The notes below the pieces were generated by a model. That model searched no databases. It was given only the letters and a program-made list of their open reading frames with translations, and was not told the origin of the DNA. From contig NC_134028.1 in NCBI RefSeq assembly GCF_964204645.1, positions 20,186,153 to 20,250,152 of the forward strand: a stretch of 64,000 bases of DNA. Direction: 5' to 3'. The position numbers and the translations under genes were made by a program. Source of the DNA: Tubulanus polymorphus (taxonomy: Eukaryota > Nemertea > Palaeonemertea > Tubulaniformes > Tubulanidae). This document shows, in pieces, positions 1-64,000 of the stretch. Position 1 is the stretch's first letter; each line of letters begins with the position of its first letter.

Positions 1-59
1 CCACAGTTCTTGACTAGATTTACCATCAGTTTCCATTGTTTAAAATCTCAAGAATCGAA

Positions 60-140
60 TTTCTAATATAGCTGCAAAGCAGCGATAACGGGCTTTCTGC
101 GCAGCCTTGTTCGTATTCTCGATCTTGTCTGGATATTGTT
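60..140 (+). repeat. Dispersed repeat, copy 1 (inverted partner near 21.7 kb)
   Basis: The segment around AGCTGCAAAGCAGCGATAAC recurs on the opposite strand at about 21650-21755, with similarity over roughly 80 bp. It contains the small palindrome GCTGCAAAGCAGC. The family and the full element ends were not identified. Confidence 0.6.
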
Positions 141-689
141 GATAATCCGTCATCAGGAATTAATAAAATACCAGTCTTGTTAATGATGAAAATGAACTCA
201 AATGAAAACTCTGGTTTATGAATCTGCCTGCTCAGACGAAATTTTCAAAAAAAAATCTTCATTTTTGCCAATGAAATATCGTTGATAATAGTGATAGATC
301 ATTGCAAGTCAGAACCAGTAAATTACTAGTAGATTCTAATAAAATTATGACTTTTCCGGTTTGCTCGACTTCCCGAATATCAATAGGGTTTTCAGTGAAG
401 GTACAGAAAATCCTAAATAAGAATCGTGGAAATATTGAGCCAGAACAGTTAAAGAGGAGCCAAAATTGAGAAATGGGGCCCAGAGATGCAGAACTAGGTC
501 AATGTCAACAATATTGTCACTGTGTCATTAGTTATTCACAGGTTAACTTACTGCAATCTCCCTGACATCAATGTCACAAAAAACTGAATCAATTAATTAA
601 TAGTAATTTAATCCCTATACACACTGTGACGCGATGTTAAACGGCACTTTCCAGTAAATTGGTATTATTAGCTCGATCAGTCATCTCTC
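141..689. other. Intergenic, nothing recognised
   Basis: AT-rich sequence without a long open frame, paired splice sites or a clear repeat. Confidence 0.5.
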
Positions 690-900
690 CCCGGGGAGAA
701 GTATCCGAGCAGCTGCTAGGGGCTCAGGAAGCATCTATCACACCAGGTGCCGATTTACTCCTGGGCGAAGAGGATAAGTGTCTTGCCCGGGGACACTACG
801 GTAATGTGCGGGATTCGACCCCACGACGACCTGGCTTCCCAGTGTCGAACGCCCAAAGTACTCGCCCACCACTCGGCCACTTAGAGTTTGAGAGCTTGAA
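690..900. repeat. Dispersed repeat with a tRNA-like section
   Basis: This GC-richer block contains AAGTGTCTTGCCCGGGGACA followed by GGGATTCGACCCC and a closing part reading ACCACTCGGCCACTTAGAG. I know this layout as a common tRNA-related interspersed repeat in animal genomes. Open frames on both strands across it look like by-products of its composition. No protein is claimed. Confidence 0.5.
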
Positions 901-3384
901 TAGCTATTTTTATGAATCTGGCCGCTGATCATCAAAACTGTTCAAATTAATATGAGATACGTGTTTACAGGTAACAATCCCCCGGTAAAAATCCCCCTTG
1001 GAAAAAAAATCCCCCCAAATTCGATTTCGCAGCAAAATTCGTCCATAAGAAACTACATTATTCTATGTTGAAAAAACTCAAATAGTTTTCAAAAATTTTC
1101 ATATTTTCCGTGGTGTTTTTCACAATATTCACCTCGGATAATCTGTGATTTTTACCAAGCTTCGTGACAATGACATTATTCTGTGACTTTTAGCTCTTAA
1201 CGTGCATAAAAATCACATAATCGTAGTTTTGAAAATTTCTAGTTTGTGATAGTAAAATAACTACGTAGGCCTACCCTAAGTATTACTGTAAAATTTATTA
1301 TCTGTTTTAATTTAGATATTTACCGGGTGGATTTTTACGTACATTCGAGATATCTATATATTATCATCATTATCGTTTGTGTTTCGAAATGATTACTCAA
1401 TAACAACGGAAAATCGGTAAAAGGCTTAATCAATCGTAAATCAATTAAATGTTGAGATGATGACTAGACATAAAATCGGGAGAACTATCCATTCGGCCTA
1501 AATGATTTTATGTTGAGATCTACGTATCTCGGCAAAAAATTGAATTCTCATTTCTTCTAAACGATGCTCCCATGACGCTTCCGCAGAAACTGGCCCTCCA
1601 GATTTACTGTAGAACCGTGTCCTGAATCTGTGATATAAATTGAGAGAAGATTCTAGTTTTGTCTTATATACGGGGTGTTTGTGTTCGCAGGCCGAGCCGT
1701 TTTACATAATATAGAATTACACACACGCAGAATTTCTCGCAGATATTATAACAACAACACCACAAACCGAGTTGAATTTGAAATCTACCCGAGGCCTCTC
1801 GCAAACATCTCTTTTATTTCTTATTGGATGTTATTTTTTCTACCCGTTTGTGAAGTATGGTTTATAAACCCGAGGGTCTCTCCGACGTTAGATCTATCTA
1901 TCTACTGTTTTACCGGTGCGCAGTCTCTCTGGCTATTTGAACAGATTTTCTTATTTCACAAACGTTTTTGTAGTTCGCGTTTTATCTAATATCGTAACAT
2001 TTGCCCCGCCGCGGTTCAACTCGTGTGTGCGCGTGTACAAAAATACACCCGGCGCCAAAGAATCTAATTTCAATTTCAGATTCACACGGAAAATGATTTT
2101 TAAAATGAAAACTCCATGCACAAAATGATATTCAATACAATTTACGTTCATTTATTCCGATATTCAGGAATAACCATGTTTCCGTAAATGACAGAAACAT
2201 CAGAATCTGGAATATGAATTCATTCGATTCCGCGACGACGCGTTCGGTTTAAACCTTCGTGCACTTCAGCAATGGAATACCCCCGACTTTCAGAACCACT
2301 CACACAACACACAATTGATTAATTTACTTGAGACTGAATTTTATTTGATTTTGAAGCCGGGGGTGACTGTCACTTTCACCGCTGTCCGGAGACTTAGCGC
2401 AACGCCGCATACAATCGAACACTGATGAAAAATCCCTCAAATCTGATTAATACAAGAAACTTGTTTCTTTATCTCATACGGAAAAAAACGCCAAACACGA
2501 TCGAACGAACGAACTTTTCCCCCGAACTGCAGCAAATGTTTTACCATTAATTGTGAATTATTCAGGCTGAGTTTCTCCAGACGGCTTTCTTTGGCAAACT
2601 GAGAAAAACCGTGACTCGTGCCTCTTACAACTAGAAATACGAGCAGCTCAATATTGTCAAATGTTAAAGGTTAAATCAATCATATATTCTATAAGCAAGG
2701 AATTAGATTTTCAAACAAATATATTTCTCCGTAAATCTGAATGTTTCACAGTTCTCGATTGAGATTTGAATGTAATTTGAATGAACTGATTTCAACTTAA
2801 CCGACTACTGTTATATAGAACTTGGCCCAAAACTGAGGATCTGGGATCCCCGAATCTACAGATCAATGATAAATTCGACTCTTGCGTTAACACAATTTTT
2901 CTAATAGTTGAACTGTGTAACTGGATCCTTTATTTCGATATCTTCCGTAAACTCAGTTCCTAGAAGCTCGATTTTGGACGTTTGTTAACGGTGTCTGTAT
3001 GGATAGAAATCTATATTTTCTGCAAGAATTAATACCCGCATTACGGTAGAAACGTGACTATATCTAGTGGAGACGGCTCTGATATATCTCAGTTCTTCCA
3101 TCGCCACGCAGCATACTGTCACTCAATTTTATATCTTTGTCTCTGGTTTTAATGCGTAACTAATAATAAAACGTTTCGTGATGATAAACTATGAATGAGA
3201 GCTCTGCGGGTAAAACAATGCAAGCAGCTGCCTCTGCTGCTGGTAGCCATATCTCTATCCGAAAAACGGAAATATTTGAATAAATCAGAATTCAGGATCC
3301 GATTCCATAGTTCAGGACCTATTCAGCGTTCTGTGCCTAGTTTCCCAATAATTTTCTTTAAATATCGGTTGACCATGTTATCTA
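901..3384. other. Intergenic, no gene seen
   Basis: AT-rich DNA. The open frame at 1675-1989 has no recognisable domain, and its composition and lack of splice context suggest chance. Confidence 0.45.
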
Positions 3385-3470
3385 TTTGATTGGTAGATTT
3401 CGTTTGATTCTTTTTTATTTGGTGTTCCTAACAAACCATCCAGACCTGCCGGGATCGAAACAGGGGGTTT
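3385..3470 (+). repeat. Dispersed repeat F, copy 1
   Basis: Contains TTGGTAGATTTCGTTTGATT, a T-run and a GGTGTTCCTAACAAACC part. Related copies lie at 4612-4675 (opposite strand) and 6757-6845 (same strand), so three copies occur within 3.5 kb. A weaker relative with ACCTGCCCGGGAACGAAACA lies near 21365. Confidence 0.55.
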
Positions 3471-3640
3471 GAGTTGGAAATCGGAAATCGAAGTACGTAT
3501 ATAGTTGTGTGATCGGCGGTCGAATTAAACAGAATTGAATAGAAGGTCATGATTTGGAAATTCGGTTCTGATTCATTTAAACAATCTTCTAACCAGTCCA
3601 AAATCATTTTAACCCTGTAGATCTAATGCTCTATGGATCA

Positions 3641-3641
<1 letters not shown>

Positions 3642-3703
<62 letters not shown>
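3642..3703. repeat. (TA)n microsatellite
   Basis: An uninterrupted TA dinucleotide run of about 60 bp, followed by degenerate ACTATAT units to about 3725. Such runs are often length-polymorphic. Confidence 0.95.
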
Positions 3704-3704
<1 letters not shown>

Positions 3705-4611
3705 CTATATAACTATATATCTATATAACCATTGGTGCATCACAATGACCGTGTTGTGACGATATATAGAGAATACCACACTGATATGACGAGAGAGATG
3801 AAGTCCAAAAAGCTTCCTTAAAACTAATGATTTATTGATCCGACGTATCGTCTATAACCTAATAGTCATTGAACTGTGAGATTCTCTATGTAGGATCTTT
3901 ATCAGTCGGTTTTATTTCGGCTTTTATCCCAGTCCATCTAGACATCCATCTGTAATATTATTCGCGTCTGTAAGTGGAGAACCGTAAAGTACGTATATCC
4001 GGTACAGTTCACACTGATATAGCTGTAATTATTACTGATCTGTTCTCCAGTCTCTTAGAGTTACGGTAATCACTATAATTGGTCACCATTTCGCGGCTCA
4101 AGTCGTGACTTGTGAAATATCACTTACTATTCAACGAAAAATGACGAATCTAGTTCAGACCGATTTTCGCACACCAGAAAATTTGCCGTCACGAAATGTA
4201 GAGAGAAAAATCGTTTTTAAATTTCACTAGAATTCGAACAAATTATCTCTGTTTTGTCGTGGCCTGTTTCACATACCGTCCCATGTGCGTTCATCATTTA
4301 CGAGGTAAAGTTGCAACGTATAAGGTTCAAAGGTATAACGATGAAAAGGTTCGCTGGAAATTCTACAAAGCATTTTATGTTCGCGGAAATGTCACGAACA
4401 GATTATCAGTATTTCGAGACGACGGATACAGAAATAAGACACAATCATATCAACTGCTCATTTTACAGCAATCTCTGTGTTTATCCGATCCACACCTCCA
4501 GAATTTCAATTCTGGCCAAAACCTCGGACTCTTTGTTCCCGAGGAGGTGTCGGGTTGACCACCGGATTCTTGGTGATATTTCGCGATAAAAGGGTATTCA
4601 GTAAATGTTTA

Positions 4612-4675
4612 GGTTTGTAAGGGACACCAAGTCAGAAAAAAAAATCAAACGAAATCTACCGATCAAATGAATTCG
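4612..4675 (-). repeat. Dispersed repeat F, copy 2 (inverted)
   Basis: The reverse complement matches the copy at 3385: TTGATCGGTAGATTTCGTTT, a T-run, then GGTGTCCCTTACAAACC. Confidence 0.55.
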
Positions 4676-5164
4676 CAAATCTCAATGTTCAGTCAAATGG
4701 CGGTGCGTAGTGGCAGACCCCTTTGGCGCGTAATCTCAAACTCTAGCGGTTACAGATCAGTCGTCAGAAAAGATATTCAAAAAATGTCAGCGTAGGCCCT
4801 CAAAGCAAATAACGCTCTTAAACCTCAGTAAAAATGGGAAATCTAACGCTAATATCCACATAGATATTTTAAAATCAATAACAATCGCAATTTTTTTGAC
4901 GCGTGGTTAAAATATGCGGTTCTTGGTTTCACATCGTCACTGCTCTTAATTGTTGCGTTTAAAAAATTCAAGAATCACCGGCAAATACATGCATTTCATT
5001 TCCTTTGAAATGGTCCATGAATCAAGTTAATCAAGCAAGGGACTTTAGAGCTATATGATATTCAATCTAAACTTATATATGAAAAAATGAGCGCAAATTA
5101 TCGCAACAATGGGGACCTCGAGGGACCGCCACAAAATGGCACCTAGAAACTAGAAACTTCTTTA

Positions 5165-5295
5165 TTGTGGTAGGTTTTAAGATCAAGAAGCTGCGGTCAC
5201 ACGTATTTGGCCCAGGTCAAACCTGCCCCGACGAGACCCTAGTCAAATTTGTCCCGTGCTTAATTCGAGAATGCGCTGACACGTAAATTACTCGT
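5165..5295 (+). mobile_element. MITE family C, partial copy
   Basis: Begins GCTGCGGTCACACG and contains the motifs TTTGGCCCAGGTCAAACC and AGTCAAATTTGTCCCGTGC, followed by a CTCGTACGTTACTGAAATGC stretch. The same order of motifs is seen in the fuller copies at 40130-40428 and 47020-47310. The right end was not found, so this copy is probably truncated or diverged. Confidence 0.5.
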
Positions 5296-5929
5296 ACGTT
5301 ACTGAAATGCTATCGAAACGGTACTGTGGCAAGCGAGGTGAAACACGGAACGATTTTACCCGAGCTAAAATTTGACCCGGCCCTATTCTTGTAATCGTAA
5401 ATGATCTGAAACTGAAACTGAAAACTGTTAATTTTTTGTCCACAAAAAAAATTATAAAATTTCCGGACCAATGAATTCAGATCTGAATCTGTAGATTTAA
5501 AACGACTGTTATTGAACAAATTAACTATTGTAAACGTGACCCCTCTGAGTGGTTTTGCGGACTCCTGCTGTATGCTAGCGTAATGAACATACAAATTAAC
5601 CCATCACAAAAAAAACGGTTGCACGCTTGGTAAACTATGCATGATAAATTCTACGCATAAAGAAAACCCGCAACGTTTTCAAATCACAACCAAACTAACG
5701 CTGAACTAATGCGAATAGTTTTTATTCTTTCAGTCAGTTTTTTTCTGACAGATTTTGCCTGAAACCGAAGAGTGAACCTTATACGTATCGTTTTACTACT
5801 GAAATTCGTCCACAGTCATTTTCATTCGTAAACGTTTCAAGATTTCATCGAGCAATGAATGACAATGGATAAGTCAATGGATCCTTAGTTCATCGTTGAA
5901 TGGATACACTTCAGATTTAATGCTACCCG

Positions 5930-6125
5930 ACTTGTGGCGTGAGGTACCGAATGCTTCGGAGCTGCTCGACAATTCGGAGCTGCCCTAGCCGTGCATTCAG
6001 AGCACTACAGCGAACTCAGCTGTCCTTATATGGATCGGTATTCGGCCCAGTGATTTAAGTGGTATAGCCTCTCGTCGAGACTGGTTCGAATCACTCGCGT
6101 CAGTGTTAAATAATTTTTATTCCTT
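5930..6125 (+). mobile_element. SINE-like element with internal promoter-like boxes
   Basis: A GC-richer block ends in a tRNA-like part: AGTGGTATAGCC (A-box-like), then GGTTCGAATCACTC (B-box-like, 6085-6100), then an AT-rich tail. The T arm does not pair properly, so a functional tRNA gene is unlikely; a tRNA-derived SINE is the better reading. Confidence 0.4.
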
Positions 6126-6756
6126 TTTTACCAAATTGATACGATTCTAGCATACATCTCATTATAGATTGAGCGTGACATGTTTCATGACGCAAAATTT
6201 CAAAAATACCCTTTTGAAATCAAAGTAGTAAATTTTTATGAAAAACAAATCAATCTTTCTTTTGAGGAGATTGGTGAACATAGATAAAAGGGGCTCCGTA
6301 TCCAATCAAAAAGGCACATGAAGTAAAAAGAACAAAGAAAAGGGCACTTTTCTGGGGTGTTTACTGTGACAAAGTATTTAAAAAGGGCAAAAAAAACTTT
6401 CGGAGAATCTAATCTTAAAATTCCTTAAAAGTTACAAGCTACTTGGCACCTTTAAAATTGCATCTCAGGGCCCCCAAACCCCCGATATTGGCTTCGCGTC
6501 TACGCCGCTTCCATGGCATGGATCGTCATGTTGTGGCACATCCTTACCCCATCATAAATAGTGCCTTTTAAATTTGGAAGGTAGTTTAATATAGCCCCCG
6601 GATCCGCCTCTGGTGCACTGCTTCCCATGAAGTTGCATAATACGCTATGCGTTGCGGGTAATATGGCGGCTGATTCGGGCCACATTGAAAAAAATATGAC
6701 GGACAACAAAAACGACCACGTTAAAACGAAAAAGAAATGTGTTTTCTTTTATCAGA
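6126..6756. other. Intergenic with a fragment of the GGGGCGGATCC repeat
   Basis: Around 6595-6625 the reverse complement reads CAGAGGCGGATCC, a motif shared with repeats at 33.67 and 34.43 kb. No gene seen. Confidence 0.4.
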
Positions 6757-6845
6757 AATACGAATTCGTTTGATTGGTAGATCTCGATTGATTTTTTTTG
6801 GTGTCCCTAAAACCCGACACACCCCCCGGGAACGAACGAACAAGA
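6757..6845 (+). repeat. Dispersed repeat F, copy 3
   Basis: Contains TTGGTAGATCTCGATTGATT, a T-run and GGTGTCCCTAAAACCCG, matching the copies at 3385 and 4612. Confidence 0.55.
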
Positions 6846-8234
6846 AATGTGATTTTAACTTAACGTTAAAACGAAAAGCAAACAAGTGTAAAGAAGAAAT
6901 TGGTGGCTATTGAGTTTCATATTTTTTTCGATGTTGCCCCGATCAACCACCATAGAATAATTACTAGAATTTGAAATCCATAATAAAATACAAAAACTGT
7001 AGAAATTCTATTTAAAAACCCAGAATTTTCTTTTTCAAAAGAAAAGCCATTACCAAGAAATGACTATTACAAAATATGACATTGGTTCCTCGCGGAGAGC
7101 ATGCCTTGGAATTCGCGTAGACGTTTCCCAATTTCACAATTTAAACCGCTTGTTGAATTCCTGCTGGTATTTTGTTGTGAGACGCGATATCTGATCGCTC
7201 AAGACAAAGATCAAAAGATTTCCTGCGATTTACTTAAATCTGTTTCCCGCGCGACGTTCGTCGCAAAATGCATCGCCCACTTTAAATAGAGGTACTCGCC
7301 GAGCTTCGCTTTGGGGAAATATCAAATTGTGAAATGGGTAAAAATTCATTTCAAGCGAAATTTTTAATCGTGTCGCTTACAACGAACGATACCGTCTGGT
7401 TCCGATTGTCTCGGAGATTTCCGACGGCTCCGTGGAAATATACAACTGGGCCTGTGTGTATCCCCAAATGTGCGTGTATTAATTTGTAAATGATGTCCAA
7501 TTTACAGCATTCATCCGAAGTTAATATTATCATTTCAAATCGATAATTACCAACGGTCAATATTTGAAATTTGAATAATTGCACCAGACCGATTCTAATT
7601 CATATAACTGCGTTATTAGACCAATAACATTCATTATTGTTAATGTTTACACGTGAATTACCATTAAATCTTATGCTCATTTAAACTTACGCAGGTATCA
7701 AACCTGCAGCGGAGACTCAGCACCCTCAGACTCGACCCGGTAACAGTCATTCGATACTCTTCGCAATATCTAAATGTACCGAGTATAGGATACTCAATTT
7801 TGAGTATCCTTTGTGGATGAATGAGTATAAAATGTTGGTTTTTGTTGCTACAAATACGGCTGAAGTGTATAATGTAAGTGGCCACACCATTTTATTCGCG
7901 GTCGTATCAGGGCGAACTTCGGTTATCGGAGTTTATCGATTATAGTCGAACTAAACGAAACCGAATGTCAGTTCGTCGGAACTACGGTCCGGAATTGGTC
8001 GATAGAGCTATAGAGCACGGTCGCTGTAGTTCGGGTACAATTACAAAATGGCCGACACTGAGAAATACGTTACGACCGAACTATCCACTGGTTATCTCTA
8101 ACGAACTTTTGAGCAACCGGCCCCAGATTGTCAGAAGGGAGTGTTTGTAGGCTGCCGATGGTCAGATGATGGTCGCAGGCTACATATTGTATGAAGAGGG
8201 TGGCTCCTAGCGGAGAGGGAGGCTCCGGTGATAC
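6846..8234. other. Intergenic or upstream region of the candidate peptide gene
   Basis: No firm gene. The 7878-8150 stretch is richer in CG and open in one frame but has no recognisable domain. A good start context (AAAATGGCC, 8047) opens only a 17-codon frame. TATA-like strings occur near 7825 and 8237, so this could be promoter or 5' UTR of the 8.2-kb gene. Confidence 0.3.
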
Positions 8235-8553
8235 ATGTATATAATATACAATAAAATTGTTGTTGTATTATATTTTCCAGATAGCGGACTATCATCGACA
8301 AGGAGTTTATGGAACAGATTACACTATTTCCCGGTTAGTCGACGTGGTGGATTAAAATTAACTAAAGATAACCAACCGGTCGGCAAAAACAAAATGCCCG
8401 AACTTTATGCGAGTAGTAGATTTTTTCATGTTTACGGAAAAAGGAGCAGCATCAGCGACAGCAGCAGCAGCAGCGACGACAGATTTCACCTTCAAAATCA
8501 ACAACCCGATGGACATCAATGGTATCCATCACGTTCTAAAGATCTCTCACTCG
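8235..8553 (+). CDS. Candidate neuropeptide prohormone, exon 1
   Basis: Seen: an open frame from ATG 8235 to a GTAGGT donor at 8554, ending in phase 1. The encoded N-terminus is hydrophobic (MYIIYNKIVVVLYF, a possible signal segment). A dibasic RR follows at about residue 38, then NKMPELYASSRFFHVYGKR, ending in the Gly-Lys-Arg expected of an amidated peptide, then a Ser/Asp-rich spacer. Codon phase joins exon 2 at 11017 without a shift, giving about 126 residues. Known: allatotropin-type peptides end in a related SRxxHxY-amide pattern, but the usual N-terminal GF is missing here. Inferred: secreted peptide precursor. Caveat: a strong acceptor (TATTTTCCAG, ending 8280) means the true signal peptide may lie in an upstream exon, with ATG 8235 in an intron. 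A second frame across the AGC repeat, starting near 8408, is also open to the donor. Confidence 0.38.
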
Positions 8554-11016
8554 GTAGGTTTTCATTTTTTTCACTGAACCTAAAAGTCTGAATATTGATT
8601 TTTCAACCGTCAGTTGATATTTGAATAGTGACGTGAACCGGAAACGAGGTAACGATTTTCTCCTGTTATATGTCGACCGGAAGAAGTAGTAATAAGAAAT
8701 TTTAATGACGACTGTCTGATATAAAATGCGATATTGCCGATATAGATTTTGAATCCCGCGAATGCGGGCAGAGGGGACGAGGGCATAGAGATAGGGAGAG
8801 AGGGTGAATACTGTGTCGGTTCCGTTGTTCGAATCACCGGTTACCTATAGAGACCGGTCGATGGCACCGGATTGAACGGAAAGACAGAATATGTCGAAAG
8901 TGTAATTTAGCCGCTGTAGGAGATGAATTCTTTAAGTAATTTTTTAAGTTCAAAGAAGTAAATATCTCCAAAGTTACTATTGGCGACACCCAACTGACGT
9001 TACCCTACAGCTGCTACTAAATTCAAACATAAAAACTTTAATCAAGTTAGCCATATTTTTGAACGAATGCTTACCAGCCTTCGCTTGAAATTACTGTTTT
9101 CATATTATTCATTTGATTATTAGTATTTGTATAATATGTATTGAATTTATACATATTGTGCTCTGTGCAATTGTATTCATTGTTGGGCAAATAAACTAAA
9201 CAGTTGCGAACGGGGGCGGTGCTTAATTAACAAGGCGTCTTAAGTCTGAATACTCAATCATAATCTGACCGCGATAATTCATTTTTAGAACTTTCTCAGG
9301 AAAGACCGAAAGAGTCGCTAATAACATCCACGCTTTACAACGTCATGAAACACTGAAAATTCATATCCGTATCTTACATTCATTATAATCTGTAGGTTTA
9401 TACCCGTATATACTCACAGATTCCCCTTTCGGTTTATCGACCCGCTTGGGATTGGAATCTAAAGTTTTTAAAAAATTAATTAGTTTGTTTTCAATGTTTC
9501 AACAAGGACCCGTTACAGAGTTGTGAGTTCAGATATGACTCAAGGTAAACTTATCGAAAATGAACTGATTTTAGCTCAGAGTTAGTTAACTATAACTCAT
9601 AGTTGTGCAACTCGATCTTGGAGTCAAACATTAAGAGTACAGGACCCGGTTCCACACAGTTGGGAGTTAGAGTTGACTCTGCGTTAAAGTTAGTTCATTT
9701 TTAATGAGTTAACTCGGAGTTAAATCCTAACTCGGAACTGTGGAACTGGGCCCTGTACAATAATTCTTTCCGTCGACTTTTGAAATTACCTTACTCACGC
9801 AGTATAAAAATGTTTGTTTACTCTCAAATGTTTGTTTACACTCAAGTTCGATCCTTTCAAGAAATAATAAGAAAAAAAATATATATAAAAATTCAGTCAA
9901 ACTAAGAATGTCACAATCTAATAATAGTATAGTTAAGGCAATGTCTGAAAATCAAATAATAAATAGTCCGCTTCTGAATAATTGGAAAATAATTGTTGGC
10001 CCCTAAGGGTAACATATCGTAGAAAATAGTGTAAGAAATTATATGTATGCTTATAAGGACCTAGAATTCGCATTGAATAATTTTACAAAAAAATATAAAT
10101 CAATCGAGAAAGCGGCAATTGGGCCAGATATAACTTGTACCCTATTCCTGGTTTCCCGCTTTACTAGAACATCAGTAATATCAACTGTATTTTTGGTATT
10201 TTTGTAATCTGGAGGACGATGCCCTCGGTTCAGGCGTTAATTTCGCAGTTAGATTCGATGGTTAAACCGTTCAACAGTAAAATGATAATCCATAACTCTG
10301 GAAAACTCAAAGATCAAAAACTCCTCTTTTTATGTAGCTTGTTTCGGGGTTGCAGGAATTTGATCCGTACTGCTGTCCAGTTACAGTCTCACAGTCATAC
10401 GAGATGTTGACAAGTCCCCCTGTTTCTTAGCGCAGAGATCTATGCGAAACAATTTTACACCGTTTTCTACAGTCTGACACTAGCTATTCAAACTTTGAAA
10501 ACATTTTTGAATCGTTTTAAAAGGAAGTCGACGAAAGAGGATAGTTCGGCTTTGTTTAAAACTGTCAGTATCTATTGCACGCGTGTGTGTTTATATTGAG
10601 TTACAAAATGTCAGAGAGTAGTTGCAAAGATCATTTCTTCGCCGTTTCCTTTTTTAAAATATCATATCTATACAATAATACTGTAAGAACCAACAAAAAC
10701 AAATGACTTGTGCTAAGAAAAGATATTTTCAAGGTGATAGTGCAGAAATTAAAGAAAAACAAAATTACTTTTCGAGGGGATTTCAGCACTTTTGGAAAGT
10801 AACACACTTTCTACCGATTAAGCATAGACGATTTTTCCTTTTATAAGGCATACATACTAGTATTACCTGATATTGTGTTAGCTGTGAGCTCGAATCCCAA
10901 TATTTCTGGGTTAATAATTTCTTAGTTAGATCTTTTCCAAAATGATTTTGTATATTTCGCGAAAACTAATTATCTTGCTACAAAATTCTTTTCATTTCCC
11001 TATTCATTATTTTCAG
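8554..11016 (+). other. Candidate intron of the peptide gene
   Basis: Flanked by GTAGGT and a pyrimidine-rich TATTTTCAG. It contains two related palindromic repeats at 9510-9757 and otherwise AT-rich sequence with no gene seen. Confidence 0.35.
9510..9757. mobile_element. Two palindromic MITE-like units (family G)
   Basis: The second unit (about 9640-9757) starts GGACCCGGTTCCACACAGTT and ends AACTGTGGAACTGGGCCC, which are inverted copies. Between them AACTC/GAGTT motifs pair around TTCATTTTTAATGAGTT. The first unit (9510-9620) is a diverged relative. Similar units recur in cadherin introns at 46.0, 55.5, 56.1 and 56.6 kb. Confidence 0.65.
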
Positions 11017-11078
11017 ATTTTTGGCGGATCTTATTTCAAGCTATGCTGGAATACAACGAGAAATATCACCAGGTGTAG
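11017..11078 (+). CDS. Candidate neuropeptide prohormone, final coding exon
   Basis: The acceptor TTATTTTCAG precedes a phase-1 entry. Joined to the G of exon 1 it reads DFWRILFQAMLEYNEKYHQV and then TAG. An AATAAA signal lies 91 bp downstream. The codons look coding-like, but the exon is short, so the call rests on the phase match, the splice sites and the poly(A) signal. A competing phase-0 reading continues to 11136 with a less protein-like sequence. Confidence 0.35.
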
Positions 11079-11168
11079 TCTGCGTCCAAAAGCGTCCAAT
11101 CACCGCACCGGTTACTGTCACGTGGTGAACGGTTAACCTCGTTAGAAATCGATATACTTTCTTTTAAT

Positions 11169-11174
11169 AATAAA
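11169..11174 (+). terminator. Poly(A) signal AATAAA for the candidate peptide gene
   Basis: AATAAA about 90 bp downstream of the TAG at 11076, followed by A-rich sequence. Confidence 0.35.
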
Positions 11175-11889
11175 CGCAATTAAAACAAAAAGAGCGTGGT
11201 TTTACTTCTTGTCTTTTTTTATTGAATTTTGAATCTAGGTTGTGAAGATACGCCACTGCGCATGCGTAATTGGAATAGCGCTGTAAAGAATTATAAATTA
11301 TCGGCTGTTATAAATGGCAAGTCACATCCGGTATCATTTAAGCAATTATTGTCGTTTGTTGTCATGGTTTCAAGGACGCGAGGAGTGTCGTAGTAAAATG
11401 CCAATTCTAAAAGCTCAATTCTGAAATATTTATATCGGTAATTTCGGATCGAAATAGTTCTCATATTTCTATCTCGGCTCCTATAGTTCTTTTTGTTATT
11501 GGAACAGACTAGGATTCGCCATGTGAATCAACGATATCTTATACGGTGCGCACCCTCCCTGAGAACCGCTATTCAGTCAGGTCGGATGAATGAGGTTTAC
11601 TTCATGCGATGTAATACATCCATAAAGCCTACAATATTTAGAAATATGCAGTTTTAGATTAATCGTGAAATCACGTCGGAAAGGACCTCGTACGTAGGAG
11701 TCAGAAAAAAATTAATCGGTAATTTCCGTATTTCCTGTACGGAGTCGTCCATACGCGGCTGAGACGAACGATTCATCATTTGGAATAATCTATTAAAACG
11801 GCACAGTTTTTTAACGACTTTCCGTGTATTTGAACGAGTAGATGACGTCGCCATGTTTGGTTTCTACGTCAGTGAGTTAATTGGCTACC
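11175..11889. other. Intergenic, no gene seen
   Basis: No long frame with domain features. The short minus-strand frame at 11654-11854 is unremarkable. Confidence 0.4.
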
Positions 11890-12125
11890 ATACAGTTCCA
11901 CGGTCGCTGCGGAACCGGTTCCACAGTGTTGGACCCGGTTGTAAAGTTATGGACCCCAGTTTTACAATTTTGGAAGATCCGGTCTACAATTTTGGACCCA
12001 GCGTCATAGTTCTGGGTCTAGTTCCACAGGATCGTGAACTTAATTTTACTACAAGACTCCAAAGCCCCAATGAGAGATTCCGTAAGATCCTTAAGAGTCA
12101 AATCTAAACCAGGAACTGAGAAACT
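11890..12125. repeat. Degenerate array of about 20-bp units (family G related)
   Basis: Consecutive degenerate units such as GGACCCGGTTGTAAAGTTAT, GGACCCCAGTTTTACAATTT and CGGTCTACAATTTTGG repeat about five times. The block then ends with AACTGAGAAACTGGGTTCGG. The motif resembles the ends of the CAGTTCCACAGT MITEs elsewhere in the window. Confidence 0.5.
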
Positions 12126-13699
12126 GGGTTCGGATGTCTGGACGTAATTTGTTACACTTTAACGCATTCCACCAGGACACGTTGAACCGCAGTGTTATTG
12201 GTTTAGCCATGCTCGTAGAGAAAACGGCTGAAAAAAACGAAGAACTGACATCATAGAAGCCATGACATAACGAACAGCGTAATTTCAAAGATTAGACTAT
12301 ACGCCGACGATGGAACTCTCACACTTGAAAACGAGACATCTGTACGTCCAACTGTTGCCTTTTGGTATTCTTAAACGTTTTGAATCAGCATCAGGTGCAA
12401 AGATGAATGACTATAAGGCAAGGGCGGATTTAGGGGGTGGTCTTGGGGTCCGGACCCTCCCTTTTCACCGAGGTTCCCCTTTTTGTCAAAACCAGATTGT
12501 TAAAACCTGCAAATTTGGCCCCTGAGAAATGCATCTTTTCGCATTGATTTCTTCAAAGCTATCTAAATCAGAGGGCGGGATCCCGACGCCTTTGACAGAG
12601 CTGCTATATCTGAGATATATCTTTTATTTTCTGCTGGACCTCGGCCTTTCAATTTTCCTAGATGCGCCCCTGTTTAGACCGATCTATGCATCGGTAGCTA
12701 CACGTAGACCAACCTTTCAATTTCAAATGAACAAACGACCAATAAAAGATATACGGCATGCATTTTGATGACAAAAACAGTTTGGAAGACTGGAGACTAA
12801 AAAACTGATCGGATGAAATATAAGCCACAGGAAAAGGTGAGAGCTTTCTTTCACATGAAAACGCGTTGTCGTCAATGCTCTAATACTGCACCATGGGGTA
12901 CCGGCACCGCTACTGTGGCAATCGAGGATCTACCAGATTCGCTAGCAGCTAATTGGTCTTATACGTTCGAATTCTACATTTCAATTAAAACTGGGTGTTT
13001 TTTTCTGAAATGAATAAATTATTAATGAAAATGATACCGATATCTGAGAATAAAAATGAATATATTGTATATTAGATACTGTGTTAATATATGGATTCGG
13101 GAGCCTAGAATTTTTCTTATTAACATTTGAATTGTATTTACATTAAGTTGTGTATACAAAATTCTAATAAAACTCGTCCCAAGGTGACATTACAGTGAGT
13201 GCCAAGTTCATTGAAAATGAACAAATTTTGACCAAGGAAGTGGTCTACAATCTATACTACCCTTGACACATTGTTCTGAGAATTATCGGACTTGGTAGGA
13301 ATTGTGGAATTTGGTGCAGGATTGTGAATCTCATCATAGAATTATAACGGGTGCCTCTATTCATTGTAGACCAAAGAAAGACGTAAAAAAGAAATCTACG
13401 GCTGAGATCCGTATCGAGTAGAATTTTATTGCTTATTGGAACAAACGAAACAATCGTATAGATAACCAGTAGATGAACAGAAAGTCACACGTAAACTTGC
13501 AATAAATTATTCATACGACACAAGTTTGACACTCTGGCAACAGTCTGAACCACAGTTAAAAATCAAGCAGACAGATATTGTTTAATTATGCTCATTTGAT
13601 TAACATTAGATCTACATTTTTGCACAGCTCGCGTTGAATTTCAATTTAGAGTGAATAACTTATCGATTTAACAAAGCATACGTCTCAGGTTTCAAGAAT
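12126..13699. other. Intergenic with small repeat fragments
   Basis: At 12420-12500 the string GCGGATTTAGGGGGTGGT plus GGGGTCCGGACCC is a repeat fragment that recurs near 46225-46265. No supported gene. Confidence 0.4.
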
Positions 13700-13790
13700 G
13701 GTTCATCCTCCCACGGCAGGGATTCGAACCCGATGGCATCGCTACACTCAGCCACGGCACGAACCCCTACCACAGAAGACCGGGTGGCGC
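13700..13790 (-). mobile_element. tRNA-like SINE head, inverted copy
   Basis: On the minus strand the order is GTTCGTGCCGTGGCTGAGTG (A-box-like) then CATCGGGTTCGAATCC (B box) and CTGCCGTGGGAGG. The arrangement resembles a shortened tRNA-Ser-type gene, but the anticodon and variable regions are missing. It pairs with an inverted copy at 13976. Confidence 0.5.
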
Positions 13791-13975
13791 GGGAACACGC
13801 GCAGCTTTGCCGTGCGAAAACTTGCGGCATCAATCAGATTGCTCGTTGTATAATCGCTGAGGCAAATTACACGGAAGAACTATGAATGGGAAAACCCGGG
13901 CTAAAATAAAACGGGATTTCTGATTGGCTAATAATGACATAATCTAAACTACGCGAGTATCTGCGCACTCAATCT

Positions 13976-14050
13976 AGTGTGGCAGGGTTTCGTACCGTGG
14001 CAATCCCGATGCTATTAGGTTCGAATCCCTGCCGGGGGAGGAGGGATGTT
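13976..14050 (+). mobile_element. tRNA-like SINE head, direct copy
   Basis: Reads GTGTGGCAGGGTTTCGTACC, then TTAGGTTCGAATCCCTGCCG and GGGGGAGGAGGG. It is the inverted partner of 13700-13790. The T arm does not pair as in a functional tRNA. The pair encloses about 190 bp and lies about 200 bp from the left arm of the receptor duplication. Confidence 0.5.
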
Positions 14051-14946
14051 TTGACTGTGTCTCTGGTTATCAGGTGCAGTTCGGCTTACCGTATTTACAA
14101 TGAGATGATGACATGTTCAGAAAAACCACCGACGAATTGTGCATTTATGTTCAATCTGACATTAATACAAGTGTCACGGTATCTTCTAATAAGTGGTTGT
14201 TAGACGCAGTCCTACGATCCCCCTTGGTATTCTGGCAAACTATTTCATAAAGATGGGACTGCAAAAATAAAGCGGCATCTTTTACGATAAAAACCGCCAT
14301 AGAATCAACTTGGTTGAGATGTAGCACCTAATTATGAGCCTCAGCAATTCTAGGAGGTAAGCAGGAGCGAGACCTTGAATAATTATAAAATCGAAAAAAC
14401 ACCTTAACCCTAATGCGTACACAGGCCGGTTATCAAATATAGATGATAATGGATGGGACAATAATTGGACGTAATTAGACAAGCTGATAAATAGATATTC
14501 ATATACATATACGTATTTCAAACCAGAATTTCAATAATTGTTTTGGAGAGGTCGCACAAACGTGGGACCCGTATCTTCTTTACAAAGATGATACATTTAC
14601 AATTTATGAAAACGCCTTGAATATCATTAACTCATTCGATCGAGATGAAACATTCTGTTAATCTTTGAAAAGAGGCTTTAAATTCGAGCTTTAATGAATT
14701 ACATTTAAATAATCGTAATGATTACTCAGTCACATAAGGCGTAACGAGTCTGCATAGAGAATGGTGCTATATAAGAAGAGTGCATTATCATTATTATGTA
14801 TAGACTATTTTCAGTAGCACGCGTGAGACGTGTCTCAAAAAGATCGCAGAATCAAACAAGCATATTTTTAGAGCTAGTTCTGTGTTATATACTTAGGATC
14901 CACATAACGATACAGCGCGAATTTTAAAAACTGTTTTGAATCGAAT

Positions 14947-14952
14947 TTTATT
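14947..14952 (-). terminator. Poly(A) signal AATAAA, left receptor gene
   Basis: AATAAA on the minus strand, only about 6 bp past the stop codon and conserved in the duplicate. The true cleavage site may lie further downstream. Confidence 0.35.
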
Positions 14953-14958
14953 GGAACC

Positions 14959-16110
14959 TTAGAGTTCATCGTTATCCGCTGTCCCAGCTGGTTCTACGGG
15001 TTTATCTGGTGCTGTTCTGCGCGGCCTTTGCTCTTCTGTATTAAACGCCACTGTTTCAGACATTTCATCGTAAGCGACGATCGTTTCACCGGTGAGTTTC
15101 GGGCAGACTATCGCGCGCGCATCAGACCGGAACCAGTCCACTGTTAGGATATAGACCACGTAGTTAAAACAGTTATTCAAAAAAACAAATCGATACAAAA
15201 AGTCGCCAGTAGCAACCGCATAATCGCCGAATAATCTTCTAAGTCCATATTTCTTATTCACATTAATTTCATAATCGATGGTGCATTGCCAAATGCTTAG
15301 AATCACGGCTGGAGTGGTGAACACTAGAAACATCGTAGAAACGACGATCAATTGTATGAATATTTTGCGATTTTTCAAAATTCGGTCACATCCATTTTGT
15401 CCCTCATCGCTTTCCAACATGGTGACGTTCAGGTTCCGGTTCCGGTACATAGCGACTAGGATGGCTCCGTTACCGAGCCACACGAGACTTACCGGTACCG
15501 TATAGACGACACAGTAAAGGAAAAACGGCCCAAAATAACTGAATAAACCTTCATTTGAGGGAAAGTATAAACATTCGATGAATATACCGTCGTCATCGAT
15601 ATTGAACGATGTCAGAACGGGAACCATTAAAATTCCACCCAGAACCGAGAAGATTGACAGCGTCACCAGACGACATTTTCTTGTTAAAGAACAATAATCA
15701 AGTTTCAAACGTAAGAATCTTTCAGCGGTAAAAATAACGACGATCCACGAAGCGATGAAAGCAGACGTATAACTGATATAAGTGATTATTTTACACGAAG
15801 CCGGAGTCGATAATATGTTTGTTTTAATGTCTCTAGCTCCACCAATAGCGTGCGGCATATCCAAGTGAAGCCACTTCAGAAAAGCCCCAAATATCAGGAA
15901 CATTAGGTCGGCGACTGATAACGGGAATATATAATCAAAGACATCCGTTAATCTCAATCTGCGGCTTTTAATGAAAACAAATATAGCGAATAGGTTGCCT
16001 GCAATTCCCTGTATGTAGAAAATAGGGAAAATGTAAGCGACAAAAACCATCAAACCTTTGATGATCGCATCTGGAACTCGGTTATCCGTACTATTGGTTA
16101 TGTTGTCCAT
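14959..16110 (-). CDS. Orphan class A (rhodopsin-type) GPCR, copy 1
   Basis: A single-exon 383-residue seven-helix receptor of the plasma membrane, probably sensing a peptide or other small ligand. Seen: two N-glycosylation sequons at the N-terminus (N3, N6); TM1 with GN (residues 39-40); TM2 with SVADLM (about 65-70); Cys106 at the top of TM3 and Cys180 in loop 2, the expected disulfide; ERF (130-132) in place of DRY; TM4 about 147-168; TM5 about 192-222; TM6 about 249-275 without the usual CWxP; TM7 with NYVVY (316-320) in place of NPxxY; and a helix 8 with Cys336, a possible palmitoylation site. The Met in TGGACAAC context begins the alignment with copy 2. The ligand and subfamily cannot be assigned by eye. 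It is head to head with copy 2, with 1.74 kb between the starts. Confidence 0.92.
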   Translation of the reverse strand: MDNITNSTDNRVPDAIIKGLMVFVAYIFPIFYIQGIAGNLFAIFVFIKSRRLRLTDVFDYIFPLSVADLMFLIFGAFLKWLHLDMPHAIGGARDIKTNILSTPASCKIITYISYTSAFIASWIVVIFTAERFLRLKLDYCSLTRKCRLVTLSIFSVLGGILMVPVLTSFNIDDDGIFIECLYFPSNEGLFSYFGPFFLYCVVYTVPVSLVWLGNGAILVAMYRNRNLNVTMLESDEGQNGCDRILKNRKIFIQLIVVSTMFLVFTTPAVILSIWQCTIDYEINVNKKYGLRRLFGDYAVATGDFLYRFVFLNNCFNYVVYILTVDWFRSDARAIVCPKLTGETIVAYDEMSETVAFNTEEQRPRRTAPDKPVEPAGTADNDEL

Positions 16111-16130
16111 TTCAAAAGTTGAATAGCAAT

Positions 16131-17829
16131 GAAAATTGAGATTGTCCGACCGTTTTGAAGTTCACAAAAACCTCTCTCGCGTATTGTTGTTAAAAAATCA
16201 GTAAATACCCCTCCAATGGTTTCACGTCATAGAAAACGTTCTTGTTTAAGTATTATCAATAATATCTTGATGCTAAACTTACTCATTTTGTAAAACGGAT
16301 GTAGCTATGGTCCCCAGTTGCTTACAATATTAGGTAGAATGGTGGTTCTAGTTTTATCATTATAACTTTGAAATGTTCGCACAAATGGTTTATTCAAATC
16401 AATTACCGTAATACGAATGTATGTATGTCAGTTAAACCATGATCAGAATATTCATGGTATGAGCAAAATCAGAATATGAGTCATATGGGATAGTTCTTCG
16501 GGGAACCTGAAGCGCCTATCTTAGTCCACGCAAAAAAAAGAATTGCTTGTTTCTAATTCTCATCAGTTTCATTTTCCGCGCGCGTCAAAAATTATCGTCA
16601 GTAAAGAATGAAAATAAATATGCGCATCCCGCATGCAAAAATCTGTTTTCGTTTCTAAGTAAAACACTCCCGCACACGATAAACAACCTCATCACACTTT
16701 TTTGATTATTTTATTCGCGGTCGCTACCCAATTGTTACTGTGGAAGGCGAGTATTTCGGTAACGAAGTGCTTTCCGACCTGATTCAAGGCCGCGTTAAGG
16801 CCTAAATTTCCCCATTCAAAAATGAGAGAATAGTCGCCCTCATCACTTATGGAATTTGGAATTAGGGTTTTTGCTCTCTTTTTAAAAAGAGGGATGTAGA
16901 AATAAAAACCTGCTGCCCTCGTCACTTTTCCACAAAAGGCTGATGAGAAACAATGGTATCTCCTTGCGTGACCTATCGATCTTCTCGAAATTGAATGGCA
17001 AAAACAAGCGCATTGATAACGATAACAATAGTTTGATTTATTCGAGCGCTGCGCTTCTTTACCGCGTTACAGCGCACAAGGTTTACATAGATTATAACTG
17101 AATAGAGTTCATTTGATAGAAATGCGAATATATTGCGATACATACAACATTGCGCGGCAGAAAATGACATCTGTGACAAGAAAGAGAAAATAAATTCAAT
17201 AGATTTCAATTCAGTATATACATTACGTTGCGTGGATGTGTATAATTCGTTAGTCCTAATCCTGAAATATATCATATAGATTACCAGGCCTGAAGCTATT
17301 GATAAGAACCTCCTGATGAATGCACCGAATGCGATGCACTTCTCCAATCGAAGAAAATGATAATGATGGACATTGTGAGTAAATAGAGCACTTGACGACA
17401 ACCATTATACACAACTGGTCACTACGACTCTCCTGACTGGTCTGTCACCACATGTATAATCTAATAACTTTTTCTTAGCTTTTTCTTGCTTTGCTTATCA
17501 GCGCAAAATATATTCTAGGGTCAACAACAATTTCGGTTTTAGATTTTTCAGCTATTCATTCTGATCACAATTTGGAAATATGATCTCGCAACCCCTCTCG
17601 GATTCCATAGCAATAGCGTACGTATTATGTATGCGAATTTCTAATGGACGACATCTGTCACATTTTACTTTCCATCCAATGCCTGAAGTTCAAAGCAACG
17701 GAAAAAATAACTTAGGTACACAGCTGTGAACGCAATAACCAATTGGCTACAATATAATCAGCTGTTTTCAAAGAAGCTGAACACAGAAACTTGATACTGG
17801 CACACGACCATTCGACGGGTTGAAATCAA
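16131..17829. other. Spacer between the two receptor genes; likely holds both promoters
   Basis: About 1.7 kb of non-duplicated DNA between divergent start codons. It must carry the 5' regions of both receptor genes. A 142-codon minus-strand frame (16973-17401) has no recognisable domain and is unconvincing. No shared promoter motif stood out. Confidence 0.4.
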
Positions 17830-17848
17830 ATCCTGCGAGTCTAGAATT

Positions 17849-19003
17849 ATGGATAACGTAACAAACAGCACGGACAACCAAGTTCCAGATGCGTTCAGTA
17901 AAGGATTACTGGTTTTTGTCGCTTACATTTTCCCTGTTTTCTACATACAGGGAATTGCAGGCAACCTATTCGCTATATTTGTTTTCATTAAAAGCCGCAG
18001 ATTGAGATTCACGGATGTATTTGATTATATATTCCCGTTATCGGTCGCCGACCTAATGTTCCTGATATTTGGGGCTTTTCTGAAGTGGCTTCACTTGGAT
18101 ATGCCGCACGCTATTGGTGGAACTAGAGACATTAAAACAAACATAGTATCGACTCCGGCTTCGTGTAAAATAATCACTTATATCAGTTATACGTCTGCTT
18201 TCATCGCTTCGTGGATCGTCGTTATTTTTACCGCTGAAAGATTCTTACGTTTGAAACTTGATTATTGTTCTTTAACAAGAAAATGTCGTCTGGTGACGCT
18301 GTCAATCTTCTCGGTTCTGGGCGGAATTCTAATGGTTCCCGTTCTGACATCGTTCAATATCGATGACGACGGTATATTCATCGAATGTTTATACTTTCCC
18401 TCAAATGAAGGTTTATTCAGTTATTTGGGGCCGTTTTTTCTTTACTGCGTCGTCTATACGGTACCGGTAAGTCTCGTGTGGCTCGGTAACGGAGCCATCC
18501 TAGTCGCTATGCACCGGAACCGGAACCTGAACGTCACCATGTTGGAAAGCGATGAGGGACAAAATGGACGTGATCGAATTTTGAAAAATCGTAAAATATT
18601 CATACAATTGATCGTCGTTTCTACGATGTTTCTAGTGTTCACGACTCCAGCCGCCATCTTCAGTATCTGGGACAGTGTGGTCAATTATGAAATTACCGTG
18701 AATAATAAATTCGGATTGAGAAAGATGTATTCCGATGCTTATACCGGGGCTACTGCAGATTTCGTGTATCGATTTGTTTATTTGAATAACTGTTTTAACT
18801 ACGTGGTCTATATCCTAACAGTGGACTGGTTCCGGTCTGAAGCGCGCGCGATAGTCTGCCCGAAACTCACCGGTGAAACGATCGTCGCTTACGATGAAAT
18901 GTCTGAAACAGTGGCGTTTAATACAGAAGAGCAAAGGCCGCGCAGAACAGCACCAGATAAACCCGTAGAACCAGCTGGGACAGCGGATAACGATGAACTC
19001 TAA
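17849..19003 (+). CDS. Orphan class A (rhodopsin-type) GPCR, copy 2
   Basis: Intronless 384-residue receptor, nearly identical to copy 1 on the opposite strand. It has the same sequons, the same Cys106-Cys180 pair, and the same ERF and NYVVY variants. Over residues 1-268 only about a dozen substitutions separate the copies, and the last 50-odd residues are identical apart from one Asp/Glu exchange. In contrast, residues 269-312 (end of TM6, loop 3, start of TM7) carry about 21 substitutions and a one-residue insertion. That region borders the ligand pocket of class A receptors, so the copies may differ in ligand preference (inference). Both frames are intact with no premature stop. AATAAA follows the stop by about 6 bp. 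Confidence 0.92.
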   Translation: MDNVTNSTDNQVPDAFSKGLLVFVAYIFPVFYIQGIAGNLFAIFVFIKSRRLRFTDVFDYIFPLSVADLMFLIFGAFLKWLHLDMPHAIGGTRDIKTNIVSTPASCKIITYISYTSAFIASWIVVIFTAERFLRLKLDYCSLTRKCRLVTLSIFSVLGGILMVPVLTSFNIDDDGIFIECLYFPSNEGLFSYLGPFFLYCVVYTVPVSLVWLGNGAILVAMHRNRNLNVTMLESDEGQNGRDRILKNRKIFIQLIVVSTMFLVFTTPAAIFSIWDSVVNYEITVNNKFGLRKMYSDAYTGATADFVYRFVYLNNCFNYVVYILTVDWFRSEARAIVCPKLTGETIVAYDEMSETVAFNTEEQRPRRTAPDKPVEPAGTADNDEL

Positions 19004-19009
19004 GGTTCC

Positions 19010-19015
19010 AATAAA
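19010..19015 (+). terminator. Poly(A) signal AATAAA, right receptor gene
   Basis: AATAAA just after the TAA of copy 2, matching the position in copy 1. Confidence 0.35.
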
Positions 19016-19775
19016 ATTCGATTTAAATCATCAAAATTCGCGCTGTATCGTTATGTGGGGATCGTCCCTATTTATGAGGAACGACATCCTTGGTATATAA
19101 CACAGGACTAGTTATACATTAGGCTAACTTTATCCTTCGATTATAAGACACGTCTCGCGCGTACTACTGAAAATAGTCAATACATAATAATGATAATGTA
19201 CCCTTTTTGTAATGCACCATTCTCTATGCAGACTCGTTACACCTTATGTAACTGAGTAATCATTACGATTATTCAAATGTAATTCATTGAGACTCGGATT
19301 TCAAGCCTCTTTTCAAAGATTAATATACATTGTAGTATGTTGTCTCGATGGAATGGGTTTATGTTATTCGAGCTATATGTATTCATAAATTGTAAAATGT
19401 ATATCTTTATAAAGAGGATAAGGGGCCCACGTTTGCGCAAGGTGATGACCTCGTCGAAGCATTTATTGAAATACTGGTTCGAAATACGTATATGTATATG
19501 AATATCTATTTATTACCTTGTCTAACTACAAAAACCTGAACATATGATCATACTCCATGCAATCCATTATCAGCTATACATTAGATAACCGGTCTGTAAA
19601 CGCAAGTTTCTGAGGTGTTTCCTCGCTTTTAGAATTTTTCAAGCTCTCGATCCTACTTACCTCAAAGAATTGCTTGGGTTCACATAATAAGGGTTGTTAT
19701 ATCATATCTCAAACAAGTTTATTCTAAGGCGGTTTTATGGTATACCATGCTTTATTTCTGCAGTCTCATCTTAAT

Positions 19776-20324
19776 CATTAGTTTGCGTGCTGAAACTGCA
19801 ACTGTATGGGCTTTTCGAAAAAGAATTTCGAAGACCTTTATGTCTCTTGATTAACCTTTTTAGGTTTTCTATCCGTTCGGCAGAAGCCCTGTCGTGATTA
19901 TCATCATGTTTTGGATTCATACCTCAAAGTTCAACAAAAACGTTTCAAAGGCATTTTACTTGCACAAAGATTTTCTGTGATTTGTCCTAATTTCTCACAA
20001 AAACTCGCTAATATTATGAGTACCGGCTATATGAATAGTTTTCATAGAATATATGTCCTGTCGAGTCGACTTCAGCAATTTTCACTAAGCACAATGCTTA
20101 ATACTGATGAAAATATAACAATCTTCCTTGAAAGCACATATTCACTGTGTACTGTTATAAGCACGCTAAAATTCTAATACCAATTCGAATTAAAACAATG
20201 TTATGCGAATGTAAAACTCTGTCGAAGGAAACTCCCCTACCAGCAGGAATTGAAGTGACTCATCCCTTTAAAAAGACAATGTTTTGTTTCACGTAATAGA
20301 CAATTCTGCGCCGCGATGTTATGT
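19776..20324. other. Intergenic, no gene seen
   Basis: AT-rich. The 88-codon frame at 19911-20177 lacks any recognisable domain. Confidence 0.4.
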
Positions 20325-21050
20325 GCCGAAATGTCGGCAGATGGACCCACGTACACGTTAATGATGTCATCTTGGAAAACCCGGAAATCAAAATGTGCGA
20401 ATCAATTTCATTAATTTTTACAACATTGTTGTCATTATAGCTGTTAGTCGACGTTTCGGTTAGAAATGTGTGCGAAATTTTAAATGTCGTCTGGGGAAAC
20501 CTGAAATAGATACAGCATTTTACATACTAATCTTACCGCGTAATACTTCATGTATATATGTATCTTGTCAGTATAGTTGATGTCACAATCAATATACTCT
20601 AAATAATTTATTCATGCAGTCCCCATTTCATAAATTTTATTTTTGAAGTATAACAGATCAAATTGCGAATCTACTATGAAACGGAGCTTAAGTACCATGC
20701 TTATATTGTATCGAATTAAACCATATTAATAACGGGTTATCCGTGGTGACGTCATTTACATGTACGTGGCGCCATCTGCTGACATTTTGGCGCATGACAT
20801 TTTGGCATATGTATCTTGTCAGTATAGTTGATGTCACAATCAATATACTCTAAATGATTTATTCATGCAGTCCCCATTTCATAAATTTTATTTTTGAAGT
20901 ATAACAGATCAAATTCCGAATCTACTATGAAACGGAGCTTAAGTACCATGCTTATATTGTATCGAATTAAACCATATTAATAACGGGTTATCCGTGGTGA
21001 CGTCATTTACATGTACGTGGCGCCATCTGCTGACATTTTGGCGCATGACT
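20325..21050. mobile_element. MITE with about 50-bp terminal inverted repeats and an internal tandem duplication
   Basis: The left end (20325-20375, GCCGAAATGTCGGCAGATGG then CACGTACACGTTAATGATGTC) is the inverted copy of the ends at about 20750-20799 and 21000-21050 (GACGTCATTTACATGTACGT then GCGCCATCTGCTGACATTTT). The segment 20557-20799 is repeated almost exactly at 20808-21050 with a 251-bp period and only a few differences. So one element has a recently duplicated right two-thirds. Confidence 0.75.
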
Positions 21051-21649
21051 TCACGGCGCGGAATTGTCTTTTATGGTACGTGAAACAAACAAAAAAATTC
21101 TTTTTTAGGGAAATGTCGCCCATAGACTTCCAAGTCGGCAGTCTGGGAATTGGAATCCTCAATATCGTAGGAAATATTCTTTTATCCTTTTAGTTTAACC
21201 CGCTTTATACATGTTGTCGAAAAGGCAATTGACGTAATATTAAAACATTTACTTCTAAGCAAATTCGAATTAAACTTAATAATTAAGGCAAAAATAAAAT
21301 GATACCTCGTTTCTCCTAATCGGTCGGATCACTTTTGTAAATTGGGATACAATTTGTAATCTACCACACCTGCCCGGGAACGAAACAGGGTTCTTGACAC
21401 AGCAGATCCAGTCCGATGTAATCGCTTATCGCTTTGAATTGTTATTGTCATAAAATAATGTAAGATAGTTTTTATGTTCAACAATACTCGTGAGCATATT
21501 GAGTATAAATCCAAATTGAATTCTATCGACTAATCTTAAATACTAGTAAGAATCCAGAAATTCAGTTTGTTTTTATTTTCAAAATCACGTAAGTTTAGAT
21601 AGTGATATTCTAGGTATTCTAGGATCATATCAGGTAAGAAATCGCCGAC
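21051..21649. other. Intergenic, no gene seen
   Basis: Includes a diverged fragment near 21350-21400 with CCTGCCCGGGAACGAAACAG, also seen near 3450. Otherwise AT-rich. Confidence 0.4.
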
Positions 21650-21755
21650 ACTGATTTTTGTTCGAATTTTCGATTCCCTTCATTTCGAATATGAAGGTTT
21701 CGGCTGTGCAGAAAACACGTTATCGCTGCTTTGCAGCTATATTTGATATTTTATC
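21650..21755 (-). repeat. Dispersed repeat, copy 2 (partner of 60-140)
   Basis: The reverse complement reads ATATAGCTGCAAAGCAGCGA and continues with similarity to 60-140. Confidence 0.6.
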
Positions 21756-22439
21756 ATGAGTACTATCTATGTTTGTAAAATACAATACGGTTATGGTGTT
21801 CCCGGAATAAGCGAAGTTTTATAAGGCTACAAGAACATGAGAGTTGCATACAATTGTAATTGTTAGTAGTCAATGTAAGATATATATGCGTGTGTTCTTT
21901 TCCACTTGTGGTTATTATGCAACGTGGCATTTGTCTAAATAGAATGAATAAATAAACTCCAAATTATCTTATCACCTCAACGATGTCGACAAGATACATC
22001 TTATCGAAAAGATATACAGAGAGTGACATCAAGAGATATTTACAATTATTCCTCTCATAACGAACTTATTTTCAATTTCTCCGCATTCGGTTAAACTCTA
22101 ATGTATCCTTTGATCTTTTGTATCTTCCCTTACTTTTGTAATATTTTTCACTCATTTTCTGTTACTCACTCTACTTTTTCACCATCACTGATATTTATAT
22201 ACTATATATTTTCGTAAATCAACACAATACATACAAGATAGTGAATAGTCAATACTAATCGCATGATATGGTATGGTTACTTCACTTATATTCCCTATTG
22301 TTCTATTAATTACTCCCTAGTTTGCTTTGCTTGAATTTGTTTTGTTTGCAACTTTTCTATGTTGTAATAGCCCTAGTTTGCCTCGCACTAAATAACTTAA
22401 TTTGCCTCTTTGATCTTGGTATATATAAACCTCATATTT
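21756..22439. other. Intergenic, no gene seen
   Basis: AT-rich; no supported frame. Confidence 0.4.
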
Positions 22440-22449
22440 TTGTTAACTC

Positions 22450-22516
22450 AGTATTCCTGAAGATGGCTATTATAGGTTTAATTCGAAACGTCGAATCAAT
22501 AAATTATTACATGTAG
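22450..22516 (+). repeat. Hammerhead-like motif / repeat tail
   Basis: Reads CCTGAAGATGGC, about 14 bp of AT-rich sequence, then TTCGAAACGTCGAATCAATA. CTGAAGA fits the hammerhead CUGANGA box and GAAAC the second box, but the intervening stem is weak. Related motifs lie at 26.35, 30.09 and 32.95 kb. Confidence 0.35.
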
Positions 22517-24239
22517 CCACGTTTTGGACTTCGGAAAATGTTTAATGAAAATTACGAATGTTCGCTCGACGAGGAGAGACGAGTGCACCATCTGTCTTAG
22601 TGCACCAGAACCCTTGTTGACACTGGAACGACCGTGCCCGCCATGTGCTACAAGATTAAGTCAACAGCACAGTCTTACGGTCGTTTCTATACACGGAGAA
22701 TACCCTGTATTTGGCCACAAAAGAAAGATTGATTTACACAAAGGTCGTTTTGAAATCAAATTCTAGGCTCTAGAAACAACTTTTCAGGCCCGATCATTTC
22801 TGGACCCACTGAAATCAATAACTTAAGGTCCTGAAATCTCATATTTCACCTAAATAATTTGGCCTGAATGAAGTCGAGGGTACCACATTTATAGATGACA
22901 TTATACTCCAAGAATCAGGGGCGGATCAAGAGCCTAGCAGGGCGTCGTGACAGAAGAAAGGGCAATTTACTGAGAAAACTGGCATTTCTCACAAAGGCTT
23001 GATACGTTATAGGTGATATTTTACTGCATTTACAAGTGACCACACAAAATCACTCGATTAACCAAGGCAATATCATAAAAACCATTCGATTTGAGAATCC
23101 AATGTCGCAGATACAATAATTTGATAGAATATCGACTTGTCTTCATCTCCCAGTCGCGATGACGTAGTCCATTGAGCGAATTAGAATTAGAGTTGCACCC
23201 TTTTCAAATTCATTCACAACGAACACAAAAAAAAAACAAATTCAAATTCACAACGCATAGAATTCTATTTGTAGAGTGCCTTTTTCAACGTTTTGAACGA
23301 AAAAGCCCACGTGCCTTTCTGAAAAACCAAAATGCATAAATCTTTTGTAGATGCCTTTTTTCAACCAGTTATGCCTTTTTCAAAACATTTTGCACATGAC
23401 CGTGCTTGTCGTCGAATTTTAAGCCTTATTTTCGTTTTTTTTCAAATTGCTCCAACTTCCTGTTCGCCTTTTAGTTCGGCCCTTATCAGTTGTGTTGCCC
23501 GGTATTCGGTATTGCATTTCACTGATATAGTGCCTCTCAACATCGAAATAATTCCAATTTCAGAATTTCAGAAAACAAAACTCAGAATTTGAGGGTCTTG
23601 TACAAGACTATCAATACCCCCTTGATCTGCGCCTACTATTCATTATACGTATATGAATTTAAGTTGTTTTTAGGACAAAAAAGTCGTTCTCGGGACATAG
23701 AAGTAGAATTGAGCTGAAATCAGCTTCATGTCTTCAGCATGAATTTATTGAAATACACAAAAATTACATACATTTTCCAATTCTTTTTTTCGAAATCCGA
23801 AAGTGATGGGGCCCTGGAATGGAAAAGCGTGCCCTTTTCCTATTGATCGATCTGTGGGTTTTTAAGTCGAATAGATTTCTAACGAGCCCCCGAGATGCAA
23901 TCAATTGAAATAAACCTCGATAAGTGTGATCTTTTTCATCATGATGTTTGGCGAATAATTTTACCCATTTAACGGGTGTACTTTACTAATTAGAGATCGT
24001 ATTGTAAATATCTGAGTGACTGCCTTAGTTGTCGAGTTATTCTACCTGTACACAGTAATCAATAACTAACTATATGAATAATTAAGTGGCTTTACATCAG
24101 CAAGAGCTTATGTTCGATACGCATACCCTATACAGCACATAGCTCTATATACACTGCACCGCCGGGGTCTCTCAATACCAATACTTATAAAACATAGATT
24201 GCCACTTCAACAACCAGCAATAAAACACTATTTCATTCG
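22517..24239. other. Intergenic, no gene seen
   Basis: Contains a GGGGCGGATCAAGAGCC repeat fragment at 22918. The frames at 22524-22766 and 23332-23592 have no recognisable domain. Confidence 0.4.
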
Positions 24240-24470
24240 CTGTGAATTTCTCTAATCAGAATCGGTCTGGCAGGGCGGCGCGCAAAAATGTCTTTCAAAC
24301 GAGAACCAAGCGAGTGGCGGTGGTGATCGGGATGCGTATCCAAGGTAACACTAAAACATCATCAGCCAGAAGCAGCAGCAGCAGCGGCCGATACTGAGTC
24401 AGAGTCAGACATGAAGAATATGTTTACCGGGACTATCAGTAATACTGACTTTTGTCATCGCTACAGGTAA
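24240..24470 (+). promoter_or_regulatory. Candidate promoter and upstream first exon
   Basis: A CG-richer block with AGCAGC repeats in AT-rich surroundings. Upstream lies CTTATAAAAC (about 24185), a TATA-like string, and the block ends in a strong donor CTACAG/GTAAGAG at 24471. One frame just before the donor is signal-peptide-like (LPGLSVILTFVIAT, phase 1) but lacks an in-frame ATG, because TGA lies upstream. The ATGs at 24411 and 24420 share a different frame. It may be a 5' UTR exon of the cadherin gene, or a decayed alternative first exon. Confidence 0.3.
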
Positions 24471-27400
24471 GAGTGTTCTGTAATCAAACTGAAAATACAA
24501 TAGAATTCTCATATCGTTTAAGGGACACTAAAATTTACTACTATTATTATTATTAGTTTATTGTATCAAAAAACTAATTTTTATGATACAACACAATGGC
24601 GGGTACATGAAGATAATTCAAGTTTATAAATACATTAAATACATAATGTACCTAAGGTAATTGAGAAAGACCTTCCTCATAGATTTATGACATACATACA
24701 TGGCATATATCTATGTGGTCACGTATTAAATTTTACTAGTAAATGTTTAAATCTCCTCACCAGATTTACTAATTATGAAACCTGGTAAAATCAGCCTAAT
24801 ATTGGCTGGGCTATTGTAGAATAGAGAGGCCTTCAAAATACCCTAGCTGGTGATAGCGTGCGGCATATCCAAAACCTGACGATGCCATAAGTTCACCGTT
24901 ACTTAGCCAGCTGCATGGCCATCAATCGCGTCCTTAGCAATCTGGTATAATAATATTAGACTATAGGCCTATATAGATTAGGCCTATATAGATCGGTGTG
25001 TATGCAGACCTTATTTTGAAGACACAAATTTCGAAAAGAAACAACTAGCCTACCGACCCAATATGAGATAAAAGGTTTGAACTGAAAATGAAAATATCCT
25101 TCGATTTCAATCAGAAGTCGGCATCATTTCAGAGTAAAGCTTTGATAGCCCTACTGCGCATCTGACATTTCATCACTTAGGCCTTTTCAGTTACTTGGAA
25201 TACGGATCCGCCCTCCCGAATCCCACCAAAAACGTTGACTTCAAAAAGACTTGATTTCAGACCATCACCATTTTTCAAAAAAGAAAAAAGAGAAAAAAAT
25301 ATGTGTTATTCCCGTCGTAATTTTCGATCTGGTCATTGGCAAAAAAGTCAGCTTTCTTCATTTCTTCCATTATTCGAATTCAATTTCATCAGAATGTGCA
25401 CTCATTTTTTAGTTTTTTTTTTGGGGGGGGGGAAGGGAGTCCTCCCGATATTTGATGTGGAAAATACTCGAGTGATAAATAATTTTCTACTTTTCTTCGG
25501 CCTCCTTCCATTCTAAAACGCCTGTAAAAAATAAAATTCGATTTTTTTTCGTTTCCCAATTCTTTTTCTTGAAAATTCCGTGCTACAATTATCTAAAAAA
25601 GGCCTTACATAAAAAACCTCAATACCCGGTATAGAATATGAAAATTCCAATAGATTGCCAGGTGATTTGAATTTGAAATATGAAATCTCACCATTGTAAT
25701 CGATTGGATGCGTTAGGATATATTTGGCACTTAATTAAAAAGGCACTGAAAATTTGAGGTTTAATACCTCAACTCCTTAACGGGGCGTGATTTGATTTAG
25801 ACCGGGTATCGCGAGCTGCTTTCAATGTTCCTGCACTCAGCCATGCTTCAGGGCCCATATCGGGACAGCCCCAATTTTTTTTGCATTACCTTTTCCCTAG
25901 GCCTACTTCACCTTATACTCCCTTATTTTACAATAACCTCAGGGTGCCCAATAAATAAGTGGTACATTTGTTTTGGCAACAATCGCAGGCCCGCCGCTTA
26001 CATACCGGTCGTGTCTAGTGCGCTCCCGAGGGGATGATGGTCGGGGTCCAACACATTTTGACGGCTGCATTAAAAAAGCCTACGACGAAGAGGACTAATA
26101 TATTATAGCGTTTGCATCGTCCCACAACAAAACTTCAAAACAATTCAGTTTCTTTTTCGATTGGTGCTCTTCCGGAAGCGGAATTATCTATTTTCTCCTG
26201 ATCGCCGCGTTTGGTAGATCTGGGCTACGAATTCCGTATAGTCGCGATGAGTCGAGAAGATACACAATATCTGGTCCAGTTCGAAATCCCACAATAGATT
26301 CGGCCAAAAATTAAAAGCTCTTTAGTAAAATGATATATCAACGTTTCGGTTAGATACAACGGTTAGCCATCATCAGGCAAACTTCCGTAGTCATTTTGAT
26401 GAATCAGTAAGGTTTTACGATTGGTTTGGTTGTAACGCGACCCACCAGGGGGACTGGGGGGCTGACACGCACAGCTCGGGAGAGACAGGTGTTTCAGCCA
26501 GTATAGTGGAATACGGTGCTGGTTTGTGTGTCAGCTGTGGATCGCATTGAGTATAATTAAACACATACACACAACTAGTAGGATCTAATGTTATCAACGA
26601 TCACTTGTCTCTTATCCTGACAGCCATCGTCTGTCAGTCAGTGTCATTGAAAACACTTGATTACTCAAATATATATATACAAACGGATCTTATATTTCTA
26701 TTGATAGTTTTACACTGAGGAGGGATTTGATTTACATTTTTTGAGGTTAGTCTAAAATTTTGCATCTGAAATTAGCTTTAATTTTGATTCCAAGACCTAC
26801 GTAGGCTTATATGCCCTTTTTGAGTTAAGAGTGTAGGAATTATGCCTGCTTTACAACCGACACAAAGACCAAAAACTAAATCAAAATATTCTGAGTTTAT
26901 TGCTGTCCTCCAAGTAGGCTTAGGCCTTTTTCACCAAGAACCTTAAGCTTTTATAGTGTACTGATGATGTAATCATACCATTGCCAGTGTATATAGTTTT
27001 ATAATATAGTTGGACAGGATCGTATCGAGCGTCTTCCGTTTCACTTCCAGGATTGGGTAAAGAGATGCCTACCCCTTTAAATATTCAATACTTACTGTCT
27101 AAATTACAAAGCCGAATCCTTCTGTAAAACTGTTCGGATTCTCAGATAAAGTGGCCATGAAATCTCGCGCTAATGGGATTTGTAAGGTTAGGTACGAAAA
27201 TTCAGAAATCAAAATTCTGTCCAACCACAAATCTAATAGTGCATTGAACCATAGGAGATGCAGCTGGCGATTAAATCCGTTATGTTAAGGCCTATTTAAA
27301 TTTGAATTTATATCATTAAAATTTGTCAAACGGTATAATCTAACTAACTGCAGTACTAGGAGGTACAAGATTTGATAAATTCAGAGTCAAATTTGAATTC

Positions 27401-28107
27401 TGAATTCCGCTGGATCGATGTTAATGTGACCCCCGAATGGATAACCATAGAAAGCCATTTGTGTTCAGTTTTAATATCTAACATCTACTTAAGTGTGACA
27501 TAGCAAGGAGCTTAGTTTTCATTTCAGTTTTAAACAGCTGCTGTCAAATATTCAATGAAAACACACAAAAATTCGATTTTATATCGCGATCGTATTGACA
27601 ATGCAAGACATCGAATGACTGGCATGAGTGTGGATGTTCTGACTCGACTCGTAGGGTATAGAACCTGTCTGGAGAGGGACTGCAAACCCCAAAACAATCT
27701 ATTCTGGTCGATTAGAAATCTGTGAATTGCGAATCAAGTATTTTTATACGTACAGGCATATTATCACGTTGCCCGCCATTTAAAAAAGAACAACTTTTTG
27801 TAAGATATATTTTGCCGTTTAAATACAGAATGAACGTCTAAAATTCAGGGTATGGGACCTAATTCTATTCTGCGTTGCGGTAATTTATACACAAAATGAT
27901 TTTACGCCTCGGGGTCTGAGTTAGGTATGCACCAGACATATTTAATTTCACTCTCGTGAATTCCCGTGGTACCAGCTATATACATAATAAACTAGAACCT
28001 GATTTATAAATAACAAATGTCTCCTGTAAATCAATATATATTAATGAGTATGCTTACTGTTTATAAATAAACACCTAGCTCACAGCCCCCTGGTTGGGGA
28101 GGGGGCG
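24471..28107. other. Intergenic or first-intron DNA, no gene seen
   Basis: Contains a small TATAGGCC duplication at about 24960-24995, a T-run/G-run at about 25410-25430 and AT-rich sequence. No reliable exon was found. Confidence 0.4.
26330..26395 (-). repeat. Hammerhead-like motif
   Basis: On the minus strand: GCCTGATGATGGCTAACC, a short spacer, then CTAACCGAAACGTTG. CTGATGA and GAAAC are spaced as in hammerhead ribozymes, but the stem between them has mismatches. Confidence 0.35.
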
Positions 28108-28877
28108 GTAGGTGACGAATCCGGGTCATAATACCTCCGCCCAAAATACCTCTACCCAAATATCCCACACCCAGAATCCCTCCACCCAGAATACACTCAT
28201 ATGTGTCCAAAATACCTCCAGGCCCTAGATCTAATGGGTTTATGCCTGAAGGACAAAAATTAGAACCTATTACCTATTAGAAATATAATTGTTTAGAATG
28301 AATATTTTGCCCCCCCCCCCCTCCCCAAGTTTGAATTTACAGGCCATACTCAAATAAACCAAAGTTCTATAGTTTAAAAGTAGTTAATTGAGCAAAACAA
28401 AGTATTATGTTAATTTCAGTATATTGTTCGAAGATCATTGTTGCAGTTAAATGGAAATGAACTGAATACAGTGTATACCGAAATGTAGTACATTGTTTTC
28501 TTAGATTATAGGACTAATTAATATTCTATAATCTAAATATTGAATTGTTTCCAGAGAAATCTAGTATTAGATTAAAGACATGAGATAAACTAATTAATAT
28601 TCCCAGCCATAACTAATTGCAAGTAAACATTGTCATTGATTGTTATTCAATTATTATTCAGTATAGGTTTATGTATACCGTAACACATAATATATGATCC
28701 TATACATGTATAATAGTCAATATTGGTGGTACTTTAGACATCTAAATAATAGAATTATAGTATTTTTTTTAAATTCTGGGTGGAGGTATTTTGGACACAT
28801 ATGAGGGTATTCTGGGTGGAGGGATTCTGGGTGTGGGATTTAGGGCGGAGGTATTATGGGCGTATCCCGTAGGTGAC
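28108..28877. mobile_element. Foldback element with 9-bp target duplication (MULE-like)
   Basis: Direct repeats GTAGGTGAC at 28108-28116 and 28869-28877 flank a 752-bp element. Its ends are inverted repeats of about 100 bp (CATAATACCTCCGCCC near the left end; GGGCGGAGGTATTATG near the right). The arms contain repeated CACCCAGAATCCC and CCAAAATACCTCC modules. The AT-rich middle of about 550 bp has no transposase frame. A 9-bp duplication with long inverted repeats is typical of Mutator-type elements. Confidence 0.8.
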
Positions 28878-29189
28878 CCATCGCCTGGTGACAGACCCGA
28901 CCCGATTAGTCATTTACCGGGAAGTTAAATATCCGTTCTCGGGATCATGCATCGATTCATGAGAAGGCGTTTGTTCCGACAAATATAGAAAATTCATTAC
29001 TTTTCATTCAGACGAATCGAATTCATGAATTCCGATTAGGAATGAAATACAGCTCCGGTTTTTACTGCTGACGGACGATTCTATTGATATTCTAGAACTA
29101 TATTCTCGAAGTCAGTGTCAAACATTCACAGAAAAGAATTTGATACGCATATTCAAACACATTGACGCCACAAAAGCAAGATAATCTGG

Positions 29190-29312
29190 GCCCTGTTTTA
29201 TAGACTGGTATAACCTTTAACCGGGGGGGGGGGGGGGCTAACTCAACCATTTTCAATTGAGTTAACCCCTGGGTTAACGGTTAATTCCCATTCTATGAAA
29301 CCGGGCCCTGTA
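29190..29312. mobile_element. Palindromic MITE with internal G-run
   Basis: Ends GGGCCCTGTTTTATAGA and TCTATGAAACCGGGCCCTG are inverted copies. The inside pairs GGTTAACCCC with ACCTTTAACCGGGG around CATTTTCAATTGAGTT. A run of 15 G at 29223-29237 interrupts one arm. Confidence 0.7.
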
Positions 29313-29461
29313 TTTTTGTTATGGGAAATCGCCGCAATAAAAATCTTTCTTTATTTCAAGATAGACCAATGACAAAGGTTTGCAGAGCCAGATTCAGAGT
29401 CCAAATTATTCGCATATCCCTGAATTTCCTAATTTTTTCTGTGTTATACATGTTATTGCAG

Positions 29462-29572
29462 ATGATGCTGTTGTCGCTACGAGGCCGATAACAGACCGGG
29501 TACCGATTTCTGATAGACTTCACAATGTTTTATCCGCATCGGAAAAGGAAACTACCGCATCGTTCAAACCAG
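29462..29572 (+). CDS. Candidate upstream coding exon (phase 1 to phase 1)
   Basis: The acceptor TGTTATTGCAG and donor CCAG/GTAAAA bound a 111-bp exon. Read in phase 1 it is fully open: DDAVVATRPITDRVPISDRL and on to ASFKPG. It would splice in frame to cadherin exon 2 at 38423 (G/GT), giving FKPGQCKSK. It could be an alternative 5' exon giving a different cadherin N-terminus, or belong to an unrelated gene. Confidence 0.35.
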
Positions 29573-29744
29573 GTAAAATAAAACATTCAACCATTCACAA
29601 TAAAATAGATGATAATAAACTTGAAGACATGTGGATAAGGTGATTAAAAATCTATCCTAACTAATTTTGACTCTTTCGGATTCGGCAAAACATTCAACTC
29701 CATATCCTCCTTGTTGTGGCTCATATTTTACTAAAATATCTGCT

Positions 29745-30020
29745 AAGCTGCCATCACACGAGCGTTTTTTGGCCAGTGCCTGTTTGGCCCGCGTCAGATT
29801 CAGCCGACCAAAAACGTCGTTCCAGGCCCGATCCAAACTTTTACACGTGACAACTGATTGCGTTGCGAAAATGACTCACTTCCTCTTTGTTTTTACCGGT
29901 TAACCATTCGACCAGTATCGACTGAGTGGATTGCGTGTAAGCGCGCTCTCCAAATCGGTGGGCACGGGTCAGATTTGACTCGGGCCTGATCCGTGTCAAT
30001 ATGGGCCGGGCTATTGTTTT
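29745..30020 (+). mobile_element. MITE family C, diverged copy
   Basis: Starts TAAGCTGCCATCACACGAGC, has TTTTTTGGCCAGTGCC and GTTTGGCCCGCGTCAGATTC, and near its other end GGGCACGGGTCAGATTTGAC and TCGGGCCTGATCC. This motif order is shared with the 40.1-kb copy. Confidence 0.55.
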
Positions 30021-30064
30021 CTACCTAACGACAAGCGATAACACTAAAAACCTCATTTTCTTTT

Positions 30065-30130
30065 GAGTACAGACAGTTTGTTAAACACGAACGTTTTCGG
30101 GATCATATCCCCTCATCAGGTGAAATACAA
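30065..30130 (-). repeat. Hammerhead-like motif, best of the set
   Basis: On the minus strand: ACCTGATGAGGGGATATGAT followed by CCCGAAAACGTTCG. CTGATGA, then a hairpin GGGAT-ATG-ATCCC, then GAAA is the hammerhead core layout with a perfect stem II. Stems I and III were not convincingly identified. Confidence 0.4.
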
Positions 30131-32593
30131 GTGAATCAAATGATTAGACTACATGTTTATATACAAAATTACAGGTGCTAAATTCTAAGCTAATTTATAC
30201 AATTAATACAATTGATACAAACCAGGTATTTAATTACAAGCTAGTTATTTGAATACATTTAAGACGAAGGATGAGCCGTTTTGGAAAAATTGTTGATTAA
30301 AAGAGTTTCGTTGCGCTTTAATAAAGAGAGCCTCCCTAATTTGGTGACAAGGTGACGTAGTATAACATGAACAACCCGCATATAAACGTAGGCCTCTATA
30401 TATACGCAATGGCTACCGGTATAGTTACCGGTCTCTGGCGTGAATTATTTATCATGATGTGAACCGCTATTGTTTAGTATAACCTTGCTTGTAACGAATT
30501 ACGGAAAATCTTAGTCACGATAGAAAACCCGTCACGCCCCCTCCATCTCCTAAATCTCTCTCCACATCGCAGCGTAGTAGACATTAATAAGATACCAGTT
30601 TTGAATTGAAATTGCTACCAGTAATTGCAGCGCGGATTCCGCTCCGTAGGTACTTGTAACATAGTTGACCAAATAATGGAATGATATATACACTCAGACT
30701 TTCGGCAAAATACACTGCAAATACGGACATAGAAAAGAAAGCGTCTCTCGTAACCTTTGTCTCAACACGTTTATCACAGGAAGTAAAGAAAGTATTTTTT
30801 TACAATCTGTGAATCGAACAAATGGACTTAAATTGTCCGGCGCTACCACTTCCTTCCCGTGGAAGAAACCTGAGCTTACGTTCAATCGTGTATACATCCC
30901 TATCCCGAGGCCTCCATATTTATAGGACTGTTAACCTGTTAACGTTTTGGTGTGGAGCCTCCTGGGGGAGACAAGGATAGAAAACGAAAGAGAACCAGGC
31001 AGGAGCGGGCACCAGTAAAGCCTGTAAGATATAGGCGCACGAGAACGAGAAGAACCTCGAAGGGATTGGACGCCCTGGAGACAGGAGAACCACGGATATT
31101 ATAGGAGAACCATGGCATATGTAGAATCACTGGGGTAGGTAAACCGCGGCAAGGCTAACCACTAAGATAGGCAAACCGGGTGATAGCAAAGGAGACCCGG
31201 ACAGGGGACACGTAGAACTATAGAATATTGGAAAATTGGGACGAACAGGGCTGATGATGCGGTACTAAAATCGGATAGCAACATTTACATCTCTAAGGAC
31301 AAGGATAGAAACAGTTCTCTGACCAGACGAATAGATTAATAGAACTTGCGTGACTGGAGCCACCATTGACACAACGTGTGAGAGACATGTTTTTCACGCT
31401 TTCTATCAACTAGTAAATAACTCTGAATACGGCGTCCTCGGAATCTTATAACACTAACCACTGTCACACTCACACAGGATTACTAGAACACTACTGCGCT
31501 GATGAAATTGCTAATTTGAGTTCATAGGTAAATACAATATGTAAACTCTTCTAAATCTTACTTATATCATCCTAAAAAAGAAAGAATTATCGTACTTCAT
31601 TTGTCGATGGACGAATATGTATAAATAGAACTTCAATTTCTAAGACAGTCGTGACATGCGTAAGTAAGTCCAAAAGTTGTCTCAAATCTTGAGACCGATG
31701 TTAATCTGTTAAGAAGATCGACTATAAAGAACTAGTTTTAGACTGATCTCTAATTTAAAAAAAACACATGACTGAGTTACTGATCCCGTCGAAATTAAAA
31801 CTGGACCTTCAATAAACGGGTGAAATTAATAGACTCTCTCTTGAGATTATGTAGATACGCGCGGTGTGTTTTTCTGTCGTCAGTCTTAATTCTCTTATGA
31901 CAATAATATACATGTTCGTTATGTTGCGTCAATGCGAGTGCGATTTATTAGAATTCTGTCGTCAATATTAGAATGTTTAAGTGAATAATGATACTCGTTA
32001 TTTATGAATTATTCATCAGCAATAGTTATTACACAATCTATCATCAAGCGCCGGTTCTCCACAGTGACTGTTGTTCAACGTTTCTGCGCAGTCACCCCTG
32101 TACCCGGCAGGTCCGCGGTTCGAACCCCATATTATGAACATCGTAAAAAATATCGTTATTAATATTTTCTCCTTTCTTTTGTTCTTTTATGATCGACTGA
32201 GTCATCGATCAGACCAATTTTTCAATGTTTGGATGGAATTTCTGTAGATTATGTTACACGATGGGCCTACATTGGCGGCTGAGATACGGGGGTATATTTA
32301 CAACTGATAATACCCTCCCATGATACACTATGTTGTTGGGATTTATACCCTCACGGAAAAGTCATACGCATTCAAAACGCAGGGAAATGCTCGGAAACAT
32401 GTTTCTGTCTATATTTCTGTTTTTTACATTGGGCTCCAAGGGACTACTCTCCTGACAGCGATGGCTGTGTCAGGGGTGCGGTTCTGTTGAATGTGCCTGG
32501 TACTCCTCATATTTTGAGGGGGTACGGTACTTTTTGAAAATGATTAAGAAATAAGGTATTCAAGTCTATTTTTCGTTGCCTTATTGCTACAGG
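30131..32593. other. Intergenic or first-intron DNA
   Basis: No supported exon. A B-box-like GCGGTTCGAACCCC at about 32113 may be a SINE remnant. Otherwise AT-rich. Confidence 0.4.
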
Positions 32594-32669
32594 ACATATC
32601 GCGATTAAAGAAGGGGTAGCCACCGATAACTACTGACCGTAAAAATATTCCGTCCACGCAATATCTAAT

Positions 32670-32736
32670 ATGAGCTTCCTCATCGTGCTATTGCTGATTA
32701 CTGTCAATGTGGTCATCTTTACTCATCCAGTCGCAG
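32670..32736 (+). CDS. Cadherin exon 1: signal peptide
   Basis: ATG at 32670 opens 22 codons with a long hydrophobic core, ending GCAG/GTGAGT in phase 1. The G joins exon 2 to give Gly-Gln-Cys. A possible acceptor TTATTGCTACAG ending at 32593 suggests a 5' UTR exon further upstream. Confidence 0.8.
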
Positions 32737-35700
32737 GTGAGTCACAATTTCTTATGTTTTCATTTTTCTCTGAGAAAGAGAATAATGGTTTTTTTTCTTT
32801 AGTCAAACTCAGTCAAGTGGCCACATAACTGATTATTGTAAAAAGATTAAAACACACTATCTACAGATTAAAAGAATTTAAAATCAAGAATTTATCTATT
32901 CGAACAATCTAAAATATATAATAAACACGACGTTTCGATCTCACCCTAGAGATCATCGTCAGGTGTGAAACGTCGTGTTTATTATATATTTTAGATTGTT
33001 CGTATAAATAAATTCTTGATTTTAAATTCTTTTAATCTGTAGATAGTGGGTTTTAATCTTTCTATCCGTTCACCACGTTTGAGTGTGGTTATCGTACTAT
33101 ACTGTTTATTGTCTTTTGTTCAACGCAAACCGGTCATATTATACAGTGGAACCTCGTTAACACGAATCTCGTACGGGCAAAAGTGAAACCATCGGGTTTC
33201 GTGTTATCCACATATGGATTGATATAGATATTTTAGCTTCGACATGCTGGAAATCATCATAATAAAAGGGTTTCGTCTTAAACAGAATCGTATATTGACG
33301 ATGTTCAACTGTATAAACATTAATAATCGTAAGGATCGAATATGTTGATCGGATCGAAACGGATCTTCTGCGACCCGAGTGTTCGTTCGACCGATCGTAA
33401 GGTCGTATAGTGGCCAATGAACAGCGATGTACACATCACATGACTATAGCCCAACGCACACGGCACCGAAAACACGTGTTCGATGTTTTTTGTTATACCG
33501 TGTGCGGGGGAGGCAAAACAAAAAACGCCGAACTGAAAAACGTTTTATGAAACGTGTTTTCTGTTTCGGCGAAACAAATGTTTTGCCGTGTGCGTTGGGC
33601 TTTAAGCGTTGGACTCAAAATAGTCGATCTCAGGTGAACTGTTCGCCGAATCGACAACTCGACCTTACGATGTCGGGGGCGGATCCAATGGGATGTGCAT
33701 AGGGGGTGCTCAGCCCCAAAACTGTCAAGTTGCCCTGAAATTTCACGGGAAAATGAAAAATATTAAACTGATACCTAAAAACTGTGAAATTCATATGCTT
33801 GTACTCTGTATTTCCAAAAAAAATTTTGATGAGTTTTTTTTTCGGGGTGCCCATTTCATTATTGTCCTATTTTACATGAGTTTTCATCGCAGACGAACGA
33901 ATCGGATCTTAGTGCCACCTGAGTTCAAAACGGCAATGTGAGCACTTTATACCTCATCAGATGAGAGTGAGACTGCATTTTGTATGTTTTATTTTCTCTG
34001 ACTGGATCCTATTTCTTCTCTTTCTCGCGTAGTGTAAACTGCGTGCGTCAGAATTAATCTCATCGCTTTTCTGTACGCACTCGACTGAAAATGTATTTTA
34101 CACAGATTTATTGATGAACGTTCAATGGAACATATGACAGGCATTCAATTCTATACTGTTAGTCGTTATGTATTAATGAACTAAAACCCAGGTGTTGGTA
34201 ATGATTCAATAAAGATATTTCAACGGCTAAATTAATCAACGATTAATACAAGCTCTATCTAGTCAATGTTGGGAAGCAGGAAACAGGGAAAGTAAGTTAG
34301 TATTCATAGCAAAGGGAAGGTAAGGGAAGTACCCCTTACTGGGGTGATACCCCCCTACCAGTCCGAAACTAAACGGAGTATTATACGTATCAATTCTGAA
34401 CGGACAGTTCATGAACCTCGTCATTATCAGGGGCGGATCCAGTGTTTTATTCGCGGAGGGGTGCACCCCGAAATAGGACACATATGATTAAAAGGGCACC
34501 CCAAAAGGAAACATTAACTGATTTTTAGAAATACGAGAACAAGATTATGAATTCAAACTTTGCGTTTATTAGTTTAAAATATTCCCGTAAAAACTTGACA
34601 TTTTAAGGAGGGGGTGCGCTAACCGCCACCCTCCTTAAAATGTCAAGTTTCCCTGAGATTTTACGGGAATTTTAAACTAATATACACAAAGTTTGAATTC
34701 ATAATCTTTTTCTCGTATCTCTTTTGAATTCCAGAGCTGTTAAATATTTGGTCCGAACCTGATGTATACGTCATTTTACAACTCGACCTATAATTATTGA
34801 ATTACTGTACCCAAAGAGTATATAGGGCGTGTGTAGTAAAAGGCAGAGTCTAGAGAAATACTCCGCGGGGGGCTGAAAGCTGTCACACCATAATTCATCG
34901 AACACGGTTGACTCAGAAATCTATTGTTTATAACAGGGCGTAGAATCGATGGCCTTGTTAGCGATAGATGTTTGAAAAAAAAGATATTATAAGCTTGATT
35001 CAGAATTTCAGAGACTCGTATTAAATGGGGGGGGGGGGGGTTCGTTTAGATGAAAGTCCACCCTAAAGCCGGTGTCATAGGGTGAAATGTTTCCCTTATT
35101 CATGCCCCTTACAATAGATCTCAAAATTTATATCTTAGATATAAAGGCATCCAAGCGTGTTAGGTAATTTATCTTTGGTCATCAAACGAAAGAACAAAAG
35201 GTGAGCTGTCTCAAACCGTTTGAATTGAAATAAAATCTTAATCCGGTTTTGAGTTTATGAAGAAAATAAATTTCCGGAAAAAGTGATGAAATCATCGTGA
35301 TTTTAGTAACGCTGTAACCTTGGTAACAGCATTGTACAAAATTGCACCAGTTGTCAAGGGTGACAAAATACACAGTGATGGCTGGTTGTTTTTACCTTTT
35401 CATCGATGTATAATTTGTCCATATAACAGACGAATTAAACGAAATCTTGTTTTAAGACCCTTTTTAGATCCATCCCTGACTATAAGGTTTAAGGTCAGCA
35501 GCCCCATTATGACTATCCATGTTACCAAAAATACATAAAGAAAATGTATTTTTGATGTTACTTCAATCTATTGTTAGTGGTGAAACTTAATTATTTAGTT
35601 CTCGTTCTCGAAATATGCTTCTAGTCTAACTTGATTCGACGCTAAATTGCAGTTAAATGAATGATTTGATTCGGTGATTTGATGAACTGAAAGAACTTCG

Positions 35701-38700
35701 TCCATTTCGCCCCAATATGTTAGAAGCTGCGAAACTGCTGATCTTTGCATCTGATAATTACCAAAAGTCTTCTAGGGAGCACTTACAGGACCCCGCCACT
35801 AAAACTACGCACCTCACAGTTCCACTTAATCAAAACAGATACGTGCACGTCCAGAATATCGACATTTCACAGAATTCCGGAAATATATTTCCAGAAATTT
35901 CTGTTCAGAATTTTCTGCCGACGTTTCTGTTTTCCAGAATTTTCTGCTGTCTGTTTGATAGGTTAACTCAATCCTAAGCCTATAAACCCTATAAAATCTC
36001 TAAACCCTAGACTTTAAACCCTAAACGCAGAAAAGCAGATGAAATATGGGATTCTCACTGAAATTTCTGTCAAGCTTCATTTCCCGACATATATGCATAT
36101 AAATTGACCCCCCCAAAAAGCAATGCTAGCTTCAGGTCTCAGATACATATCTTATCTATAGGATTTTTCTTTAACGAGTGTAGTTTGAATGCGGGCGTGT
36201 TTGTCTATTTAGAATAACTCGCAGGTGTGTCAGCTGTGTTCCGATACTACCAGTGTTCAGGTGTCTGGGCTAACAGCAGCACTATGCGCGGCTTATGACG
36301 AAATATAGGCTATAATTTAAAAAATCATTGACGGAATAAAAACAATGTTTGGGATCCAATAGAACAGAAACATCTGTGACATTGTCATGTATTATACAAC
36401 GTAAAGAACAGTACTCGTAGGCATACACTCGAAGAGTTAACTGAGTTTTATCGACGATAATCCCATCCTTAACCCATTAAACATTGAATACCATTGAATA
36501 CTCTTCTTAACCATCGATCTAACCAGACTTACGGAGCTGATTTCGGATAAAGATAAAAACGAACTTTGGCCGGATCTATAATAATTTTGCCAATGATGAT
36601 TGTTTTGAAAACGTACGTATTTTAAGTCATCGACTATAATATGAAACAGCTGCGTCTAAAACATTATGACCCGCGACATTCATAAACAGCAAAATGACTC
36701 AATCGACCTGAATCATGATATCGGGGTCTCATATACGACCAGAGTCATCGAAACGCAACCGTTAAAAGAAATTTCTCCGGGAAACACCCCCGAACCCCTT
36801 AAAAGATAGGCGATTAAAATTTGTAAGAATTACGAACTTTTGAATGGGATGAGCAATAATTCAAGTCGAATTATCGGGAAGACGATATTGATGTTTATAA
36901 CTTCACCAGCGCGCATCGTTGCATTAACTTTAGAAATGAGTGATATATCATAAAGAAGTTACTTACCAGCTGAGTTCATCGATATTTTAACTTTGTTTCT
37001 TTCTTAATCCAATCCAGAGATATGAACGAAATAGAAAATTAAACAATGCGGACCCGGCGGGTACCAAAAAATGGCGCCTGGAAACTGTAAAAAGGCTTAT
37101 TCCTCCCGCGGTTAACGCCTCGCACCGTCGGATATGAGCTTGTGGTTTCTGGGGTCCGAACCCACCTGCCTTGCCGTCGGCCGCTCTTTCTGTAACGACG
37201 GTGGTCGTTAGAACCTGTCAGCAATTTGAACAATTATTTTGACGAAAAAAAAACATCAATCAACGGACACCAAGTGGCAACGAGGTGCCATGCGTATGAA
37301 CTTCCGCGTGGCTGTTTTATTAGAGAAATATCCTTCCTTCTTTTTAATCTTCTCTTTTGAATTTTTCTATAGGTTTTATATAGATTTTAAATAGATTTGC
37401 ATATAAATATGGTGGCTGATAAGGGCCATAGTGTAAAATTCCTGGTATGTAAATGAGGGCGCCAGAACGCCAGAACGCCAAAACGAAAAAAAACGTCCAA
37501 TTTTCTCTGAAAGTTCGTTTTGGCGCACCAAAACGGAGAATATTCCGTTTTGGCGCCCCCGCCAAAACGAACTTTCATTTTGGCCCCCCCGCCAAAACAA
37601 CGAAAAACGTAAAAATTTCTCTAAAATTTCGTTTTGGCGCGGTTATTTCCGTTTTGGCGTCCCCGCCAAAACAAGCATTCAACCACAGTAAAATTATTTT
37701 CAATTTGGCGCGTTGATCTTGTGTGTAATTTGCATAAATTTGCATATATAAAATTATTTTACGTATATATAGAATTATTTTACGTGGTTTAAAGTTCGTT
37801 TTGGCGGGGGCGCCAAAACGGAATATTCTCCGTTTTGGCGCGCCAAAACGAACTTTCAGAGAAATTTCGACGTTTTTCGTTGTTTTGGCGGGGGCACAAA
37901 AACGGAATTTTCTTTTGGAGAAAATTGGACGTTGCTTTCGTTTTGGCGTTCTGGCGTTCTGGCGCCCTCATTTACATACCAGGAATTTTACGCTATGGTC
38001 CTTATCAGCCACCATATATACAGGATCAAAGTCGGTAAAAGTGCAGATCTGCGCCTCTCGTGATTAACGCAATCTAATGAATGACAGAATCCAGGCTAAA
38101 ATCTTTATAGTGAAGATATCTTTAAACTTAACCAATGGCAATGGCAATGTACTGAAATGCTGATGACATTTTGAATCTGAAAACAATGATATTTAATGTA
38201 ATTGATTGAACCATTTACGCCGAGAGGTGCAGATCTGCACTTTTACCTAAATGTCCACAAAACATGACTGATGTTTTTATTGAATTTAAGTTAGATCGAG
38301 CTAATTTGTTCTCTGAAAAATGTTGGCGTTAATTAAGCGAGCGGTGACATCGAGAAGGATGACGACAGTGGGTTTATAAACGAATTTTAACAATCGATAT
38401 AAACTGTAATTTCCATTTCCAGGTCAATGTAAATCGAAAATCACTCAGTTCCATTTCGTAAAAGAAAACTCGCCGGTCGGGATGACTGTATTCACATTCG
38501 ATCGAGCAACCACTGACAATTATACGTTTGTACCGGACCCCTCGGAACAGGGCGTTTCGGACGGGTATCTGAAACTGATTCTCAATTCTAACAACGGGAC
38601 GGTCGTATTGAACCATTCGATCAACGCCGAACGACTCGATCCTAGATACTCACCACAATCTAAGGTTAGTCACAGTTTTTGATACGTTTCTAACTGCTAT

Positions 38701-41700
38701 CTATCAAAACTATTTCGTTTGATGATTATCTATCTAAGTAAAAAGATATTTACGGACGGTTCTTAGTCGTAAGCTATCAGATTATGTGATAAGAATCTTT
38801 TCTTTCTTGATATTTTAAATTTTCTTATCCGAAATTGTCTTCATCGTCTGTCCCATTTCTAGATTTATGTTTCCGAGTTGCGATATATATTGACGTGCAG
38901 CTACACGGTATCAACAGGAAGTGGGCCTTTACAGCGAGCGGTAAGTATCGAATTATACGGTTTCGAGGTATATAAACGGGGTGACCGCGATTCTGGAAAC
39001 AGGGGAAAGACAGGGAACTATTCCATCTCGGTATGACAGGGAATTCGATCAGATTTGACAAAACTCTGGATAACAGGGTAATGGTGTTTCGTGGTGTTTA
39101 TGTTGCCCATGCTATATTTCCCGTTGGTTCGGTCTCCGTTTTATGTCATCGGAACTTTGCAACTTAACAAACTTCGTTTCATATGGTAAAAAAAGTCGAA
39201 ATTCGTATATATTCGCAGAGAGTCGGAATATCTAACTGGGTTATGACTTCCTGCTTGAATCTGTCGCGATTACAAATCTCGGCCGGGTCCCTCATCCTAC
39301 CGTTATCAGAAAAAGGGACAGTTCTGCTTCTTTTCGAAAGGCAAATCAAAATACAGTGGAACCTCGTTACAGCGAACTCCACAGGACCAGAAAATATGTT
39401 CCTTATAACCGATAGTTCGTTATATCCAGTATGAAATTGTCTAAATTTTCTTACTTGGGACGAAATTCTATATTTATCATATACGATAAAACGTTGTATC
39501 TGAGTTCGTTATACACTACCTGGAAACACAGACAATTTGGAATTGGATGAATTGTGGTCACCCTGCAGTTGATCTATCAAAAAATCCATTGAAAAACCAT
39601 ACGCTCTTCACGCAGTGGTTTCATTATATTTTCAGCGCAAAACATTTTGATGCCAACCTATTTATTATATGCGATTCTTTACTAATTCTTTTTAGGTGCC
39701 GTATAAAGTAACTATAATTGTGAATAATCTAAACGATGTTTATCCGCATTTCGAAAATTCACCGTATTATAAAGAAGTCAACGAGGTAAGATGGGCGAGT
39801 ATGTTGGCCGATTCAGGAAAACCAAACTTTCTGACAAAAAAATTGTGTTCATGATCATTTTTATCGTGCGTCTAGCCGTGCAGAAATATTTCTATATAGC
39901 CCGAATCAGCCACCAGGGGATACACTAAAGCCTTTTTACTTTTTTGAAAACAATTCTGATTGAAGATTAATGAATTGTAGGCATAGTTTTTAAACGGCGT
40001 CGATGATTATTCACTACATGAAAAATGATTACCGATTAGGTATATAAACCTTAAGAATGTATAAAATATGCCTATATGCCTATTTCACGAAACTCGGCAC
40101 TTTTTGTGTGTTAGATTTAAGACCATAGTCTAACGCTGCGATTACACGGCGACGATTTGGCTCGGGCCAAATTGGCAGGGACCTTGCGCGAGTCAAAATC
40201 GGGCCCGTGTAAATTGCCCGTTCACTCGTTACTAAACCACTTCGATACTAAAAAATCCGAAGTTAGATTGCGATTCACAAGCAATTATTTGACTCATAGG
40301 GCCTACTAAAATTTGACTTGGGCCAGGTCCGGCATCTTTTGTCGGGGAAATTTTGGCCGGGCCCATTTAGCACCCGTGTGCGAACAGTTGTTCCGGGTCA
40401 AAAATGCTCGTGTGATCGCGGCTTAAGACATCTTAGTGCAGTCTTCTTTCTGACTTATGTTATGACTGTACGTCCCGATGATGAAACGTATGTGTGCTTT
40501 GTTTTGTAGTTGACTCCAATAACTACTACAGTATTTATACTAAAAGGCCGCGCTGAAGACGACGACAGCGGGGGATCTGTAACTAATTATGCAATAGCCG
40601 TAAGTCCACTGATTACTGCCGGAATCAACATTTCAGACCATTCGACCGCGCGTGTCCGTTCCACTTACATATGTTCCAAGTCAGAGATAACTCGATTCGA
40701 TCATAGACTACAGATGATCCAGCTCGATCCGCTGTTAACTCGGTTGAAATAAGATCAATTTTAACGATTTCAGTTTTGGAGTCAAATTTAAATTTGTAAA
40801 ATTTGTATGTACATTTTATTATGTACATTGATATTACAATAAAATTTGCAAAGCACGAAATAAAATAAAATGTATTCAAAAATACCGTAAAAATTAATTA
40901 GACAATTTTCAGTTATTGATCGATAATTGGTTATTTTGTAGGGTGGTAGCGATGGTAAATTTAAACTAATTGGACCTACCTCTGATGGAATGGTCGCCGT
41001 AGCCGAAACTTTAGATTACGATCGCGGAAAAAGAATCTATAACATTAATATTTCTGTTACCGTAAGTAAAATAAGACGAAAGATTTTTCTAAGAATTAAT
41101 TGTTCGATAGAATGGAAATTCAGTTTCTTTTTTTTCTTTTAATTTTAGGATAATGAGTTTTATGGAAAAAAATTGACAAGTTATGGGTTGTTGATAATTA
41201 ATGTTACCGATGGTGACGATCAGAATCCGAAATTCTCAAATGAAGCTTACACATTATCGATACCAGAACAGGTAAAACATGAATTTTACGCGGCCTATCT
41301 ATCTGAGCACTGCGGAACCAGACTATACGCCTTCCCATCACCCCATCCACCTCTTGATTATCGGTTTCTGAGATTAATTTTGATAAAATTGCTAGATTTG
41401 GTGATACATTTCCAATCAAAAATATCTTCGGTGAAGTTCTAAACACAGCTCGAATTGTGTGAATATCATTTTTTTAAGTGCACCGATAAACTATAATGTG
41501 TTTGTTACGGAAGCGTCGTGGGGACATCATTTACGAGAAATAAATATTTCATTTTTAGTTGAGATATATCTCAGCATAAAATCATTTTCGATTAATACAT
41601 AGTTTTGCCAATTTTATGTCGATTTATTATCTCGACGTAAATACGTTTACGATTAATAAAAAGCTTTGCTGAATTTATGTCGCGAGATCATCTGACATAA

Positions 41701-44700
41701 ATTCAGAAATGTTCGTATTTAAATCAAAATTCGATTTCTTAGTCAATTTGGAATACAAAAATGTAGAGAAAGCACTGTTGCACATAGGATGGCTCGTATC
41801 AGATTTGTTGGTTTGGATGCAAAATCGATAACATGTTTTATCATGGACTCTAAAACGAAACTTTAAGCCTAGCGCACATCGACACTGCGATTGGAGACAA
41901 CTTAGTTGCCAGGCAGTTTTCGGCGCATGAGAGCAATTGGCTGGATACAATCAGTTGCTCGAATTTGTCGATGTGAGCGAGCTTACGACTGGTTAGCGTC
42001 CATCTATATCCAGTTCCACCCAGTTGCTCATGTTCTACTTTTGAGCAACTAGTTGTACTCAGTTGCTCTCATATCCGTCGATGTGAGCGCTCCATAATCA
42101 ACAACACATGGTTGTAACTGACTAAAACAAAGCTATTTGTCACGTGACTTGTGATGCCCTCAAGAATATTTGCTAAACCACATCTCAGTTGCTGTCGATG
42201 TGTGCGCTATGGACCTAGTATGGTGGCTGATAAGGGCCATAGCGTAAAATTCCTGGTATGTAAATGAGGGCGCCAGAACGCCAGAACGCCAAAACGAAAA
42301 AAAACGTCCAATTTTCTCTAAAAGTTCGTTTTGGCGCGCCAAAACGGAGAATATTCCGTTTTGGCGCCCCCGCCAAAACGAACTTTCATTTTGGCGCCCC
42401 CGCCAAAACGAACTTTCGTTTTGGCGCCCCCGCCAAAACGAACTTTCATTTTGGCGCCCCCGCCAAAACGAAATTTTCTCTGAAAGTTCGTTTTGGCGCG
42501 CCAAAACAACGAATATTTCGTTTTGGCGCCCCCGCCAAAACGAACTTTCGTTTTGGCGCCCCCGCCAATACGAACTTTAAACCACGTAAAATAATTCTAT
42601 ATATACGTAAAATATTTTCATTTATGCAAATTTATGCAAATTACACACAAGATCAACGCGCCAATTTGAAAAATAATTTTACTGTGGTTGAATGCTTGTT
42701 TTGGCGGGGGCGCCAAAACGGAAATAACCGCGCCAAAACGAACTTTTCTTTGTTTTGGCGCGCCAAAACGAACTTTCAGAGAAATTTCGACGTTTTTCGT
42801 TGTTTTGGTGGGGGCGCCAAAATGAAAGTTCGTTTTGGCGGGGGCGCCAAAACGGAATATTCTCCGTTTTGGCGCGCCAAAACGAACTTTTAGAGAAATT
42901 TCGACGTTTTTCGTTGTTTTGGCGGGGGCGCCAAAACGAAAGTTCGTTTTGGCGGGGGCGCCAAAATGAAAGTTCGTTTTGGCGGGGGCGCCAAAACGGA
43001 ATTTTCTTTGTTTTGGCGCGCCAAAACGAACTTTTAGAGAAAATTGGACGTTTTTCGTTGTTTTGGCGGGGGCGCCAAAATGAAAGTTCGTTTTGGCGGG
43101 GCGCCAAAACGGAATATTCTCCGTTTTGGCGCGCCAAAACGAACTTTTAGAGAAATTTCGACGTTTTTCGTTGTTTTGGCGGGGGCGCCAAAACGAAAGT
43201 TCGTTTTGGCGGGGGCGCCAAAATGAAAGTTCGTTTTGGCGGGGGCGCCAAAACGGAATTTTCTTTGTTTTGGCGCGCCAAAACGAACTTTTAGAGAAAA
43301 TTGGACGTTTTTCGTTGTTTTGGCGGGGGCGCCAAAACGATAGTTCGTTTTGGCTGGGGCACCAAAATGAAAGTTCGTTTTGGCGGGGGCGCCAAAACGG
43401 AATTTTCTTTGTTTTGGCGCGCCAAAACGAACTTTTAGAGAAAATTGGACGTTTTTTTTCGTTTTGGCGTTCTGGCGTTCTGGTGCCCTCATTTACATAC
43501 CAGGAATTTTACGCTATGGCCCTTATCAGCCACCATAACCTAGCGACCGGCATGAGCCGCGCAGTTGCTGGGGTTTACTAAATTTTCGATGTGCGCGGGG
43601 TACTCGCTCACTAGCAACTAGTTGTCTCCAGTCGCTTTGTCGATGTATGCTTAGCTTTAGAGTCCATGGTTAAATCTACGTACGAGCAATCATCTCGATT
43701 GCTCGAAGGTTAAATCTTGGAATGATTAATCATTTCAAATGATTACTCCAAGGTTAAATCTAGTTACCACTCTGATACGAGCCACTGCGTGCCGTACTGT
43801 CCCAAACCAAAGGCGAATCTATCACATCAAATTAAATTTGATTTTAAGTAAAATCGTATTTATCCTGGCATAATCAAATTTGGTTTGGTCTAATTTTTGA
43901 ATTTAGCACGGTATCAAATTCAAAGCGATTTATCAAATGATCAAATCACCTCGAGTGGTGATTTGGTACGATTTGCAGATGCCAAACTAAAAACAAACTG
44001 AAAACTCATTCATAGGAAATGATATTTCAAAAACCAGGGCAGTATTTTCTTGTCAGCCGTTTTGAACAAGCCGTCAAATTCATACAGTTGTGCAAATCTT
44101 ATTTGATTAGATTACACGTGACTAGCAAATTAAAATTAGGAAAATCAAATCTGATTTGAATCAAAGATAAATTCGCCTCAAGATGTACTGCGCAACTTCG
44201 CTGATAAGCGGGTTCGAGTCCTGCTGATGTAGGTGTACCAAATCAAAACGCTAGAACGCCAAAAACAAGGAAAACTGCCCTTCCCGTCAGGTTAAATATG
44301 AATGGTTATGAAGACCCGAATTTAAAAAACAAAACCAGACCTCATCATGGACAGTTTGACCTGGATTCACAGCAACCACTACTATCCTCATCACGGGTAG
44401 TCTGAATACCAAGTCGTTGCTAGCGGTTCCCTTGTTTGAGGAACAACAACTAGGTACTAGACCACATCACGGGTCGCTTCTCCGCTAATCTCTCACTATT
44501 CATTCATAGACTCCGTCCATAGTGAATCAACCACTGCTGACTGTTCCTCCGCTTCACGCGTTTGATCAAGATACAGGCATCAATATGACCATTAATTACA
44601 GCATAGAAAAAGGTTGGTTTTCTGACAATATAGCATTTATGTGAGTTATTTAGTAGAAACACGTGTGCATACTAGAACCTACTGACAATGTCGATTTTAC

Positions 44701-47700
44701 GCGAAAGTGAAAGTGAAAGTGCAGTAATTGTTCGAGATTTGTGCAGATATTTTTCATATTTCAGGAACGATTATTAATAATGAAGTACATTTTCGTATGG
44801 ACAATCAAACCGGTGCCTTATACCTGCTGAAATCACTTGACAGAGAAAATTTAATCCCTAATCCGTTTACTATACAGGTCAAGGTATGTATTCACAGCCT
44901 CTCTCGTATCTGGGCTTTGTGATTACAGTAACTGATTGGGTTCTTAATATGGCTCGGGGGCTGGTTTTATAGTCAAGACTTAAGTCCAAGATTGATCTTA
45001 AATCTTAGGACTGGCCTTAAAATTTTAAGTTGTTAGATTGGCTATAGAACTAAGTTGGTTTTAGACTGGTCTTAAGTCTAAGCCCCCACTATGGAACCCG
45101 CCCCTGGGAGATACGTACGCACCATAATTAACTCTGTTTAAAGAAGAGTCTGACGTATCTATGTGTTAATGCAGAAAAGTTAAATGTCTTCGATGTTTAG
45201 AAAGGCACAGGAAATTGCTTTGTTTGTGGGCGCAAAAACTTACTGGAAAATATTTCTGTGCCATTTGTAATGCGCGGATAAATATGGCTGGAAAAATGAA
45301 AATAAAAGATGAATCCCCAGGACACTGTCATAGGTCCTTATCTCACAGACCCTCATTGGTTCAATGCATTTAGTGCTCAGGCTTTTTTGATGCCTAACTA
45401 ATCCAGGTATGAGTGGTTCATTGTTGAAACTGAATCCAGTAACAAAGAGCGTTTTAAAAGGTCCATTTCCAATGTTCGGGGTCTACTGTTCAATATCCAG
45501 TTCCACTGTCAGTTAAACTTGAATCTGAGAAATAATTTACATATCCGATGTTTTAAACCTGAGTCTGATTTATGGAACTGGGTTCTTGTGGAACTAGGTC
45601 GTAAACTATGAAACTAAAGCTTCAGAATTCCTTGTCCATAGATTCTGAAATTCATAGATGAAGTTCAATGTTATTTTAAACTGCGTATCGTATGAGTCAA
45701 AACTTTGATTTAACTGTTTTTCAAGCGAGAAATTCCCAGGGATTCTTCGGGATGTTATGAAAATATTTACTTTTGATTGTAGGCGTATCAAATAGATCGT
45801 CCAGAAGCGCGGTCTACGCTGACTGATGTTACTGTTACAGTTACTGATATTAATGATAATCCGCCAGTGATGTCACTCTCTCCATATCTGGCAACGATTC
45901 CTGAAAACTCTGCTGTAGGAACTACCGTTCTACAAGTGGCTGCTTCGGATAAAGATCTGGTATGTAAGAACAGAATTAGGCTCACTCACTTTCCTGCCAA
46001 GTACCAACGGCCCTCCAGTTCTACAGTTGCCAATTCAGTTTGACTCTTCAATTGAAATAAGGTCATTTGAACCTTGAGTCAAATTTTAACTAAAAACTGG
46101 TGGAACTGGGCCATTTAAGTCTGAAAATACAGACGATTAAAAAAAATGTTCATATTTTGACATTGTTCATTTATACTTATCAGTGATTCAGATTATTTCT
46201 TATTCAGTATTTGAAATGCGGGCTGAATTTAGGGGGTGGTTTCAGGGGTACGAACCCCTGCCTTCCCATAGAAGTTGCCCCTATCGTCAAGAGTGAGAAG
46301 GTTAAAACATGAAAATTTGACTTCATCTTCTCAGAAATTGCTTCTTTTCGATTTCATTTCTTAAAAAATGTCTAATGCCGGAGATGCCCTCCGCTGGTGG
46401 TAGCCTTTTGATGCAGCTGATTTTCGAGAAATGCCTTTTGCATTTCTGGACCCCCGCCTTCTTATTTCACTATATCCATCCCTGAAATTCTACGTTCAGA
46501 TTTTCATTATTACCGTATGCGTAAATACTTTGTATACCAGTATTTGTGAAGATATCTAATGACATTAGTGATGGTGGCGTTTAAAGATATGTTTAAATGT
46601 TGAAAAAAAAGAATTATGATCATAGTAATTGTAGATAGATCAATAATAATTGCAGCTGGTTTGAGGTTCTAATATCAATGAATACGTAGCATTTATTAAT
46701 GCATGTATGATAATCAGCCACTTAAAACAGTATGAATTACATACGAAAAAAATATAAAAGATGAGCGCCGTGACACTGGAATTTGATATTTTCAGTTCAT
46801 TTCGATCAATCTGTTACAGCTGTTCTTGCAGGGGGTGCTTTGGGTGCTAAAACTACCTCCCCTTTGGAAAATTTCCTTCGTACTATTCATTTTCAGTTTT
46901 TCAACGCTACATTTCAAAGTACATTTTATATTTACGGTATGAGACGATAAAGGAATGCCCGAAAATGCTCAGAATGCATGAAAATTAGACTGATTTTTCA
47001 AAATTTTCTGGGGGATGACCTGGAGTCGATTTGGCCGGGGCCAAATTGGCACGGATCAAGCCCGAGTCAAATTCGACCCGTGCCTAATTAGAGCGCGTGC
47101 TCACTGAACAATGCTTAAACAAAGTGAAGTGAGTCATTTCCGGAACCAGTTGCAATTCAAACGCAATCATTTGTCCTGTGCTAAAAATTTGGCTCGGGTC
47201 TGGTCCTACATTTTCAGCCAGGCCAAACAGGCAATGGCCCATTTGGTAGTGTGTGAACAGTCATCCCGACCAAATTTGGCATGTGCCAAAAATGAATCGC
47301 GGTTATAGTATCCTGGGGCCAGTTGCACAGTCATGGCTTAGATTTAAGACTGGTCTATAACTTAGGTCTATAGAACTAAATCAATATAACTACTTAAGCC
47401 CGGTCTTAAGATCTAAGCCCACTTTTGGACTTTAAGTCATGACTGTGCAACTGGGATCTGGCATTGGGATCTGTTCTATGAACTTTTGTTGATCCAATTA
47501 ACGCAAACTAACATGCCATATCCTACCGGAACTTATCATAGAAATAGACATTTACCAGTACATATTTCAAAATTCTGACTTATGAAACTGTAAAATGTAT
47601 ACTATCTTTTTCAGGGTTTGAATGCTGAGTTTGATTTCGATCTAGTCGACCCGAGTTCGACGTTCAGCATAAACAGTACTACTGGTATAGTTACCGTACT

Positions 47701-50700
47701 CAACTCGACTAAACTCGATAGAGAATTGAACTCATTCGTCCAAGCGAAGGTCAGTGTTTTGATACGTAAATGCATGATGAATGGGTATTTCGTAAGCTAT
47801 TTCTTTATGCGTGTCTTGATTGGCCTTAAGTGTAAAACAGTAGAGCATAATTATACCAGTACCTTTGTTTTAAAATCTAGAAAATAGTTCAAGATTTAGA
47901 AGTTACATGCAATGATAATGAAGACAGATAATATGATATTATATTGAATATGATATAACTTGTGTCTTCAAATCTTTCAAATAATTTGGAAGACATATTG
48001 TAATCTGGTCTTTTTAAGGTGTAACGATAAAAACTTGCCTTCCTGTAAACTGTTTAAGATTTATTTATCGCTTTAATCAAGAAAAACCATGTTATTTCAA
48101 ATAATTATCATCATCACACTTTTAAGGCGCCTTTCCGTTACTAAACTCATAGGTATATGCTGTTCTAGAAGATATAAACTATGTTAACGGACTGATCACT
48201 TATCACTCAAATCTTCGAAATCACGCCCTTACTTTAAAAATGCTTTACCAATTACTTGGTCGCAAAATACTAATGCCCACAACGTGGCCGCCATTTTATC
48301 TGTTTATATATGTAAAGGGTGATCCTTGTAACGAATGTGCGTGTGCGTTAGTGATGAGTGCATGTGAGTGTGATTGTTGACCGAGGGGTAAGGACTCGTA
48401 TAAGTCAACTTTTGACTTCTCCTTACTCCTCGCAATCTATATTGTTACTCTGAATATAATGTATATTGTGTCGATATTTTTTGTAACAATTTATTTTGCA
48501 AATTCATTCATTCATTCATTCATTCATTCATGCATGTGATTCACATGATAGTGTGGGTATCAGTTAACAGTTCTCGCCGGTCAGTTGGTAATAGTTCTAT
48601 GTTTTATGTTTTCGCAGGTATTCGCTGTAGAAACGCAAACTGCTGAGAAATTAAAAAGTGTTCCGTCAGATCTAATTGTAACGCTCAGCGATGCTAACGA
48701 TAATAAACCGGTGTTTTATCCGTCCGAAGTGTATAACTTCCGAACCAACGAAACAGTAACGTTAAACTCCAAAATCGGACAGGTTAGTGTTAAATGTATA
48801 TCAAGTGGGCCCTATATTAGATTGATATTACGGTCATTTACGGCAGTTTGATGTTCTGAAATTAACAAGATTGACAGAAGCAGGGGTTGGATATGAAAAA
48901 TTCTTTAAGTTGATATTTCTGTGAAAATTTTCATAAAGTTATGAAATCGGTCAGTCAATTTTATAGCTCCTTTGCTTCTTGTCATCATCATGGCAACTGA
49001 GCACTGTTTTGCCTTTATATGGGCCAATGTGTCAGTTTTCTGCTGTTTCTCGCAATACTCTGTTTGAAGAATATGCATATTTTGAAAAATTTCTTTATGT
49101 GAAAAATGAGAAAAATCCATCTTAAGTTCAGTGAAAAAAGCAAACTCAACCCCTCCAATCATCTGAGAATCAGTCCTCCGAAACGTATTTCCATTAGATT
49201 TGAGTTAAGACAAGATTGACCAAATTTATTTACTCAAAAATGTGTTGGCGTTATGTGAGCAGTGGCAATAAAAAGGACTGCATTATAATGGACTTCGACA
49301 GTACATATATATTAGGCTGAAGTTACTATAAATAGTCATCGGGATGAGTCGTCACATTTCTGAAGCCGTCTATATTTTTAAGTCCAAATTTGTATTTCCA
49401 GTTCAATTTACTAAGTGTATGTTGTCATTTGGATAAAATGTCGTCACTACTAGGATGTCGTTTCACTACTGATGGTTTATTTCAAAGTCAACTTGTTTAC
49501 AGCTATTTTGACCTATTTTCAAATGAATGATATCTGCGAATGATTCCGATGTTGCTTTTTATGTACGTAGGTTTGGGCGAATGATTCTGATCTCGGTTTA
49601 AACGGTGAAGTAGTCTATAGTATTATCTACGCGACGAATGACGGATTGAACAAATTTCAAATTGATTCGGCCGCTGGAGTCATTACGAACAAAGCTCTAT
49701 TGAGTTCACCTTATTTCGATAAATACCGGTTAACAGTACAAGCTACTGATAAAGCTGCCAGCTTATTCCAAAGGAGGTAGGTTTTCAAAAACTATATACG
49801 TATTATAGTAATTCAAGTACTTTTACTACCTAATGGTAGATCCAGGATAAATTAGTATACGTACCTGACAAATCAAGTCCTGGAAACCCAAGAGTGCTTT
49901 GGCCATACACCTGAAAGTCTTTAACCCTTTCAGTGCGTCTACACCGCAGTGCGGTGTACGAATCAGTGATGGATTTTGCTAGTACACCGCACTGCGGTGT
50001 ATTGATTTAATTAGTAATTACTAATTATCTCTTGAAAAATGGCAGCAGAAAAATGGCAGTGTCAAACATAGTGAAATATTAGTAACTAACGATATACCGC
50101 GCCAGGGTGTAGACGCACTATAGTGCTATTCCCGTTATTCAACACACTAGGGTGGAATTTTTCAGAATTTTCAAATTATCTTCAGCACTATAGGGTATTA
50201 ATAAGCCAGCACTGAAAGGGTTAAGACACAAAATCTAAGGAATTCATAGCACAATCATAGAAAATCAAGACCATATTGAGACCCAATATTGTCCTCAATC
50301 AGACAATTAACGCAAAGCAATTTTTCGGATCATTTCACAAAATTCCCCCCTCACTTCTTTTCAGTTCATGGGTCCTAAACAAGATTCAGCGTAAACCCAG
50401 TTTTAATCGGTCTGTGGTCCTATTAATTTCAGGTCATCGACAGCTGCAGTAACGATAGATGTAACAGATATAAATAATAATGCACCTGTTTTCAATAATG
50501 CACCTTACTCAACTAAAATAGGAGAATTAATTCCACCGAGATCAATCGTCTTTCAAATATCGGTAAGTATACTAAGTCTATCATTGTGTCTTGATGCAAG
50601 AAGAATAAGAATGGAGTGTGAGTGGAGGGGGGGATAAAACGCGATGGAAAGGAGTGAGGAGGGAGAGGAGAAAGAAGAGAGAATAGAGAAAGAGGGAGAG

Positions 50701-53700
50701 ATATTGGATGAGGTAGGGAAGTGGGACAGAGATGGATAAGTGAGAGAGGGAGAAAGTGAGTGAGAGTGAGGGGAAAGATGAGTGAGAGGAAAGGAGGGCA
50801 AAGGAGGGGAGAGATGAGTGAGAGGGAGGTCGGAGGGAATTTCTCTGATAATGGTTGTAAGTTTTGTATTGTAGGCAACGGATGCTGATAAAACGTCAGT
50901 GCTGTCTTACAGTATCACGGCCGGTGACTTGAACAAACAGTTCTCAATCTCGTCAATGTACGTAAGACCTCTTTTGAAACCCTAATATTTTCTGACAATT
51001 CGTCTGGAAGATGGATGTGTAGAAAGTTGAAATCTATTTGTTACAGGGGAATGGTAAAAACTGCTAAAAGTTTAGACCGAGAAGTTAAACCGTCGTACAA
51101 TTTAACAATTGAAGTCACCGATGGCAAATATGTAAGTTTGAAAATAGAATGAAATGTCTGTCTCCCTACAGCTGAATGCTAAGGAGAATTTATACTATCA
51201 AAAGCGGTAACAAGCCGATTTAACAAACAGGTCACTGTGTGTATGTTCATTCTATCTGCATGATCTGGTGCTATGGTTCTTCAGGTCGAAACAAATAAGT
51301 ACCCCCCAATAAACCCCAAAAACATATTTCACCACATCTGCTGCGATAGCGCCTTATGACATCACAAATGAGTGCGATTGCAGTCACAGTTAATACAGCA
51401 CTTGACTAAAACACACAGTAGATCAGTAGGTTTGAAACATCGGGGGAATATATTTTCTCATTATACTCATTATGGCCTTCACAAGCACAGCATGTATTCG
51501 TGGACACAGGATATCCAATTTCCCGAGATCCCACATGATCTACTGGCAATGGGGGATATATTTTAAAATGCTCCAACTAAAATTCAGCGCCACTGAATCG
51601 GATACATGTAGTTTGAAGTTTGAAGTTCTTAAAAACAACTGTAGCGTCCATGGGTAGATGTTTGATATTCCTGTTGATATTCTCTTCCAGAAAGCGTTGA
51701 CCAGTCTCGGCATTGAACTGATTGATGTCAATGATAACGCGCCTGTTTTCGGTAACAATACTTACCAGTTTAACGTGACGGAAGAGCAGCCGATCGGAGC
51801 TCTGATCGGAGTAGTCAAGGCAACGGACGCTGATGTTGGCGGGAATGGCGAAATTACTTATTCTTTTGTCGGGACCTGGTAAGAGTCGAAGATGGCTGGC
51901 TTGAAATTATATTCGAAAGATCAATCTGAGTTTATACGCAATTATATTCATTTTCAGGGCAAAAGATTTCTTTTCAATCAATGCAATTGATGGACAAATA
52001 ACTTCGACTAAGAAGTTAGATTTGGAAGCACGATCAGTTTATGAGTTCAGCGTTCAAGCTATAGATAATGGCAATCCTAGGCTGTCGAGTTCAGCTAGTG
52101 TATCAGTGTTTTTACTTGATATTAATGATAATTTACCGGTATTTGTTGGATTGCCATACGCAGTAACGATTCCAGAGAATCTACTCGCTTCAAAATTCTT
52201 CACTCCGCAGGTAACTTACATTTTATACCTTTTATACCTATTAGTTAGAGTAGACAATGCCCAAGCCAGATCGTTTTACTTCGGAATGATATCCGAGTTA
52301 GATGGTACAGTAGACCCCACTCAAGTCAAATTGACTTGAGAATGATATCTGAGTTGGATGATACAGTAAACTCTGCTCAAGTGAGATCTTTTGACTTGAG
52401 AGTGATATCTGAGTTGGATAGTACGGTGGACAGTTTTCAAGTCGGATCTTTTGACTTGAGAGTGATATCCGAGTTTGATGATACAGTAGACTCCGCTCAA
52501 GTCAAATCTTTTGACTTGAGAGTGATATCTGAGCTTGATGGTACAGTAGACTCCGCACAAGTCAGATATTTTGACTTAATAATGATATCTGAGTTGGATG
52601 ATACAGTACGCTCTGCTTAAGTCAGATTGTTTAACTTGAGTATGATATCTGAGTTGGATAGTACGGTTGACTGTTTTCAAGTCGGATCTTTTGACTTGAG
52701 AGTGATATCTGAGTTGGATGTAACAGTGGACCCCGCTCAAGTCAGATTTTTTGACTGTGATATCTGAGTCGGGTATTACAGAATATTCCATTTGAGTCAG
52801 ACCTATTGACTTGAGAGCGATATCTGAGTAAGGTGGTTTCAGATTTGCGCAGTAGCCTACAACAGATTAGATCATACAAACATTGCTTGAATTTTAGATA
52901 TGTCACTTAAGACAATTCAAATTGTATTTTTGTATATGTAGATTTCTGATAAAGATATTGGTATCAATATGGCTGTCAGATTCTCAATCACGTCCGGGGA
53001 CATGAATCTATTTACTATTGACACAAGCAGCGGCAGTTTATCATTAAAATCCCCGATTTCCCTCGCTGCTGGGAAACCTACACAATATACCGTAACAATG
53101 ATGGTCTATAATACAGAGCCACCTGTAGGTGCAGCTCTAAATCAGCCCAATAACACGGCGGATGTGGTCATCAAAATTCAGGTAAGATTGAATAATTGAT
53201 ATTACGGATTGGAATTCATCATTTTTCTGAATATTTGAATGTTATGCGGATGAGATTCGATTATTTTGCAGGATGTCAACGACAACGCTCCTTTATTCAC
53301 AAAACCTATCTACGAATTTCCAGTTTATGAAAATGAGACGCTCGGAAAACTGGTCGGAAAGTAAGTTAAGGAGTTTTAGCAACACTTCAGCTCTTTTTAC
53401 ATTGTAATCTGGTTTCAGCCTATGTTTTCTTTTATCTGGCCCATTTATCAAATTTTGGAAGGGGGGTGATCAGTGGCTCTGAAATTGCACGTTAGGATAT
53501 ATTAAAAGTTCAAAAGATTTCTGAACATGAGTAGATATCATGTTTATTACCTAGCTGTGTTTGTTCTGCATTTCTTTCCGCACTTGTGTTTAGATACTGG
53601 ACTTTGCCAAGGGAACAATGACACCCTCTACCTAAATTCTGCATCTGCCTTTTGATTCTGTCTTCATTTAAACTATGTTTCTTTCTTGTCTGAAGAGTTT

Positions 53701-56700
53701 TAGCGTTAGACGCTGATTCAACTAACAAACACGAAGTGAAATATTGGATCAGCGGAGGTGACGGTCGAAATCAGTTTCAAATTGATCAGACGTCCGGTGA
53801 AATAAAACTGTGGCAACCAATTGACCGGGATTCACCTAATAATAACACAGCATTCGTTTTACAAGTGAGTTAAATTTTCAGTTTGAAAAAAAATGATTGA
53901 CACTCAGTCAGGGTGACCACGGTTCTGGAAAACTTGATTAAATTTGATAAAACTCTATCATCTAAACAACTTCACATTTAATTCTAAGATTCCTATCAAA
54001 ATCTATCGGCAGAAAGTTATTTACTTGGCTAGCTTACTACTTGGGTCTGTCAAGATAACAACTCTGGGGCGAGTTGCACAGTCGTGACTTAAGTCCAATT
54101 GTGGTCTTAAGTTGTTAGATTGGCTATAGAACTAATTTGGTCTTAGACCGGTCTTAAGTCTAAGTCATGACTATGCATCTGGCCCCTGGTCTTAACTACT
54201 GATGTTCATTAAAGAACACAGATAGAGCTCTCTGCCTTTACCGGGGAAACCCGAATGTGAAGTCGTCCTGCCAGTTCCATGTTTTTAGTTAAAATTGATC
54301 TTACATAATTGATGATGAACGAATATCAGGGTCGAATTCAACAAGAAACTGTTGAACTGGTGAGAGACTCTTTAAGAGTTGAGTACGGTAATTGAAAATG
54401 AACTAATTTCATCTCCGAAAAATCAAATATTAGCTGACAACAGTGGAACACCGAACTGGATATCCACATGTGCAAGCGGACATCTCTTAAAAATCTTTAG
54501 ATAAGCTCTGTGGAAAATGCGATACATTCATGAGTTTGTCTCTGTTTTGCAGGTCTCAGCCAGTGATTTCGTGCCGCTACAAAACGGTACTGTTATAAAC
54601 AGCACCGCAACCGTAAAAATCACAGTTCTGGACGTCAACGACAACAAACCCAAATTTGGAAAAAGTAAAAATCATTTTAACTTTTCAACATAGATTGAAA
54701 TTTAGGTTGGAAATATTTTATGTCGTTGTTTTATTGTAGGTGTTTACAGCGTAAATGTAAGTGAATTAGCTGCACCTGGAACTGTCATATCAACTGATAT
54801 CAGAGCTACTGATATTGACGAAGGCAATTCAGCTATCGTTCAATACTATCTTCAAACCTCTAATGTAAGTATAAAACTCTCATTCTACAGTAAACTTCAC
54901 TTGTCACGGAGCTGATTGATATAATGTTTGAATTTTCCTCCATTAGGCCATAAAGAAACCATCCCCATAGGACCATCCTCCCAGTCAAAAACCTGAAAAA
55001 ATTCCCATGCCCTTCTTCATCTTACTATCAACGATTTATCGGTCCCAGTCTACCATTTTTCTGTGCATCATGAACACAGTTTTCTGTCCAAGGCTATTAA
55101 AAAACCTGGTGTTTGTTTTGCAGGTGCCATTCAGCGTTCAACAAACAACCGGTGATCTGAGTGTTAGCGGGAAACTAGATTTTGACGAAGGGATAAAGAA
55201 ATATGAATTGGTTGTATTAGGAATAGACCAAGGATCTCCATCTCAAACAGGGTAAGTGAGATAAAACATGAAGGCAGAAACATGGTTATTATTAGATACG
55301 ATTTTAGACAATGTCAGGCGCAATTAATGAGGACGGGCACCATTCGTATACCTGGCATGCTGAGTACTAAAGACTTGGGAGGGTAAGAGAGGTCTTGCCT
55401 CAGAAAATCTTGTAAATCAATGATATTTGTTGCATTAAGACATCAGGCTTTACTGATTTTATCGTTTGAGTTGAAAGTGTTTGTGCAGTTTATAGCTCTG
55501 GACTGAATTCAGTTTTCGGTTAGAATTTGACTTGGATTAAACTTTACTGTAGCACAGTGGAACTGGATCGGGTATTTTCAAGGGCACTAGAAGTTCATTA
55601 CTTGTTCCTTATTCTTTATTCCGTTACTTATTGAGAATTCATCTCCCAATAAGGAACAAGGAACAAGTTACTTGTTCCTTATTGGGAGATGAATTCTCAA
55701 TGAGTAACGGAATAAGGAACAAGTGATAAACTTCACTGCTGTGAATTTACATATGAGGGTTGTATAGGCTTTGCTATATTTGCAGATTGAGTGAAAAATG
55801 TTTGCACAATTTAAAGTTGTGTTTGTAAGGGCGCAAGAAAATCTATTCCTCAATGTTTATAAAGTTCGAGTTTTTTCTTCCGTTTCAGGTCGACTTCTGT
55901 CATTGTAAATATCGAAAATAAAAATGACAACGCGCCGATATTCATCGGCACCCCGTTTGAATTCAAACTGAATGAACAGTTACCACCAGGCACTCTGATT
56001 GGTCGAACTCAAGCTACCGATCTCGATGGCGATAAGTTAACTTATGCTGTGGATTCATCGGTGAAAGGTACCCTGAAAGACTAGTCTTTATGAATTTGTG
56101 TGGATATTTGTATATCTAGACCCAGTTCGACAGTTGTTGGTTAAGTTTTACTTAGAGTTAAATTTCCATTGTTTTATCCCTATATCCAAGAACCGAGAAC
56201 TGTGGAACTGGATTAACCATGGGGGGTCCTGATTCATAGATTCATATTCTCGGAATTCTTGTAAAATCTTTTCTTTATTTATGGTTTTATTCCAGACATG
56301 ATTACAGTAAATGATGCCGGGGAACTGAGAACTTTAATGTCATTAGACTACGAGAAAAATACGACCTTGACATTCGCCGTGAGCACGACAGATGGAACGA
56401 CTATTGTGAATTCACCGGTTAAAATCGACGTTCAAGATATAAACGATAATCCTCCCAGATTTCAGAAAGCGGAATTCAAAGCGAATGTCTCAGAGGACTC
56501 GGCAAATAAAGTCATCATTCAGGTAACTATTGGACTCCTATGGTTTTAGGACCCAATTTGAAAGGACATCTGAGTTAAGATTTGACTCTTAGAATTAACT
56601 CATTGAAAATGAATTAACTTAAACTCAGAGTTAACGCTAACTCATAACTGGAACTGGGGCCAGAAAATTAAGATTTAAGCAATGTATAAAGCAGATGCAT

Positions 56701-59700
56701 GTATTACAGTGGTAGACTCCTCTTAACTTGAATGCTTTCAAGTCGAATTATCTCTTGACTCATTAGAACCATTGCAACAGAATGTGAAATGAATTCCAAT
56801 TTCGATATGTCGAATAATCGTCTTCCTTGAACAATAATCACTGGTCCCAATTGATTTGAAGCGATCTACTGTATTAAGTTTCAGTGATTAAAATGTTTGC
56901 ATTGTAATGTCGTCATAATTTAGTGTAGAAGTTTTCTACAAGAATCAAAATTTACTGAGTTAAAATAAAACTTCTTATTTAGCTTGGGGGAAATTTTCTA
57001 CTCATTGGCTGGGCCCTAAGATTCTTTCTGTTTGTCTCTTTCTTCAAGCTTCTTTTTTGATGTTTATTTCAGGTGACAGCTACTGACAGTGACAGCGGTA
57101 TCAATGCTGTTTTACGATACATTATCATTAGTGGCAATCAGGATGGGATTTTCAGCATCAATTCATCGAATGGAGAGATTTCAGTTGTGAAAGGATCAGC
57201 TCTTAATTTCAATGTCAAACCTTTACATTATTTAATAATCCAAGCTAAAGATGGTAAGTATTTGGAAATCTAATGAATGTGCATAGCTGATAAAAAGTTT
57301 ACAATGTATGAATTAACCAACTAAATGTAATGTATCCCAACTTGACCACAGACCTAATCTCCACTGGATATCTCAAATTTCAATATTCATTAGGGCCTAT
57401 CGACAATAGAATAGAATTGAAGTTTATTTTCATTAAGATGTTACATTATTGGACACGATAACAAAGATATGATTTAAGGAATAAGAATGAATGTAAAAGT
57501 GCAGAATTGTTGAAATATTATAAGGATATTTGAAATACTAGGAATATTTGGGTGGTTCCTACCACTCTTCTTCAGTCTATGAATGGTAGGAATAGAACTA
57601 TCCAACCCGCCGAACAAGAAGAACCCAGATTATAACATTGCTGGTTTTGATATTTTTATTTCAGGTGGAGACCCGACTTTATCAGCGTTTTGTACAGTTA
57701 AAATTCAAGTTTTAGATATAAACAATAACGCACCAGTTTTTAAGCCTGAATCGTATACTGCTTCAATCAGCGAGAATTTACCTAAAGATTCTCCGGTTAC
57801 ACAGGTCAGTAAGATATACATTTCATCTAATTTGCATGGTCAGTGAGATGTACACTTTAATGCACATGGCCAGTCTGATATACATTTTGTCTAATGCACA
57901 TTATCATATTGATGTTACGTACATATGTATCACAGATTGCTCTAGATAGCAATAAACGCAAGCGATTAATCCTGTACATGAAAATGTACATTAGTATATA
58001 TCTGGATCCAGTTCCACAAATTCATACATCTTAACATGTGGATTCCAATAGATGTACAGACTTTAATTCATCATTTATTTGATACAATCTAACATTCATA
58101 TACATGTACATTAGCGAGGTTCTGTTCTTGTACATGTATTCTCTCCATTTGCTGTCAATTCATTGAAACTTCATAGGAAACTCCTCAGACATGGCTGGAA
58201 TAAGAAATACATGCCTTAAATGTGCTGATGTTTTGTAGGTAACTGCGACTGATAAAGACACCGTCGATTCCGTATCTTATCGACTTCTGAATCTGAATTC
58301 ATTATTTAGCGTGAACAGTAAAACCGGTGAAGTTGTGACTCAGCGGCCGCTAAACCGCGAACAAACCGATTCTTACGGTTTGAATATCTCGGCGTGCGAC
58401 GCGAAATACTGCGATTACACGACGGTCCGCGTGACCGTCCTCGACGTCAACGATAACCCGCCCGTGTTCAATCGAACTCATTACAAGGCGTACGTTCAAC
58501 AAAACGCTAAACTCGGACGTTTGGTAACGCGCGTCGTAGCGACCGACGACGATATCGATAATAACAAAGAGTTGACGTATTGGATTACGCGGACCGACGG
58601 TAAGTTCAGTATCGGGTACAATACGGGCGAAGTGCGTCTGGCAGGGGCGGTCGATCGCTCGGTGAAAAGCGTCTACGACATGCGAGTGTACGTCGAGGAC
58701 CACGGACGACCGTCGTTGACGATGTTCGTGCCGTTAACCGTTTACATCAACAACACAAACGCGCGCGGCCCGCGGTTCTCGTCGTTCGGCTACACGACGG
58801 CGATACCGGAAAACGCGACCGCGAACTCGCTGCTGTTGACGATCAACGCGACGGACGAAGACGAAGGGAGCGCCGGCGAATTTACGCTGTCGATCACCGG
58901 CGGCAACGTAGACGATACGTTCCGTTTGACGTCGAACGGAGATTTGTTTTTGAATAAACCGCTGGATTACGAGAATATTCGTTATTACGAGTTGAACGTG
59001 ACAGCGCGCGACAAAGGGGAGGAACCGTTGTCGTCGGTGACGACCGTGCGCATAACGGTGTTGGATATAAACGACGAAAGTCCGCGTTTCGAGGATCACC
59101 CGTCGGTTTTACGCGTTTTACAAACTACGCCTCGAGACAGCGTCATTTACACGTTCACCGCCAACGATAAAGACAGTTACCACGACGGCAATAACCTCGT
59201 GAATTACTCGTTGGAAACGGGGGCTCCGCAGTTCGCCGTTAACAATACGGGAACGTTGTACGTGAACACCGATGCGCTCGCCGTGCAGACGTATACGGTA
59301 CTGATACGCGCGCACGATCGGGGAAAACCCAGTCGCACGAGTCAGCCCGCGCGCGTACAGGTCGAGGTCGTTGGAGATTTCTCGTTATATCCGATATTCT
59401 CGACAACTCAGTATTATAAGAGATTAGTCAATGAGAGCACAGCACCCCCAGTGGAATTATTGGACATCGATGCGTGGATCGGAGGCGTTAATAATGGATT
59501 AAAGGATTCGGGGATTAATTATAGTTTAACGGGAGATGGTTCAACGGATTTTACTCTTAATCAAAACACGGTAAGAATTGACTTCTACTTCGAATTCATA
59601 AGTCAGGTCAAGAGGCATGTGGGTGACTTCCTGGTCGAAACAAGGTTGGCCTACTCATTCTTGATGAATGAAATATCGTCACTCACTAGATGGTGCAACG

Positions 59701-62700
59701 AAACACAAACGAGTTATTGGTAGTGGAAATCAGTTCATTTTTGTTGAAATTCGGACTCGATTTTTTAGGCTTCCAAATATGAAATTTATTAGTTAAAATT
59801 TGAGTCATCAAATAGATATAAGATCGACTTTCTCATTCAGTGTATGATGTAGGCCTATGGATTTCACTGAAAATCGGTTTGCTGATAAAAAAAATCAATT
59901 GGAATTTAAGTGTAATAGGAAATTGTAACGCGGTACCTCAGTGCTTCTAAGCGATCCTGGCAGATCATCACTGGATCCTCGCTCGCCAATGTACCTTTGC
60001 CGATTCTCCATTGTGTTCTTTATTCAAGGTCCTAAAATCAACGGAAAATCAAATACATGACAAAGTAACTCTGCAGAAATTTGAAATTCATCCCCTATTT
60101 TTATACATACTCCAGACCAGTGATTTGTAACCGCAGTTTACGTAATTTGTAATTCATTTCATCCCCTGTTTGCTTGTATTTCTGTATTCCTGTATGCCTG
60201 TTCTGTATCCCATTCTCTGTGAATGTTTAGGGTATTTTGACGATGGTTAAACAACCAGATCGGGAAAGGAGACATTATTATCTGATGATCGCAACTGCTA
60301 CTAATATAAAAGATACACGGTATTCCACTCAGGCCGGGGTAAGTAAAAAATACATTCAATACACAACTATAGTGCTGCCGTATCAATACAACTTCAAGCT
60401 AGGGCACACATCTTTTGCCTGATTGAGACGATTTAAGAAATTGCCTGAAAAGGCTACCTGTATGCCTGTCATGGGGATGTCTGTGCAACGATTTTTTCTG
60501 ATGGACTCAGTCACCCGCATCAAACATTTTGACATTTTTGGCCGATTATTCACATTGGTGATTGGTTCATTCCCATGTCTGTCCATACTCAGAGTACACC
60601 AATAGGATGCAAATAGGATGCACTATTTATATCATGTGATTGGTTAAAATGGCTGGCATAAGATATCAATATTGTGTGTGCGTGTTCGTAATCAGGCAAA
60701 TACGTAGGCCTAATTTGCTGCTGAATTCAATCATCGCGGTCCGGCGAAAAAATAAGCTCGTGTGCCCCTACCTGAAGTAAGCTAGTGCTGTATTTCTGTA
60801 CTCGATGCAATGAAATTCCATAACACTATAACTGGAATCTTGAATTGTTTTGATAAAGTTGAGTATTAATTGATGTGGTCAAGTTCTGTATTGATAAGGT
60901 AAAGTTCTGTGCTAAATTAGATGAATACAAAGAAGTTATGTATTGATACAATGAAGTCCTGTATTGATGCATCTATTATGATGATGTTCTGTATTAATAT
61001 GACAAATTACGTAAAAGACTTGTAGTGATTAACAGGGCAAACATACGCCTGTATCGAGGCCTCTCATATTGTATTGTTACATGTGTTGTTTTTAGATTTC
61101 GATACAAGTTGCCGATACGTCTGATTCTCCGCCTAAATTCCCGTTTCATTTGTACGACGTGACAGTTCCTGAAAATGCTAAAATCGGTGATCAGGTCATA
61201 GCTATAGAAGCAATTGATACTGATCATAATCCAAAGGTACTTACGAGCAATTCTGGTCACCTTTCTCTTGTTTTCATTTTGTATTGTGAATTACCTGTAA
61301 CCATGCTCTTGTTTTCCCCCTGTATTCTGTATTACCAGTAACCCTTCTCTTGGTTCCTTCTGTATTTTGTATTACCAGTAACATTTCTCTTGTTTTCCTT
61401 CTGTATTCTGTATTACCAGTAACATGCTCTTGGTTTCCTTCTGTATTCTGTTTGACCTGTAACCATGCTCTAGTTTCCCTCTGTATTCTGCATTACCAGT
61501 AACCATTCTCTTGTTTTCCTTCTGTATTCTGAATTAGGCTACCAGTAACCTTTCTCTTTTTTTCCTTCTGTATTCTGCATTACCAGTAACCATTCTCTTG
61601 TTTTCCTTCTGTATTCTGAATTACCAGTAACCTTTCTCTTGTTTTCCTTCTGTATCCTGAATTACCAGTAACCATTCTCTTGTTTTCCTTCTGTATTCTG
61701 AATTACCAGTAACCTTTCTCTTGCTTTCCTTCTGTATTCTGAATTACCACTCACCTTTCTCTTGTTGTCCTTCTGTATTCTGAATTACCAGTAACATTTC
61801 TCTTGTTTTCCCTCTGTATTCTGCATTACCAGTAACCATTCTCTTGGTTTCCCTCTGGATTCTGATTTGCCACTCACCTTTCTCTTGTTGTCCTTCTGTA
61901 TTCTGAATTACCAGTTACAGTTCTCTTGTTTTCCATCCATATTTTGAATTACCAGTAACTGCTCTCCTGGTTTTCAGTTTGTCGACCCTTATAATATTTT
62001 CTATGGTCGACTAAGCAACTGAATACCTGATTTTGACTTAGATGTAAAATATTTACAACTTGAAAAGACTTAGTGTCCATTGTAAAGTTACAAATGATGA
62101 AAAAGTGACACTATTGTTACAATAATCTGCGTTATGTAAAAATTTTAACTAATATTCTTACATTGTTTATAGTTGACCTACAGTAAAATAAGTGGTGATT
62201 CCGGAGAACTATTCCGCGTTACAACTAGCAACAATCATTGTATTGTTGAAGTTAACAAACGTCTAGATCGAGACCAACTGAACTCAAATCATTCTGGGAT
62301 ATTCACACTAGAGGTAAAATGTGGTGTCAGGATTAAGATATTGCAGTGAAAAATCAGGCTTGAGTACTGAAGCCCCTTGGTGACATACGAGATAATCTTT
62401 TGACAATTTCGACTGATGATGTCGAAAGTCGACTTAATAAATTGAACTTCGACTTCTTATTTCGACTTATTATGTTGAATTATTAAGTCAAATATCGAGA
62501 TAATAAGTCGAAATTTGACATAATAAGTCGAACTTCAAAATGACAACTTACACTTACTAAATTGAATTGGAAATACAACTTGGAACTTAAAAACAGAGAT
62601 GACTTGCCATTGATGACTTAAGCGAGGCTGTATTTTCTGTGTGTTTGTGGTTATTTTTTATGTGGTTATTAAATGATTGATTGTAGGTTAGCGTTAATGA

Positions 62701-64000
62701 TGGGAAATATACTGCTAAAACCGTCGTACGGATTCTAGTTGAAGACGTCAATGATAACGCACCTGTTTTTACCGAATCCCAATATACTAAAACAGTTCCT
62801 GAGGTTCGTATGGTCGGTTGAAAACTGCTTCCCTGGTTTATTCGAGGGGATTTTGAGGCGTTAAATTCTGGATGTTATCATTACTCCATTATAGAATATT
62901 GGTGCTGGTTTCGAGATTATACAAGTTAAAGCTACGGATGCCGATAAAGTTGATAAGAATAAAATACGGTATAAAATCATTCAAGGTTAGTACAAAAACC
63001 ATTTTCATAACGTACACACATATTTGATATCAAATACATAATAGGGATTAACGGAAAAACTTTATCAGCTGTAGACCCAATGAGGGAACCATGCACCCCG
63101 CTAAGGAACAACATAAAATAAATTAATTTTAACAATTAGAAAAATGAAAAATGAATGGCAGGATGAAGATGAATAAAATAATTTTAAAGCAATCAATCAA
63201 TGGTTTGCTCTGATTATCTTTTAGGTAATGATGCTGGTAGTTTTGAGATTAGTAAAACAACAGGAATGATTTCTCGATCAAATACTATCAGTTTAGATCG
63301 TGAAGCGAAATCATCTTATGAACTGACGATATTAGCTGAAGACTCCGGTAATAATAATGTAAGTTTTACTCGTTCGACAGATTTCAATCCTTTGAGATGA
63401 GACCGGAATTGATTGAATTAAAATGAACAGATTCAACTGAACTGACATCAAAAATATAAACATCTGTAAATGCTTAATTTTAGGCGACTGCTACAGTTAT
63501 AATCAGTTTATCCGATATCAATGACGAGAAACCGACATTTAAAAACTTGCCTTACAACGCAACCACTAAAGAAGGTTTGTAACATAGTAGTTGAACTGTT
63601 AATGGAACCTATCATCTTGCTTTGGCTGCTCTAGTCTAGTAGAGCCATGATTCCCAAACAATTTTGTTGTAGGGGAACCTGGACATCATCTGGTATTCAA
63701 CTAATGCTCATAATTCTCTTGGTTTCGGGTGCTAAATTTGACTCTTTCAAAGATGAAATTTCAAATAAATGTGTTAACGAACTCCTATCAAATGTTGACC
63801 ATGACTCTTGCACCATCTCAAGAAATAAGATATGCAACCTCAACGTTTTAGAATATCCTGACCACAAATTCTGAACCACATTAGGAATTAAAATGTCTGA
63901 CTTCTTTTCAATGTTTTAGGTACAGACAGTCTATCGCTGGTGATAACAGTTTCCGCGACCGACGCCGATGCTGTTGGCAATAATTCTAAGATCGTTTATA
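32670..64000 (+). CDS. Giant cadherin gene, 5' part (37 exons, continues past the window)
   Basis: Encodes a very large cell-surface cadherin. Ca2+-dependent EC repeats stack into a rod that mediates adhesion or links membranes. Exons listed separately join with consistent phases into about 2,090 residues: a signal peptide ([17 protein letters not shown]), EC1 with Cys at its start and another late in the repeat, then EC2 to EC19 and the start of EC20. Most linkers carry DxNDNxP (e.g. [26 protein letters not shown]). Linkers ending EC1 (NLNDVYPHF), EC14 (NTNARGPRF) and EC16 (GDFSLYPIF) are degenerate and probably bind less Ca2+. The length resembles CDH23, PCDH15, dachsous or Fat-type proteins. 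The two-cysteine EC1 is reminiscent of PCDH15/Cad99C, but orthology cannot be settled here. No transmembrane or cytoplasmic part is reached. Introns are 0.1-5.7 kb and rich in MITEs. An upstream start near 24.4 kb is possible. Confidence 0.93.
32868..33058. repeat. Near-perfect palindrome with a hammerhead-like core
   Basis: Arms of about 75 bp (AGAATTTAAAATCAAGAATT and, inverted, AATTCTTGATTTTAAATTCT) surround a centre that on the minus strand reads CCTGACGATGATCTC-TAGGGT-GAGATCGAAACG. CTGACGA and GAAAC flank a six-pair stem, as in a hammerhead core. It lies in cadherin intron 1. Confidence 0.8.
33144..33240 (+). mobile_element. pogo/Tigger-like terminal sequence
   Basis: TACAGTGGAACCTCGTTAAC is preceded by TA. 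CAGTGGAACCTCG resembles the ends of pogo/Tigger (Tc1-mariner superfamily) elements. The matching right end was not found. A related fragment lies at 39352. Confidence 0.4.
33447..33606. mobile_element. Short MITE, about 160 bp
   Basis: Ends TAGCCCAACGCACACGGCA and TGCCGTGTGCGTTGGGCTTTA are inverted copies. Inner CCGAAAACACG and CGTGTTTTCTGTTTCGG also pair. No coding potential. Confidence 0.75.
33670..33855 (+). repeat. GGGGCGGATCC repeat, single-arm copy
   Basis: GGGGGCGGATCCAATGGGA, then AACTGTCAAGTTGCCCTGAA with ACGGGAAAATG, then TTCGGGGTGCCCATTT. The middle matches one arm of the palindrome at 34533-34725. Confidence 0.6.
34425..34725. mobile_element. GGGGCGGATCC repeat with a 95-bp-arm palindrome
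   Basis: After GGGGCGGATCCAGTG and a short lead, 34533-34630 (TACGAGAACAAGATTATGAA through TTGACATTTTAAGGAGGG) is followed by its inverted copy to about 34725. A GGTGCGCTAACCGCCACC centre separates the arms. Confidence 0.75.
34726..37409. other. Cadherin intron 1, no exon seen
   Basis: Contains a run of about 14 G (35028-35041), CCCTAAA-like strings at about 35980-36030 and a tRNA-like GGGGTCCGAACCC near 37152. The frames at 35717-35977 and 37039-37233 have no recognisable domain. Confidence 0.4.
37410..38014. mobile_element. Foldback element with E2F-like modules, short copy
   Basis: A 605-bp palindromic element flanked by TA (37408-9 and 38015-16). Its ends TGGTGGCTGATAAGGGCCAT and ATGGTCCTTATCAGCCACCA are inverted. 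Each arm contains CCAGAACGCCAGAACGCC, AACGTCCAATTTTC and several TTTTGGCG/CGCCAAAA modules, including TTTTGGCGCGCCAAAA. A unique AT-rich core of about 100 bp has ATTTGCATAAATTTGCATAT. Open frames in the arms translate to a short monotonous repeat on every strand and are not genes. It lies in cadherin intron 1, about 410 bp before exon 2. Confidence 0.88.
38423..38664 (+). CDS. Cadherin exon 2: start of EC1
   Basis: Acceptor CCATTTCCAG, donor GTTAGT; phase 1 in, 0 out. Encodes [20 protein letters not shown] and most of EC1, with the first of the two EC1 cysteines. Confidence 0.9.
38863..38940 (+). CDS. Cadherin exon 3: EC1
   Basis: Acceptor CATTTCTAG, donor GTAAGT; phase 0/0. Contains [10 protein letters not shown] with the second EC1 cysteine. 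Confidence 0.88.
39352..39440 (+). mobile_element. pogo/Tigger-like fragment
   Basis: TACAGTGGAACCTCGTTACA matches the fragment at 33144. A TTCGTTATATCCAGTA part follows. The right end was not located. Lies in cadherin intron 3. Confidence 0.4.
39696..39785 (+). CDS. Cadherin exon 4: EC1 end, EC2 start
   Basis: Acceptor TTCTTTTTAG, donor GTAAGA; phase 0/0. Contains the degenerate linker NLNDVYPHF and the EC2 opening PYYKEVNE. Confidence 0.9.
40130..40428. mobile_element. MITE family C, fullest copy
   Basis: Ends TAACGCTGCGATTACACGGC and CGTGTGATCGCGGCTTA are imperfect inverted copies. The inside has CGGGCCAAATTGGCA and GGTCCGGCATCTTTTGTCGG. No coding capacity. Lies in cadherin intron 4. Confidence 0.7.
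40510..40599 (+). CDS. Cadherin exon 5: EC2
   Basis: Acceptor GTTTTGTAG, donor GTAAGT; phase 0/0. Encodes [20 protein letters not shown], with the acidic EC calcium motif in variant form. Confidence 0.88.
40942..41061 (+). CDS. Cadherin exon 6: EC2
   Basis: Acceptor TTATTTTGTAG, donor GTAAGT; phase 0/0. Contains [20 protein letters not shown], the LDRE-type motif as LDYDRG. Confidence 0.9.
41149..41271 (+). CDS. Cadherin exon 7: EC2 end, EC3 start
   Basis: Acceptor TTAATTTTAG, donor GTAAAA; phase 0/0. Linker [10 protein letters not shown], then AYTLSIPEQ opening EC3. Confidence 0.9.
41785..43790. mobile_element. Nested inverted-repeat region (MITE D interrupted by the long foldback)
   Basis: Outer arms include GGCTCGTATCAGA (41788) with its inverse near 43771, ATGGACTCTAAA (41843) with TTTAGAGTCCAT (43655), and AGCGCACATCGACA (41871) with TGTCGATGTATGCTTAGC (43639). 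A second internal pair AGCGCACATCGACA/TGTCGATGTGTGCGCT (41871-42211) suggests more than one related MITE. The foldback at 42221-43535 sits inside this region. Confidence 0.65.
42221..43535. mobile_element. Foldback element with E2F-like modules, long copy
   Basis: A 1,315-bp element flanked by TA (42219-20, 43536-37), with the same ends as the 37.4-kb copy. Arms of about 350 bp (left) and 850 bp (right) consist of TTTTGGCGCGCCAAAA palindromes alternating with TTTTGGCGGGGGCGCCAAAA units, linked by CGAAAGTTCG or CGGAATATTC spacers. The AT-rich core (about 42580-42690) is the reverse complement of the core in the short copy, so the two copies lie in opposite orientation. Long open frames on both strands are repeat by-products. 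Confidence 0.9.
43808..44180. mobile_element. MITE, about 370 bp
   Basis: Ends AAAGGCGAATCTATC with ATCAAATT and, inverted, AATCAAAGATAAATTCGCCTC. Inner AATTTGATTTT and AAAATCAAATCTGATTTGAA also pair. No coding capacity. Confidence 0.65.
44510..44612 (+). CDS. Cadherin exon 8: EC3
   Basis: The acceptor CATTCATAG gives a phase-0 start. The next AG, at 44520-44521, would put TGA in frame, so it was not used. Donor GTTGGT, phase 1 out. Contains [18 protein letters not shown] (EC calcium motif DQDTGIN). Confidence 0.88.
44765..44883 (+). CDS. Cadherin exon 9: EC3
   Basis: Acceptor CATATTTCAG, donor GTATGT; phase 1/0. Contains [18 protein letters not shown]. Confidence 0.9.
44953..45110. mobile_element. 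MITE family E, copy 1 (diverged)
   Basis: GACTTAAGTCCAAGATTGAT, TTAAGTTGTTAGATTGGCTA and GGTCTTAAGTCTAAG motifs match the copies at 47313 and 54064. Confidence 0.65.
45783..45959 (+). CDS. Cadherin exon 10: EC3 end, EC4 start
   Basis: Acceptor TTGATTGTAG, donor GTATGT; phase 0/0. Linker [10 protein letters not shown], then [20 protein letters not shown]. Confidence 0.94.
46008..46110. mobile_element. MITE family G copy
   Basis: Inverted ends GGCCCTCCAGTTCTACAGTT and AACTGGTGGAACTGGGCC, with GACTCTTCAATTGAA and GAACCTTGAGTC inside. Lies in intron 10. Confidence 0.6.
47020..47310. mobile_element. MITE family C copy
   Basis: GTCGATTTGGCCGGGGCCAA and GAGTCAAATTCGACCCGTGC on the left; CATGTGCCAAAAATGAATCG and CGGTTATAG on the right. 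The order matches the 40.1-kb copy. Confidence 0.65.
47313..47460. mobile_element. MITE family E, best copy
   Basis: Ends GGGCCAGTTGCACAGTCATG and CATGACTGTGCAACTGGGAT are inverted copies. CTTAGATTTAAGACTGGTCT and its relatives repeat inside. It directly abuts the family C copy. Confidence 0.75.
47615..47749 (+). CDS. Cadherin exon 11: EC4
   Basis: Acceptor CTTTTTCAG, donor GTCAGT; phase 0/0. Contains [20 protein letters not shown]. Confidence 0.93.
48502..48531. repeat. (ATTC)n microsatellite
   Basis: About seven ATTC units before TGCATGTG, in intron 11. Confidence 0.85.
48618..48782 (+). CDS. Cadherin exon 12: EC4 end, EC5 start
   Basis: Acceptor TTTTCGCAG, donor GTTAGT; phase 0/0. Linker [11 protein letters not shown]. 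Confidence 0.92.
49571..49776 (+). CDS. Cadherin exon 13: EC5
   Basis: Acceptor ATGTACGTAG, donor GTAGGT; phase 0/2. Contains [16 protein letters not shown] and [11 protein letters not shown]. Confidence 0.92.
49921..50224. mobile_element. Non-autonomous piggyBac-like MITE with TTAA target sites
   Basis: TTAA at 49921-24 and 50221-24 flank inverted ends CCCTTTCAGTGC and GCACTGAAAGGG. TTAA duplication and CCC termini are characteristic of piggyBac elements. Inside are two near-palindromes TACACCGCAGTGCGGTGTA and TACACCGCACTGCGGTGTA. Length about 300 bp, no coding capacity, in intron 13. Confidence 0.85.
50433..50562 (+). CDS. Cadherin exon 14: EC5 end, EC6 start
   Basis: Acceptor TTAATTTCAG, donor GTAAGT; phase 2/0. 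Linker [11 protein letters not shown]. Confidence 0.93.
50585..50835 (+). repeat. Purine-rich tract
   Basis: About 250 bp almost entirely of G and A on the + strand (GAGGGAGAGGAGAAAGAAGA and similar), in the 312-bp intron 14. Its complement gives spurious Ser/Pro/Leu-rich frames. Confidence 0.85.
50875..50957 (+). CDS. Cadherin exon 15: EC6
   Basis: Acceptor TTGTATTGTAG, donor GTACGT; phase 0/2. Contains [18 protein letters not shown]. Confidence 0.92.
51047..51131 (+). CDS. Cadherin exon 16: EC6
   Basis: Acceptor TTTGTTACAG, donor GTAAGT; phase 2/0. Contains [20 protein letters not shown]. The preceding intron is only 89 bp. Confidence 0.92.
51691..51878 (+). CDS. Cadherin exon 17: EC6 end, EC7 start
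   Basis: Acceptor CTCTTCCAG, donor GTAAGA; phase 0/2. Linker [10 protein letters not shown], then [19 protein letters not shown]. Confidence 0.95.
51958..52210 (+). CDS. Cadherin exon 18: EC7, EC8 start
   Basis: Acceptor CATTTTCAG, donor GTAACT; phase 2/0. Contains [20 protein letters not shown] and linker [11 protein letters not shown]. Intron 17 is 79 bp. Confidence 0.95.
52255..52845 (+). repeat. 60-bp minisatellite in intron 18
   Basis: About ten tandem units of 60 bp, each with GATATCTGAGTTGGATGATA, CAGTAGACTCCGCTCAAGTC and TTTTGACTTGAGAGT. The register is nearly constant except for a short gap near 52750. Open frames on both strands across it are repeat by-products. Confidence 0.93.
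52942..53181 (+). CDS. Cadherin exon 19: EC8
   Basis: Acceptor TATATGTAG, donor GTAAGA; phase 0/0. Starts [16 protein letters not shown]; contains [16 protein letters not shown]. Confidence 0.93.
53272..53360 (+). CDS. Cadherin exon 20: EC8 end, EC9 start
   Basis: Acceptor TTATTTTGCAG, donor GTAAGT; phase 0/2. Linker DVNDNAPLF. Intron 19 is 90 bp. Confidence 0.93.
53696..53864 (+). CDS. Cadherin exon 21: EC9
   Basis: Acceptor CTTGTCTGAAG chosen because it restores phase 2; donor GTGAGT, phase 0 out. Contains [20 protein letters not shown] and [12 protein letters not shown]. Confidence 0.9.
54064..54190. mobile_element. MITE family E, copy 3
   Basis: Ends GGGGCGAGTTGCACAGTCGT and CATGACTATGCATCTGGCCC are inverted. 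Internal TTAAGTTGTTAGATTGGCTA matches the 45.0-kb copy. Intron 21. Confidence 0.7.
54553..54664 (+). CDS. Cadherin exon 22: EC9 end, EC10 start
   Basis: Acceptor CTGTTTTGCAG, donor GTAAAA; phase 0/1. Linker [11 protein letters not shown]. Confidence 0.93.
54740..54864 (+). CDS. Cadherin exon 23: EC10
   Basis: Acceptor TTTTATTGTAG, donor GTAAGT; phase 1/0. Contains [18 protein letters not shown]. Intron 22 is 75 bp. Confidence 0.93.
55124..55251 (+). CDS. Cadherin exon 24: EC10
   Basis: Acceptor TTTGTTTTGCAG, donor GTAAGT; phase 0/2. Contains [19 protein letters not shown] and LGIDQGSPS. Confidence 0.93.
55495..55575. mobile_element. MITE family G remnant
   Basis: TATAGCTCTGGACTGAATTC then AGCACAGTGGAACTGGATCG; a diverged relative of the 9.65-kb element. 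Intron 24. Confidence 0.4.
55598..55726. repeat. Near-perfect palindrome
   Basis: Arms of about 60 bp: CTTGTTCCTTATTCTTTATT through ATCTCCCAATAAGGAACAAG, then the inverted copy ending GGAATAAGGAACAAG. The centre is a short GAACAAGTTA. Intron 24. Confidence 0.85.
55889..56067 (+). CDS. Cadherin exon 25: EC10 end, EC11 start
   Basis: Acceptor CCGTTTCAG, donor GTACCC; phase 2/1. Linker [10 protein letters not shown], then [19 protein letters not shown]. Confidence 0.92.
56118..56215. mobile_element. MITE family G remnant
   Basis: ACCCAGTTCGACAGTTGTTG and AGAACTGTGGAACTGGATTA are inverted ends. Fills most of intron 25. Confidence 0.5.
56296..56522 (+). CDS. Cadherin exon 26: EC11, EC12 start
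   Basis: Acceptor TTTATTCCAG, donor GTAACT; phase 1/0. Contains [20 protein letters not shown] and linker [11 protein letters not shown]. Confidence 0.94.
56550..56662. mobile_element. MITE family G copy
   Basis: GGACCCAATTTGAAAGGACA at one end, CATAACTGGAACTGGGGCCA at the other, with AACTC/GAGTT pairing around TCATTGAAAATGA. Intron 26. Confidence 0.55.
57073..57253 (+). CDS. Cadherin exon 27: EC12
   Basis: Acceptor TTTATTTCAG, donor GTAAGT; phase 0/1. Contains [19 protein letters not shown] and [13 protein letters not shown]. Confidence 0.95.
57665..57804 (+). CDS. Cadherin exon 28: EC12 end, EC13 start
   Basis: Acceptor TTTTATTTCAG, donor GTCAGT; phase 1/0. Linker [11 protein letters not shown], then [14 protein letters not shown]. 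Confidence 0.94.
58239..59570 (+). CDS. Cadherin exon 29: 1.33-kb exon covering EC13 to EC17 start
   Basis: Acceptor TGTTTTGTAG, donor GTAAGA; phase 0/0, 444 codons uninterrupted. Contains [17 protein letters not shown], linker [11 protein letters not shown] (end EC13), degenerate NTNARGPRF (end EC14), [11 protein letters not shown] (end EC15), degenerate GDFSLYPIF (end EC16) and the EC17 opening. From about 58330 to 59380 the codons are strongly G/C-ending (CGC, GTC, ACG, GCG), unlike the AT-ending codons of the other exons and of this exon's last 190 bp. Antisense open frames over this block are side effects of that bias. Intron loss through a cDNA copy is a possible origin. Confidence 0.96.
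60231..60338 (+). CDS. Cadherin exon 30: EC17
   Basis: Acceptor GAATGTTTAG, donor GTAAGT; phase 0/0. Encodes [20 protein letters not shown], the LDRE-type motif as QPDRER. Confidence 0.88.
61096..61236 (+). CDS. Cadherin exon 31: EC17 end, EC18 start
   Basis: Acceptor TTGTTTTTAG, donor GTACTT; phase 0/0. Variant linker [10 protein letters not shown], then [20 protein letters not shown]. Confidence 0.92.
61240..61975 (+). repeat. About 43-bp minisatellite in intron 31
   Basis: About 17 tandem units of roughly 41-46 bp, each with TCTCTTGTTTTCCTTCTGTA and TTCTGAATTACCAGTAACC variants. It begins within a few bases of the exon 31 donor and fills most of intron 31. Confidence 0.93.
62173..62313 (+). 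CDS. Cadherin exon 32: EC18
   Basis: Acceptor TTGTTTATAG, donor GTAAAA; phase 0/0. Contains [17 protein letters not shown] and [10 protein letters not shown]. Confidence 0.92.
62400..62570. repeat. AAGTCGAAATT-type repeat cluster
   Basis: TTCGACTTATT/AATAAGTCGAA motifs repeat on both strands, able to fold back (GACTTCTTATTTCGACTTAT versus ATAATAAGTCGAAATTTGAC). Intron 32. Confidence 0.6.
62687..62803 (+). CDS. Cadherin exon 33: EC18 end, EC19 start
   Basis: Acceptor TTGATTGTAG, donor GTTCGT; phase 0/0. Linker [11 protein letters not shown]. Intron 33 is 91 bp. Confidence 0.94.
62895..62985 (+). CDS. Cadherin exon 34: EC19
   Basis: Acceptor CCATTATAG, donor GTTAGT; phase 0/1. Contains [19 protein letters not shown]. 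Confidence 0.93.
63225..63358 (+). CDS. Cadherin exon 35: EC19
   Basis: Acceptor TATCTTTTAG, donor GTAAGT; phase 1/0. Contains [14 protein letters not shown] and [20 protein letters not shown]. Confidence 0.94.
63484..63574 (+). CDS. Cadherin exon 36: EC19 end, EC20 start
   Basis: Acceptor TTAATTTTAG, donor GTTTGT; phase 0/1. Linker [11 protein letters not shown]. Confidence 0.93.
63920..64000 (+). CDS. Cadherin exon 37: EC20 (cut by window edge)
   Basis: Acceptor AATGTTTTAG, phase 1 in. Encodes [18 protein letters not shown], the start of a further EC repeat. The exon is open to the last base. Confidence 0.92.

Follow-up and report, generated by a model that had tools for sequence, protein, structure and literature searches.

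The stretch of DNA analysed here, a window of 64,000 nucleotides from the nemertean Tubulanus polymorphus, contains a foldback-like transposon, element A, which is identified by its ends, its target duplications and its coding relatives as a non-autonomous member of the IS3EU/GingerRoot-type DNA transposon family. Its arms carry arrays of palindromic modules, many of which read as E2F sites. The explanation favoured overall, with a probability of roughly 0.72, is that the element is moved in trans, that the arrays are repeated sites for the transposase and that the E2F likeness is incidental. The element, a second copy and their parts are listed below in the numbering of the window; types 5 and 6 belong to a set of array types described further on.

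42219 to 43537, no strand assigned: element A, complete non-autonomous IS3EU-type foldback-like element of 1,319 bp, with TATGGTGG..CCACCATA ends, 97% inverted arms and a 6-bp target duplication
42213 to 42218, forward strand: left target-site duplication of element A, ACCTAG, the same 6-mer at both flanks
43538 to 43543, forward strand: right target-site duplication of element A, ACCTAG, the same 6-mer at both flanks
42219 to 42243, forward strand: left terminal tip of element A, TATGGTGGCTGATAAGGGCCATAGC, its first 13 bp common to types 5 and 6
43513 to 43537, reverse strand: right terminal tip of element A
42287 to 42558, forward strand: left array of element A, TTTTGGCG/CGCCAAAA half-sites, CCCCC-centred polarity
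42559 to 42698, no strand assigned: central AT-rich stretch of element A, without exact TTTTGGCG half-sites
42699 to 43469, reverse strand: right array of element A, polarity inverted (GGGGG-centred), with 113/144/257-bp higher-order repeats
37408 to 38016, no strand assigned: element B, a second, more diverged copy of 609 bp
37402 to 37407, forward strand: left target duplication of element B, TATAAA (5/6 match)
38017 to 38022, forward strand: right target duplication of element B, TATACA

The first-pass annotation had described a foldback transposon at 42221-43535. The element itself stands, with the exact limits now set from the target duplication ACCTAG, which places each end 2 bp further out. 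The inverted arms (42219-42439 and 43317-43537, 221 nt each, 97% complementary) fit the term foldback. Long inverted repeats made of a variable number of tandem repeats are known from FB and from the sea urchin TU elements. Element A is like Foldback and Tetris (the latter as described in excerpts of PMC4079207) in having such repeats in variable number, but its repeat units differ from those of Foldback, Tetris and the TU elements.

The first half-site of the left array lies 68 bp in from the end. Element A contains 55 exact TTTTGGCG/CGCCAAAA half-sites, mostly paired as the palindromes TTTTGGCGCGCCAAAA and TTTTGGCG-GGGG-CGCCAAAA, and 36 perfect matches to the E2F consensus TTTSSCGC, every one of them TTTGGCGC (42330-43419), so that the dozens of modules previously reported are indeed present. 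The palindrome TTTTGGCGCGCCAAAA fits TTTSSCGC on both strands, as had been claimed; the GGGGG-centred unit, which was said to add further sites, does so with one of its halves and not with the other. Across the window TTTSSCGC is matched 50 times, whereas 100 dinucleotide shuffles average 6.1 matches (sd 2.6), and TTTTGGCG occurs 73 times where 2.3 would be expected from shuffles; the consensus is therefore present beyond chance. Element B is poorer in modules, with 14 half-sites and 7 TTTSSCGC.

Element A is without a recognisable gene, and an Rfam search of the window at gathering scores gave no match. Open frames of up to 296 aa in the window, and of up to 741 aa in the genomic copy L024, run across the arrays; they traverse the repeat units on both strands and are read as a side effect of the repetition. 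Element A is bordered on both sides by short repeats, GTCGATGTGAGCG and AGCAACTAGTTG among them (41958-42208 and 43576-43650), and apparently landed in a different repetitive sequence. Elsewhere in the window two very similar receptor-type open frames lie in opposite orientation (14959-16161, reverse strand, with a Pfam 7tm_1 match, and 17795-19003, forward strand), an apparent inverted gene duplication, and a 60-bp tandem array at 52262-52829, partly in open frame, adjoins a cadherin-domain frame.

The first-pass annotation had allowed for the possibility that only these two copies exist. The assembly (268 Mb, 77 contigs) holds many more: the exact palindrome TTTTGGCGCGCCAAAA occurs 523 times, the GGGG/CCCC-centred module 934 times (472 + 462) and the 16-bp terminal tip, allowing a single mismatch, 788 times (386 + 402, a pattern that counts only ends whose 31st base is other than T), whilst the reversed-pattern controls for palindrome, GGGG/CCCC module and tip each gave 0 genome-wide. 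A match to COX1 was looked for in the assembly and not found. Evidence that these sequences have moved comes from 38 two-ended elements, in which both tips were recognised with up to 4 mismatches. Perfect 6-bp target duplications border 26 of them, 4 more match at 5 of 6 positions and 8 at four or fewer; mispaired flanks gave a perfect 6-bp duplication in 1 of 1406 combinations. At loci with several candidate tips the best 6-bp-matching pair was taken, a choice that favours 6 slightly. A perfect 4-bp duplication was found once in the 38, and perfect duplications of 3, 5, 7, 8 or 9 bp in none, the last being the length produced by FB, the MULE-type foldback element. In three of the first 20 loci fetched (L001, L004 and L005) one end has two copies of the 16-bp tip in tandem, and in L005 the target duplication abuts the outermost tip. 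The further possibility raised at the outset, that the modules are a simple satellite unrelated to transposition, is rejected because the arrays lie within target-duplicated elements.

Coding relatives of element A were found with its 72-bp end, which gave at least 41 matches (40 of 369 candidates scored), some of which pair into larger elements. One of 9,888 bp, whose two ends are L021 and L022, and one of 8,831 bp (L023) share this 72-bp end, bear an array at each end and are flanked by the target duplications AATATG and TAAAAC, respectively; a third, L037, measures 8,593 bp. Overall these relatives span 8.6-9.9 kb; besides the same ends and the same arrays they contain a HECT-like gene and a transposase with an integrase core, split into exons. 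The joined exons of L023 match the Pfam integrase core rva_4 at E 1.5e-29 (103.6 bits against a cut-off of 26), the single exons scoring 13-26 bits with one above the cut-off, and putative D/D/E positions, as assigned here, lie in HLDGYDK, MDAGTEN and RIERWW. Between the arrays of L023 the transposase exons occupy one strand and a HECT-like open frame of 632 aa the other. Over residues 541-618 this frame aligns with a portion of the HECT domain (E 7.9e-9), and there is a weak PDB match to the ubiquitin ligase E3C (E 0.0051). The two longest copies have identical versions of the frame (L023:4785-6680 and L022:222-2117, both reverse strand), and the diverged relative L032 has one that is 52% identical over 368 aa; the HECT-like gene was seen in transposons at L022, L023, L027, L032, L036 and L037. 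Searched against the genome, the joined transposase yielded at least 168 exon matches (134 of 145 candidates scored); among the matches listed, the last exon is matched at 94% or more in at least 11 loci and the rest are more diverged. At four more distant transposase loci (L032-L035) a convincing tip was not found. Diverged transposase loci also lie near other palindromic arrays, with TCGATATATCGCG and CAAGTCGTCATATTTATGTCG (L032:3436-3976 and L034:2288-2624).

These properties agree with what is described for IS3EU families, namely 6-bp duplications and TAYGG..CCRTA ends (PMC12730594), and for the grouping of IS3EU with GingerRoot, for which TA..TA ends are reported together with duplications mostly of 6 bp and a transposase whose relatives include IS3/IS481 and retroviral integrases (PMC10045372). 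In the present elements the duplication is perfect at 6 bp in 26 of 38, the termini TATGGTGG..CCACCATA conform to both TA..TA and TAYGG..CCRTA, and the coding copies carry an integrase-type DDE transposase matching rva_4. All the IS3EU features examined are thus present, the assignment being made from described hallmarks. The likeness to IS3EU/GingerRoot elements, as set out in excerpts of the two papers (PMC12730594, PMC10045372), covers the 6-bp duplications, the TATGG..CCATA ends, inverted ends longer than 30 bp, the integrase-type DDE transposase and the presence of an extra gene in coding copies. The extra gene is HECT-like here, in contrast to an alpha-kinase or TET/JBP gene in the fungal TET-carrying members, and the extended palindromic arrays that each end carries here are a difference from the elements as those excerpts describe them (PMC12730594, PMC10045372). 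Among the papers listed in a literature search, no title or abstract opening describes such arrays in IS3EU elements, which is no claim that they are absent from print.

The tip is associated with more than one kind of array. By the 60 bp inside the tip, 65 locus entries fall into type 1, that of element A (39), type 2 (10), type 3 (4), type 4 (5), type 5 (2) and type 6 (2), with 3 unassigned. Set aside from the typing were L013 and L014, which repeat L021/L022, and L058; no usable tip within 3 mismatches was present at L025, L026, L027, L032, L033, L034, L035 and L038, and listed ends with other flanks (C1:26644792, C2:7141256, C2:20066776 and C2:23021796) fell outside the sample. Since the tips listed are the first 100 of 788 and some of their loci were fetched, the type counts are not genome frequencies. 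Types 2-4 have an identical tip by selection, because they were found by the type-1 tip search. Types 5 and 6 were found by the transposase search, and their tips share the first 13 bp with type 1 and differ from it at 2 and 1 of 17 positions, respectively.

The half-sites differ between these types. Within 700 bp of one end, a reach that in short elements extends into the other arm or the flank, half-sites of the form TTTNNCGC, the only form that this pattern sees, carry the SS dinucleotide required for E2F in 480/548 cases in type 1, 2/148 in type 2, 2/4 in type 3, 0/14 in type 4, 0/88 in type 5 and 13/47 in type 6. In type 1 the dinucleotide is GG in 479 of 548. Three types have AT, GT or TG in place of SS: type 2 has AT in 79 and GT in 56 of 148, and TG accounts for 12 of 14 in type 4 and 69 of 88 in type 5. 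Type 6 is mixed (TG 18, GG 13, AG 9 and AC 6 of 47). In type 2 the change usually extends to the outermost module (GGGCGCC versus GGGCGAC). Type 3, with 4 loci, has 4 TTTNNCGC matches in total, so the module is not needed by every element that has the tip. Of the modules counted, the commonest is a 20-bp, non-E2F form of the type-2 module, with 13,187 exact matches in the genome, some nine times the 1,457 of the E2F-like modules. With SS confined mostly to it, type 1 is thus the E2F-fitting one among several types and is outnumbered by another.

It had been proposed from the letters that the modules are functional sites for the host E2F/DP, with the element acting as a decoy or portable cell-cycle regulator, or amplifying in step with S phase. 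The density of sites speaks for this, with 36 perfect TTTSSCGC in the 1.3 kb of element A and 111 in the locus of the 3.6-kb copy L024. The host genome has an E2F/DP-domain sequence (4 matches), so E2F binding to type-1 modules is possible. There is also a precedent in Brassicaceae, where MITEs carry E2F sites, binding of E2Fa is reported and about 85% of E2F motifs are given as lying in transposons (excerpts of PMC12595863). The present copies resemble those MITEs in carrying E2F consensus sites, but the share differs: TTTSSCGC occurs 23,750 times genome-wide (19,858 for the reversed pattern), and the E2F-like modules amount to at least 1,980 of these (2 x 523 + 934), about 8% when only exact modules are counted and every one is assumed to sit in the family. 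A second difference from the Brassicaceae case is that the non-E2F sister modules are here the more numerous.

If the host had kept the E2F sites, positions that fit the consensus should have been retained after insertion, and this was addressed with 68 type-1 arms from 37 locus entries, 19 of 87 arms having been removed as belonging to other types or having a divergence of at least 0.165. Private substitutions, those seen at a single locus, stand approximately for changes that followed insertion, whilst shared ones reflect source lineages. In the 29 older arms the private, non-CpG substitutions number 15/672 at E2F-perfect positions, 15/735 in the mirror half-sites, which do not match TTTSSCGC, and 37/1809 in the spacers together with the centres; Fisher tests of E2F-perfect against mirror and against spacer give p 0.85 and 0.75. 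Positions 26-67 have 13/1015 (p 0.17) and the tip has 20/694. At CpG the figures are 6/236, 5/202 and 8/404 for E2F-perfect, mirror and spacer. Retention of E2F-fitting positions after insertion was thus not seen in these 29 arms, the counts being small enough to leave room for a modest effect; as the private rates are equal across E2F-perfect, mirror and spacer positions, there is no sign of the host keeping E2F sites. Shared substitutions in the older arms behave differently, with 17/672 at E2F-perfect positions, 20/735 at mirror positions, 236/1809 in spacers, 59/1015 at positions 26-67 and 8/694 in the tip, the spacer figure and hence its contrast with the half-sites being inflated by alternating unit types. 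On these small counts, the transposing lineages keep both half-sites alike, E2F-fitting or not, as they do the tip.

A function in E2F binding is accordingly rejected as the reason for the arrays on the sister types, the module counts and the substitution rates: types 2, 4 and 5, whose tip is identical or almost so, lack the fit to E2F, the misfitting type-2 module far outnumbers the fitting ones, and the share of consensus sites contributed by the family is small. The decoy, regulator and S-phase proposals are left without support on the same grounds and are now very improbable. Nothing found calls for an E2F role, and the E2F likeness seems incidental.

The modules could bind a host repressor, or a chromatin or replication factor other than E2F, play no part in moving the element and be maintained as selfish, satellite-like repeats, a reading that is unlikely. 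Satellite-like features are present in the arrays, which contain 144-bp units, and type-2 modules TTTTRTCGCCCGCGACAATT are dense over stretches of about 6.5 kb (C1:12764219-12770625 and C1:11299198-11305929) that resemble a satellite derived from the ends of transposons. Tetris is a precedent for transposon-derived satellites (excerpts of PMC4079207), and two oyster satellites, CgiSat35 and CgiSat47, are annotated as DNA/IS3EU (excerpts of PMC8268682), a likeness to the present IS3EU-linked tandem repeats at the level of annotation. Amplification of another kind is suggested by the flank CTAAAGCCTTAAGG or a near variant, which replaces the varied target site at 37 of 100 tips among the matches listed (788 in total), as if one insertion had been captured and then amplified within another repeat; the eight such loci fetched (L016, L017, L019, L020 and L071-L074) are all of type 2.

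Against a host factor without a role in transposition stands the placement of the arrays, which occur at both ends of target-duplicated elements, coding ones included, in opposite polarity and mostly at one and the same distance from the tip. Of 19 chosen type-1 elements, 16 have exactly 68 bp ahead of the first half-site at the left end and 13 have this at the right end; modules most often lie 30 bp apart. The 9.9-kb element has 21 asymmetric centres on the left, all in forward orientation, and 26 on the right, all in reverse. Where elements have both kinds of centre, the CCCC-centred modules all lie to the left of the GGGG-centred ones in 13 of 15 and are mixed in the other 2.

A role through DNA structure, in which the 22-bp palindrome would extrude a 9-bp hairpin with a 4-base loop, was considered with the folding of one 22-mer per type or strand. 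Both type-1 strands fold to the 9-bp hairpin (z -2.7 and -3.3) and the type-5 module gives the same 9-bp stem. The type-5 fold is, however, no better than shuffles (z -0.85), and the type-2 module forms 3 pairs only (z +0.57). The hairpin is therefore not common to the types; extrusion as a common principle was rejected on these folds, and a structural function of the modules is scarcely probable at all.

By analogy the modules are most likely subterminal binding sites for the element's own transposase. The parallel is with Galileo, a foldback-like element of the P superfamily, whose transposase is reported to bind the end with its THAP domain at +63 to +80, outside the roughly 40 bp conserved between families, with further THAP sites in the tandem repeats of the long inverted repeats (excerpts of PMC3688188). 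As in Galileo, a short terminal segment is common to the families and the long inverted repeats with their tandem repeats are family-specific, and the Galileo sites therefore suggest, again by analogy, that the modules would be repeated transposase sites that raise its local concentration (PMC3688188). The proteins differ, Galileo having a P-type transposase with a THAP domain, in contrast to an integrase-core transposase and 6-bp duplications here (PMC3688188). A P-type transposase with THAP was not found: the joined L023 exons give only rva_4 at E up to 0.01, and none of the 10 L023 open frames scanned, the remaining small frames being left out, matched THAP at E up to 1.

In the favoured explanation, element A would be moved in trans by the integrase-core transposase of the 8.6-9.9-kb relatives with the same ends, which would cut at the short terminal tip TATGGTGG.. 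The palindromic modules, beginning 68 bp inside the ends and mostly 30 bp apart, would serve as secondary sites for this transposase, or for another element-encoded DNA-binding protein, and would concentrate the transposase on the element's own ends. The arrays would expand and contract as 144-bp higher-order repeats. The half-site would drift between transposon types along with the transposase, the tip staying nearly constant, and one type would by chance read TTTTGGCGC, which is E2F-like. The ends, the target duplications, the coding relatives with arrays at both ends and the type-specific half-sites beside a common tip are established directly; from them we infer the identity of the module-binding protein, mobilisation in trans, change in array size and co-evolution.

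Co-variation of module and transposase would have to be read from related types, not from independent lineages. For types 1 and 5 both ends are available along with transposase exons; type 6 offers a single end plus exons, and types 2-4 are without an assigned transposase. The exons of types 5 and 6 are those of L028 and L030, the former with both ends present, a length of 7,353 bp and the target duplication GGATTG. Compared with types 5 and 6, the type-1 transposase is 56-71% identical in exons E4, E6, E7 and E8, 32-34% in exon 1 (19 and 29 aa aligned) and 63-66% in exon 2, which is also N-terminal; E5 is 50% and 63% identical, and the last exon 37% and 54%. This divergence is consistent with, although not proof of, a shift in recognition, and since exon 1 is one divergent part among several and exon 2 is conserved, it would point to a change of specificity without giving its location.

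A bolder extension, offered tentatively and perhaps more doubtful than not, is that one IS3EU lineage in a single animal genome has split into 'dialects', each with a nearly unchanged tip and its own half-site array (mostly TTTNNCGC) read by its own transposase. Recognition of the array alone would then keep relatives and their followers apart, and one dialect would have converged on the E2F consensus. The genome provides a natural series in which nearly the same tip is combined with different arrays, with coding copies for at least three types, and such a series suits the direct study of how subterminal sites are recognised, how they drift and how cross-mobilisation is avoided. It also carries a caution, in that a dense and non-random consensus for a host factor within a transposon may be explicable without that factor once sister families are compared.
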